A stretch of DNA of 47,876 bases from Acidimicrobiales bacterium (GTDB lineage: Bacteria; Actinomycetota; Acidimicrobiia; Acidimicrobiales; UBA8190): NCBI GenBank assembly GCA_030040015.1, contig JASHUM010000014.1, positions 1 through 47,876 of the forward strand. Reading direction: 5' to 3'. The position numbers were made by a program, and so were the translations under genes. Positions within the stretch are counted from its first letter, which is position 1. Each line of letters opens with the position of its first letter. The notes below the pieces were generated by a model. It was not told the DNA's origin and did not search any database. It saw only the letters and a list, made by a program, of their open reading frames with translations. Below are positions 1-47,876 of the stretch, piece by piece.

Positions 1-238
1 GACCCTCCAGCTCCCAGAAGACGAGCCGAGTGAAAGGAGGCTCGGTTCGCAGAGCGACTGCCGTCGATCCGGCGTACTCCGCGCCGGTGTCCGGCCGTGT
101 GTTGCTGACCTTTCCGGCGAAGAGGTCGAGGTAGATAGTGGCGCGAGCCTTCGTCGATGCCCGCGTAAAGCCAGCGAGGTACTTCCGCAGCACCTCGAGC
201 TTCGCTTCAGTCCACCATCCGCCCCACTCGTCGCTCAC
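1..238 (-). CDS. tcmP: Three-Cys-motif partner protein TcmP (partial, C-terminus outside the window)
   Basis: This is the first 79 codons of a gene that runs off the left edge. The translation begins MSDEWGGWWTEAKLEVL and contains YLDLFAGKVS, a later GST motif and LVFWELEG. The W-x(5)-KL opening followed by a (Y)xDxFAG motif is what I know from the TcmP family, which has a Rossmann, methyltransferase-like look. The GTG start overlaps the TGA stop of the DUF5131 gene in a GTGA (4 nt), so the two are probably translationally coupled. TcmP and three-Cys-motif (Gp37/Gp68) proteins are known neighbours, which supports both calls. Its biochemical role is not known to me. The identification rests on the N-terminal third only. 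Confidence 0.75.
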   Translation of the reverse strand, partial: MSDEWGGWWTEAKLEVLRKYLAGFTRASTKARATIYLDLFAGKVSNTRPDTGAEYAGSTAVALRTEPPFTRLVFWELEG

Positions 239-990
239 GACGCCGCCTTGGCGGCCACCTCCGGCATCTCGTCCCACGTTCGGCCGTCGAGGGTGCGACC
301 GCCAGCCTTGGGAGTGCGACCTCCCCATTGCTTGAAGAAGAACGCTATGCCTTCGTCAGCGCAGCGGTCCCGGAGATCGGCCACCCATTCCCGTTCGAGC
401 GGCCGGGCACCGGGCCCGCTCTCGCCGCCCGCGATCAACCAATGGATGTCGGAGAGGTCGAGTCCAGGCACGGGACCCAGCATGGGCTCGACCGACAAGA
501 ACCGGACTGCCGCCGGAACCGCACGGAGGTGGTTGGCCCGAAAGGCGTAGCGGTCCGACTCGATGCTCACACCCATCCATACGTTGGGCGGCCAAGGCAG
601 CTCGCTGGCGATCTTGGTCAGACGGCGGGAGCGCTTGGTGAGGACCTGGTAGGTGTGTCGGGGTGTAGAAGCCATCACCTCGAAGACCCTGAGGATGAAC
701 TCCGTCGGGACCTCGTCGTGGAAGAGGTCGGACATCGAGTTCACAAAGACGGTCCGCGGATTCGCCCAGCGCCTGGGCAGCTCCAGGGCGTCGGGGTGGA
801 GCGTGACCCCGAACCCTGGGCCCGACGTCCGTGCGTCTCCGTCGCGCTGGTACTTTGCTACCCCCATGGCCTTGAGACGCTTGGCGAGGGTCATGGCGTA
901 GCAGTGGTCGCAGCCCGGCGAGGTGCGATCACAGCCCGTCGTCGGGTTCCAGGTCGCCTCGGTCCACTCGATGCTGCTGCGGTCCCCCAT
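235..990 (-). CDS. DUF5131 family protein (phage Gp37/Gp68-like, three-Cys motif)
   Basis: A 251-residue protein whose N-terminus, MGDRSSIEWTEATWNPTTGC, followed by a Cys-rich stretch ending in CDHCYA, is diagnostic of the phage Gp37/Gp68 (DUF5131) family. Three cysteines spaced C-x6-C-x2-C sit near residues 19-29 and recall a radical-SAM cluster loop. Conserved-looking blocks VFVNSMSDLFHDEVP, VLTKR, NVWMGVSIE, FLSVEPMLGP and WLIAGGESGPGARP follow. I chose the ATG at 990 because the family starts there and GGTGGGG lies just upstream; an in-frame ATG 57 nt further up adds an unrelated tail. It overlaps tcmP downstream. The family is common on phages and integrated elements. The substrate is unknown, and the radical-SAM link is an inference from the cysteine pattern. 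Confidence 0.9.
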   Translation of the reverse strand: MGDRSSIEWTEATWNPTTGCDRTSPGCDHCYAMTLAKRLKAMGVAKYQRDGDARTSGPGFGVTLHPDALELPRRWANPRTVFVNSMSDLFHDEVPTEFILRVFEVMASTPRHTYQVLTKRSRRLTKIASELPWPPNVWMGVSIESDRYAFRANHLRAVPAAVRFLSVEPMLGPVPGLDLSDIHWLIAGGESGPGARPLEREWVADLRDRCADEGIAFFFKQWGGRTPKAGGRTLDGRTWDEMPEVAAKAAS

Positions 991-1258
991 CACCCCACCA
1001 GCCCCATCTGCAACATCGTCGCACACCGTACCGACACGGTGCGACACGCCGGGACCCTAGGTCAGGCCAGCGGCTCAAAGAACGACTGGAGCAATCGTGA
1101 GCGGCCCTCGCCATCCGGATTCGGAGCAACAACCGGAGCAACAACTCCCTGCGAATCTCCGGGAGCGGCGGGTAAGACCGGTAGAGCGTGGGAACAAAGG
1201 TGCAGGTCACGGCGTACGTTGGTGAATACCGACGAGCCGTGAAAAGGATCCGATCACC
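991..1258. other. Non-coding junction segment of the putative integrated element
   Basis: Between the DUF5131 start and the tRNA remnant I see no convincing gene. Open frames here have no start signal or family resemblance. The stretch looks less GC-rich than the chromosome to its right. It carries a short tandem repeat (1122-1145) and directly abuts the broken tRNA, so it would be the terminal, attachment-site side of the element. Confidence 0.5.
1122..1145. repeat. Two tandem copies of CGGAGCAACAAC
   Basis: A perfect 12-bp direct repeat, copy 1 at 1122-1133 and copy 2 at 1134-1145, about 115-135 bp from the broken tRNA. Short direct repeats at this distance from an attachment core could be integrase arm sites, but no integrase is visible, so this is only a suggestion. 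Confidence 0.6.
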
Positions 1259-1297
1259 TTTCGAGACCGTCCGATTCGTCCGCTCTCGCACTCCTCC
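1259..1297 (-). pseudogene. 5' half of tRNA-Ser(CGA), broken at the anticodon loop
   Basis: On the minus strand the first 18 bases match the intact tRNA-Ser(GGA) at 3771-3855 exactly (acceptor GGAGGAG through the D arm). The D-loop segment CGAATCGG is also shared. The anticodon arm reads ACGGT then the loop CTCGAAA, giving anticodon CGA. A tRNA would continue ACCGT, but the sequence changes to GGTGATCG, and no extra arm, T arm or CTCCTCC acceptor strand follows. The break lies at the 3' end of the anticodon loop, a classic crossover site for tyrosine integrases. The intact half lies on the tadA side, and the element side carries DUF5131/TcmP. Confidence 0.8.
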
Positions 1298-1339
1298 GGA
1301 CCCCGAGAGGCTATCCGCTGACCTGCGTGGCCCCGGGCC

Positions 1340-1846
1340 TCAATCAGCCGGCTGGCTCGAACGGCGAGCGGCGAAGAACCGGGTGAGGAGGTCGGCTGAC
1401 TCCTCGGCCAGGACGCCCGCAGTGATGGGGAGCTCGTGGTTGAGTCGTGGATCGGCGCACAGCTGGTAGAGCGAGCCGCAGGCGCCGGCCTTGGGGTCGG
1501 CGGCGCCGAAGACGAGCCGGCCCACCCGGGAGGCGACGAGCGCCCCGGCGCACATCGGGCAGGGCTCGAGCGTCACCACCACCGTTGTGTCCTCGAGGCG
1601 CCAGGTCCCGGCCCGGGCCGCGGCGTCCCGAAGGGCCAGGATCTCGGCGTGGGCGGTGGGGTCGCCCCTCAGCTCGCGCTCGTTGTGCCGTGCCGCCACG
1701 ACGGCCCCACCCGACACGACCACGGCGCCCACAGGCACGTCGTCGTGCGCTGCGGCACGATCCGCTTCCGCCAGGGCCAGGCGCATCAGGCCCTCGTCGT
1801 CGGCGGGCAACGCCGGGGTCCGGCCCTCGGCGGCGGTGCTGACCAT
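1340..1846 (-). CDS. tadA: tRNA-specific adenosine deaminase TadA
   Basis: A 168-residue cytidine/deoxycytidylate-deaminase-fold protein of the expected TadA size. It converts adenosine 34 of tRNA-Arg(ACG) to inosine in the cytoplasm. The zinc site is complete: HAE at residues 66-68 (His ligand and catalytic Glu) and PCPMC at 95-99 with both Cys ligands. The segment ADPKAGACGSLYQL and the tail NHELPITAGVLAEES are typical of TadA rather than of free cytosine deaminases. It stands alone, facing away from the unknown gene at 1883, with only about 36 bp between the two starts. Its 3' end is 42 bp from the tRNA-Ser remnant, so this gene marks the chromosomal side of the junction. Confidence 0.93.
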   Translation of the reverse strand: MVSTAAEGRTPALPADDEGLMRLALAEADRAAAHDDVPVGAVVVSGGAVVAARHNERELRGDPTAHAEILALRDAAARAGTWRLEDTTVVVTLEPCPMCAGALVASRVGRLVFGAADPKAGACGSLYQLCADPRLNHELPITAGVLAEESADLLTRFFAARRSSQPAD

Positions 1847-1882
1847 CGGGCCAACCTAGGCCGTCGCTAGTGTTACCGCCCG

Positions 1883-2758
1883 ATGCGGAGCACCCGGCAG
1901 AGAGTGGCCCGCGCCCTTGTCGTCGTGGTGGTGGCGGGCGTCGTCTACGCCTTTCTCATCCCCCAGACGCGGGTGGACCGCCAGCTCCTCGGACGGCTGG
2001 TGATCACCCGTACCGCCACGCCCGGGGTCCCTCGCGTCGCCCAGGTATCGGTGTCGGTCCAACCGTCCGAGAGCACCTTCGCCACCACCCGCCAGGCGGC
2101 GAAGTCCGATCCCCATGCCAGCGGCATCTACGGCCGGGAGTGGTACGTCGCCTCCGACGCTCCTCCGGAATCGGGTTTGGTCATCCAGCTCCTGCCGACC
2201 GCCGCCCAGGCCGCTCGCGTGGCGCAAGGCGACAGAAAGGAGCTCAAGACCGCTCCCAGTCTGGAGGACGAGGCGGCCAAGTCCCCGTCGCTCTTCTCGG
2301 TGCCCGGCGTGGCCGGGGCCGGGGGCGCCGCCTTCGTGCTCGTGGACACCACCACCTCGTCCCAGCCCCCCGTGGGCAGCGCCTACAAGCTCGAGGTCCA
2401 GGTCGGCCGGGTGGTGGTGAGCGAGCTCATGGTGACCACGAGCGCCACCCGGGACCTGACACCCATCCGTACCGATGCGCGTCGCGAAGTCGCCCTGCTC
2501 GAACGGGTGCTCCCCCCGTTCTCCTTCGCCCACACGTCGCTGGCGCTCCTCCCGTCGCTCGCGTTCCTGGGGATCACGGTCGTTGCTGTCGCAGGTGTGG
2601 TCGTGGTCCCCGAATGGTTCGTGTCGTGGCGGTCGTGGCGCCGGCGCCGGCGCCATGACCGCGACGAGCGGCGATCTCGTGAGCAGTACCTGGCCAGGGG
2701 CAGACGCACCGTGCGGAGGCAGCGCGCCCCCGCCTGGTCGCAGCCCCGCCGTCGCTGA
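1883..2758 (+). CDS. Hypothetical two-TM membrane protein
   Basis: A 291-residue protein that I do not recognise. A short basic N-terminus precedes a hydrophobic helix at about residues 9-27 (ALVVVVVAGVVYAFLIP). A soluble central region of about 190 residues follows, rich in Val, Thr and Ala. A second membrane span at about 218-245 leads into WRSWRRRRRHDRDERR. The positive-inside rule places both ends in the cytoplasm and the middle outside. Start ATG 1883 is the first in frame and is divergent from tadA. No catalytic motif or lipobox is visible. It could be a surface sensor or assembly protein, but nothing in the sequence proves this. Confidence 0.75.
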   Translation: MRSTRQRVARALVVVVVAGVVYAFLIPQTRVDRQLLGRLVITRTATPGVPRVAQVSVSVQPSESTFATTRQAAKSDPHASGIYGREWYVASDAPPESGLVIQLLPTAAQAARVAQGDRKELKTAPSLEDEAAKSPSLFSVPGVAGAGGAAFVLVDTTTSSQPPVGSAYKLEVQVGRVVVSELMVTTSATRDLTPIRTDARREVALLERVLPPFSFAHTSLALLPSLAFLGITVVAVAGVVVVPEWFVSWRSWRRRRRHDRDERRSREQYLARGRRTVRRQRAPAWSQPRRR

Positions 2759-2766
2759 CCAGTCGT

Positions 2767-3153
2767 CTACTGCACGACGATCAGGGCGTTCCCCTCCGGG
2801 TCACGTAGCCAGAACATCGGCGGGACGGGACCCCCTAGGCGGGTGACGCTTTCGTCCACGTCGACTCCCGCCCCCTTGAGACGGGCGTGGTACCCGTCGA
2901 TGTCGTCGGTCTGCAAGCTGATCCCGGTTTGGCGGTTCCCCGTCGACCCGTTCTCGGGCGGTGGTGCCAGCGCGATCGTCGTCGACTCCTCTCCTATCCC
3001 GACCTCCACCCAGCGGTATCGGTCGCCGAACGGAACGTCGATCCGCTTGGTGAAGCCCAACCTGTCGACGTAAAAGTCCACCTGCTGGTCCTGGTCAGCG
3101 ACCGGGATGATGACGGTGGCGATCTTGTTCAGTGTGGACTTCGTGGTGGACAT
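2767..3153 (-). CDS. VOC-fold (glyoxalase/bleomycin-resistance-like) protein
   Basis: A 128-residue single-module vicinal-oxygen-chelate protein beginning MSTTKSTLNKIATVIIPVAD. It has the usual beta-alpha-beta pattern: VIIPVADQDQQVDFYVDRLGF at the start, then ISLQTDDIDGYHARLKGAGV, then FWLRDPEGNALIVVQ. The start is set at 3153 because AGGAGGAG lies 6-8 nt upstream and the family begins here; the longer open frame adds 20 unrelated residues. Proteins of this shape are commonly small-molecule-binding or lyase enzymes, often annotated as glyoxalases. The first strand lacks an obvious His metal ligand, so a glyoxalase I activity should not be assumed. It is tail-to-tail with the unknown gene at 1883. 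Confidence 0.85.
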   Translation of the reverse strand: MSTTKSTLNKIATVIIPVADQDQQVDFYVDRLGFTKRIDVPFGDRYRWVEVGIGEESTTIALAPPPENGSTGNRQTGISLQTDDIDGYHARLKGAGVDVDESVTRLGGPVPPMFWLRDPEGNALIVVQ

Positions 3154-3275
3154 CGCTCCTCCTGGTGATCCTGGGCGGACATCGTTGAGACGAAAACCGG
3201 GCCAGGATCTCATCGGTTGAGGGCCGAAAGTCGCCCAGTCGCATGGGTCTACGATGACCTCCAGGAAGGTGCCGG

Positions 3276-3728
3276 ATGGCTGATCTCACACCCCCCGAAG
3301 AGAGAATCGTCCTGGCCCACTTCATCGTGTCGGACGACGTCGAGCGCTCCGTCCACTTCTATACCGAAGTGCTCGGCGGCAGGGTGGTCTTCTCACCGGA
3401 GCCGACCTACGTCGAGCTCGCAAACAGCTGGATCATCATCAACGTCGGCGGAGGTCCGACCGACGACAAGCCCTCGGTGACCCTGGAGACGCCCCGTGAC
3501 CCCGACCGGGTGAGCAGCTTTCTCAACATTCGAGTCGCAGACATCCACGCCGTGTACGCCGAGTGGAGCGCAAGGGGAGCGCAATTCCTGACGCCGCCGA
3601 AACAGCACCAGTACGAGATCCGTTGCTACATCCGCGATCCCGATGGTCATCTGATCGAGGTCGGACAGACGACCGACCCGACGGGTGACTGGATACCCGG
3701 TCACTGGCCGTCTCGGGAATCCGGGTGA
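3276..3728 (+). CDS. VOC-fold protein, second copy
   Basis: A 150-residue VOC-module protein. LAHFIVSDDVERSVHFYTEVLG forms the first beta-alpha-beta unit, FLNIRVADIHAVYAEWSARGA the second, and CYIRDPDGHLIEVGQTT supplies the typical closing strand with the Glu ligand. A His (residue about 14) sits in the first strand, so a metal site is more plausible here than in the neighbour at 2767. GTGCCGG followed by ATG at 3276 fits the family start. It is divergent from the other VOC gene, about 120 bp apart, but the two are not close duplicates by eye. Substrate unknown. Confidence 0.85.
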   Translation: MADLTPPEERIVLAHFIVSDDVERSVHFYTEVLGGRVVFSPEPTYVELANSWIIINVGGGPTDDKPSVTLETPRDPDRVSSFLNIRVADIHAVYAEWSARGAQFLTPPKQHQYEIRCYIRDPDGHLIEVGQTTDPTGDWIPGHWPSRESG

Positions 3729-3770
3729 ACTGACCCTCGGTGTCATTGAGACGGCGGCGGTCTTCGTGAG

Positions 3771-3855
3771 CGGAGGAGGTGGGATTTGAACCCACGGACC
3801 CGTGAAGGTCACACGATTTCCAATCGTGCCGATTCGGCCGCTCTCGCACTCCTCC
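3771..3855 (-). tRNA. tRNA-Ser(GGA)
   Basis: An intact class II tRNA of 85 nt on the minus strand. Acceptor strands GGAGGAG and CTCCTCC pair, with discriminator G. The anticodon arm is CACGA-TTGGAAA-TCGTG with anticodon GGA. A long extra arm (GACC...GGTC) and the T arm GTGGG-TTCAAAT-CCCAC follow. CCA is not encoded. It reads UCC/UCU codons. It is the intact model against which the broken tRNA-Ser(CGA) at 1259-1297 can be aligned. Confidence 0.96.
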
Positions 3856-3927
3856 GGAGCCGCCGGCGGTCGAGGCCGAGGGCGGCGGCAGCGAGGCTAT
3901 CGTCTCGTCCCGAGGCCCCCGGGGTGC

Positions 3928-4063
3928 GGCCCGGTGCTCCGTGCGGCGGCCGGGTCCTGCGCAACGGTCGCCCGTGAACCGAGTCAGGGCCGGAAGGCAG
4001 CAGCTCTCAGCGGGTCAGGCCGTGTGCCGTAGCCAACCTGGCCGTCGCACCGACCACCGGGCC
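3928..4063 (+). ncRNA. ffs: Signal recognition particle RNA (small bacterial type)
   Basis: The conserved domain IV hairpin is present at about 3983-4004: GTCAGG, the GGAA tetraloop at 3992-3995 and GCAGCAGC on the 3' side, where Ffh binds. The outer arms pair over a long distance: GGCCCGGTG at 3928-3936 with CACCGGGCC at 4055-4063, and CGGCCGGGT with ACCTGGCCG further in. The result is one long rod as expected. The ends are set by this pairing and may be off by a few bases. It lies directly upstream of dnaX in the same direction, a common actinobacterial order. Confidence 0.88.
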
Positions 4064-4120
4064 CGCCACGGGCGATGTCCAAGAGCCCGGGTGCACGAGG
4101 CTCGCCGGTAGTCTTCGGCG

Positions 4121-5961
4121 GTGCCCGACGCCGAGAGACACGAGAGCGAGTTTCAAAGCCTCTACCGGCGTTTCCGGCCTCAGCGCTTCGACGAGGTTCT
4201 CGGTCAGGACCACGTGAGCCTGGCGCTTCGCAACGCCGTTCGTCAGGACAAGGTCGCCCACGCCTATCTGTTCAGCGGACCGCGGGGGACGGGCAAGACC
4301 TCGACGGCGCGCATCCTGGCCAAGGCGCTCAACTGCGCCGCGCCGGAGGACGGCGAGCCGTGCGGCAAGTGCGACTCCTGCATCGAGATCGCCCGGGGCA
4401 CGTCGCTCGACGTGCACGAGCTCGACGCTGCCTCCAACAACGGCGTCGACGCCATGCGCGACCTCGTCGCCCGGGCCGCCCTGGGCACGCCGGGGCGCTC
4501 CAAGGTGTACATCGTGGACGAGGTCCACATGCTCTCTCCGGCTGCCTCCAACGCCCTGCTCAAGACCTTGGAGGAGCCCCCCGCCCACGTGGTCTTCGTC
4601 CTGGCCACCACCGATGCCCAGAAGGTCCTGCCCACGGTTCGCAGCCGGACCCAGCACTACGAGTTCCGGCTCCTCGGGCCCGACACCTTGGAGTCCCTGG
4701 TCCGCGGCGTGCGCAGCGCGGCGGGGCTCGCCCTCGGAGACGACGCCGTGGCCGCTGCGGTCCGCAAGGGCCGGGGATCGGCGCGTGACGCCTTGTCCGC
4801 GTTGGACCAGCTGGCTGCCGCCGGGGTGGTCGACGACGACGTACCCGTCCTGGCCGAGCTGGGCCAGGCGCTGGCCGAGCGCGACGCCGCCCGGGCCCTG
4901 GTGGCGGTGTCCCAGGCAGTCGCGGCGGGGCGCGACGTCCACACCTTGAGCGTGGCCCTGGTGGAGCAGCTCCGTCAGGGCTTTCTGTCCACGGTCGCTC
5001 CCGAGTTGGTGGCCCTGGCCGAGGACGAGCGCGCCCCGGTGGCGGACATGGCCCGGAGAATGGGGCTACCGGCCGTGGTGCGGGCCATGGAGACGCTCGG
5101 TCGAGCCGAGATCGACATGCGCGACGCGCCTGATCCGCGCGTGACGCTCGAAGCCGCCCTCGTCCGCCTGGCCCATCCCGAGGCCGACGACTCGAACGCG
5201 GCGTTGCTCGAGCGCATCGACCGGCTCGAGCGCGCCCTGACCGGGGGAGCGCCACCGCCGGCCGCTCCCGACGTCACCGCCGAGTCCTTCGAACCACGGT
5301 CGACGTCGGCCGACCCGCGGCCGGCCTCGTCGGGGCCGGAGCTCGCCCGCCAGAGTTTGGGTGCCTTGCGCCGCCAGGCCCGGCAGCGGTCGGAGGATCC
5401 GGACCCCGGCCGGGAGGGCGAAGGGCGAGGAGCGCCCGAGCCACCCCGGGCGGCCTCGTCCGCCACGGTGGCTGCTCCCGTCCCGGCGCCAGCGGCTGAG
5501 GGCAAGTCGACGACGACGGCGACCATGCCCTCGCGCGACGAACTGGTCCAGGCCTGGGGGGACGGTCTGCTCACCGAGCTCTCCAACCGGGCCCGGGCCC
5601 GATTTCGAGTGGGGCGCTTCCTGGCCGTCGAGGACGGTGCCGCCGTCTTCGCCCTGCCCAACGACACCCACCGCTCCTACTGCGAGGAGGTCCGTCTCGA
5701 AGTGGAGCAGCTGCTCGGTACTCGGTTCGGGACGTCGGTCCCGCTGCGCCTCGTCGTGGACGAGGAGGCGCCGGCGGCGGCGTCGACCGGGCGCCGGGCA
5801 CCTGCCCCGTCGTCGCCGGCCGAGCCGGAGGTGGAGTTGAGCGACGACGACCAGGCCTTGCTCGACCCGGTCGTCCTGGCCGCCGAGACCGAGCCGGCCG
5901 GGGCCGGGCTCTCCCCCGAACAGCGACTGAAGCAGGTGTTCCCGGGCGCTGAGGAGGTGTG

Positions 5962-5962
<1 letters not shown>
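4121..5962 (+). CDS. dnaX: DNA polymerase III subunits gamma/tau
   Basis: A 613-residue clamp-loader ATPase of the replisome. Residues 12-50 ([20 protein letters not shown]) are the DnaX opening. Walker A is GPRGTGKTS at 53-61. Four zinc cysteines lie at 72, 81, 84 and 87. Walker B is VDEVHML, and [20 protein letters not shown] is the sensor/SRC region. After about residue 370 comes a Pro/Ala/Glu-rich linker and a C-terminal tau-like domain ([12 protein letters not shown] onward) that would contact the polymerase. The start is GTG 4121. I saw no A-rich slippery site for a gamma frameshift. Its stop overlaps the recR start (TGATG). The usual ybaB/ebfC gene is not between them. Confidence 0.95.
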
Positions 5963-6564
<602 letters not shown>

Positions 6565-6581
6565 GACAGCGGAAGCGCCGA

Positions 6582-6625
6582 CCCGGCACCGACGCGTTCG
6601 GGGGGCGTGCCGCGCCGGTGCCGGG
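6582..6625 (+). terminator. Hairpin after recR
   Basis: CCCGGCACCG (6582-6591) pairs perfectly with CGGTGCCGGG (6616-6625). After one mismatch a further CGCG/CGCG extends the stem to about 15 rungs around a 14-nt loop. It starts 18 nt after the recR stop. There is no T run, which is common in high-GC actinobacteria, so it is a likely terminator for ffs-dnaX-recR but unproven. Confidence 0.55.
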
Positions 6626-6864
6626 CCAGGCGATCTACGCGGTGGCTGGCGTCCCTGCGGCCCCCATGTCCACTCCCCCCGCCCCGCCTTCGAGCTCAGG
6701 CAGCCTCGGCCGGCCGCCTCCTGTGAGGGAAACGGGGCCGAATCGGCCACCTTGCGCCGCCACGTGGACGGTACCCGATTGTGCGACTCCGTTGTCGGGC
6801 GCCGTCACCGCCCGCACCTGCACGACCACATCGCGTCAGCGAAAGCCCACTTCGGTGTGATCAC
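6626..6864. other. Intergenic stretch with no gene seen
   Basis: Between the recR hairpin and the end of the convergent gene at 6865 I see no start signal, family motif, RNA or repeat. Frames that cross it are not supported. Confidence 0.5.
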
Positions 6865-7899
6865 TCAACACCAGAGCTCGGGTTGTGCCCGCGCCCCGTC
6901 GATGGGGAAGTAACCGGGCAGCCGGTCGCTCGGCGTGTCGACGTACACCTTCGCCTCTGGTGGTTGGGCGAAACGGCCGTGGCTCCAGCGCACCTCGACG
7001 TGTCCGCGCACCTCCCCGGCGTCACCGCTGCGGCGGTGGCGGAAGCGGATGGTCCAGTCGACTTGCGGCTGGCCGGCTTCGGCGGGGCGGATCTCGACAC
7101 CGAGCAACGCGAACGCCTGTCGCCAGTCCCAGGGGCTGGCGACCCGCAGCCGTAGCGGCCGTCGTGGATCGACACCGAGCACGAAGTAGGGCGCGTTGCC
7201 GATGCGCAGCAAGCGCCACGCCAGGCGCTCCCGGGCCTGCATGCTCGATGCGTTCGTGGCCCAGCGCTCGGCCGAGACGATGCTCACCTGTCGGCACAGC
7301 GCGGCGTAGGCGGCTCGGGCTTCGGGTGGATAGGTCCGTCCGGGAAGCGCCCGGCGCAAGCGCTGACGCTCCGTCGCCGTCATCTCGGCCGGAGCGTCGG
7401 GCAGGTCGTCGAGCCCGGTGGCGGCGCGACACGCCAGGTACAGGGCCCGGTACTGCGCTGGAGCCACCTCTTCGTACCAGTCGCCCGCCCCCCAGTCCCC
7501 GGTGGTGGCGAGCAGCCCGTCGAACAGGCGCGCCGGCGACGGGTTGGCGATCGTACGCGACAGGTACTTGCAGCTCACCAGGTAGACGTGGTCGACGCGG
7601 AGGTCCACGGGTGCCACTTCGTCACCGGGTGGACGCCGTCCACCCGTCCACTCGATGAGCAACGGCTTGCGTCCCCGCAGGGCGTCGGGGGCGTGGAGGA
7701 ACACCGTGCCGTTGGCGAAGGCAGTGGCGAACTCGTCGGGGAAGCGACCGCCCCTGTGCAGCTCGGTCAGGCGTTCCCAGTCCGCCGCGTCCAGCGCCAA
7801 CTCGTCGGGACGCGCCGCCAGTGCTGCCCCCGGGGTGTCGAAACCGAGCATGCCGAGCGCCGTGCCGAGCTCGGTGACGATGGTGCGGTCATCGGGCAC
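6865..7899 (-). CDS. Unknown protein paired with DNA methyltransferase; possible restriction endonuclease
   Basis: A 344-residue protein that I do not recognise as a named family. It begins GTG at 7899, inside the last codons of the upstream methyltransferase gene (11-nt overlap), so the two are almost certainly one transcript. Around residues 83-111 it has LIEWTGG, then DLRVDHVYLVSCKYLS. An acidic residue on one strand and D103...S109-C-K111 on the next resemble a variant PD-(D/E)xK core. The C-terminal third is beta-rich (VDWTIRFRHRR, GHVEVRWSHGRF, EAKVYVDT). Position next to a methyltransferase makes a cognate restriction enzyme the first hypothesis. The nuclease motif is weak and could be coincidence; a non-catalytic accessory role is possible. 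Confidence 0.75.
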   Translation of the reverse strand: MPDDRTIVTELGTALGMLGFDTPGAALAARPDELALDAADWERLTELHRGGRFPDEFATAFANGTVFLHAPDALRGRKPLLIEWTGGRRPPGDEVAPVDLRVDHVYLVSCKYLSRTIANPSPARLFDGLLATTGDWGAGDWYEEVAPAQYRALYLACRAATGLDDLPDAPAEMTATERQRLRRALPGRTYPPEARAAYAALCRQVSIVSAERWATNASSMQARERLAWRLLRIGNAPYFVLGVDPRRPLRLRVASPWDWRQAFALLGVEIRPAEAGQPQVDWTIRFRHRRSGDAGEVRGHVEVRWSHGRFAQPPEAKVYVDTPSDRLPGYFPIDGARAQPELWC

Positions 7900-9274
7900 G
7901 AGCCCGTCGGCCGCTCCTGGCCAGGGCGCGGAGCCGGGCCAGGGCTTGCTCCGACTCGAGCTCGATCACGTCGTACACGGCGGGCAGGGCACCGGGACCA
8001 TCGGGGGCGTGCAGGGCCCGCCAGGCGCGGTCGCCGGCGCTGCCCGGCGGCGGCGCCTCGGTGGTGAGGAGGACGAGTGGGTTCTCGGGATAGGCGGCGT
8101 GGACCACAGCGGCACGCCCCAGCGCGCTCCACAGTTCCTCGGCCCGGCGCAGCCCGCCCCGGATGGTGCCGAGCGTCCCCGACACGTCGAAGAACCAGCG
8201 CCTTCCCCCGGCGTCGCGTCCGGTCAGGCTCACCTCGACGCCGGCTTCCAGGCGGACCGAGCTGTCCACGTCGCGAAATCCCGCCGCCGCCACGAGCTCG
8301 GCAGCCTGCTCGCGGGCGCTCGATCGCGACCGCTGCTCGCCGTCTTCGGTGCGAAGCACCCGAGCCCGCTCCTCCTCGGCCCTGCGCTCGGCGATGCGGA
8401 CGTAGCGCGACTCGGTGTCGTATCCCACGTACCGCCGTCCTGTGCGCACCGCCGCCACGGCCGTCGTCCCCGACCCGACGAAGGGGTCCAGCACCAGGTC
8501 GCCGCGGTAGGTGTAGAGCTCGATGAGGCGCTGGGGGAGCTCCACCGGGAAGGGAGCGGGGTGCCCGACCCGGGTGGCCCGCTCGGCGGGGATCTCCCAC
8601 ACGTCGGTGGTGGCCTCCATGAACTCGTCTTTCGTGACCGACGGTTCCTGGGGAAGGCCGAGGGCCCGACGGCGCGCCGGTGAGAGGGCCCGGTCGAAGC
8701 GGCCCTTGCTGGCCACCACGACCCGCTCGGTCAGATCGCGCAGCACCGGGTTGGCCGGGCTGCAGAACGAACCCCAGGCGCACGACCCGGTGGCGCCGCG
8801 CGCCTTCACCCACACCACCTCGCCTCGCAACAGCAGTCCGAGGTCGTCCTGGAGGATGCCGATGACGTCGGCCGAGAGCGACCGGTAGGGCTTGCGACCG
8901 AGGTTGGCCACATTGACGGCGATACGCCCGCCGGGCTCGAGCACCCGGCGGCACTCAGCGAAGACGTCGCGCAACATGGCCAGGTACTCGAGGTAGCTGG
9001 CGGGCACGTGTCGTTCCCCGAGAGCCGCTTCGTACTCCTTGCCGGCGAAGTAGGGCGGGGAGGTCACCACCAGCGCCACCGAGGCGTCCTCCACCTCGTC
9101 CATGCGCCTGGCGTCACCGACCACGATCTTGGCTTCGAGGGGCGAGCGGAAGACAGCGTCGTCGTCGCTCAGCTCGGGCCGGGTGAAGCGCCCGTAGAAG
9201 TCGCTGGCGTCGTGCGACTCGCGCCTGCCCACGCCGAAGGTCGACGTCGAGGTGGGGCGGCGGCGCCCGCTCAC
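7889..9274 (-). CDS. Beta-class N4-cytosine/N6-adenine DNA methyltransferase with C-terminal extension
   Basis: A 461-residue protein. Catalytic motif IV TSPPY is at 71-75 and the SAM-binding motif I DPFVGSGTT at 263-271. The order IV before I is the beta class. GDARRMDEV, VNVANLGRKPY, WVKARGATGSCAWGSF and PVELPQRLIELYT fill the usual fold. The methyltransferase core ends near residue 305. The remaining 150 residues form a separate domain (GVEVSL, RRWFFDVSGTLGTI, RGGLRRAEELWSALGRA) that I cannot name; its strand pattern could be a degenerate nuclease-like or target-recognition fold. GTG 9274 is the likely start but an internal start is possible. It sits between core genes as a two-gene cassette with the gene at 6865. 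Confidence 0.9.
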   Translation of the reverse strand: MSGRRRPTSTSTFGVGRRESHDASDFYGRFTRPELSDDDAVFRSPLEAKIVVGDARRMDEVEDASVALVVTSPPYFAGKEYEAALGERHVPASYLEYLAMLRDVFAECRRVLEPGGRIAVNVANLGRKPYRSLSADVIGILQDDLGLLLRGEVVWVKARGATGSCAWGSFCSPANPVLRDLTERVVVASKGRFDRALSPARRRALGLPQEPSVTKDEFMEATTDVWEIPAERATRVGHPAPFPVELPQRLIELYTYRGDLVLDPFVGSGTTAVAAVRTGRRYVGYDTESRYVRIAERRAEEERARVLRTEDGEQRSRSSAREQAAELVAAAGFRDVDSSVRLEAGVEVSLTGRDAGGRRWFFDVSGTLGTIRGGLRRAEELWSALGRAAVVHAAYPENPLVLLTTEAPPPGSAGDRAWRALHAPDGPGALPAVYDVIELESEQALARLRALARSGRRARAR

Positions 9275-9335
9275 GTGCCCGCCCTTGCGCCGCCGAGGGC
9301 GACCGCTCGAATGCTCATGGGATCAATGGATGGCA

Positions 9336-9367
9336 ATGCACCTCTTGGAACGATGCACCTCTTGGAA
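9336..9367. repeat. 17-bp-period tandem repeat upstream of the methyltransferase
   Basis: ATGCACCTCTTGGAA occurs at 9336-9350 and again at 9353-9367, identical over 15 bp with a 2-bp spacer. It lies 62-93 nt upstream of the methyltransferase start, in the divergent region shared with the gene at 9554. Two identical sites less than two helical turns apart are what a dimeric regulator might bind. No controller gene is visible nearby. Confidence 0.65.
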
Positions 9368-9503
9368 TACGACTCCCCTGACCCGGGCCGCAGCCCGTTC
9401 GGGAAACCGTACCCGCCGGGTGTGACCCCCCCGGGGGACCGGTCGATGGGCCCGGCCGAGCGCCCACGGGGACCTCCCTCGTCGGCTCTTTCCGACCGCA
9501 AGA

Positions 9504-9536
9504 GGGGTTCGGGACGGGTGTTCCCGGCCGAACCCC
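9504..9536 (+). promoter_or_regulatory. Leader hairpin in front of the gene at 9554
   Basis: GGGGTTCGG (9504-9512) pairs with CCGAACCCC (9528-9536) around a 15-nt loop. It is preceded by a small GTCGG/CCGAC stem (9481-9496) and followed at once by the GGGAGGAGG ribosome binding site (9539-9547). The placement suggests control of translation or an attenuator, but no known riboswitch family is recognised. Confidence 0.45.
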
Positions 9537-9553
9537 CTGGGAGGAGGTGCGGC

Positions 9554-9955
9554 GTGGCTCCCGTCGCCATACGCAGTCGACGACACCTCAAGGCCGAGAC
9601 CCGGATGCTCCTCTCGTCCCTCGGCGACCACCCCGTCCAGATCGCCTCCCGGCTCGAGGCGCTCGGGGTGAGAGGGATGCATGAGAATTCCCTTCGGTGC
9701 GCCCTGGCCGTGTTCCTCCACTCCGTGCTCGCCGGAGAGCACGGAGTGTCTTCGGTGAGAGTGAAGGACAACGCCGTGGTGGTCAGGACCGGTGGGCATT
9801 GGCCCGGAGGCACTCGCATCTCGCTTCCCGGTCCGCTACGCCGCTTCGTCCAGACCTTCGACGCCCAGCTCCACCCGGCGCTGCTCGGTGGCCCGGCCCG
9901 GACGACCCGGGCCGTCCCGGCCGCGACGGACCCGAAGGCCCAGCTGCCTACCTGA
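9554..9955 (+). CDS. Small hypothetical protein
   Basis: A 133-residue protein starting at a GTG with a strong GGGAGGAGG seven bases upstream. This start is far inside a longer open frame whose upstream part is antisense to the methyltransferase. The core reads MLLSSLGDHPVQIASRLEAL, then LRCALAVFLHSVL, VSSVRV, and a tail LRRFVQTFDAQLHPALL. It is mixed alpha/beta, has no signal peptide or membrane span, and resembles small conserved actinobacterial proteins of unknown function that I cannot name. It is divergent from the methyltransferase and convergent with the thiolase, ending 24 bp from it. A role tied to the restriction-modification-like pair is only a possibility. Confidence 0.7.
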   Translation: MAPVAIRSRRHLKAETRMLLSSLGDHPVQIASRLEALGVRGMHENSLRCALAVFLHSVLAGEHGVSSVRVKDNAVVVRTGGHWPGGTRISLPGPLRRFVQTFDAQLHPALLGGPARTTRAVPAATDPKAQLPT

Positions 9956-9979
9956 ACAGCCCACCCACGAGCCCGGCCG

Positions 9980-11164
9980 TCAGCCGAGCGTGCGCACCGC
10001 CAGCGCGTCCCCCTGGCCACCGCCTCCGCACAGGCAGGCGACACCGAGACCCCCGCCCCGGCGGCCCAGCTCGTGCAACACGGTGAGCGCCAGGCGGGTG
10101 CCGGACATGCCGATGGGGTGGCCGAGGGCGATGGCGCCGCCGTTCACGTTGGTGATCTCCTCGGTGATCCCGAGGTCGCGCATCGACGCGATGCCCACGG
10201 CGGCGAAGGCCTCGTTGATCTCCCAGAGCTGGACGTCGCCAGGCGTCTTGCCGGCTTTGCTGAGGGCGAGGCGCGCTGCGGCGGCGGGTTGCAGGAGGAG
10301 CGAGGCGTTGGGCCCGGCCACCTGCCCGTAGCTCACCACCTCGCCGAGCGCGTCGACGCCGAGGGACTCGGCCTTGGCTCGGGAGGTGACGATGACGGCG
10401 GCGCCTCCGTCGGAGATCTGGCTGGCGTTGCCTGCGGTGATGGTGCCCGACGCATCGAAGGCGGGCTTGAGCGACCCCAGGGACTCGGCGGTGGTGCCGG
10501 GCCGCACACCTTCGTCGGTGTCCACCACCACTGGTTCGCCCTTGCGCTGGGGGACCGACACGGCGACGATCTCCTCGGCCAGTCGACCCTCCTTGATGGC
10601 GGCGGCCGCCCTCTCGTGGCTGAGCGCCGAGAAGGCGTCTTGCTCCTGCCGGGTCACCCCCGCTTCCTTGTTGTAGCGCTCGGTTCCCAGTCCCATGGCG
10701 CAGTGGTCGAACTGGCACCACAGGCCGTCGTACATCATCGAGTCCACGAGGGTGCCGTCCCCGAGGCGGTACCCGGCGCGGGCGTCGGGGAGCAGGTGTG
10801 GCGCCTTCGTCATCGACTCCATACCGCCGGCCACGACCACTTCGGCCTCGCCCGACTGGATGAGCAAGTCGGCCAAGTAGATGGAGTTGAGCCCCGACAG
10901 GCACACCTTGTTGACGGTGGTGGCGGGCACCGTCATCGGGATGCCTGCCTTGACCGCGGCCTGACGGGCGGTGATCTGGCCCTGGCCGGCTTGGAGGACC
11001 TGGCCCATGAAGACGTAGTCGACGGCGTCGGGCGACAGCCCGGCGCGCTCCAGGGCTGCGGTGATGGCCAGAGCGCCGAGGTCCATGGCGCTGAAACCGG
11101 CGAACGCCCCCGACAACTTGCCGATGGGAGTGCGAGCGCCTGCGACGATGACCGAACCGGGCAT
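9980..11164 (-). CDS. Acetyl-CoA C-acetyltransferase (thiolase)
   Basis: A 394-residue thiolase that condenses two acetyl-CoA to acetoacetyl-CoA, or runs in reverse. The nucleophilic Cys is C88 in NKVCLSG. NEAFAAV, GGAIALGHPIGMSGTR (catalytic His) and CLCGGGGQGDA (second Cys) are all intact. The length is normal. I start it at ATG 11164, where GGAGG lies upstream and the family begins MPGSVIVAGARTP; the longer frame adds 24 residues of no resemblance. It is divergent from ccr with about 110 bp between them. In this setting it would supply the first step of the ethylmalonyl-CoA pathway, followed by the 3-hydroxybutyryl-CoA dehydrogenase at 28338. A PHB or fatty-acid degradation role cannot be excluded. 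Confidence 0.93.
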   Translation of the reverse strand: MPGSVIVAGARTPIGKLSGAFAGFSAMDLGALAITAALERAGLSPDAVDYVFMGQVLQAGQGQITARQAAVKAGIPMTVPATTVNKVCLSGLNSIYLADLLIQSGEAEVVVAGGMESMTKAPHLLPDARAGYRLGDGTLVDSMMYDGLWCQFDHCAMGLGTERYNKEAGVTRQEQDAFSALSHERAAAAIKEGRLAEEIVAVSVPQRKGEPVVVDTDEGVRPGTTAESLGSLKPAFDASGTITAGNASQISDGGAAVIVTSRAKAESLGVDALGEVVSYGQVAGPNASLLLQPAAAARLALSKAGKTPGDVQLWEINEAFAAVGIASMRDLGITEEITNVNGGAIALGHPIGMSGTRLALTVLHELGRRGGGLGVACLCGGGGQGDALAVRTLG

Positions 11165-11274
11165 GGAGGGAACCTCCGACAAGGTCTGCGACGGCCCGAC
11201 GGGCTGCCTGGTGCCGTGCATTCTACGGGTAGCCACGGAGGGTGGCGCAGGTCGCCGAGGTATGGTGCTGCGCC

Positions 11275-12612
11275 ATGCAGGCGTTCCGAGAGGCCATCTT
11301 GTCCGGGGCGAGCGGCGAGGAGCTGGCTGGCGTCCCCTTGCCCCAGTCCTACCGGGCGGCCTTCGTCCGGCGTGACGAGGCGGACATGTTCGCCGGCGTC
11401 GATTCGGCCGACAAGGACCCTCGCAAGTCCCTGCACGTGGAGGAAGTGCCCGTCCCCGAGATGGCTCCCGACGAGGCGTACGTGGCCGTCATGGCCGGAG
11501 CCATCAACTTCAACACGGTCTGGACGGCGATCTTCGAGCCCCTACCCACCTTCGCCTTCCTCGACCGGCTGGGCAAGGAGAGCAAGTGGGGCGCCCGACA
11601 CGCCCTCGACTACCACGTGGTGGGCTCCGACGCCTCGGGCGTGGTCATCGGAGTGGGCTCGGCCGTCCGGAACTGGAAGCCCGGAGACCGCGTCACCATC
11701 CACTGCAACTACGTCGACGACCAGGATCCTTCCGCCCACGACGATTCCATGCTGGCGTCCAACCAGCGCATCTGGGGCTTCGAGTCGAACTTCGGCGGAC
11801 TGGCCGACCTGACGCTGGTGAAGGCCAACCAGCTCATGCCGAAGCCCACCCACCTCAGCTGGGAGGAGGCGGCGGTCAACGCCCTGTGCAACTCGACCGC
11901 CTACCGCATGCTGGTGTCGCGCCACGGGGCGGCCATGAAGCAGGGAGACCGGGTGCTGGTGTGGGGAGCCTCGGGTGGGCTCGGGGGCTACGCCGTGCAG
12001 CACGTCCTGAACGGCGGGGGCGTCCCGGTGGGCGTGGTGTCGAGCCCCGAGAAGGCCAAGCTCCTGAACGAGCTCGGCGTCGAGGCGGTCATCGACCGCA
12101 GAGCGGCCGGGTACCGGTTCTGGTCGGACGAGCACACTCAGGACGAGGCCGAGTGGCGACGCTTCGGCAAGGACGTGCGCGGTCTCGTCGGTGACGACCC
12201 CGACATCGTCTTCGAGCACCCCGGGCGCCAGACCATGGGGGCCTCGGTGTTCGCCTGTAAGCGGGGTGGCACGGTGGTCACCTGTGCGGCGACCTCGGGC
12301 TACATGATCGAGTACGACAACCGCCACCTGTGGATGAAGCTCAAGACCATCAAGGGCTCGCACTTCGCCAACTACCGCGAAGCGTGGGACGCCAACCAGC
12401 TCATCTGTGACGGGCGGGTCGTGCCCACCATGTCGATGGTGTTCCCGCTCGAGGAGGTGGGGGAGGCCGCCTTCCAGGTGCACCGCAACCTGCACGAGGG
12501 GAAGATCGCCGTGCTGGCGCTGGCCCCGGAAGAGGGACTGGGCATCGACGACCCGGAACTGCGGGCCCGGGTGGGCGAGAGCCGCATCACCTCGTTCCGC
12601 AGACACGCATGA
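11275..12612 (+). CDS. ccr: Crotonyl-CoA carboxylase/reductase
   Basis: A 445-residue medium-chain dehydrogenase/reductase. It carboxylates crotonyl-CoA with CO2 and NADPH to ethylmalonyl-CoA, the signature step of the ethylmalonyl-CoA pathway. The NADPH loop is WGASGGLGGYA (230-240). The CO2-pocket residues known for the family are visible: N80 in INFNTVW, F169-E170 in WGFESNFG and a His near 363 in IKGSHFANY. This separates it from plain crotonyl-CoA reductases. DYHVVGSDASGVV and the long DDQDPSAHDD insert are family features. ATG 11275 is used. Its stop overlaps the mce start in ATGA, so the two are coupled. It can also feed ethylmalonyl-CoA to polyketide synthesis. Confidence 0.95.
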   Translation: MQAFREAILSGASGEELAGVPLPQSYRAAFVRRDEADMFAGVDSADKDPRKSLHVEEVPVPEMAPDEAYVAVMAGAINFNTVWTAIFEPLPTFAFLDRLGKESKWGARHALDYHVVGSDASGVVIGVGSAVRNWKPGDRVTIHCNYVDDQDPSAHDDSMLASNQRIWGFESNFGGLADLTLVKANQLMPKPTHLSWEEAAVNALCNSTAYRMLVSRHGAAMKQGDRVLVWGASGGLGGYAVQHVLNGGGVPVGVVSSPEKAKLLNELGVEAVIDRRAAGYRFWSDEHTQDEAEWRRFGKDVRGLVGDDPDIVFEHPGRQTMGASVFACKRGGTVVTCAATSGYMIEYDNRHLWMKLKTIKGSHFANYREAWDANQLICDGRVVPTMSMVFPLEEVGEAAFQVHRNLHEGKIAVLALAPEEGLGIDDPELRARVGESRITSFRRHA

Positions 12613-13037
12613 GCCCGGAGCACACCGCCGGCTCCGGGCTGCTCACCGAGATCGACCACGTCGCCATCGCCGTGGCCGACCTCGATGCCGCCGTCGACTA
12701 CTACCGCCGCAGCTTCGGAGCTGAAGTGACCCACCGGGAGCGGGTGGAGTCCGACGGGGTCGAGGAGGCCCTCATCGCTGTGGCTCAGTCCTACATCCAG
12801 CTCGTGAGCCCCACCCGTCCGGACTCACCGGTGGCCGCATTCCTGGAGCGCCGGGGAGAGGGGCTTCACCACGTCGGGTACCGGGTCGCCGACTGCGCCG
12901 AGGCTCTGCAAGCCGTGCGCGATGCCGGTGGCCGGCTCATCGACGAGGCGCCCCGCCCCGGCTCGAGAGGAACGACCGTGGCCTTCGTGCACCCGAAGGG
13001 TGCACTGGGGACACTGATCGAGCTCGTCCAGGAATGA
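12609..13037 (+). CDS. mce: Methylmalonyl/ethylmalonyl-CoA epimerase
   Basis: A 142-residue VOC-fold epimerase. It interconverts the C2 epimers of methylmalonyl-CoA and probably ethylmalonyl-CoA between the carboxylase and mutase steps. Metal ligands are in place: H17 in IDHVAIAV, a His in GLHHVGYRV (87-88) and E138 in GTLIELVQ. AFVHPKGALGTLIEL is the typical tail. The ATG overlaps the ccr stop (ATGA, 4 nt). This tight pairing with ccr argues that ethylmalonyl-CoA is a real substrate. It is tail-to-tail with the secreted repeat protein at 13058, about 20 bp apart. Confidence 0.92.
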   Translation: MSPEHTAGSGLLTEIDHVAIAVADLDAAVDYYRRSFGAEVTHRERVESDGVEEALIAVAQSYIQLVSPTRPDSPVAAFLERRGEGLHHVGYRVADCAEALQAVRDAGGRLIDEAPRPGSRGTTVAFVHPKGALGTLIELVQE

Positions 13038-13057
13038 GGCCGTCGGTTTCGGCGGGG

Positions 13058-14263
13058 TCAGTGCCTCGGGCCGCCCCCTGGACCTGATGGCCCCGGGCCC
13101 CCGCCGCCTCCGCCCGCGCCCGGACCGGGACCGGGCTGGCCCGGGTGCCCCCCGAAGTCGCCCGTCGTGGTGGGCGAACCCGGGCCCCCGGAAACTTCGG
13201 CGTCTGGTGCGGATCCAGGCGATCCCTTCCCGCCCGGGCCGGCGCACGGGTTGGTCGAGCCGGCCGGCGCGATGAACACGGAGGTGGCGGTGAACGTGCC
13301 GTTGGTCTCCGTGCCCTTGGCGGTGATGTGGTCACCGGGCTGCACGTCGTTCAACGTGGCCTGCCCCGACGGGTCGCTGTAGGTGGTGGTGTCGGTCACG
13401 TCGATCGTGGTCGTCGAGCCGTTCTGTTGCCCGGGGGGGTCGGAACCGTTCTGCCAGCCGGGATCGCCGCTTCGTGCGTCGATGAGGGTGATGGTGTCAT
13501 CGGTGGTGGACACCGACTGGACCGCGCCGGACACCTCGGTGGGCGAGGTGGTCGTGGAGGACGTCGTGGCGCCGGGCGGGGTCCACGTGGGCGCGTTGTT
13601 GGTCGTCGCCGAGGTGTAGTTGCTCGCCGTCGGCCAGTTGCCCAGGATGTGCACCGAAATGGCGTCGAGGGCGCCGGTCACGGTCGGGTCAGGCGTGCCG
13701 ACCACCAACACGCGCTCGTTCGGGGACACGCCGGAGACGGTGGATCCGTCCTGCGTGTAGGTCGTCGACCCCGACGTGATGACGTCGACGGTGTGGGTTC
13801 CCCACGTCTGGAGGGTGAAGCCGGTCCCGGTCAGGCCCTGGACCGTGCCCGTGACCCGCTCGACGAGGATCACCACCCGCTTGGCGGTGACCGTGAAGGC
13901 GCTCGGGGCCGGCCCGGTCGTGCGACTCCCCGGGACGGGGACGACGAGCACGTCCTCGTTGGTGGTGACCCCGGTCGGGGTGAGCGTGGTGCCGGGCTCC
14001 GAGTACGTCGTCGACCCGGTGGTGTCGACGGTGGCGGTGCGGTCGTGGCGAAGGCCCAGGACGAAGCTGTTCGCCGAGGTGGACTGCACCACGCCGGACA
14101 GCCCGTAGCGGTGGTGGTGCCCAGGGGTGAAGGCGCCCGCCGCCGAGGCGACGCCCGCTCCACCGAGCACGAGCCCGCCGGCGACGCCCGTCGCCGCCAG
14201 GCCCTTCACCAGCCGTCTGCTCGGACGAGCAGCTCGGAATCGTTCGATTGATTGACGGATCAC
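13058..14263 (-). CDS. Secreted DUF5666-like repeat protein
   Basis: A 401-residue exported protein. The GTG at 14263 is chosen because GGGAGG sits 9 nt upstream and the next residues are a basic n-region. A hydrophobic core (LAATGVAGGLVLGGAGVASAAGA) ends in a signal-peptidase-like ASA/AAG. At least three beta repeats follow, each of the form (S/T)G-V-V-Q-S...TTTYSDP...V.PGD.V.V (starting near 'GLSGVVQS', 'VTGTVQGL' and 'VSGAVQSV'), which resembles DUF5666. The last 70 residues are Gly/Pro-rich and end GGGPRH. A promoter matching that of the divergent sigma factor lies about 100 nt upstream, so it is a likely target of that sigma factor. Function unknown; a cell-wall or surface role is likely. 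Confidence 0.82.
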   Translation of the reverse strand: MIRQSIERFRAARPSRRLVKGLAATGVAGGLVLGGAGVASAAGAFTPGHHHRYGLSGVVQSTSANSFVLGLRHDRTATVDTTGSTTYSEPGTTLTPTGVTTNEDVLVVPVPGSRTTGPAPSAFTVTAKRVVILVERVTGTVQGLTGTGFTLQTWGTHTVDVITSGSTTYTQDGSTVSGVSPNERVLVVGTPDPTVTGALDAISVHILGNWPTASNYTSATTNNAPTWTPPGATTSSTTTSPTEVSGAVQSVSTTDDTITLIDARSGDPGWQNGSDPPGQQNGSTTTIDVTDTTTYSDPSGQATLNDVQPGDHITAKGTETNGTFTATSVFIAPAGSTNPCAGPGGKGSPGSAPDAEVSGGPGSPTTTGDFGGHPGQPGPGPGAGGGGGGPGPSGPGGGPRH

Positions 14264-14362
14264 TGGCGTTGCCTCCCGTTGCCGATCGGTCCCCAGGCCT
14301 TTTCTTCCTTCAGACCCCGCCATGAGGCCCCGGGCGCGGGTGATGGTCCTTTCACCGGGGTA

Positions 14363-14389
14363 CATCGCACCGGCGCCAGCCGTGTCACA
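14363..14389 (-). promoter_or_regulatory. ECF-type promoter of the secreted repeat protein
   Basis: On the minus strand TGTGAC (14389-14384) and CGATG (14367-14363) are separated by exactly 16 nt. The same two boxes and spacing occur in front of the divergent sigma gene. The leader to the GTG at 14263 would be about 90 nt. Confidence 0.65.
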
Positions 14390-14491
14390 GGATTTCTCGC
14401 CTCGAGGCCCCGTGACGGGGCCTCGACCAGGCTCAGCCGGGGTTCCAGGGAGGAAGCCGGTGAAGTTCGCCGGGAATCGGTCGAAGAATTG

Positions 14492-14518
14492 TGTGACAAG
14501 CGGTCCGGTCCTGCGATG
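14492..14518 (+). promoter_or_regulatory. ECF-type promoter of the sigma factor gene (autoregulation)
   Basis: TGTGAC (14492-14497), a 16-nt spacer and CGATG (14514-14518) lie just before the ribosome binding site GAGGA (14525-14528 region) and the ATG at 14533. Box sequence and spacing match the promoter at 14363-14389 exactly, while the spacers differ. The short leader is normal for actinobacteria. Confidence 0.65.
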
Positions 14519-14532
14519 CCCTAGAGGATGCG

Positions 14533-15090
14533 ATGGACGAGAACGCCAGCCAGGCGAAGCTGGTCGAGGCGGCACGAAGCGGGGATGTGGTGGCCTGGGA
14601 GGCCCTCTACCGCTCCGTGTACCCGCGGCTGCGGGCTTACGTCGTCCGTCGCGCCGGGCCGGCCGAGGCGGAGGACCTGGTCAACGAGACCATGGCCCGG
14701 GCGATCAGGGGCGTGGGTCGCTTCCGCCTCGGACCGGCCGGCTTCGACGGTTGGGTGTTCGGGATCGCCCGTCACGTCGTCGCCGACCACCACCGCGGCG
14801 TGGCTCGCTCGGGGCGCACCGTGGAGGCTGCCTCACAGGATGCCGTCGTCGCCGTGCATCCGGCACCGGAGGACTCGGCCATGACGGGCGTGGAGCACAT
14901 GCAGGTGCGCGCCGCCTTCGAACGCCTCGGTCCCAAAGAGCGCGAGTTGCTCGAACTGCGCGTCGTCGCCGGCTTGAGCACCGAGCAGGTGGCCGACGTG
15001 CTGGGCAAGCGTCCCGGAGCGGTACGGACCGCCCAGTCGCGCGCTCTCGAGCACCTTCGGCGCATCGTCACGGAGGGCCTCGATGCCTGA
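14533..15090 (+). CDS. ECF-family RNA polymerase sigma factor
   Basis: A 185-residue sigma-70 of the extracytoplasmic-function group. Region 2 spans about 20-88 (WEALYRSVYPRLRAYVVRRAG, DLVNETMARAI, GWVFGIARHVVADHHR). Region 4 spans about 125-180 (LGPKERELLELRVVAGLSTEQVADVLGKRPGAVRTAQSRALEHLRR), with its recognition helix at the end. There is no region 1 or 3. The downstream gene overlaps its stop by 8 nt and encodes a membrane protein that could hold it inactive. The promoter motif in front matches one in front of the divergent secreted protein, so it probably controls itself and that gene. The signal is unknown. Confidence 0.92.
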   Translation: MDENASQAKLVEAARSGDVVAWEALYRSVYPRLRAYVVRRAGPAEAEDLVNETMARAIRGVGRFRLGPAGFDGWVFGIARHVVADHHRGVARSGRTVEAASQDAVVAVHPAPEDSAMTGVEHMQVRAAFERLGPKERELLELRVVAGLSTEQVADVLGKRPGAVRTAQSRALEHLRRIVTEGLDA

Positions 15091-15955
15091 AGCCCTCGAG
15101 ACCGCCGCCGACACCCAGCTGCTCGAGCAGCTGTCCTCCGTGTTCGCCGCCGAGCAGGTCGAGCCGCCCGAGCAGGGACTGCGGGCCCTCTACGTCGCCG
15201 TGGCGTCGATGCCCACGCGCCGTCGCGTCAGCGAGTCGATTTCTTCCGCCTTCGACCGACTGGTGCGCCGTCCCTGGGTGGTCGTGGCCGTGACCGGTGG
15301 CCTCGTCGTGGCCGGCGCCGGAAGTGCGGCAGCGGCCGGGGTGTCGCTGCCCGGGCCGGTTCGCAGTTTCGCCGAGGCCATCGGGCTCCCGGTGACGCCC
15401 AGCCCGCTTTCCCAGGTCCAAGGGGACGTGTCGACGCTGGAGCACGACCTGTCCTCGGGGTCGCCCAATTCCCAGGCGCTCTCTCGGGCGACGCAGGCAC
15501 TGAGTGCCGAGCTCGCCCGCCTCGACCACGGCGATCGACTCGCCGCCGGCGACGAGCCCGGCCAGGCCCTCGACCAGTCGTGCCGCGACTTGGCCGAGAA
15601 CCCGCAGAGCTGGAGCTCCCAGCCGGCATCGGTGCACCAGGCGTGCGCCGGCCGTGTCGCCACTTCGGGAAGCCCGGCGAGCCCGAGCTCGGGCTCTCCG
15701 GAACCAGGCCAGCCCGAGTCTCCCGGCGCTCACGGCGGCCCAGGGTCGGGAGGCCAGGGCACGCACCCTGGTTCGGGGGGCTCGGCTCCGGGGCACTCGG
15801 GATCGGGCCAGGGCACGCCGCCTTCGGGCGGAGGCTCCGGCGGCACGACCTCGGGGCCCGGTGGGACCGGTGGGACCGGCGGCTCGGGTGGCGGCGACCC
15901 CAGGCCGGGTTCGGGGCCCCGGGCTGGCTCGGCTTCGCCGGGCGGGCACCGCTGA
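15083..15955 (+). CDS. Single-pass membrane protein, putative anti-sigma factor
   Basis: A 290-residue protein starting with ATG inside the sigma gene's last codons. Residues 1-63 are cytoplasmic and helical (QLLEQLSSVFAAEQVEPPEQ, RRRVSESISSAFDRL). One membrane span is at about 64-86. An outside region of about 110 residues (SRATQALSAELARLDHG, a Cys pair in DQSCRDLAENPQSW...VHQACAGRV) follows. The C-terminal 95 residues are a disordered Gly/Ser/Pro/Thr repeat. I see no HxxxCxxC zinc motif, so it is not a ZAS-type anti-sigma. The anti-sigma role is inferred from gene overlap, topology and size only. The low-complexity tail may reach into or through the cell wall. Confidence 0.75.
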   Translation: MPEALETAADTQLLEQLSSVFAAEQVEPPEQGLRALYVAVASMPTRRRVSESISSAFDRLVRRPWVVVAVTGGLVVAGAGSAAAAGVSLPGPVRSFAEAIGLPVTPSPLSQVQGDVSTLEHDLSSGSPNSQALSRATQALSAELARLDHGDRLAAGDEPGQALDQSCRDLAENPQSWSSQPASVHQACAGRVATSGSPASPSSGSPEPGQPESPGAHGGPGSGGQGTHPGSGGSAPGHSGSGQGTPPSGGGSGGTTSGPGGTGGTGGSGGGDPRPGSGPRAGSASPGGHR

Positions 15956-15972
15956 GCCCACCCGACAACGGC

Positions 15973-17073
15973 TCAGCCCGGAGTGATGTTCACCACCTCT
16001 CCGGGGTTGGCCGTCGCGGCCAGGAGTGACCCTCCGGTGAGGACGAGCCGCCGGAACACCCCGGGGAGGTGGACGGGCTTGCCCTCCTCGGTGCCGGTCT
16101 CGGGGTTCAGCGCGGTGAGCGCGGCCGTCTGCCCATCACCCGCCCACACCCGGCCGTCGTAGACGGCGACGGCGACCGGGTCACCACCGACGTGGTAGGT
16201 GCGCTCCCGCAAGGTCGTGGGGTCGACGCGGTCGACCGTGCCCGACTCAGCGTCAGCCACCCAGACGGCGCCCGGCGACGTGGTCACCCCGATGGGTTCT
16301 TGTCCCACGTCGACGACGCGATAGGAGAGCCTGGTCCCGTCGGGATGGGGTGACACCCGGGTGAGGGTGTCGGTCGTTCCCGTCACCCACACCGCTCCAT
16401 CGCCGACGGCCACCCGCACGGCACCGTCGGGGAGCACGGCCGACGCTTCCACCACGTCGGTGGCGGGATCGATCAGGCTCACCGATCCGGCCGTCAGGCT
16501 GGCCACCCAGACACCGTCCTCGCCGGTGGCCACAGACACCGGCTCATCGCCCACCGCGATCGGTGATCCGTCTGCCTCGCCGGTGCGCGTGTCGACCCTG
16601 ACCACCTGGTTGCCGACGGCGTCGGCCACCCACAACTCGCCGTAGCCGGCGGCGATCGCCACGGGCCGCTTGGCCACGTTTCGGGGCGGGCCCTGCCATG
16701 CACCCGAGGACACATCGAAGCGGCGGACGGTGCCGGTGTCGTCGTCGACGACCCAACCCGACCCGGCCGTCACCACGACGTCGGCGGCTTCGGATCGTAC
16801 CGACGTCCGGAAGGTCGCGTCGGGCGACGGCCCGCTCCGACCGGTCACGACCACCACGACGGCGGCGACGGCTGCCGCCACGACGAGGCCCGCAGCGAGG
16901 AGGCGGACCCCCAGTCGAGGACCTGCGCTCTGCGTCCTTCGGCTCTCCTCGGCGAGCTGTCTGGCGTCGGCACGCCGTTGGCGCCCACTCGGGGCACGCC
17001 GGCCAGGCCGGCCGGACGGCGAAACGCCCGATCGCGAGCGAGAAGGTGAGGAGCGCCGGGTGTCGGGCGTCAC
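15973..17073 (-). CDS. Membrane-tethered beta-propeller protein
   Basis: A 366-residue protein with a 50-residue Arg/Ser-rich cytoplasmic N-terminus and one membrane span (about 55-77). At least six repeats follow, of the type V-(A/S)-V-(A/G)-x-G-x-(V/L)-W-V-(A/T)-(D/S) and V-x-R-(V/I)-D-P. Examples are GYGELWVADAVGNQVVRVD, GEDGVWVASLTAGSVSLID and SPGAVWVADAESGTVDRVD. This is the YVTN/Vgb-like propeller pattern, exposed outside the cell. No catalytic site is visible. It starts with GTG 14 nt after the LivHM-type permease stop and is the last gene of that operon, so it may bind ligand or scaffold the transporter at the surface. Confidence 0.8.
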   Translation of the reverse strand: MTPDTRRSSPSRSRSGVSPSGRPGRRAPSGRQRRADARQLAEESRRTQSAGPRLGVRLLAAGLVVAAAVAAVVVVVTGRSGPSPDATFRTSVRSEAADVVVTAGSGWVVDDDTGTVRRFDVSSGAWQGPPRNVAKRPVAIAAGYGELWVADAVGNQVVRVDTRTGEADGSPIAVGDEPVSVATGEDGVWVASLTAGSVSLIDPATDVVEASAVLPDGAVRVAVGDGAVWVTGTTDTLTRVSPHPDGTRLSYRVVDVGQEPIGVTTSPGAVWVADAESGTVDRVDPTTLRERTYHVGGDPVAVAVYDGRVWAGDGQTAALTALNPETGTEEGKPVHLPGVFRRLVLTGGSLLAATANPGEVVNITPG

Positions 17074-17086
17074 CGGCCTCCGTGGG

Positions 17087-19075
17087 TCAAGCCGAAGTGG
17101 GCACTGCGGCCGTCCCCGAAGGCGGGGTGACCGCCGCCACGGTGCCGGCTGCCGCCACGCCGCTCATGGCCGCCGGCGCTGTGGCGGGAAGGTCGACGAC
17201 GGCTTGGGGCTGGCCGGCGAAGCGTCCTTTGAACATGCGCACGACGTAGGGCACGGTGCCGCTCGGGTTCATGGTGATCCCGATGCCGGCCAGGCCGGTG
17301 AGCGCCCATTGGAGGTTGGGGATGCCCGGAGCCAGCGACTGCACCTTGGTGCTCACCAGCGAGTACGAGATCCCGCCCAAGAAGGCCCCGCTGGTGGTGG
17401 CCATGCCGAAGACGACGGCCAGGAGGAGAATGGGCAGGCTCTGCTCGGAGGCGAAGTCCGTGGCGCCGGGCTGGGTGATCATGGCGCCATAGAGCGCACC
17501 GCCCAATCCGGCGATGGCCGCCGACAGGGCGAACACGGCCAGCTTGGTGCGCGTGAGGTTGGCCCCCAGGGTGACGCAGGCCGCCTCGGAATCCTTCATG
17601 GCCAGAAGCAGCCGGCCGAAGGGTCCCCGGCGCAGGGCCAGGAGCCCGATGGCCAACAGGCAGAACACCACGGTGAGGAAGACCGTGAACGAGTCGTTGG
17701 AGGCCAAGTGGAGCCCGAAGATGCCCGGCCGGTTGACGTGGATGGTGCCGCCGTAGGTGAAGGCCACGTTGGTGGGGAAGAACATGTTGTCCATGGCGAA
17801 GGCGAAGGCGAAGGTGGCGAGCGCCAGGTACAGGCCCCGGAGGCGCAACGCCGGCAGGGCGACGATGGCCCCCACCACGCCGGCAAGGCCGATGGCGGCC
17901 AGCAGGCCGAGGAACGACCCCCCGTCGACGTGGGCCATGGCGAAGGCGCCCAGTCCGGCGAACGTCATCTGGCACAACGACACTTGTCCGCCCCAGCCGG
18001 CCAGGGGCACCAGTGAGAGCACGACGATCCCCAAGGCCACTCCCTCGCCCACGTCGACGACGTCGCCCACGGACATGAAGCTGACGGCGATGGCCATGGC
18101 CACGACCACGAGCACCCCCGTGACCAGCGACCGAGTGAACGGGGCCACGTCCACCGACTCCCGGAAGGCTCGTACCCGGCTGCCCTCGATGCTGCCCTGC
18201 TTCATCACGAGCAGCACGACGAAGAGCATCACCACCGGCAGGGACTCCCGCAGCCCCGAGATCGGGATGGAGTCGAAGAAGGAGTTCTGCGGCAGGTACC
18301 CCACGGCGTACGAGTAGGCCAGGCCCAGCACCATGGCGCCGAGGAAGGTCAAGGGCAGGCTGCGCAGCCGGCCCAAGACGGCAGCGCCGTAGGCATAGAA
18401 GATGAGGAACGTGAGGGCGAGGACCGACAGGTTGTCCAGGATCGGAGCGATGAGGATCCCGGCCAGGGCTCCCGTACCCGCCCCCAGGGCCCAGGAGAAG
18501 GTGCCGAGCCACGCCGGTCGTGCCCCGTTCAACCCGGCCAGGGCGCGGTTGTCGACGACCGCCCGCATGGCGATGCCGACCCGGGTTCGGTACAGCAGGA
18601 CCCGCAGGAATACGGCCGTGGCTCCGGCCAGGAGGATGGAGATGGTCTCGTGCCAGGTGACCAGCACCTTGGAGGTGAGGTGCCATCCCCGGTCGCCGAA
18701 GAAGGAGGGGGCGGCGTGCAAGTTGGCCCCCCATGCCCAGTCGGCCAGGAACAGCAGCAGGACGAACAGTGCGATGGTGACGACCATGGAGACGTACCAG
18801 GCCTGTCCGGTGGCGCGTCGGATGAACAGGACCTCGGTGAGGGCGCCGGCGACGGGGGCGAGCACGAGCACGACGACGAGCGTGGCGAGCAGGATGTTCC
18901 AGTGCCAGACGTCCACCAACTGCCAGAACACGTAGGCGAAGACCATTCCGATGGCGCCCTGGGCGATGTTGAAGACGCCGGAGGTCGCGTAGGTGACGAC
19001 GAGCCCGCTGGCGGCGATGGCGTAAGCAGCCCCGGTGACGACGCCGATGACCGTGAAGCTGAGGAATGCGTTCAC
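17087..19075 (-). CDS. Fused branched-chain amino acid ABC permease (LivH-LivM)
   Basis: A 662-residue integral membrane protein that joins two permeases. Residues 1-290 are LivH-like (GAAYAIAASGLVVTYATSGVFNIAQGAIGM, YRTRVGIAMRAVVDNRALAGLNG). Residues 320-620 are LivM-like (GWGGQVSLCQMTFAGLGAF, LRLRGLYLALATFAFA, GRLLLAMKDSEAACVTLGANLTRTKLAVFALSA). Each half is usually a separate gene. The conserved EAA-type loops (MRAVVDNRALAGLNG; MKDSEAACVTLG) that touch the ATPases are present in both halves. The C-terminal 40 residues are an Ala/Pro tail. The GTG start has GAGGAG upstream. The system likely imports amino acids or related small acids, but the substrate cannot be read from the sequence. Confidence 0.9.
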   Translation of the reverse strand: MNAFLSFTVIGVVTGAAYAIAASGLVVTYATSGVFNIAQGAIGMVFAYVFWQLVDVWHWNILLATLVVVLVLAPVAGALTEVLFIRRATGQAWYVSMVVTIALFVLLLFLADWAWGANLHAAPSFFGDRGWHLTSKVLVTWHETISILLAGATAVFLRVLLYRTRVGIAMRAVVDNRALAGLNGARPAWLGTFSWALGAGTGALAGILIAPILDNLSVLALTFLIFYAYGAAVLGRLRSLPLTFLGAMVLGLAYSYAVGYLPQNSFFDSIPISGLRESLPVVMLFVVLLVMKQGSIEGSRVRAFRESVDVAPFTRSLVTGVLVVVAMAIAVSFMSVGDVVDVGEGVALGIVVLSLVPLAGWGGQVSLCQMTFAGLGAFAMAHVDGGSFLGLLAAIGLAGVVGAIVALPALRLRGLYLALATFAFAFAMDNMFFPTNVAFTYGGTIHVNRPGIFGLHLASNDSFTVFLTVVFCLLAIGLLALRRGPFGRLLLAMKDSEAACVTLGANLTRTKLAVFALSAAIAGLGGALYGAMITQPGATDFASEQSLPILLLAVVFGMATTSGAFLGGISYSLVSTKVQSLAPGIPNLQWALTGLAGIGITMNPSGTVPYVVRMFKGRFAGQPQAVVDLPATAPAAMSGVAAAGTVAAVTPPSGTAAVPTSA

Positions 19076-19163
19076 GTGCTCTCCTCGTTCACGTGTGCCT
19101 TCGGTTCACGGCTCTCCTCTGTTTCACCCGGTCTCCGTGGTGATCGAGCTCACGACACGCTAA

Positions 19164-20657
19164 TCAATAGTGGTACAAGGTTCCCGATGTGCAGTCGTAG
19201 GAACCGACCGACGAGGGATAGACACGGGTGAAGCCGCTGCCCGAGGAATTGATCTTGAAGTACGAGAAGCAATCGGTCGGGATCTTCGCCCCGAAGTTCA
19301 CCGGTGGCTCCACTCCGTCGCCCGTCCACGTCCCGATCTTGGCCAGCTGGGCCAGGAGCGCGGGCCGGGTGAGATCTCCCCCTACCGCCTCGGCTGCCTG
19401 CAAGAAGGCCAGGCCGGCCGACCAGGCGAACTCGGCGAAGATGTCGTGCGTCCATCCCGGCGACACCCGGTTCATCCACGACTCCATGAGCTCGAGCCCG
19501 GGGTTGGAGGAGGCCTCCTCGTAGGGGGCGGTGGCCATGAGCACCAGGTTGCCGTCGGCGGCGCCATTGGTCTCGGACAGGAAGTCCGGCGTGTACATCT
19601 CCGAGAACCAGTCGACCACCTGGGGGGTGAAGTTGGCCTGCTGCATGGCCTCGGCCAGCCGGGCAGCCGAGTTGTCGTCGGAGTACTCGGTGACGTACTG
19701 GACGCCGGCGTTCGCCATGTCCTCCACGTAAGGGGCGTAGTTCGGCTCGGTGGGCGAGACCGACGCCGTGTAGATGTACTTGAAGCCCACCGTCTGGTAG
19801 GTGTTCATCTCGTTGGTCGCCTGCGATTCGGTGGCGGGCACGTCCAGATAGATCATCGCCGCGTGGGTGATGGCGTTCGGGTACTGGCTCTTCAACCACA
19901 CGGCCGGCCCGGTGGACCAGTACTGGGAGTTGCCGGGCGAGGCTCCGTAGATGTCGGCGACGCCACCGGCCGCCAGCGTCGACACCTCGGCGGCCACGTC
20001 GGGGATGCCGCAGGAACTCACCGCCGAGGCACTGCCGTCGTCGAAGCCCGAGGCGTTGCCCACCATGGCGAAGTCGCTCGAGCACGCCTGCTCGGCAGCC
20101 GAGTAGTTGCCACTCGAAGTGTTGCCGTCGTCGTAGGCGTCGACCTTGAGCATGCGCCCGCAGATGCCACCCATCGAGTTGACATAGGCGGCGAATGCCT
20201 CGGTGGCGTCGCGTGCGCTCTCGGTCAGCCCGGGGGCCACCCCGGTGATGCTCGTGATGTTGCCGATGGAGATCTGGTCGGCGGTCACCCCGGTGGCCGT
20301 GGCACCGCCGTTGTTCGAGGAGTTGCAGCTCGTCGAGGTCCCCGAGTGCGACCCGCTCGAGGTGGCGGCGGCGCTCGACGACCCTGTGGATCCGGTCGAT
20401 CCCGTGCTCCCCGTTCCCGACGACGTGGAGCCGGCGGTGGTCCCCGTGCCCGTCGAGCCGGTCGAGCCGGTCGAGCCCGTCGAGCCGGTCGAGCCGTTGT
20501 GACTCGAGCCCTCGGCCAATTGCAGGGCCTGCCCGGTCAGCCGTGACCCGCAGGCGCCCGTGAGCAGTGCGACCGCCACGAGCGCCAGGGTGACGCGCCG
20601 CCATTGGCCGTCGCCGACCCAACGGCCCATGCGCCGGCCGAGTGCGGCGCGGATCAC
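19164..20657 (-). CDS. ABC transporter substrate-binding lipoprotein (Liv/Peripla_BP_6 type)
   Basis: A 497-residue lipoprotein. The signal ends in LLTGAC, a lipobox, near residue 35. Next comes a linker of about 55 residues made of Gly-Ser-Thr triplets, and then the binding fold, beginning ATGVTADQISIGNITSITG and running to the C-terminus with VNSMGGICGRMLKVDAYDDG, the family's first-lobe motif. The start is GTG 20657, which overlaps the stop of the upstream two-TM gene in GTGA; a later ATG (about 20618) is an alternative. The linker is unusually long and would lift the binding domain away from the membrane. Its position directly before the permease assigns it to this transporter. Cys residues near 60, 120, 150 and the C-terminus could form disulfides. 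Confidence 0.9.
   Translation of the reverse strand: MIRAALGRRMGRWVGDGQWRRVTLALVAVALLTGACGSRLTGQALQLAEGSSHNGSTGSTGSTGSTGSTGTGTTAGSTSSGTGSTGSTGSTGSSSAAATSSGSHSGTSTSCNSSNNGGATATGVTADQISIGNITSITGVAPGLTESARDATEAFAAYVNSMGGICGRMLKVDAYDDGNTSSGNYSAAEQACSSDFAMVGNASGFDDGSASAVSSCGIPDVAAEVSTLAAGGVADIYGASPGNSQYWSTGPAVWLKSQYPNAITHAAMIYLDVPATESQATNEMNTYQTVGFKYIYTASVSPTEPNYAPYVEDMANAGVQYVTEYSDDNSAARLAEAMQQANFTPQVVDWFSEMYTPDFLSETNGAADGNLVLMATAPYEEASSNPGLELMESWMNRVSPGWTHDIFAEFAWSAGLAFLQAAEAVGGDLTRPALLAQLAKIGTWTGDGVEPPVNFGAKIPTDCFSYFKINSSGSGFTRVYPSSVGSYDCTSGTLYHY
20452..20496. repeat. Five tandem 9-bp units (GTCGAGCCG) in the lipoprotein linker
   Basis: Units at 20452, 20461, 20470 (one base different), 20479 and 20488 encode Gly-Ser-Thr repeats on the minus strand. 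More degenerate copies extend toward 20400. An in-frame repeat of this kind can change length by slippage without breaking the gene. Confidence 0.85.
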
Positions 20658-21157
20658 CCCCAACCTCCGGATGATCCCGCCCCCGGACCGGTCGGAGCCG
20701 GTGGCGGGGGAGCGGTGTCCACGCCGTTGGCGGCGCCCGCCGCCGGCGGTCTCGGGAAGGCGTCGGGAGCCAGGCTGAGAAGCGCCCGGTCCACCCGGTC
20801 GAGGGTCTGGGCCAGGCGCGCCGACGTGGCTCGGTTCTCCTCGATCATGCGCACCAGCCAGGCGGCGAAGAAGAGAAAGCCCCCGCCGGCCACCATGGCC
20901 ACCCCGAGCAGGCCGCCGGAGATGAGGTAGGGGATCTCCTGGAACACATAGGTGCTGTTGGCCGCCCCCCACCATCCCAGGGCGATGGCCAGGAACCCGA
21001 CGGCCATGAGGATGGCCCCCACCAGCAGCATGACCTGGCGCACGTCCCATTGCCGTCGGCGTCGGGAGCGCTCCACGGCGCGAGCCAGCGCCACCAAGCG
21101 GCCCGTGGCGCCCTGGCGTGTCGACTGACCGCTCGACGCGATGGTCACGCCTGCCAT
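20654..21157 (-). CDS. Two-TM membrane protein in the Liv-type operon
   Basis: A 167-residue protein beginning MAGVTIASSGQSTRQ at ATG 21157, with an AGAGGA site about 8 nt upstream. A basic segment (VERSRRRRQWDVRQ) precedes two membrane spans: VMLLVGAILMAVGFLAIALGWW, and ISGGLLGVAMVAGGGFLFFAAWL. A helix follows, MIEENRATSARLAQTLDRVDRALLSL, that could form a coiled coil. The end is Pro/Gly/Ala-rich. Both ends would face the cytoplasm. I do not recognise the family. The GTGA overlap with the binding lipoprotein gene makes it a fixed member of the operon; it may be an accessory or assembly subunit. Confidence 0.75.
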   Translation of the reverse strand: MAGVTIASSGQSTRQGATGRLVALARAVERSRRRRQWDVRQVMLLVGAILMAVGFLAIALGWWGAANSTYVFQEIPYLISGGLLGVAMVAGGGFLFFAAWLVRMIEENRATSARLAQTLDRVDRALLSLAPDAFPRPPAAGAANGVDTAPPPPAPTGPGAGSSGGWG

Positions 21158-21206
21158 GTCGGGTTCCTCTCTGTCGGGGACGGATCGGTTCGGGGGCGGA
21201 TCGGCG

Positions 21207-22715
21207 TCAACCCAGGTCGCCCACATCCTCCCCCACGCACGGGACGGTCGGCGCCAGTCGGCCCACGGCGCTGTCGGTCCCCATGAGCAGTCCCACCAAG
21301 AGCGCGGCGAGGACGGCGCCCAGGACGATCAGACCGGTACCGATCCCTTTGAACAAGGCGGGGGCGGCCGGGACGACCGTGCCGGACGGCACCTGGGGGA
21401 GGGTGGTGCTGCCGGTGGGGGAGGTCGTGCCGGTGGTCCCCGGGGTGAACGTGGACCCGCCCGCCGAGGGCGAGGTCCCGGTCGGGAGCAGCGAACTTCC
21501 GCCCGACCCGCTGTTCAGGTTGCCGAGCGACAGCTCGAAGGGTGGCGTGGCGGCCGCCTCTACGTTGACCCACCCCAGGTCGAAGGTGAACGACTGCTCG
21601 TAGGGGGTGGGGACGGGCAGCTGGTCGAGCACGCTCGTGATCGAGCTGGGCAGCTCGGCCAGGAGCTGGTCCAGGTCCTTGTCGAACGTGGACAGGTTGA
21701 TCGTGATGGCCAGGCCGTCGAGCTGGCGTTCGGCCGAGGCTCCCGAGATCGTGTCGGTGGGGTTGGTGAGGGTGATGGTGATCCCGGCCGTGGCCAGGAT
21801 CTGGTCCACCGTCGGGACGAGCGATCCGAGCAGGTTCTCGCTGTTGCCCAGCACGTGGATCCCACTCGAGTCGATGCTGACCGGCTCGCCGGCGATGGTC
21901 ATCCCCACCGCCGAGCTCGACCCCGACACCTGGCCCTGGTTGCCGTCGCTCGTCGCCTCGGCGCTCGTGGTGAGCTCGCCGATGGTGATCAGGCCCCCGG
22001 CGAAGCTGATGCCGTGCAGGGTCGAGGAGGCGGTGGAATCGGCGTTGCCCATGTTGTCGACGGTGTCCTCGACGCTCGAGCCCACGGCCTGCACGGTGAG
22101 CATCCCGGCCGGCAGCCCCGACTGGGCGGCCGTCCCGCCCACGATGCCCAGCGACGAGTTGGCCTGGCTCGAGTTCTCGTCGGCCGAGGAGTTCATGGCC
22201 ACCGTGCCGTCGTCGTTGGTGGCGCTGTCCGGTCCCTGGGGATAGGCGCTCGTGGTCTCGGCCGGGTAGTCCACCGACGTCGGCACCAGCGGCTCCAGGG
22301 CGGGCGCAAGGGAGGGGGCGTACTGCTCCAGGTAGGGGTCGAGCAGCAGCGGCAGCTCGCTCCCGCCACCGGCGACCACCGCCCCGGGCCAGAGGACCGC
22401 CCCGTTGGCGTTGCCCACCGGCCCGGCGTTGAACGACGCCTGCGAGTAGCCGAGGTCGAACTCGAGGGTCGGCGTGGCCGGGATGGGAAGGTTGGGCTGC
22501 TCGTACCAGACGCTCACGCCCGCCGCCGTCGAGTTCAGCGTCCAGCCACCGAGGTCGCTCTGCCCCGAGCTCGCCGTCGAGCTCGAGCCGGACGAGGAGC
22601 TCGATCCCGAGTCCCCCGACTGCGCCCATGCCGCGCTGCCCACGGCCAGCACGAACCCGCTGACGAGAGTGACCACGGCGAGCCCGGAGGTCCCCATGAA
22701 GCGCCTGCCCATCAT
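21207..22715 (-). CDS. Cell-surface protein with C-terminal membrane anchor
   Basis: A 502-residue exported protein. The signal peptide (MGTSGLAVVTLVSGFVLAVGSAAWAQS) is followed by a Ser-rich stretch and a beta-rich body. In the body, DTVDNMGNADSTASSTLHGISFAGGLITIGELTTSAEATSDG is like the 'choice-of-anchor P' style of actinobacterial surface proteins (a loose likeness, not a proven match). A Thr/Ser/Pro spacer (about 395-450) leads to a C-terminal membrane span (GIGTGLIVLGAVLAALLVGLLMG) with a short cytoplasmic tail. There is no LPxTG motif. The ATG at 22715 overlaps the livF stop in ATGA, so it is translated with the transporter ATPase. Function unknown; a surface subunit of the importer or a wall spacer is plausible. 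Confidence 0.8.
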   Translation of the reverse strand: MMGRRFMGTSGLAVVTLVSGFVLAVGSAAWAQSGDSGSSSSSGSSSTASSGQSDLGGWTLNSTAAGVSVWYEQPNLPIPATPTLEFDLGYSQASFNAGPVGNANGAVLWPGAVVAGGGSELPLLLDPYLEQYAPSLAPALEPLVPTSVDYPAETTSAYPQGPDSATNDDGTVAMNSSADENSSQANSSLGIVGGTAAQSGLPAGMLTVQAVGSSVEDTVDNMGNADSTASSTLHGISFAGGLITIGELTTSAEATSDGNQGQVSGSSSAVGMTIAGEPVSIDSSGIHVLGNSENLLGSLVPTVDQILATAGITITLTNPTDTISGASAERQLDGLAITINLSTFDKDLDQLLAELPSSITSVLDQLPVPTPYEQSFTFDLGWVNVEAAATPPFELSLGNLNSGSGGSSLLPTGTSPSAGGSTFTPGTTGTTSPTGSTTLPQVPSGTVVPAAPALFKGIGTGLIVLGAVLAALLVGLLMGTDSAVGRLAPTVPCVGEDVGDLG

Positions 22716-23500
22716 CCCCCCTTGGCCTGGAGGCCACCGAGGTAGGCGGCGGCCAGGTCGTCGGGCAGCTCGTCGGGGCGCCCTTCGGCCACGACGCGCC
22801 CTTGGCTGACCAGCCCTACCCGGTCGGCCACCGCCAGGGCGGCGCGTGCGAACTGCTCGGTGAGGAGGATGGCCACGCCCTCGGCGGCGATGGCGGAGAC
22901 GACGGAGTACAGGTTGTCGACCACCAGTGGGGCGAGGCCCATGGAGATCTCGTCGAGGAGGAGCACCGCCGGCTCGCTCGACAGGGCCCGGGCCATGGCG
23001 AGCATCTGCTGCTCGCCGCCCGACAACGTGCCGGCCAGCTGGCGGCGCCGCTCGGAGAGGCGCGGGAAGCGGGCGAAGGCCCGCTCCTCGACCTCGCGCT
23101 TGCTCGATCCCCCGTAGGTCATGATCCGCAGGTTCTCGGCCACGGTCAGGTTGGGGAAGATGGCCCGGCCTTCGGGGATGGTGCACACTCCTGCCCGGGC
23201 CAAGGCGTCGGGGGCGATCCCGTTCACGTGGCGGCCCATCACGTGGAAGCAACCCGAGGTGGGGGCGAGCTGGCCGCTCGTCACTTTGAGGACGGTGGAC
23301 TTCCCGGCACCGTTGGGCCCGAGCAGGGCCATCACCATGCCGGCGGGAAGGGCCAGGTCGATGCCGTGGAGGACCTCGATGCGGCCGTACGCGGCTCGTA
23401 CGGCGCGCAGCTCGATCACGGGGGGCTGGCGGCGCTCGAGCAGGGCCGTCCCTGCCCTTGCCGGTGCCGACGGTGGCGTCACGGCATCAGCGGAGGGCAC
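22712..23500 (-). CDS. livF: Liv-type ABC transporter ATP-binding protein LivF
   Basis: A 262-residue ATPase. After a 28-residue leader, IELRAVRAAYGRIEVLHGIDLALP opens the LivF fold. Walker A is GPNGAGKST, the signature is LSGGEQQMLAMARAL, and Walker B is LLLDEISMGLAP, with the Asp-Glu pair. EGRAIFPNLTVAENL and ILLTEQFARAALAVADR (LivF's TEQ instead of a VEHD H-loop) distinguish it from LivG. The start overlaps the end of livG by 14 nt. The downstream surface-protein gene overlaps its stop. It powers the permease together with LivG on the cytoplasmic side. Confidence 0.93.
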   Translation of the reverse strand: MPSADAVTPPSAPARAGTALLERRQPPVIELRAVRAAYGRIEVLHGIDLALPAGMVMALLGPNGAGKSTVLKVTSGQLAPTSGCFHVMGRHVNGIAPDALARAGVCTIPEGRAIFPNLTVAENLRIMTYGGSSKREVEERAFARFPRLSERRRQLAGTLSGGEQQMLAMARALSSEPAVLLLDEISMGLAPLVVDNLYSVVSAIAAEGVAILLTEQFARAALAVADRVGLVSQGRVVAEGRPDELPDDLAAAYLGGLQAKGG

Positions 23501-24251
23501 CAGCCACCTCCGGCTCGTCGGCGTCGGGCTGCTCGGTGCCCAGGTAGGCGGCGCGCACCTCGGGGTCGGCTTGGATCTCCGCCGGGGAGCCGACAGCCAG
23601 GATGTGCCCGAAGTCGAGTACGTGGATCCGGCTGCACACCGCCATGACCAGCTCGACGTCGTGCTCGACCAGCAGCACGGCCATACCCTGGCCGGCCAGG
23701 CGGGTGAGCAGCGCGCCGAGCTCGTCGGTCTCGTTGTCGTCGAGGCCCGAGGACGGCTCGTCGAGGAGCAGCACCGTGGGCTTGGTGGCGAGCGCCCGGC
23801 CGACTTCGACCAGCCGGGCCATGCCGGTGGGCAAGGTGTCGCACCGCACCCGCGACACCGCCGCCAGCCCGACCTGGTGGATGACCTCGTCGGCCACCCG
23901 GCGGGGGTTCGACCCGTCTCTCGACCAGCGCCGGCGGATCTCGGCCGCCACCAGGAGGTTCTCCCGGACGGTCAGGGAGCCGAACACCTCGAGACGCTGG
24001 AACGTGCGGGCGACGCCGAGCCTGGCCCGTCGGTGGGGGGGGAGGGCGGTGAGGTCGTGGTTGTCGAGTCGGACCCTGCCGGTCTGGGCCTTCTGGAGCC
24101 CGGTCACCACGTTGAACAGGGTGGTCTTGCCGGCTCCATTGGGGCCGATGAGGCCGGTGACCGTGCCGCCGTCGACCTCCAGGTCGACGCCCCGGAGCGC
24201 CAGCACCCCGCCGAAGCGCACTTCGACGTCGGCAACCTCGAGTCGCGCCAC
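23487..24251 (-). CDS. livG: Liv-type ABC transporter ATP-binding protein LivG
   Basis: A 254-residue ATPase and the first gene of the seven-gene transporter operon. It reads LEVADVEVRFGGVLALRGVDLEV, Walker A GPNGAGKTT, ARTFQRLEVFGSLTVRENLLVA (a LivG hallmark), Walker B LLLDEPSSGLDDNE and the H-loop LLVEHDVELVM. The signature is LPTGMARLVEVGRAL rather than a strict LSGGQ; Liv ATPases often vary here, but the PTG form deserves note. It starts at ATG 24251, divergent from pccB, and the shared 253-bp region holds two palindromes that could be operators. Confidence 0.93.
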   Translation of the reverse strand: MARLEVADVEVRFGGVLALRGVDLEVDGGTVTGLIGPNGAGKTTLFNVVTGLQKAQTGRVRLDNHDLTALPPHRRARLGVARTFQRLEVFGSLTVRENLLVAAEIRRRWSRDGSNPRRVADEVIHQVGLAAVSRVRCDTLPTGMARLVEVGRALATKPTVLLLDEPSSGLDDNETDELGALLTRLAGQGMAVLLVEHDVELVMAVCSRIHVLDFGHILAVGSPAEIQADPEVRAAYLGTEQPDADEPEVAGALR

Positions 24252-24378
24252 CTATGCCTCCCCCGTTACCGCACGGCCGACCCTGTCCCCCCGTCCCGCC
24301 TGCGTAGAGGCCCGGGCACGGCCGTCCGCGCCACCCTTCGGCGCCCCTGAGGAACGCCCCCTCGCACCCTATCTTGCG

Positions 24379-24390
24379 GGAACGCGTTCC
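24379..24390. promoter_or_regulatory. 12-bp perfect palindrome GGAACGCGTTCC
   Basis: It lies between divergent livG and pccB, about 128 nt from livG and 115 nt from pccB. Reading toward livG, a TAGGGT that could be a -10 box follows within about 10 nt. Palindromes of this form are typical TetR-family operators, often for acyl-CoA metabolism in actinobacteria, but no regulator gene is nearby. Confidence 0.5.
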
Positions 24391-24415
24391 AGTTGTGCAC
24401 CGAAATCTCAACAGT

Positions 24416-24435
24416 TTGTGACTCATCGGTCACAA
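24416..24435. promoter_or_regulatory. Inverted repeat TTGTGAC-N6-GTCACAA
   Basis: A perfect 7-bp inverted repeat with a 6-bp spacer, 70 nt before the pccB start. It resembles a CRP-like half site pair, but TGTGA and TCACA are 8 bp apart instead of the usual 6, so the regulator class is open. Confidence 0.5.
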
Positions 24436-24504
24436 GACGCGACGCTCGTTGGGACGGCAGCGCGTCGGGAGAGCGCTTCCTGAGCTGACGTAGCGTTGGC
24501 GGCC

Positions 24505-26061
24505 ATGGACCACCCGATGTCCCAGCGCCTGGCTGAGCTCAAGGCCCGGCGGGAGGAGGCTCTGCACGCCGGACCGCCCCACGCCGTGGAGCGCCACCAC
24601 GCCCGGGGCAAGATGACGGCCCGGGAGCGAATCGAGTACCTCCTCGACGAGGGCTCCTTCCAGGAGCTCGACCTGCTCGCCCGCCACCGGGCGCACGGCA
24701 TGGGCCTCGAGGACAAAAGGCCCTACACCGACGGGGTCATCACCGGTTTCGGCACCGTCGACGGGCGTCGGGTGTGCCTGTTCAGCCAGGACGCCACCGT
24801 GTACGGCGGGTCACTGGGCGAGGTGTACGGCGAGAAGATCCAGAAGGTCATGGACCTGGCCGAGTCCATCGGCGTCCCCGTCATCGGGCTCAACGACGGT
24901 GGTGGCGCCCGGGTGCAAGAGGGTGTCGTGGGCCTGCACTTCTACGGCGGCATCTTCTACCGGAACGTCAAGGCCTCGGGCGTCATCCCTCAGATCAGCG
25001 TGATCCTGGGTGCCGCCGCCGGTGGCGCCGTCTACTCCCCGGCCATGACCGACTTCATCTTCATGGTGAACGGCTCGAGCCACATGTTCATCACCGGCCC
25101 CGACGTGGTCAAGACCGTGACGGGCGAGGACGTGAGCATCGAGGAGCTCGGCGGGGCCATGAGCCACGCCACCAAGTCGGGAGTGGCCACGTTCGTGGCT
25201 CCCGACGAGAAGGCCTGTCTCGACGACGTCCGCTACCTCCTCTCGTTCCTGCCCTCGAACAACCTCGAGGAACCCCCGGTCATGGAGCCCACCGACGACC
25301 CCGATCGTGGGAGTCCCGAGCTGGTCGACCTCATGCCGGCGTCACCCAATCAGCCCTATGACATGAAGAAGGTCATCACCTCCGTGGTCGACGACGGCGA
25401 CTACTTCGAGGTGTTCCCCCACTGGGCCATGAGCATCACCTGTGGGTTCGCCCGCATCGACGGCCGTCCGGTCGGCATCGTCGGGAACCAACCCGCCGTG
25501 CTCGCCGGGGTGCTCGACATCACTTCGTCGGAGAAGGCGGCTCGCTTCGTACGCACGTGCGACTCCTTCAACATCCCGCTCATCACCTTCGTGGACGTGC
25601 CCGGCTTCATGCCCGGGACCGACCAGGAGTACGGCGGGATCATCCGTCACGGAGCCAAGCTGCTCTATGCCTATTGCGAGGCGACGGTGCCGCGCATCCA
25701 GGTCATCACCCGCAAGGCCTACGGCGGGGCGTACGTGGTCATGAACTCCAAGTCCATCGGTGCCGACCTGGCCTATGCCTGGCCCTCGGCCGAGCTCGCC
25801 GTGATGGGGCCCCAGGGCGCGGTGGAGATCGTCTACCGGCGCGAATTGGCCGAGGCACCCGATCCGCTGGCCCGGCGGGCGGAGCTGGTCGAGGAGTACA
25901 CCGAGCGTTATGCCAACCCCTACGTGGCAGCCGAGCGCGGGTACGTCGACGACGTCATCGACCCCACCGACACCCGTCGAGTGTTGGTGAACGCCCTGCG
26001 GGTACTGGTGTCCAAGCGCGAGGAGCTTCCCCGGCGCAAGCACGGGAACGTCCCGCTGTGA
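24505..26061 (+). CDS. pccB: Acyl-CoA (propionyl-CoA) carboxylase beta subunit
   Basis: A 518-residue carboxyltransferase that moves CO2 from biotin to propionyl-CoA, giving methylmalonyl-CoA. The N-half has [38 protein letters not shown] and [10 protein letters not shown]. The C-half has [45 protein letters not shown] and [13 protein letters not shown], all carboxyltransferase landmarks. The GTGA overlap with the next small gene matches actinobacterial accD/pccB-accE units. The biotin-carrying alpha subunit is not in this window. Acetyl-CoA specificity is possible, but the neighbours favour propionyl-CoA. Start ATG 24505; the ribosome site is weak. Confidence 0.93.
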
Positions 26062-26273
26062 CCGACCGGCGCCCGGAGGTGGCGTCGGTGCGGCCCGAGC
26101 CCGAACCGGGCGTGCTCGCCGCCATCGTCGCCGCCGTGGAGGAGTGCTGGCCCCGGCCCCGGCCGCGACAGGCCCGGAGGACCTCGTCCTCGGTGTGGCG
26201 CTTCAGTGGGCGGTGGTGGGCCAGGCCCACTCCCGTCCGGCGAGAGCGGCCCTGGATGGGTGGGACGCGCTAG
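26058..26273 (+). CDS. Acyl-CoA carboxylase epsilon-like subunit
   Basis: A 71-residue protein. It begins with a GTG overlapping the pccB stop (GTGA). A helix [16 protein letters not shown] is followed by a basic stretch and the end [12 protein letters not shown]. Small proteins with an N-terminal helix and a C-terminal W-(R/K)-x-S-x(1-3)-W motif next to carboxylase beta genes are the epsilon subunits that tie the complex together in actinobacteria. The match is to pattern and position, not to a long alignment. Its stop TAG shares the palindrome CTAG with the stop of the convergent ecm gene, so the two genes overlap by four bases. Confidence 0.6.
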
Positions 26274-28270
26274 CCGCGAGCCGCTGAAGAGCGGTGCGCC
26301 TCGGCCAGGGTGAGCAGGTCGTCGACGATCTTGGCCAGCTCGAAGTCCTTGGGGGTGTAGACGGCGGCCACGCCCTTGCCCTTCAGCACCTCGGCGTCCT
26401 CGGGCGGGATGATCCCGCCCACCACCACCGGCGCGTCCACGCCCTCGGCCCGCAACCGGTCGACGACCTCGGGCACGAGCTCGAGGTGGCTGCCCGAGAG
26501 GATCGAGATGCCCACCACGTCCACGTCCTCGTCGCGCGCCGCCGCGGCGATCTGGGCCGGGGTGAGACGGATCCCTTGGTACACCACCTCGAACCCGGCG
26601 TCACGTGCGGCCACGGCGATCTGTTCGGCACCGTTGGAGTGCCCGTCGAGCCCGGGCTTGGCCACCAGCAGGCGCGGCGGGCTCCCGGTCCGGTCTGCCA
26701 GCACTCGGGCCCGTGACACCTCGGCGGCGAGCTCGTTGCCACGGTGCCCCACCGCCCCCGAGACACCGGTCGGTGCCCGGTACTCGCCGAACACCTCGCG
26801 CAGCGCTCCCGCCCACTCGCCGGTGGTCCCTCCGGCGTGGGCCAGGGCGATGGTGGCCGGCATGACGTTGTCGGACTCGTCGGCCGCGGCGGCCCGCAGC
26901 CGATCGAGGGCCTCGTCCACCGTCGCCTGGTCGCGTCCCGCACGCCACCGGGACAGGTCGGCGCGCAGCTCGGCCTCCACCGCCGGGTCGACCTTCAGCA
27001 CCGTGGACACCGAGCCGTCTCCGGCCAGGAGCATCGACGGTTCTGTCTCCGTGTAGCAGTTGACGCCGACCACCTTGAGCTCGCCGGTCTCGATGCGCCG
27101 TACCCGCTCCGCTTGGCTCGCAACCAACCTGGCCTTGAGCTCGTCGACTGCGTCGAACGCGCCCCCCAGGGCCAGCACGTCTTCGAGCTCGGCCCAGGCG
27201 GCGTCGGCAAGCTCCGTGGTCTTCGCCTCCACCACCGGCGAGCCGTCGAGGAGATCGGCGTACTCGAGGAGATCGGTCTCGTAGGCGAGGATCTGCTGGA
27301 TCCGAAGTGACCACTGCTGGTCCCACGGGCGAGGCAGCCCCAACGCCTCGTTCCAGGCCGGGAGCTGGATGGCCCGGGCCCGGGAGTGGCGGCTCAAGGT
27401 CACCCCGAGCGCCTCCAGGACGATGCGCGGGACGTTGTTCTCGGGCTGGGCCTCGGTCAAGCCCAGGGAGTTGACCTGGACGCCGTAGCGGAAGCGGCGC
27501 AGCTTGGGGTCCTCGACGCCGTAGCGCTCGATGCAGATGCGGTCCCAGAGCCGGGTGAAGGCGCGCATCTTGCACGTCTCCTCCACGAAGCGGATACCCG
27601 AGTTCACGAAGAAGCTGATCCGTCCCACCACGGCCGGCAGCTCCTCGGGTTCGACCTTTCCCGACGAGCGCACCGCGTCGAGCACGCCGATGGCGGTGGC
27701 CAAGGCGTACGCCAGCTCCTGCACCGGTGTCGCCCCCGCCTCCTGGAGGTGGTAGCTGCACACGTTGATGGGGTTCCATTTGGGGACGTGTCGCACCGTG
27801 TAGGCGATCATGTCCACGATGAGCCGGCGGCTCGGCCCCGGCGGGAAGATGTAGGTCCCCCGCGACAGGTACTCCTTCACGATGTCGTTCTGTGTCGTGC
27901 CCTGGAGCACGGCCGGGTCCACGGCGGTGTCCTCGGCGTGGGCCACGTACAGGCCGAGCAGCCAGGCCGCCGTGGCGTTGATGGTCATCGAGGTGTTCAT
28001 CTCGCCCACCGGGATGCCCTCGAACAGCTGGGCCATGTGCCCGAGGTGGGCAACCGGGACGCCGACCTTGCCCACCTCGCCGGCGGCCTCGGGGGCGTCT
28101 GGGTCGTAGCCGGTCTGGGTGGGGAGGTCGAAGGCGATCGACAGCCCCGTTTGGCCCTTGGCCAGATTGGAGCGGTACAGGGCGTTGGAGGCCTGGGCCG
28201 AGGAGTGTCCCGAGTAGGTGCGCATGACCCACGGGTTGTCCCGTTGGTGGACCTCGGGGCTGTCGCTCAC
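26270..28270 (-). CDS. ecm: Ethylmalonyl-CoA mutase (B12-dependent)
   Basis: A 666-residue mutase that turns ethylmalonyl-CoA into methylsuccinyl-CoA with adenosylcobalamin. The barrel opens RTYSGHSSAQASNALYRSNLAKGQTGLSIAFDLPTQTGYD, with DLPTQTGYD (not DLATHRGYD) and MNTSMTINATAAWLLGLYV, the pattern of Ecm/MeaA rather than methylmalonyl-CoA mutase. The cobalamin domain is C-terminal (about 530-655), with D542-G-H544-S-N-G the lower-ligand motif, then SILSGSH and VVVGGIIPPED. A single chain of about 660 residues is typical of Ecm. It is convergent with the carboxylase genes, and hbd follows upstream with about 65 bp between. With ccr it confirms the ethylmalonyl-CoA pathway. Confidence 0.93.
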   Translation of the reverse strand: MSDSPEVHQRDNPWVMRTYSGHSSAQASNALYRSNLAKGQTGLSIAFDLPTQTGYDPDAPEAAGEVGKVGVPVAHLGHMAQLFEGIPVGEMNTSMTINATAAWLLGLYVAHAEDTAVDPAVLQGTTQNDIVKEYLSRGTYIFPPGPSRRLIVDMIAYTVRHVPKWNPINVCSYHLQEAGATPVQELAYALATAIGVLDAVRSSGKVEPEELPAVVGRISFFVNSGIRFVEETCKMRAFTRLWDRICIERYGVEDPKLRRFRYGVQVNSLGLTEAQPENNVPRIVLEALGVTLSRHSRARAIQLPAWNEALGLPRPWDQQWSLRIQQILAYETDLLEYADLLDGSPVVEAKTTELADAAWAELEDVLALGGAFDAVDELKARLVASQAERVRRIETGELKVVGVNCYTETEPSMLLAGDGSVSTVLKVDPAVEAELRADLSRWRAGRDQATVDEALDRLRAAAADESDNVMPATIALAHAGGTTGEWAGALREVFGEYRAPTGVSGAVGHRGNELAAEVSRARVLADRTGSPPRLLVAKPGLDGHSNGAEQIAVAARDAGFEVVYQGIRLTPAQIAAAARDEDVDVVGISILSGSHLELVPEVVDRLRAEGVDAPVVVGGIIPPEDAEVLKGKGVAAVYTPKDFELAKIVDDLLTLAEAHRSSAARG

Positions 28271-28337
28271 GGCACCATTCTCACCTGTGGACCGCCCGTC
28301 GCCAGCCGGCGGCGCCGGCCGTCGCCGGTGGGATCTG

Positions 28338-29195
28338 TCAGCTCCTGTGGTAGTCGTAGAAACCCTTGCCCGATTTCCGGCCCAACTGCTCGGCCACCAC
28401 CATGCGCCGCAGTAGCGGCACGGCCGCGTAGTTGGGGTCGCGGAACTCCTCGTACAGGGCGTCGAGGATGGCCAGGCTGGTGTCCAGCCCCACCAGGTCC
28501 AGCAAGGCGAAGGGCCCCATGGGGAACCCGCACCCGCCCTTCATGGCGGTGTCGATGTCGTCTTTGGACGCCACCCCTTGCTCGAGCAGGCGTACGGCGT
28601 TGTTCAGGTACGGGAAGAGCAGGGCGTTCACGATGAACCCGGCTTGGTCCTTCACCTCCACCGGGCTCTTCCCACACGCTTCGGCGAAACCGCGCGCCGC
28701 GGCGATGGTCTCGTCGGAGGCGGTGATGGGCCGGACCACCTCGACGAGCGCCATGACCGGGGCCGGGTTGAAGAAGTGGATGCCGCACACCTGGGCCGGG
28801 CGCCCCGTCTCCATGGCCAGCTCCACGACGGGCAGCGTGGAGGTGTTGGTGGCCAGTACGGCGTGCTCGCCGCAGATGCGGTCGAGCTCGCTGAACAGGT
28901 GCTTCTTCACGGCGAGGTCCTCGACCACCGACTCGATGACGAGGTCGCAGCCCCCGAGCTCGCCCAGGTCGGAGACGGCGGTCACGCGTGACAGCGCGGC
29001 GCGGCGGTCGTCGTCGGAGATCTTCTCCTTCTCGACTTGCCTGGCCAGCGATTTCTCCATGCCGGCCACCATGGCGTCGGCCGTCTGCTGCGAGCGGGAG
29101 CGCAGCACCACCTCGAAGCCGCTCACGGCCGCCGTCTCGGCGATGCCCGAGCCCATGATCCCCGAGCCCACGATGCCCACGCGCTTGATCGACAT
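28338..29195 (-). CDS. hbd: 3-hydroxybutyryl-CoA dehydrogenase
   Basis: A 285-residue enzyme that interconverts acetoacetyl-CoA and 3-hydroxybutyryl-CoA with NAD(P). The nucleotide loop is GSGIMGSGIA (10-19). Catalytic residues S119 (NTST), H140 (GIHFFNP) and E152 (LVEVV) are present. DQAGFIVNALLFPYLNNAVRLL and GCGFPMGPFALLDLVGLD form the dimer domain. Length and motifs are ordinary. It lies upstream of ecm on the same strand and likely shares its transcript. With the thiolase at 9980 it gives the first steps toward crotonyl-CoA; the crotonase is elsewhere. Confidence 0.94.
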   Translation of the reverse strand: MSIKRVGIVGSGIMGSGIAETAAVSGFEVVLRSRSQQTADAMVAGMEKSLARQVEKEKISDDDRRAALSRVTAVSDLGELGGCDLVIESVVEDLAVKKHLFSELDRICGEHAVLATNTSTLPVVELAMETGRPAQVCGIHFFNPAPVMALVEVVRPITASDETIAAARGFAEACGKSPVEVKDQAGFIVNALLFPYLNNAVRLLEQGVASKDDIDTAMKGGCGFPMGPFALLDLVGLDTSLAILDALYEEFRDPNYAAVPLLRRMVVAEQLGRKSGKGFYDYHRS

Positions 29196-29273
29196 GGCCG
29201 GCCATGTTACCGGCGGGTAAACAGCGCCGCCTCCTGGAGGGGCTCCGAGGAGTGGCCCCTACAGTGGGCGCCC

Positions 29274-29945
29274 ATGGTGGCGGTCGGACCATTGGCCCTG
29301 GTGGGCGGAGACGAATGGCACCCGGGCTGCACGTTCGACGCCGAGCTGCTCGCTGCCTCCGGTGGTGGCGAGGTCCTCGTGCTCCCGACCGCGGCCGCCT
29401 ACGAGCATCCCGAGAAGGCGGTGGACTTCGCCACGAGCTGGTTCGCGTCCTTGGGTGCCACCGTGCGCGGGCTCATGGTCCTGGGGCGAGGCGATGCCCA
29501 GGACCCGGCCAACGCCGAGGTCCTGCGCGCCGCCCGCTTCGTCTATCTGGGAGGTGGCTCGCCCATGCACCTCCGTTCCGTGCTCAAGGCGTCAGCCGTG
29601 TGGGAGGCGTTGCTCGAGGCATGGCGCGGCGGCGCGGTGGTGGCGGGATCCTCGGCCGGGGCCATGGTGCTCACCGATCCCATGGTGGACCCTCGCGGAG
29701 GAGCGCTCACCGTCGGTCTCGGCATGATCGAGCAGCTGGCGGTGATCCCGCACTTCGACCACGAGAACGCCCAGAAGGTGCACCGGTCGATCGCCCTGGC
29801 CGCGCCGGGGATCGCCGTCGTCGGCATCCCCGAGCGCACCGCCCTGATCCGTGACCCTGACGGCGCCTGGCGCTGCGCCGGTGAGGGCCAGGTCCAGGTG
29901 TTCGTGAGCGGCGAGCCGGCCGGGTTCGACGCCCTGCCGGGCTGA
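29274..29945 (+). CDS. Peptidase S51-like / type 1 glutamine amidotransferase-like protein
   Basis: A 223-residue protein that starts at ATG 29274. LALVGGDEWHPG opens an alpha/beta fold. ARFVYLGGGSPMHLRSVL is followed by VVAGSSAGAMVL, the nucleophile elbow with Ser in GSSAGA, as in alpha-aspartyl dipeptidase (PepE) and cyanophycinase families. IPHFDHENAQKVHRSI supplies the His region. It probably cleaves Asp-containing peptides or a related amide, in the cytoplasm (no signal peptide). It is shorter than cyanophycinase and near PepE size. It faces away from hbd and runs tail-to-tail into the cyclophilin gene. Confidence 0.82.
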   Translation: MVAVGPLALVGGDEWHPGCTFDAELLAASGGGEVLVLPTAAAYEHPEKAVDFATSWFASLGATVRGLMVLGRGDAQDPANAEVLRAARFVYLGGGSPMHLRSVLKASAVWEALLEAWRGGAVVAGSSAGAMVLTDPMVDPRGGALTVGLGMIEQLAVIPHFDHENAQKVHRSIALAAPGIAVVGIPERTALIRDPDGAWRCAGEGQVQVFVSGEPAGFDALPG

Positions 29946-29954
29946 CGATGTGCC

Positions 29955-30509
29955 TCAGTCGCCCTCGCCGATGGTCACCGACTCCATGACCACCTGCTCC
30001 TTGGGCTTGCCCGAGCGGGTGCCCAGGGCGTCGATGGCGGTGACGACGTCCAGTCCGCTCACCACCTTTCCGAAGAGCGAGTAGCTCGGCGGCAGCCGGA
30101 CGCCGTCCGGGCCGGAGATCACGAAGAACTGGCTTCCGTTGGTGTCGGGCCCGGCGTTGGCCATGGCCAGCGACCCGATTTCGTAGCGTCCGGGCGGGGG
30201 GAGCTCGTCTGCGAAGCGGTACCCGGGACCGCCCGTTCCCGTCCCGGTCGGATCTCCTCCCTGGAGGACGAAGCCGGGGATGATGCGGTGGAAGACGACG
30301 CCGTCGAAATAGTGGTAGCGGGCCAGGAAGACGAAGCTGTTCACCGTGCGAGGGGCGGCGACGGGATCGAGGGCGATGCGCATCGTCCCCTTGTTCGTGA
30401 CCATCTCGGCCGTGTAGCGCCTCGCCGGGTCGATGCACATGGGCGGTTCGGCGTCGAACTGGCGGCGCGGCGGGCTCGAGCCGTCGGGCTCGGGGCAGGG
30501 GACTGGCAC
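29955..30509 (-). CDS. Cyclophilin-type peptidyl-prolyl isomerase (cytoplasmic)
   Basis: A 184-residue isomerase. A 35-residue leader with two Cys residues precedes the cyclophilin domain. The core YFDGVVFHRIIPGFVLQGGDPTGTGTGGPGYRF holds the catalytic Arg. GSLAMANAGPDTNGSQFFV is the substrate pocket, and YSLFGKVVSGLDVV closes it. No signal peptide or membrane span, so cytoplasmic. It starts at GTG 30509 with GAGGAG upstream. It is the downstream partner of a second cyclophilin at 30585; the two share the core but have quite different N-termini and look like an old tandem duplication. Confidence 0.92.
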   Translation of the reverse strand: MPVPCPEPDGSSPPRRQFDAEPPMCIDPARRYTAEMVTNKGTMRIALDPVAAPRTVNSFVFLARYHYFDGVVFHRIIPGFVLQGGDPTGTGTGGPGYRFADELPPPGRYEIGSLAMANAGPDTNGSQFFVISGPDGVRLPPSYSLFGKVVSGLDVVTAIDALGTRSGKPKEQVVMESVTIGEGD

Positions 30510-30584
30510 GGGGGCTCCTCTCGGGACGGGGTGGGGACGGGGTGGGTCGGATGCGACGGAGTGGTGGCGCGCTGGAGCGGAGGG

Positions 30585-31310
30585 TCAGCTCTCCGTGATC
30601 TTCACCGAGATCATGCGGTGCAGGACGGTGGGCGTCCCGCCCGAGCTGCCGGCCTGGTTGATCTTGTCCACGACGGACATGCCGCTCGTCACCTGGCCGA
30701 AGAGCGAGTATCCGCCGCTCGGCGGGGTGTAGGGGCCGACGAGGATGAAGAACTGGCTGCCGTTGGTGTTGGGGCCGGAATTGGCCATGGCCACCTGGCC
30801 GGTGGTGTAGCTCTTCTGCAGGTTCTCGTCGTCGAACTTGTAGCCCGGCCCGCCCGTGCCCGTGCCCGTCGGGTCCCCGGTCTGGTCCATGAACCCGGTG
30901 ATGACCCGGTGGAAGACGATGCAGTCGTAGAAGTGGTGCTCGGCCAGGAAGACGAAGTTGTTGACCGTGTGCGGCGCCGCCTTGGCGTCGAGGGCGATGG
31001 TGAAGGAGCCCACGTCGGTCTTCACCTTGGCGGTGTAGCTCTTCGACGTGTCGATGGCCAGCGCCGGAGGCGACGTGTACTTGTGCTTCGTCAGCTTGGT
31101 GGTGGCGGTGAAGGGCGTGGGGCAGTTGGCCGAGGTGGTGTACACCACCGGCTTGGGACGCGTGATGGCGTAGATCCCGGCGACGAGGGCGACGAGGAAG
31201 ACGATCACGATTGCGCGCCGGAGGGCCGAGCGCCGCTTCCGCCGGCGCTCGGCTGCCTCCTGGCGGGCCTGGCGCGCGGCGCGCTTGCGGGCGCGCTTGT
31301 CAGTGGGCAC
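30585..31310 (-). CDS. Cyclophilin-type peptidyl-prolyl isomerase, membrane anchored
   Basis: A 241-residue protein. The first 28 residues are strongly basic (KRARKRAARQARQEAAERRRKRR). A membrane span (AIVIVFLVALVAGIYAI) follows, then an external linker with NCPTPFTA, and a full cyclophilin domain (FYDCIVFHRVITGFMDQTGDPTGTGTGGPGYKF, GQVAMANSGPNTNGSQFFI). It would assist folding of exported proteins on the outer face of the membrane. GTG 31310 is the start. It is divergent from lysC with 90 bp between. The next gene down is its soluble paralogue. Confidence 0.9.
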   Translation of the reverse strand: MPTDKRARKRAARQARQEAAERRRKRRSALRRAIVIVFLVALVAGIYAITRPKPVVYTTSANCPTPFTATTKLTKHKYTSPPALAIDTSKSYTAKVKTDVGSFTIALDAKAAPHTVNNFVFLAEHHFYDCIVFHRVITGFMDQTGDPTGTGTGGPGYKFDDENLQKSYTTGQVAMANSGPNTNGSQFFILVGPYTPPSGGYSLFGQVTSGMSVVDKINQAGSSGGTPTVLHRMISVKITES

Positions 31311-31400
31311 GGCCGGTCACCCTAGTGCCCACCCCCGACGTCCCCCGCCCCGCCCGGTTGCTCGCCAGGGGGACTTCGGGCGCCAAGTAGCGTCTGACCG

Positions 31401-33651
<2,251 letters not shown>

Positions 33652-33665
33652 GGGGCGGCGCCGTC

Positions 33666-36656
33666 GTGGGCGCCGATACCCGACGCGAACGCGACATCGC
33701 CGAGCTGGCGCGGAGGCTGGCCGGTCTCGAGGGCCGGCCCGCCGCCCGGGTCTTCGCCCTGTCGTGGTGGAGCGATCACCTCCTGGCCCGGGCCATGGCC
33801 GACCCTCACTTCCGGGCCCGGCTCTTCCGCTTCGTCGACACCTTCCCGGCGTTGCGCGGCGCCGACGACGTGTCCGAGCACCTCCGCCAGGAATTCGACG
33901 GACAACCCGCCCCACTGTGGTTCCGCCTCGGACTGGACGCCACGGCGAGCTCGAAGGCGGCGCGTCTTCTCGTCGCCGCGCTGTCCCGACGTTCGGTGGA
34001 CCGGATGGCCCGCCAGTTCGTGGCCGGTGAGGACCCGAGCTCCATGGCCGCCACGGCCCGTCGGTTGTGGTTGGGGGGAACGGCCGTCACCGTCGACCTC
34101 CTCGGCGAGCACACCTACAGCGACGCCGAGGCAGCCGCCTACGCCCGGCGCCTCGACACCTTGGTCCAGGCCCTGGGGGTGTCCGCCCGGCGGTGGCCGA
34201 CCCGCCCCCTGCTCGAGGCCGACGACCTCGGTCCGGTGCCGCGTGCCAGCGTGAGCGTCAAGATCTCGGCACTCTCCCCCGTGCTGCACCCGCTCACGGC
34301 GGACGAGGGCCTGGCCGGTGTCGCCGGGCTGCTGCTCCCCGTGCTCGAGCGGGCGGCCGCCGTCGGCGTGTCGGTGTGGTTCGACATGGAGCGCTACGAG
34401 GAGAAGGCGCTGACCCATCGGCTGCTGCGCCTCTTGCTCGAGCGACCCGGGCTCGACGAGCTGCACGCCGGCGTGGTCGTGCAGGCCTACCTGCGCGACG
34501 CCGGTTCCGACCTCGAGTCGCTGGCCCGGTGGGCCGAGGGGAGGCGGCTTCCCGTGGGGGTGCGGCTGGTGAAAGGCGCCTACTGGGACACCGAGCGGGT
34601 GGAGGCCGAGGCCCGGGGATGGGCGGCGCCGGTGCATCTGCGCAAGGCCGACACCGACGCCGCCTTCGAGGAGCTGGCCCGGTTCCTCCACTCCAGGCAC
34701 GGCACCCTGCGGGCCGCATTCGCCTCGCACAACCTGCGCTCGCTGGCGGCTGCCGTCGTCGACGGTCGCCGGGCCGGCGTCCCCGACAACGGCTACGAGC
34801 TCCAGCTCCTCTACGGCATGGCCGAACCGGTGCACGAGGCGGTGCGTCGAGCCGGGTTCCGCCTCCGGGTGTACACGCCGATGGGAGAGCTCGTCCCGGG
34901 CATGGCCTACCTGGTGCGGCGACTGCTCGAGAACACCTCGAACGAGAGCTTCGTGCGTCACCACCTCGCCGAGGGCGAGCCCCTGGAGCACCTGTTGCGT
35001 GCTCCGAGCGCCGATACTGGCGAGGTGCAGCCGGTGCGACGGGCCCAACCCCCGCGTCGGTACCGGCGCGGGCCGGGCACCGACGCGGACGGATACCGCC
35101 CCGAGCCGCCGGCCCAGTGGTTCCGCCCCGAGGTGCTCGAGACCTTCGCCCGGGCCGTCGAGGAGGAGTTCGCCCGGCCCCCTCGGCAGGTGGCGGCCTG
35201 TGCCGGTTGGTCGGAGCTGTCCACGTCCTCGAGCTTCGTGTCGGTCGACCCGGCCGAGCCGACGTCGTTGGTGGCGGTGGCGTCGGCGTGCGGAGCGGAC
35301 CAGGTGAGCGAGGCGCTGTCCATCGCCGCTCGCTCGGCGCAGAGTTGGCGGCGCCGGCCGGCGCCCGAGCGCGCCGCCGTCCTGGTCGAAGCCGCCCAGG
35401 AGCTGCGCAAGCGTCGCCTGGAGCTGGCCGCCCTGGAGGTGCGCGAGGTCGGCAAGGACTGGGCCGACGCCGACGCCGACGTGTGCGAGGCCATCGACTA
35501 TTGCGAGTACTACGCCCGCTCAATGCTCGAGCTCGAGGCCGGCGGCGACGTGCAGTCCCCCCCTGGCGAGCGCAATCGCCTGCGCTACCGGGCGCGGGGG
35601 GTGTGCGCCGTGATCGCCCCGTGGAACTTCCCCTTGGCCATCCCGGCCGGGATGACGGCGGCAGCGATCGTCACCGGGAACGCCGTGGTCCTGAAGCCGG
35701 CCGAGCAGGCGCCGGCCACGGCGGCGGAGCTGGTGGCCGCCTTCGCTGCCGCCGGCCTCCCCGACGGCGTGCTCTCCTTCGTCCCCGGCTCGGGCGAGGA
35801 GGCGGGCGCGCCCCTGGTCGAGCATCCGGCTGTCGACGTGATCGCCTTCACCGGGTCGCGTCAGGTCGGGCTCGGCATCGTCGAGGCTGCGGGCAGGAGA
35901 CGTCCCGAGCGCCGCAGCGTGCCCCGGGTGGTGGCCGAGATGGGGGGCAAGAACGCCGTGGTGGTCGACGACGACGCCGATCTCGACGAGGTGGTGCCCG
36001 CCGTGATCCGCTCGGCATTCGGCTTCGCCGGTCAGAAGTGCTCGGCCGCCAGCCGTCTCGTCGTCGTGGATCGGGTGCACGACGCCGTGGTCGACCGAGT
36101 GGTGGAGGCAGCCCGTTCGCTCGTGGTGGGGCCGACCCGGCGTTCGACCAGCCAGGTGGGCCCCGTCATCGACGCCGAGGCCCACACCCGTCTGCTCGAC
36201 GCGACCAGACGGGCGGGCGAGGCAGGCAGGGTGGTGCTGGCCCGCTCGGACGTGCCCGAGGTCGGCTACTTCGTCGGGCCCACCGTCGTCACCGACGTCG
36301 ACCCGTCGTCCTGGTTGGCCCAAGAGGAGCTGTTCGGCCCGGTGCTGGCCGTGTTCCGGGCCCAGGACTTCTCCTCGGCGCTGGCCCTGGCCGACGACTC
36401 CGCCTACGCGCTCACCGCCGGCGTGTTCACCCGGTCGCCCGCCCACGTGGAGGAGGCCCTCGACCGGCTGCGGGCCGGCAACGTCTACGTGAACCGCCAG
36501 ATCACCGGGGCCGTCGTGGGTCGCCAACCCTTCGGCGGCAACGGCATGTCCGGGGTGGGGTCGAAAGCGGGAGGGCCCGACTACCTCCTCCAATTCTGCG
36601 ACCCCCAGGTGACGAGCGAGAACCTGGTGCGTCAGGGCTTCGCCGAGGAGGACTGA
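33666..36656 (+). CDS. putA: Bifunctional proline dehydrogenase / glutamate-semialdehyde dehydrogenase
   Basis: A 996-residue fusion that oxidises proline to glutamate in two steps. Residues 1-455 are the FAD barrel: SVKISALSPVLHP, RLVKGAYWDTERVEAE, LYTPMGELVPGMAYLVRRLLENTSNESF. A linker of about 70 residues follows, then the aldehyde dehydrogenase: VIAPWNFPLAIPAGM, VVLKPAEQAP, VAEMGGKNAVVV (Glu), FAGQKCSA with nucleophile C792, and QPFGGNGMSGVGSKAGG. There is no N-terminal ribbon-helix-helix DNA-binding domain, so this copy does not repress its own gene. GTG 33666. Many actinobacteria keep the two activities on separate genes, so the fusion is worth noting. It follows asd directly but is a catabolic gene. 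Confidence 0.93.
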   Translation: MGADTRRERDIAELARRLAGLEGRPAARVFALSWWSDHLLARAMADPHFRARLFRFVDTFPALRGADDVSEHLRQEFDGQPAPLWFRLGLDATASSKAARLLVAALSRRSVDRMARQFVAGEDPSSMAATARRLWLGGTAVTVDLLGEHTYSDAEAAAYARRLDTLVQALGVSARRWPTRPLLEADDLGPVPRASVSVKISALSPVLHPLTADEGLAGVAGLLLPVLERAAAVGVSVWFDMERYEEKALTHRLLRLLLERPGLDELHAGVVVQAYLRDAGSDLESLARWAEGRRLPVGVRLVKGAYWDTERVEAEARGWAAPVHLRKADTDAAFEELARFLHSRHGTLRAAFASHNLRSLAAAVVDGRRAGVPDNGYELQLLYGMAEPVHEAVRRAGFRLRVYTPMGELVPGMAYLVRRLLENTSNESFVRHHLAEGEPLEHLLRAPSADTGEVQPVRRAQPPRRYRRGPGTDADGYRPEPPAQWFRPEVLETFARAVEEEFARPPRQVAACAGWSELSTSSSFVSVDPAEPTSLVAVASACGADQVSEALSIAARSAQSWRRRPAPERAAVLVEAAQELRKRRLELAALEVREVGKDWADADADVCEAIDYCEYYARSMLELEAGGDVQSPPGERNRLRYRARGVCAVIAPWNFPLAIPAGMTAAAIVTGNAVVLKPAEQAPATAAELVAAFAAAGLPDGVLSFVPGSGEEAGAPLVEHPAVDVIAFTGSRQVGLGIVEAAGRRRPERRSVPRVVAEMGGKNAVVVDDDADLDEVVPAVIRSAFGFAGQKCSAASRLVVVDRVHDAVVDRVVEAARSLVVGPTRRSTSQVGPVIDAEAHTRLLDATRRAGEAGRVVLARSDVPEVGYFVGPTVVTDVDPSSWLAQEELFGPVLAVFRAQDFSSALALADDSAYALTAGVFTRSPAHVEEALDRLRAGNVYVNRQITGAVVGRQPFGGNGMSGVGSKAGGPDYLLQFCDPQVTSENLVRQGFAEED

Positions 36657-36668
36657 GCGCCACCGGCG

Positions 36669-37952
36669 TCAGGGCTCGGACTCGGCCTCCACGTCGGCGA
36701 CGATGAGCCGCGGCCCCGACGGCCAGTCGAAGTAGCGCCAGGTCCAATTGAGCAGTACGACCAACCGGTTGCGGAAGCCGATGAGGTACACGAGGTGCAG
36801 GCCCAGCCAGGACAACCACCCCAGGGTGCCTCGGACCACGGGTCCCACCTTGAGCTGGGCCACGGCGGCGCGCCGGCCGATGGTGGCCATGATCCCCTTG
36901 TCGCGGTAGGCGAAGGGCAGCGTGGGGAGCCCGGCCACGCGTCGCAGGACCTGCTCCCCGGCGTGGCGCCCACCCTGGATGGCGCCTTGGGCCAGCTGCG
37001 GGGTGACGCCCTCGTGCTCGTGACCGAGCGGGGCGGCGGCGGCGTCACCCACCACGTACACCTCGGGATGACCGGCCAACGAGAGGTCGTCCTCGACGGC
37101 GACCCGGCCGCCCCGGCTGCGTTCCCCCGGCAGGGTGGCGGCCAGCGTCCCGTCCACGCCGATGCCGGCCGCCCATACCACGGCGTGGGCGGGGATGGTG
37201 GCGCCGCCGGCGAGCTGCACTCCCGACTCGGTGACGGCCGCCACCTTCTGGCCCAGGCGGACGTCGACGCCCCGGGCTCGCAAGGTGGCCTGGGCGTATT
37301 CCCCGGCTCTCGGCTTGAACGTGGTCAGCAGGGAGTCGGCGGTGTCGAGGAGGACGACGCGGGTGCGCGCCGGGTCGATGCGCAGGCGGTCGCGGCGGAT
37401 GGAGACCGAGATGAGCTCCATGAGCGCCCCGGCCGTCTCCACACCGGTCGGCCCTCCACCCACGACGACGAACGTCGGGCCGCCGTCGAAACGCTCGGGC
37501 CGGGCGTCGGCCTCCTCGAGCACCGTGAGCAGATGGTTGCGAAGCAGCCTGGCGTCGCGCAGGGTGTAGAGCGGACGGGCGTGCTCGTGGGCCCCGGCCA
37601 CGCCGAAGTACCCGGCCGTGGCCCCCGTGGCGAGGATCAGGTGGTCGTAGGCGAGCCGATCGCCGTCGGCCAGGACGACGGCGCGCCCATCGAGGTCGAT
37701 GCCGTCGACGCGCCCGCAGCGAAACGAGATGTTCGGCTCCCTGCCGAAGATGGCTCGCACCGGATAAGCGACGTCGGCCGGCTCCAGTCCCGCCGTCGCC
37801 ACTTGGTACAGAAGGGGCTCGAAGGTGTGGAAGTTGTGCTGGTCGACGACGGTGACGTCGATGGCGCGCCCGGCCAGCGCCCGGGTCGCCGACAGGCCCC
37901 CGAAGCCGGCGCCCACGACGACCACCCGCGGCATCTCCTGCTCGTCCGGCAC
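36669..37952 (-). CDS. ndh: Type II NADH dehydrogenase
   Basis: A 427-residue NDH-2 that passes electrons from NADH to quinone without pumping protons. VVVVGAGFGGLSATRAL is the FAD site. EPLLYQVATAGLEPADVAYPVRAIF is the NDH-2 quinone-side signature. FVVVGGGPTGVETAGALMEL binds NADH. VYVVGDAA and TPQLAQGAIQGGRHAGEQV follow. The C-terminal WLGLHLVYLIGFRNRLVVLLNWTWRYF is an amphipathic membrane anchor. GTG 37952 is the start; ATG at codon 7 is the alternative. It is tail-to-tail with putA, 12 bp apart. Confidence 0.94.
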   Translation of the reverse strand: MPDEQEMPRVVVVGAGFGGLSATRALAGRAIDVTVVDQHNFHTFEPLLYQVATAGLEPADVAYPVRAIFGREPNISFRCGRVDGIDLDGRAVVLADGDRLAYDHLILATGATAGYFGVAGAHEHARPLYTLRDARLLRNHLLTVLEEADARPERFDGGPTFVVVGGGPTGVETAGALMELISVSIRRDRLRIDPARTRVVLLDTADSLLTTFKPRAGEYAQATLRARGVDVRLGQKVAAVTESGVQLAGGATIPAHAVVWAAGIGVDGTLAATLPGERSRGGRVAVEDDLSLAGHPEVYVVGDAAAAPLGHEHEGVTPQLAQGAIQGGRHAGEQVLRRVAGLPTLPFAYRDKGIMATIGRRAAVAQLKVGPVVRGTLGWLSWLGLHLVYLIGFRNRLVVLLNWTWRYFDWPSGPRLIVADVEAESEP

Positions 37953-37975
37953 GCTCCCAGCCTCGCCCCCGGCGC

Positions 37976-37996
37976 GCCGCCGTGCCAGACGGCGGC
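37976..37996 (-). terminator. Hairpin after the E1 gene
   Basis: GCCGCCGT (37976-37983) pairs with ACGGCGGC (37989-37996) around a 5-nt loop, 11 nt past the stop of the gene at 38008 and before ndh on the same strand. No T run is present. Confidence 0.5.
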
Positions 37997-38007
37997 TCCG
38001 GGCCCCG

Positions 38008-40179
38008 TCAGCAGCGAAGGAGCTCCAAGGCGGCCGCAGCGATGTCGTCGGTCTGGGGGAGGATGGCCTGCTCCAGGGAGGGCTCGTAGGCCACGAAGGT
38101 GTCGGTGGCGGTCACCCGCCGCACCGGCGCGTCGAGCGACCAGAAGCAGTGTTCGGCGACCCACGCCGACACCTCGGCGCCGAACCCGGCCGTGAGGGTG
38201 TCCTCGTGGACGACGAGCAGCCTTCCGGTGCGCTCCACCGACTCGCACACCAGGTCGCGGTCCCACGGGGACATGGTGCGCAGGTCGAGGACCTCGACCG
38301 AGTATCCCTGACCGGCCAGCTCCTCGGCGGCCGACAGCGACTTCTGCACGGTGGCGCCCCACGTGACGACGGTCAGGTCGTCGCCGGGACGGACGACGTC
38401 GCCGTGGCCGAAGGGGAGGACCCAACCCGCGGCAGGCATGGGGTCTGCCGCGTAGCGCTGGCGGTACAGGTGCTTGTGCTCGAGGAAGAGGACGGGGTCC
38501 TCGGCGCTGAAGGCCCACCGCAGCAACCCCACGGCGTCGCGCGCCCGGGACGGCATGGCCACCTGCAACCCGGGGATGTGGGCGAAGATCGACTCGCCGC
38601 TCTGGGAATGCCAGATGGCGCCGCCGGTCAGGTATCCGCCGATGGCGACGCGCACCACGAGCGGACAGGAGAAGGCGCCGTTGGAGCGCCATCTGATGGT
38701 GGCTGCCTCGCTGCGCAGCTGCTGCATGGCGGGCCAGATGTAGTCGAAGAATTGGATCTCGGCGCACGGCCGTAGTCCCCGCACGGCCTGGCCCACACCC
38801 CGGCCCACGATGTTCGACTCGGCCAGGGGGGTGTTGAAGCACCGGGCGGAGCCGAAGGCGCGCTGCAGTCCTCTGGTCACGCCGAAGACCCCGCCCTTTC
38901 CCTCGACGTGGTCGAGGACCTCCTCGTCTGCGTCGGCCACGTCCTCGCCGAAGACCCGGATGCGCTCGTCGGCGGCCATGAGCTCGTGCAGGGTGGCGCG
39001 GATGGCCTCGGCGATGACGAGCGGCTCGGCTCCCGCAGTCTCGCTCGGTCTCGGCGGTGGCGCCGATTCCGCCGGGGTGCGCACCCGCACCACGTTGTCC
39101 GTCACGGTGCTCGGGTCGGGCCGCCTGGAGGCGAGCGCCTCCTCGGCGGCGGCGGCGGCCTCCCGCTTGGCGTCGGCTTCGATGGCACCGGCCTGCTCCT
39201 GGTCGAGCACTCCGGCGGACACGAGCGCCTTGCGGTAGGTGGTGATGGGGTCGTGGGCGGCTTCGGCGGCCAGCTCGGCGGCGTCGCGGTACTTGGCCTG
39301 AGAATCGGCCGAGGAGTGCGAGTACGGGCGGGTCACCTTGGCGTGGATGAGCCCGGGGCCCTCTCCGGCCCGCACCCGGGCGATGGCCCGGGCGCCCTTG
39401 GTGCGACAGGCGCCGTAGTCCCAGCCGTTGACCTTGGTCACCGCCAAACCCCGGAAGCCGTGCACGAGCTCGGACACCGGGGCCGGTGCCTGGTCGGCGG
39501 CACGGACCGAGATGGCGTACCCGTTGTCCGCCACCACGAAGAGCACGGGTAGGTGCAGCCGGCATGCCGAGTTCAAGCTCTCCCAGAACTCGCCTTCCGA
39601 CGTCGCCCCCTCGCCCAGGGACACGTAGGTGATCTCGTCGCCGTGAGCGCTGCAGCCAGGGAGCTGGGGACGCCGGGCGATGTAGCGGCCCGCCTCGGCA
39701 CAGCCCACGGCGGGCAGGCACTGGCTACCGGTGGGGCTCGACTGGGTGACGATGTTGCGTGCCACGTCGCCGAAGTGGCACGGCATCTGGCGCCCACCCG
39801 ACGCCGGGTCGTCGGCCCCCCCCACTGCCTGGAGCATCACCGACAGCGGGCTCACCCCGAGGGCGAGGGCCATGGCGCGGTCGCGGTAGTAGGGGAAGAA
39901 CCAGTCGTAGCCCGATCGGAGCGACCTGGCCAGTGCCGTGTAGAGGATCTCGTGGCCGGCGCCGGAGATCTGGAAGAACACCCGACTCTGCTTCTGCAGC
40001 AGGATCTCCCGGTCGTCGAGCGCCCGTGACAGGCACGACAGCCGGTAGTCCTCGATGAGCTCCTCGGCGGGGAACTGCTGGAGCAGGGAACGAGCGCCGT
40101 TGCCGGCCGGGCGTCCGGGAGGTTCGCTCCGAGGCCCGGCCTTCGACCCGGTGGTCCGGGCCGGGGCTGCTCTCGCCAT
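38008..40179 (-). CDS. 2-oxoacid dehydrogenase E1, alpha and beta fused
   Basis: A 723-residue thiamine-diphosphate enzyme. The first half (about 30-350) is E1-alpha: GHEILYTALARSLRSGYDWFFPYYRDRAMALALG, ThDP site GEGATSEGEFWESLNSA...ADNGYAISV, and VRAGEGPGLIHAKVTRPYSHSS. The second half (about 385-720) is E1-beta: AIRATLHELMAADERIRVFGEDVADADEE, FNTPLAESNIVGRGVG, LEHKHLYR and VEVLDLRTMSPWD. The two are normally separate genes. It decarboxylates a branched-chain 2-oxoacid, pyruvate or acetoin; which one cannot be told. No E2 or E3 gene is nearby. ATG 40179. Confidence 0.92.
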   Translation of the reverse strand: MARAAPARTTGSKAGPRSEPPGRPAGNGARSLLQQFPAEELIEDYRLSCLSRALDDREILLQKQSRVFFQISGAGHEILYTALARSLRSGYDWFFPYYRDRAMALALGVSPLSVMLQAVGGADDPASGGRQMPCHFGDVARNIVTQSSPTGSQCLPAVGCAEAGRYIARRPQLPGCSAHGDEITYVSLGEGATSEGEFWESLNSACRLHLPVLFVVADNGYAISVRAADQAPAPVSELVHGFRGLAVTKVNGWDYGACRTKGARAIARVRAGEGPGLIHAKVTRPYSHSSADSQAKYRDAAELAAEAAHDPITTYRKALVSAGVLDQEQAGAIEADAKREAAAAAEEALASRRPDPSTVTDNVVRVRTPAESAPPPRPSETAGAEPLVIAEAIRATLHELMAADERIRVFGEDVADADEEVLDHVEGKGGVFGVTRGLQRAFGSARCFNTPLAESNIVGRGVGQAVRGLRPCAEIQFFDYIWPAMQQLRSEAATIRWRSNGAFSCPLVVRVAIGGYLTGGAIWHSQSGESIFAHIPGLQVAMPSRARDAVGLLRWAFSAEDPVLFLEHKHLYRQRYAADPMPAAGWVLPFGHGDVVRPGDDLTVVTWGATVQKSLSAAEELAGQGYSVEVLDLRTMSPWDRDLVCESVERTGRLLVVHEDTLTAGFGAEVSAWVAEHCFWSLDAPVRRVTATDTFVAYEPSLEQAILPQTDDIAAAALELLRC

Positions 40180-40193
40180 CGAAATCCGACGCT

Positions 40194-40220
40194 ACTCCCG
40201 CCCCGTGGGAAAGCGGGGGT
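40194..40220 (-). terminator. Possible hairpin after rmuC
   Basis: ACTCCCGC (40194-40201) can pair with GCGGGGGT (40213-40220), one G-U pair, 11-nt loop, about 15 nt past the rmuC stop on the minus strand. It is weak and lacks a T run. Confidence 0.3.
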
Positions 40221-40234
40221 CTGCGAACCGCCTG

Positions 40235-41617
40235 CTAACCGTCTGCGGCGCCGGGCAACGCCGGTCGCCCGGGGTCGTCGACGACCAGTTCCAACGCCCG
40301 TGCTCCGGGTTCGGACGACTCGGGTGCCTGGGGTGTGCGGACGACGGCGTCCACGGCGCCGAGCTCGTCCATGTCCTGGGCGCCCGAGCCGACCACACCG
40401 AGGTCGTTGAAGCGACGCGCCTGGGTGAGGACCCGGCGCTCCAGCGAGCCCACTGCGTCGTTGTACGACTCCACGGCGTTGGTCAGTCCCCGGCCGACTC
40501 GGGCCAGATGGTCGCCGAAGGTGCACAGGCGCTTGTAGAGCTCGCGGCCGATGTGCTGAACCTCGCGGGCGTTCTCCGCCACGTCCTCCTGCTGCCAGCC
40601 GGCGGCGACCGTGCGCAGCAGGGCGATCAAGTTGGTGGGCGTGGCGAACACGACGTTGTTCGTCACGGCGTGCTCGAGCAGCGACGGGTCGTGCTCCAAA
40701 GCGGCGGCGAGCAGCGGCTCCCCGGGAACGAAGGCCACCACGAATTGCGGCGAATGCTCGAACTGCTCCCAGTACGCCTTTTTGGCCAGGGAGTCGACGT
40801 GGGCTCGGAGCTGCCGGGCGTGTGCCTGCAGATGGGCGCGGCGGCTCTCGTCGTCGCTGGCCTCGTTGGCGTCGAGGAACGCCTGGAGCGGCACCTTGGC
40901 GTCCACCACCACGCAACGGGCACCAGGAAGGTGCACGACCATGTCCGGGCGGAGTCGCCCGTCGTCGGTGGTGGCGGTCACCTGCTCGTCGAAGTCGCAG
41001 TGCTCGACCATGCCGGCCATCTCCACCACCCGGCGCAGCTGCATCTCGCCCCAGCGCCCGCGGGTGGCCGGAGCGCGCAGGGCGGTGACCAGGTTGCGCG
41101 TCTCGGTCTGCAACTGCTGCTGGGACTCCGACAGGTGGCGTACCTGCTCGGTGAGCGTGCTGTAGGCGCCTTTTCGCTCGAGCTCGAGCCGGCGCAGGCC
41201 CTCCTCGTACTTCCCGAGCTGCTCGCGCAGCGGCGAGAGCAGCTGCTCGATGGCCTGCTTGCGCTGCTCGAGGTCGCCGCTCACCTCTTTCTGCGTGGCC
41301 CGGAACCGGGCGTCGGCGAGCTCGATGAATTGGGCGTTGTTGCGGGCCAAGGCCTGTGCCGAAAGCTCGGCGAACTCGCCGGCGAGCTGCTTGCGGCTCT
41401 CCTCCCAAGCCGCCTGGCGCTCCTCTGCCACCCCTCGCTCCCGGGCCAAGGCGCCCCGCACGTCGGCAAGCTCGTGCTCGACCCCTGCCTTCTCTCTTGC
41501 GTGCTCGAGCTCCGCCGCCGCTCGCTGGGCCGTGGCCCGACCTCGGGCCAGGACGAGAACGACCAGAGCGCCGAGGGCGGCGCCGGCGATCACGCCGAGA
41601 ACGAACCACATGGTCAT
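40235..41617 (-). CDS. rmuC: DNA recombination protein RmuC
   Basis: A 460-residue protein. A membrane helix (MWFVLGVIAGAALGALVVLVLA) is followed by a long coiled coil (about 25-180, Glu/Ala/Arg-rich heptads). The RmuC nuclease-like domain follows: RGRWGEMQLRRVVEMAGM, RPDMVVHLPGARCVVVDAKVPLQAFLDA, FVPGEPLLAAAL and NVVFATPTNLIALLRTV. DMVVxLP...VVDAKVP carries the conserved D...DxK pattern. RmuC limits DNA inversions and is linked to genome protection. It is on the same strand as, and 50 bp after, the addA-type gene, so they may be cotranscribed. Start ATG 41617, or the ATG two codons on. Confidence 0.92.
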   Translation of the reverse strand: MTMWFVLGVIAGAALGALVVLVLARGRATAQRAAAELEHAREKAGVEHELADVRGALARERGVAEERQAAWEESRKQLAGEFAELSAQALARNNAQFIELADARFRATQKEVSGDLEQRKQAIEQLLSPLREQLGKYEEGLRRLELERKGAYSTLTEQVRHLSESQQQLQTETRNLVTALRAPATRGRWGEMQLRRVVEMAGMVEHCDFDEQVTATTDDGRLRPDMVVHLPGARCVVVDAKVPLQAFLDANEASDDESRRAHLQAHARQLRAHVDSLAKKAYWEQFEHSPQFVVAFVPGEPLLAAALEHDPSLLEHAVTNNVVFATPTNLIALLRTVAAGWQQEDVAENAREVQHIGRELYKRLCTFGDHLARVGRGLTNAVESYNDAVGSLERRVLTQARRFNDLGVVGSGAQDMDELGAVDAVVRTPQAPESSEPGARALELVVDDPGRPALPGAADG

Positions 41618-41667
41618 CGGACGACGGTACCGCCGGGGTGTGTCGCTCCCGGGGACCCTCCCGTGTG

Positions 41668-44600
41668 TCAGCCGGCGACGGCGGTCATCTGGGCCATGGC
41701 CCGCAGCGCGCCGGCCCGGGCCCGGGCCAGGTCGGCTCCGGCCACGACGTGCTCGAGCGGTTCGGTGCCGCCCAGGAAGAGCAGCACGGCTCCGGTCACC
41801 GGCTGCCCGGTGGCGGCTTCGGCTGCTTCGGCGTATGCGGCCACCTGCACGCTGTAGCGCTCGACCAGTGCCGCCAGGGCGCTTGCGCCGGCCAGCCGGT
41901 CGGTCTTGTAGTCCACCACCACCAACCCGTCGTCCTCCTCGACGAGCAGGTCGGCGAAGCCCTCGAAGACGGCCTCGTGGGCGGCGGCGGGGATGGCGGC
42001 GCCGAGGTACACCTCTTTGTGGTGCCGACGGGTCGCGGCGCGCCGGAGCGTGGACGTTTCGAGCGCGGCCTGCACCATGCGTGCCACGTCGTCTGCGTGC
42101 TCGGCAACGCCGTGCGCCATCGCCCGGCGTCGTGCCACCTCGGTCGCCCGCTCCCCGGTCACGTCACAGCCGGTGGCGAAGTCGATGACGGCCAACGCCC
42201 CGTGCACAGCCCGCCCGATGTCGAGACCGACGTCGGCCCGGCGCCGCTCCCCGGGCCCGAGCGCCGTGGCCAGAGGATCGGACTCGGGGGCGGAGGTGTC
42301 GGGCGCGGGGCCATCCCCATCCTCGTGGGAAAGGGCGCTCGCCGTGGCCAGGGGCAGGGCCCGCAGGCGGGCCAGCAGGGCGGTGCGAGCCGAGCTCCAC
42401 TCCTCGGACTCGGTGGCGAACTGCCGCACCGCTTCGTCCTCGGCGTCGTCGGCGCCATGCGTGGCACCGAACACCCGCTCCACCGCGGCGATGTCGCCAG
42501 CGGGCGCGTCGTGGCCGGTGGGCGACGACCGCGGCGCACCGGGGAGCCGGCGCCACAGGAGTGGGTTGGCGCGGCACAAGGCGTCGAGCGCCGCCCCGTG
42601 GCTGGTGTCGGGCGTTCCGCTTCGGCTCCGATGGTGCAGGCACAGCACGAGATGGTCCCTGGCCCGGGTCATGGCCACGTACAGCAGGCGCACCCGCTCC
42701 AGGCGATCGAGCGTCTTGTCGGTGTCGGCCAGGGCGCTGAAGCCGGTTGATCGAAGGTTGACCCCGAGGTTCACCTCGACGCCGCCGTCGTCGCGCCACA
42801 GCACGGCGTCGGGACGGTGCCCCGACGCCTCGTCGCGTTCGAGGCCCGCCACCACCACCAAGGGGAACTCGAGGCCCTTGGCGCCGTGCACGGTCATGAT
42901 CCGCACCGCGTCGTCGTCGGGCTCGGGCGGCCCCAAGATGGCGGCCCGCCCGTCGCCTTGGCGCTGGAGCTCGGCCCACCGCAGGAACTCGTGCAGCGAT
43001 CCGCCCGAGCTGTCGTCGAAGAGCCGGGCCTGGTCGGCCAGCCACCGCAGGCGTTGCCATCGCTGGCGCGGCCGTCGCTCGGCGAAGGCCAGTTCGTAGC
43101 TGCCGAGGGCCTCGGTGGCGGCCAGCACCATGTCCGAGGGGTCGGCCCACCAGCGGCGGTGGTGCAGCTCGAGCACGACCGCCATGGCCCGGGCCACGGG
43201 GTGGCCGGCCAGCCTTTCGGGCACGGCAGCACGCGGGTCCCATGAACCGCCGCCCGCCCGCCACGCCACCAGGTCGTCGTCGCCGCAGGCCAGGCCGGGC
43301 GAGCGCAGCGCAGCCAGCACGGACACGGCATCGGAAGGCTCGTCGGCGGCGGCCAGCGTGCACAACACGTCGCGCACCTCGTCGGATCCCCACAGCAGGG
43401 CCGCACCCTCGAGGCGATAGGGGATGCCGGCGCTGTCCAAGGCCTCCTCCAGGGCGGGAAGGCTGTTGCGGGTGGGGATGAGCACCGCCGCGTCCCGCCA
43501 CCGGAGCGGCCGAGCCGTCGCGCTCGGGTCCTCGGGGTGCGAGACCGGCCACGACTCGGAAACGGCGAGGCGCAGCGCCTCTGCCACGTCGGCAGCAGCT
43601 GCCCTTCTGATCTCCCCCATCGATGCGTCGACGGGACCACCGAGGGCGACGACCGGAGGCAGGCCCAGCCCGGGGGGTTCCGGTTCGCCCGGTCCCATCC
43701 CGGCCAGGGTGAGCTGCACCCCGCCGTGCCGCACGTCGCCCGACAGCGGGGCGCGCCGGGCGTCAATGGCGCGGTAGCTCGCTTGGCCCGGGACCGGGTC
43801 CTCTCCGAACAGGACAGGGAACACGGTGTTCACGAACCGGACCACGCCGGGCACGGACCGGAAGTTCGACGACAGCACCACCTCGCCGCCCACCGCCGTG
43901 CACACCTGCTCGAACACGGTGATGTCCGCTCGGCGGAACCGGTAGATCGACTGCTTGGGGTCACCCACGACGAAGAGGGCGCCGGGCCGGGCCGAAGCGA
44001 GGTCCCCGTCACCTTCGACGGCCGAGGCCAGCCAGGCGGCCAGGTCGACCTGGATGGGGTCGGTGTCCTGGAACTCGTCGACGAGCAACCGCCGGTAGCG
44101 CTGCCGCAGGGCGCTTCGCGCCGGCGCGTCGTCGTGCAGCACCCGCCGGGCCTGCACCAGCAAGTCGTGGAAGCTCAGCCTGCCCTCGGTGGCCCGGGCT
44201 TCTGCCGAGGCCAACGTGAAGGCGCCCAGGCGGGCGACCAGGTCGGCGAGCACCGGCGCCCGCAGCGAGTCGAGCGCCGCCTGGCGCGTCTCCTCGGCGG
44301 CGGCGCAGGCGACGCGCACCTCGGCGGCACGACCGTCCCAGTGCTCGGCCCTGCCGTAGGTGGTCGAGAACCTGGGCAACGAGACGAGCAGCGGCAAGGC
44401 CGCGTCCGGGTCGCCCGCGGCGGCCCCGAGCGCGGCGCGGGCGGGACGCAGCGCCTGGCGCAGGTGGCGCAACAGGCCGTCGTCCTCGTCGGTGCACAGC
44501 TCTTCCATGCCGAGCGCGCCGTCGAGGGCCTCGACCACGGGGGCGACGTCGAGCACCGGCCACTGCTCCACGGGGGAGCGCGCCGCCTCGAGCAGGGCCT

Positions 44601-45168
44601 GGCCGCCGTCGTCGAGGCGGTCCCAGTGCCGGTGCAGGCACCAGGCCAGCTCGGCGATGGCCGCTTGTCCCAGCCCGAGCACGAAGCCCCGCAGGAGCAT
44701 CGTCTCTGCGCCCGGGTCGTCGAGCAGGTCGTCGGCGAAGAGCGCCAAGCGCTCCTCCAGGTCGACGCGCTCGGAGAGCTCGTCCATGACGTCGAACCCC
44801 GGAGGCAGGCCGGCGGCGAGCACGTGCTCGACGAGGATGCGCTGGGCGAAGGCGTGCAGCGTCGACACGGCCGCCTCGTCGACTTCGGCCAGCGCGCCGC
44901 GCAGGCCGGGATGTCCCGGTTCGGCCGCCGACGCCCGGGCCAGCTCTTCGGCCAGCCGGGTCCGCAGCTCGGCGGCGGCGGCCTCGGTGAAGGTGATGAC
45001 GGCGACCTCGCGCAGCGCCGTGCCGGTACGGACCAGCTCCACGACCCGGCCGACCAGCGCGCTCGTCTTGCCCGTACCGGCGCCGGCCACCACCACCATG
45101 GAACGGTCGAGCTCCTCGGCGATGCGCCGGCGGGCCTCGGCGTCGGGGAGCACGGGTGGCGCCGTCAC
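41668..45168 (-). CDS. addA: UvrD/RecB-type helicase-nuclease (AddA-like)
   Basis: A 1166-residue helicase-nuclease that unwinds and trims broken DNA ends for recombination. Walker A AGAGTGKTS is at about 28-36. Also seen are VITFTEAAAAELRTRL, VSTLHAFAQRIL, LLVDEFQDTDPIQ (Walker B), VGDPKQSIYRFRRADI, VRIMTVHGAKGLEFPLVVVAG and LLYVAMTRARDHLVL. The C-terminal nuclease has FEGFADLLVEEDDGLVVVDYKTDR, with the Asp and D-Y-K of a PD-(D/E)xK site. The GTG at 45168 overlaps the TGA of the upstream addB-like gene (GTGA). A much longer open frame upstream is only a shadow of addB. Confidence 0.9.
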   Translation of the reverse strand: MTAPPVLPDAEARRRIAEELDRSMVVVAGAGTGKTSALVGRVVELVRTGTALREVAVITFTEAAAAELRTRLAEELARASAAEPGHPGLRGALAEVDEAAVSTLHAFAQRILVEHVLAAGLPPGFDVMDELSERVDLEERLALFADDLLDDPGAETMLLRGFVLGLGQAAIAELAWCLHRHWDRLDDGGQALLEAARSPVEQWPVLDVAPVVEALDGALGMEELCTDEDDGLLRHLRQALRPARAALGAAAGDPDAALPLLVSLPRFSTTYGRAEHWDGRAAEVRVACAAAEETRQAALDSLRAPVLADLVARLGAFTLASAEARATEGRLSFHDLLVQARRVLHDDAPARSALRQRYRRLLVDEFQDTDPIQVDLAAWLASAVEGDGDLASARPGALFVVGDPKQSIYRFRRADITVFEQVCTAVGGEVVLSSNFRSVPGVVRFVNTVFPVLFGEDPVPGQASYRAIDARRAPLSGDVRHGGVQLTLAGMGPGEPEPPGLGLPPVVALGGPVDASMGEIRRAAAADVAEALRLAVSESWPVSHPEDPSATARPLRWRDAAVLIPTRNSLPALEEALDSAGIPYRLEGAALLWGSDEVRDVLCTLAAADEPSDAVSVLAALRSPGLACGDDDLVAWRAGGGSWDPRAAVPERLAGHPVARAMAVVLELHHRRWWADPSDMVLAATEALGSYELAFAERRPRQRWQRLRWLADQARLFDDSSGGSLHEFLRWAELQRQGDGRAAILGPPEPDDDAVRIMTVHGAKGLEFPLVVVAGLERDEASGHRPDAVLWRDDGGVEVNLGVNLRSTGFSALADTDKTLDRLERVRLLYVAMTRARDHLVLCLHHRSRSGTPDTSHGAALDALCRANPLLWRRLPGAPRSSPTGHDAPAGDIAAVERVFGATHGADDAEDEAVRQFATESEEWSSARTALLARLRALPLATASALSHEDGDGPAPDTSAPESDPLATALGPGERRRADVGLDIGRAVHGALAVIDFATGCDVTGERATEVARRRAMAHGVAEHADDVARMVQAALETSTLRRAATRRHHKEVYLGAAIPAAAHEAVFEGFADLLVEEDDGLVVVDYKTDRLAGASALAALVERYSVQVAAYAEAAEAATGQPVTGAVLLFLGGTEPLEHVVAGADLARARAGALRAMAQMTAVAG

Positions 45169-47876
45169 GGCGTGCTCCTGGCGCCAGGCGCGGACGGTCC
45201 CGGCCCGAAGCGCACGGAACGCACGACCATGCCGGGGAGGGGCTCGGGCACTTGGACGTCGAGCAGGTCGGCGACCGGGGCCAGCTCGGGCCGGGCGCGC
45301 TTGGCCGCCCACTGCCGGTCGCGGATGGCCGGGCAGACGACGTCGAAGTCGCAGTAGAGACAGACGTCGAAGCCGGTGTCGCGCTGCGCCCCCGGGATGC
45401 CAGGAAAGCAGCCGGCGTCGACACCCCGGGCGATGCGGGCCACGACCTCGGTGAAGTGGCGCTCGACCGGCTCCGTGACCTCCAGCTGATAGCGGGCGGC
45501 CAACCGCTCGGCAGAGACCATCCAGTACCTGGCCACTATGGCGCCGTCCCACCCCAGCGCCTGGCGCGCCGCCATGGCGTAGAGCGGCAGCTGCAGGCGC
45601 TTGCCCCCTTCGAGCGGGTCCTCCTTCAGATCGGCGATGGCGCGCTGTTTGCCGGTCTTGTAGTCCGAGACCACCAGCTCGCCCCCCGGGCCCCGGTCGA
45701 CCCGGTCCACTCGGCCGCGAAATCGCACCTCCCCGCCGCCGGACAAGCGCACGAGAAGGGGAGGGGCGTCGTCGTCCTCGTCCCCGAAGGAGAGCTCGGC
45801 GGCCAGAGGCTCGAGCCCCTCTTCCTCGGCGAAGAACAGATGCAGGTCGCGGCCGATGGCAGCCCGGTCGAGGCGCCACAACAGCGCCTTGCCCACGATG
45901 CCCCCGGCGTCGGCCTCGTCGAGGTGCTCCTCGGCGATCTCGACCAGGCGCTCCAGCGAGCGCGGGGCACCGGCGACCCGCTCGCCGACGTACTGCTCGA
46001 GCACGGCGTGGACCAGCGAGCCGCGGTCGCGGGCCTCGATCCGCCACAGATCCTCGGGCAGCCGACGTCGTTCGATCCCCAGGACCCGGGAGAAGAGGAA
46101 CTTCCGCGGGCACTCGGCGTACACCTCGAGGCGGGTGGCGGACACCGGCCGCGCCGGGTCGAAGGGTGTGACCTGGCCCGTGCGCAGCAGCCCGTCGAAG
46201 CGCGTGAAGGCGTCGCTGGCACGAGACCGGACGGCCTCCAACCCGGTGCCCAGGCGGGGATCGAGCCGGGCTGGCGGGCTCAGCCCGGGGGCCAGGCCGG
46301 CGTCGACCCAGGCGTCGAGCGCACGCAACCGGCGCTCCCCGGCGGACAGCGGCGGGCCGCCCCCCCGCAACGAGGCGGCCAGCGACTCGACCCGCCGCAA
46401 CGACGGCGAGCCGAGCATGGCCAAGAACCGGCTCGGGACTTGGACCCGGCCGGTGCGGCTGTCGACGGCGGGGTGGGTCACCACCCGGCGCTCGGACGCC
46501 GCGGCCAAGGCGTCTTCCACGTCGGCCCGCATCTGTTCCTGGCGGGCGGCGCGGGTCCGCAGCGCGCCGGAGGCGTCGAGGGCACGCAGCTCGTCCGGGA
46601 GCAGCGCGTCGTCGGCGGCGCGCCCCGGCACCAAGGCGTCGGCCATCCCCACGAGCACCACCGAGCGAAAGGCCACGCCCCGGGCGCGGTCGAATGGTGC
46701 CACGAGCACGCCGTCGCCCACGCCCCCCGTCGGCACGTCGGCCAGGTCGAGGTGGTGGTGCTCGAGCTCGGCCCGAAGCGCCCGGCGGAAGCCGGCCAGG
46801 TCGACGCCGGCCGAGAGCGCATCGAGCTCGGCCAGGGACGCTGCCACGTCGGCCACCTGCGCGAGCGCCGAGCGTTGCTCGGCCGGCCAGCAGGCGTCGG
46901 GGCGGTCGTCGACGTAGCGGGCCAGTTTCTCGACCGCCCAGGCCGCCCACGCGCTCCATCGCATCCGGCCGTTGGGGACGGCCCGGGCCAGGTCCTCGAC
47001 GAAGTCGGCCAGCGACAGGGCGTCCGGGGCGTCGTGCGGCTGGCGTCCGGCCAGACGCTCGAGCCGTGTCCGCCACTGGAGCAGTCCACGTACCACACCG
47101 GCCTCGGCGGAGAGCAGGTTCCACCGGCTCACCGGCACCGGCCGCCCTTCGGGCCCGGTGCGCAGGGGAGCCGAGGCCAGCCAGGCGAGGACCTGCGGTC
47201 GCTGCCAGTCGCCTCCGGCCAGCTCGAGAAGTCCGAGCAGGGCGCGCCCCGGGCCGGTCCCGTCGAGCCGGCGCAGCTGTGGCCCGTGGCCGGGCACGTC
47301 GGCGGCGGAGAGCTCCTGGTGGAGCAGGCGGGCATAGCCAGGACCGGGAGGATGGAGGATCGCCTGTCGCCATAGGGGGATCCCGTCCTCGGCGCCCGCC
47401 AGCACCAGGCGCACCGCCGCCCGGGCCTCCTCGGCGGAGTCGCTGCAGGCCCAGCGCTCGGTGGCGTCGGCCCGAGCCGCAGGCGGCGCCGACCGGGACG
47501 GGACCCGTCGGGCCAAGGCCGAGAGGAGCTCTGCGTCGGCGGGGCCGTCCGCCGCCCCGGGCACGACGACGAGCGATCCCAGCTCGGCCGGGAGCGCGGA
47601 CCCGGAGCGCAGGACGTCGAGCGCGGCCTGGCGAAGGTCGGCGGGGTCGGCCAGTCCGTGCTCGTGCAACCGGTGCCGCACGGCCACGAGCAGCGCCACC
47701 ACCTCGGCGCCCCGCACCGGCTGGCGGGCGAGCCCCTCGAGCGTGGCGGGCGGCAAGCGGCGCAACTCGACGAAGGCCCGTTGCACGGCGGCCAGGGTCC
47801 CGGGGTGCGAAGCCAACCGGGCCCACACCTCGGGCCGGCCGGCAGCAGTCGCCCGGATCACCTCGGCCTCGACGAC
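45165..47876 (-). CDS. addB: AddB-like PD-(D/E)XK nuclease (5' end beyond the window)
   Basis: At least 903 residues; the reading frame continues through the right edge. An inactive-helicase-like body (LVVVPGAADGPADAELLSAL, FRSVVLVGMADALVPGR, RVVTHPAVDSRTG) precedes the nuclease: FDPARPVSATRLEVYAECPRKFLFSRVLGI, VRFRGRVDRVDRGPGGELVVSDYKTGK and QLPLYAMAAR. One Cys in AECPRKF and three in CLYCDFDVVC are spaced as in the AddB iron-sulfur nuclease. I see no Walker A in the visible part. It overlaps the addA-like gene by 4 nt and forms an AddAB-type complex with it. Confidence 0.88.
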   Translation of the reverse strand, partial: VVEAEVIRATAAGRPEVWARLASHPGTLAAVQRAFVELRRLPPATLEGLARQPVRGAEVVALLVAVRHRLHEHGLADPADLRQAALDVLRSGSALPAELGSLVVVPGAADGPADAELLSALARRVPSRSAPPAARADATERWACSDSAEEARAAVRLVLAGAEDGIPLWRQAILHPPGPGYARLLHQELSAADVPGHGPQLRRLDGTGPGRALLGLLELAGGDWQRPQVLAWLASAPLRTGPEGRPVPVSRWNLLSAEAGVVRGLLQWRTRLERLAGRQPHDAPDALSLADFVEDLARAVPNGRMRWSAWAAWAVEKLARYVDDRPDACWPAEQRSALAQVADVAASLAELDALSAGVDLAGFRRALRAELEHHHLDLADVPTGGVGDGVLVAPFDRARGVAFRSVVLVGMADALVPGRAADDALLPDELRALDASGALRTRAARQEQMRADVEDALAAASERRVVTHPAVDSRTGRVQVPSRFLAMLGSPSLRRVESLAASLRGGGPPLSAGERRLRALDAWVDAGLAPGLSPPARLDPRLGTGLEAVRSRASDAFTRFDGLLRTGQVTPFDPARPVSATRLEVYAECPRKFLFSRVLGIERRRLPEDLWRIEARDRGSLVHAVLEQYVGERVAGAPRSLERLVEIAEEHLDEADAGGIVGKALLWRLDRAAIGRDLHLFFAEEEGLEPLAAELSFGDEDDDAPPLLVRLSGGGEVRFRGRVDRVDRGPGGELVVSDYKTGKQRAIADLKEDPLEGGKRLQLPLYAMAARQALGWDGAIVARYWMVSAERLAARYQLEVTEPVERHFTEVVARIARGVDAGCFPGIPGAQRDTGFDVCLYCDFDVVCPAIRDRQWAAKRARPELAPVADLLDVQVPEPLPGMVVRSVRFGPGPSAPGARSTP

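What the first reader, a model, noticed from the sequence alone, without database searches (positions are those of the whole stretch)
1259..1297. tRNA-Ser(CGA) cut exactly at the anticodon loop: integration junction
The 5' 39 nt align base for base with the intact tRNA-Ser(GGA) in the same window through the anticodon loop, then identity stops. Housekeeping tadA lies on the tRNA side and phage-type DUF5131/TcmP genes on the other. This is the expected footprint of a tyrosine integrase acting in the anticodon loop. Unusually, the tRNA is left broken instead of being restored by the element. Either the only tRNA-Ser(CGA) was lost (UCG could be read by the UGA isoacceptor) or a rearranged end carries the 3' half.
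Basis: partly seen in the sequence, partly recalled or inferred. Interest (0 to 1): 0.75.

Follow-up and report, generated by a model that had tools for sequence, protein, structure and literature searches.

The report
Mobile-element junction in a serine-tRNA gene
A mobile genetic element has inserted into the anticodon loop of a serine-tRNA gene; relatives carrying the same kind of junction show that such elements usually bring their own front half and promoter and rebuild the tRNA at the other end, so the gene is probably relocated rather than lost.

Summary
Window 1297-1259 (-) is the first 39 nt of tRNA-Ser(CGA), ending in the anticodon loop (CTCGAAA). It is 39/39 identical to the intact gene that lies just downstream of tadA in two congeners, but only 32/39 identical to tRNA-Ser(GGA). 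After the loop the DNA is foreign: DUF5131 and a partial TcmP. The window is one whole contig of a 77%-complete draft genome, so the other end of the element lies beyond the contig edge.

The claim that the tRNA is "left broken" is probably wrong. Three of 397 genomes searched in the order carry the same 5'-half fragment cut in the same loop (G084, G261 and G011). All three also have an intact tRNA-Ser(CGA) whose 5' flank holds a tyrosine integrase. G084 shows both ends on one contig, about 14.4 kb apart. In these elements attP carries the 5' half and the upstream DNA, and the host's 3' half completes the tRNA. A 12-bp tandem (presumed integrase arm-type sites) lies 113-115 nt from the loop in the window and in all three. 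This is the rare but known "5' tDNA fragment" class (159 of 3,919 Islander islands).

Restoration in this genome itself is inferred. Non-restoring integration (tRNA-dependent lysogeny) is not excluded.

The parts
1259..1297 (-). Displaced 5' fragment of host tRNA-Ser(CGA): acceptor 5' strand, D arm, anticodon 5' strand and loop
   Evidence: 39/39 identical to the intact tRNA-Ser(CGA) downstream of tadA in G001 and G002; unique in the bin
1259..1265 (-). Anticodon loop CTCGAAA, the presumed strand-exchange (overlap) region; identity to the intact gene ends here
   Evidence: Same end point, to within one base, in G084, G261 and G011
1122..1145 (-). Presumed integrase arm-type sites: perfect 12-bp tandem GTTGTTGCTCCG x2, 113 nt from the loop; a third partial copy (CGATTGCTCCA) near 1086-1096
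   Evidence: Equal-period tandems at 115, 114 and 113 nt in G084, G261 and G011; such a tandem in 1 of 5000 resampled arms and 1 of 220 other 211-nt tiles of the contig. The motif GTTGCTCC also occurs four times at period 12 just upstream of an integrase in an unrelated acidobacterial contig (L316)
235..1047 (-). DUF5131 protein (three-Cys, radical-SAM-like), element gene
   Evidence: Pfam PF07505 E=3e-100; relatives in 150 IMG/VR viral stretches, up to 72% identical
2..328 (-). 5' part of the TcmP gene (three-Cys-motif partner), cut by the contig end; start codon uncertain, TcmP-like from about base 214 down
   Evidence: TIGR04474 E=4e-13, 50 bits against a cut-off of 53, partial protein
1340..1846 (-). 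tadA, host flank
   Evidence: Pfam deaminase hits; tadA followed by tRNA-Ser(CGA) is conserved in the family and order
3770..3855 (-).
   Evidence: ARAGORN, Rfam

Best explanation
This is one end (the displaced-fragment end) of an integrated phage-like element whose tyrosine integrase recombines in the anticodon loop of tRNA-Ser(CGA). The element's attP carries the 5' half of that tRNA gene with its own upstream DNA. After integration the host's 5' half stays behind next to tadA as a fragment, while the element's 5' half joins the host's 3' half at the far end, beside the integrase, and makes an intact tRNA-Ser(CGA) transcribed from element DNA. Shown: the 5' fragment, the foreign DNA, the arm-type repeats, and the full two-ended arrangement in a relative. 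Inferred for this genome: the integrase, the far end and the restored tRNA, which lie beyond the contig edge.
For: (1) attB is intact next to tadA in congeners G001 and G002 and in G031, a family relative of G084. (2) Same 5' fragment, cut in the same loop, in G011 (same family), G084 and G261. (3) Complete case in G084, contig C2: tadA, 5' fragment (L092 2280-2319), element, integrase (15438-16676, -), intact tRNA-Ser(CGA) (16757-16843); the 40-nt 5' half is identical in both copies. (4) G261 and G011 have the fragment and the intact integrase-flanked copy on separate contigs; G150, G342 and G005 (the last in the window's own family) show the integrase directly 5' of, and divergent from, intact tRNA-Ser(CGA). 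(5) Arm tandems: period 12, 113-115 nt from the loop in window, G011, G261 and G084; in G084 the TTTGGGAT motif is on both arms, and in G011 TAGGACA is on both. (6) Element-side promoter-like TTGGGA-N18-CATAAT 7 nt before the tRNA in G261 and G342.
Against: No integrase of this kind, no 3' half and no intact tRNA-Ser(CGA) was found in this genome's bin, though the bin is incomplete. The contig end was not found repeated in another contig, so the element could not be extended. The window's element shares the geometry but not the arm sequence of the solved cases. The promoter-like match is absent in G084. In G342 no 5' fragment follows tadA, so fragments can decay or the element there is rearranged.
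Confidence: 0.75

Rival explanations
1. Non-restoring integration as in tRNA-dependent lysogeny: the element shares only a short core with the loop, breaks the tRNA, and supplies a complete serine tRNA gene elsewhere in the element (or the loss is tolerated because tRNA-Ser(UGA) reads UCG).
For: This mode is documented in actinobacteriophages with 8-17 bp cores (PMC10865867). Only one end is visible here, so the extent of the attP core is unknown. The bin has tRNA-Ser(UGA). In G005 a tRNA-Ser(UGA) lies just past the integrase.
Against: All three genomes with the same 5' fragment also have an integrase-flanked intact copy. [quoted passage not shown] no precedent of a 5'-fragment, non-restoring element was found at this gene.
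Confidence: 0.15
2. Decayed remnant: a former element or rearrangement deleted the 3' half, leaving a tRNA pseudogene beside leftover phage genes.
For: No integrase or 3' half in the bin; a decayed or absent fragment is seen in G342.
Against: The cut is exactly at the loop, the fragment is still 39/39 intact, and the arm tandem is perfect and at the expected distance, all signs of an unaltered junction.
Confidence: 0.06
3. Assembly chimera joining the host contig to unrelated phage DNA at the tRNA.
For: Draft metagenome bin; contig ends 1.26 kb beyond the junction.
Against: Arm repeats sit at the same distance as in three separate assemblies; the fragment is unique in the bin, so there is no repeat there to cause a misjoin.
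Confidence: 0.03
4. A group I intron or other intervening sequence in the anticodon loop, with the 3' exon further along.
For: Anticodon loops are a usual place for tRNA introns (general knowledge).
Against: No group I intron match in Rfam at E<=1; no 3' half in the 1258 nt available; the DNA holds protein genes and arm repeats; solved relatives are integrase elements.
Confidence: 0.01

Closest known systems
Islander-class genomic islands with a 5' tDNA fragment (159 of 3,919 islands; PMC4383910)
   Same: Tyrosine-integrase element in a tRNA gene, displaced 5' fragment, anticodon-loop crossover, intact tRNA at the other end (shown in G084)
   Different: In the window only the fragment end is visible. 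At this gene 5' fragments (4 genomes, two of them carrying close relatives of one element) are at least as frequent as 3' fragments (2 genomes), against about 4% overall in Islander
Archaeal pTN3-type elements (attB in the 5' half of a tRNA gene; the restored tRNA is expressed from the integrase promoter; PMC8371274)
   Same: Polarity: the element supplies the 5' half and promoter
   Different: pTN3 integrase genes are split on integration; here attP lies outside the integrase gene, about 80 bp from its start
tRNA-dependent lysogeny of actinobacteriophages (Fionnbharth, LeBron; PMC10865867)
   Same: Host tRNA gene interrupted in an actinobacterial setting
   Different: There attP and attB share only 8-17 bp and the phage carries a whole tRNA; the solved relatives here share 40 nt and rebuild the tRNA
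Ordinary 3'-restoring tRNA integrases (e.g. G105 at the same tRNA-Ser(CGA); G031, G137, G081 at tRNA-Ser(UGA))
   Same: Nearest sister integrases, 41-43% identical, serine-tRNA targets
   Different: Integrase lies 3' of the tRNA in the same direction; the 5'-restoring ones form one branch among these (support 91/91)

Membership tests
5'-restoring (5' tDNA fragment) integrated element | Displaced 5' fragment of a tRNA gene ending at an integrase crossover site | tested here: met
   39/39 fragment ending in CTCGAAA
5'-restoring (5' tDNA fragment) integrated element | Foreign DNA with attachment-site arms next to the fragment | tested here: met
   DUF5131/TcmP; 12-bp tandem 113 nt from the loop
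5'-restoring (5' tDNA fragment) integrated element | Empty site intact in close relatives | tested here: met
   G001 and G002, same genus
5'-restoring (5' tDNA fragment) integrated element | Tyrosine integrase gene in the element | tested here: inconclusive
   In the bin only XerC- and XerD-type genes and a short fragment on C120; the element is cut by the contig end. Present in G084, G261 and G011
5'-restoring (5' tDNA fragment) integrated element | Intact tRNA rebuilt at the other end | tested here: inconclusive
   Other end not in the 77%-complete bin; shown in G084 on one contig
tRNA-dependent lysogeny | Short attP/attB core, tRNA not rebuilt | not testable with these tools
   Far junction not available
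tRNA-dependent lysogeny | Element encodes a complete tRNA of the same isotype | tested here: inconclusive
   None in the 1.26 kb seen; the rest of the element is unseen
Group I intron in a tRNA gene | Intron core and 3' exon downstream | tested here: not met
   No Rfam match, no 3' half in 1258 nt

The most novel reading that the evidence does not exclude
In this order, integrases of the serine-tRNA clade have reversed attP polarity at the near-palindromic anticodon arm of tRNA-Ser(CGA): the element takes over the tRNA's promoter, and the stranded host tRNA promoter now reads into the element. In the window, DUF5131 and TcmP lie in that direction about 210 bp on, so a constitutive host tRNA promoter would drive a phage cargo pair in the integrated state.
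Probability: 0.2. Interest if true: 0.5.

Novelty: new member of a known kind. Interest (0 to 1): 0.33.

Why it matters
It corrects a tempting reading (a tRNA gene destroyed) to a more ordinary one (gene split and probably rebuilt with a foreign front half and promoter). It also points to a locus, tRNA-Ser(CGA) downstream of tadA, where the rare 5'-restoring polarity recurs, in integrases of one clade and in G011's separate 302-aa integrase. That makes the question of how integrases switch attachment-site polarity, and how a tRNA changes its promoter, open to comparison.

Tried and rejected
Extending the contig: the first 27 nt of the window occur nowhere else in the bin. Finding the 3' half or integrase in the bin: none. 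Finding attP in viral contigs by the 5'-half pattern: none. Locating the right flank through the G001 downstream gene: only weak, unrelated hits. Nearest phage hits for window 1-1400 match only the DUF5131 region in the rows listed; junction DNA 1060-1310 and window 1-300 match no phage. Among 13 pattern hits in the order, nine were intact tRNAs with G-U stem pairs or a coding sequence and were set aside. G342 was considered as a second complete element and rejected: ordinary genes follow tadA and no fragment is left. The arm-motif scans were uninformative apart from L316, the only one of those loci in which an integrase relative was detected. Williams 2002 is not held; I know it only through the papers that cite it and from memory.

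Full report
What is there. Window 1297-1259 (-) reads GGAGGAGTGCGAGAGCGGACGAATCGGACGGTCTCGAAA. This is the 5' half of a tRNA-Ser(CGA) through its anticodon loop. It matches the window's own tRNA-Ser(GGA) without gaps but at 32 of 39 positions. The firm evidence is the congeners: in G001 and G002 an intact tRNA-Ser(CGA) lies directly downstream of tadA and is 39/39 identical over this stretch. From the next base on, the window departs (GGTGATCGG instead of ACCGTTGTGG). No tRNA is predicted there. A 20-nt piece of the fragment occurs once in the bin even with three mismatches allowed, and no unassigned 3' half was found in the bin.

Limits of the data. The window is the whole contig C49 of a 2.5 Mb, 151-contig draft genome judged 77% complete. 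Base 1 is a contig end, 1.26 kb from the junction. The tRNA genes typed in the bin include no Asp, Glu, Phe or Asn, so the absence of tRNA-Ser(CGA) says little.

The same cut elsewhere. A pattern for this 5' half followed by a base that does not fit the usual tRNA was run over 397 genomes of the order. Apart from nine intact tRNAs or coding matches, it found the window, G011 (same family), G084 and G261. All four break in the loop, at CTCGAAA or one base later.

What the other cases show. In G084 both ends lie on one contig: tadA, 5' fragment (L092 2280-2319), a Fic gene, a 3090-aa open frame, a 412-aa tyrosine integrase (15438-16676, -), and then an intact tRNA-Ser(CGA) at 16757-16843. The 40-nt 5' half is identical in the two copies, while the DNA in front of each differs. 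G261 and G011 have the two ends on separate contigs: the fragment beside host DNA, and an intact copy with an integrase on its 5' side. The integrase of G011 (302 aa, with an N-terminal SAM-like domain) is of another kind. G150, G342 and, in the window's own family, G005 show an integrase about 80 bp from, and divergent to, the 5' end of intact tRNA-Ser(CGA). G031, in the same family as G084, shows the empty site. So the element supplies the 5' half, and the host's 5' half is what is left over.

Attachment-site arms. On the element side of the window fragment there is a perfect 12-bp tandem, GTTGTTGCTCCG twice, beginning 113 nt after the loop. G084, G261 and G011 have tandems of the same period (AATTTTGGGATG, AATTTTGGGATG, AAAACTAGGACA) at 115, 114 and 113 nt, counted from the end of CTCGAAA; the script's offsets start two bases later for these three. 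In resampled sequence such a tandem appears in 1 of 5000 arms, and in 1 of 220 other tiles of the contig. In G084 the motif TTTGGGAT recurs on the integrase side, also twice at spacing 12. That is the expected layout of arm-type integrase sites (from general knowledge of tyrosine integrases; binding was not tested). As an aside, GTTGCTCC occurs four times at period 12 just upstream of an integrase in an acidobacterial contig, again divergent from a tRNA gene (L316).

Promoter. In G261 and G342 the element carries a TTGGGA-N18-CATAAT match ending 7 nt before the tRNA; G150 has the same CATAAT. G084 does not meet the consensus. A consensus match is not proof of a promoter.

Integrase relationships. 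In a tree of 28 integrases, the five that sit 5' of tRNA-Ser(CGA) form one branch (support 91/91, below the usual 95 mark for the first figure). Their nearest relatives sit 3' of serine tRNA genes in the usual polarity, one of them (G105) at tRNA-Ser(CGA) itself. G105 also holds a displaced 3' fragment, as expected. This suggests, but does not prove, that polarity was reversed within a serine-tRNA clade. The integrase of the window's element is unknown.

Place among known things. Islander counted 159 islands with a 5' fragment among 3,919. A review notes the archaeal pTN3 elements as using the 5' half, with rare bacterial parallels. The finding is therefore a further member of a known, uncommon kind. 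At this gene the counts are 4 genomes with 5' fragments against 2 with 3' fragments; numbers are small, two of the four are close relatives, and exact patterns miss divergent copies. The main rival for this genome is non-restoring integration with a phage-borne tRNA, which only the far junction can settle.

Noticed in passing
window 1048-1300: The stranded host tRNA promoter region would read toward DUF5131/TcmP, which lie on the same strand about 210 bp past the junction; one weak terminator-like hit at 1148-1135 overlaps the tandem.
   Followed up: partly
L132 / L158 (G005): Prophage-like region with an integrase between tRNA-Ser(CGA), divergent, and a tRNA-Ser(UGA) just past its end, followed by open frames that look like phage recombination genes (by eye only); whether the UGA tRNA is phage-borne was not settled.
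   Followed up: partly
L316 (Acidobacteria 28-9): Integrase divergent from tRNA-Leu(CAG) with four GTTGCTCC repeats at period 12 between them, possibly another 5'-restoring element.
   Followed up: partly
G261:C260 17119-18423: A second integrase directly 3' of tRNA-Ser(UGA), in the usual polarity, about 12 kb from the 5'-side one.
   Followed up: no
L350, L352 (G208): Two displaced 3' halves of tRNA-Ser(CGA) 105 bp apart, perhaps successive integrations.
   Followed up: no
window 3948-4046: Small SRP RNA gene upstream of a dnaX-like open frame, E=8.5e-18.
   Followed up: no
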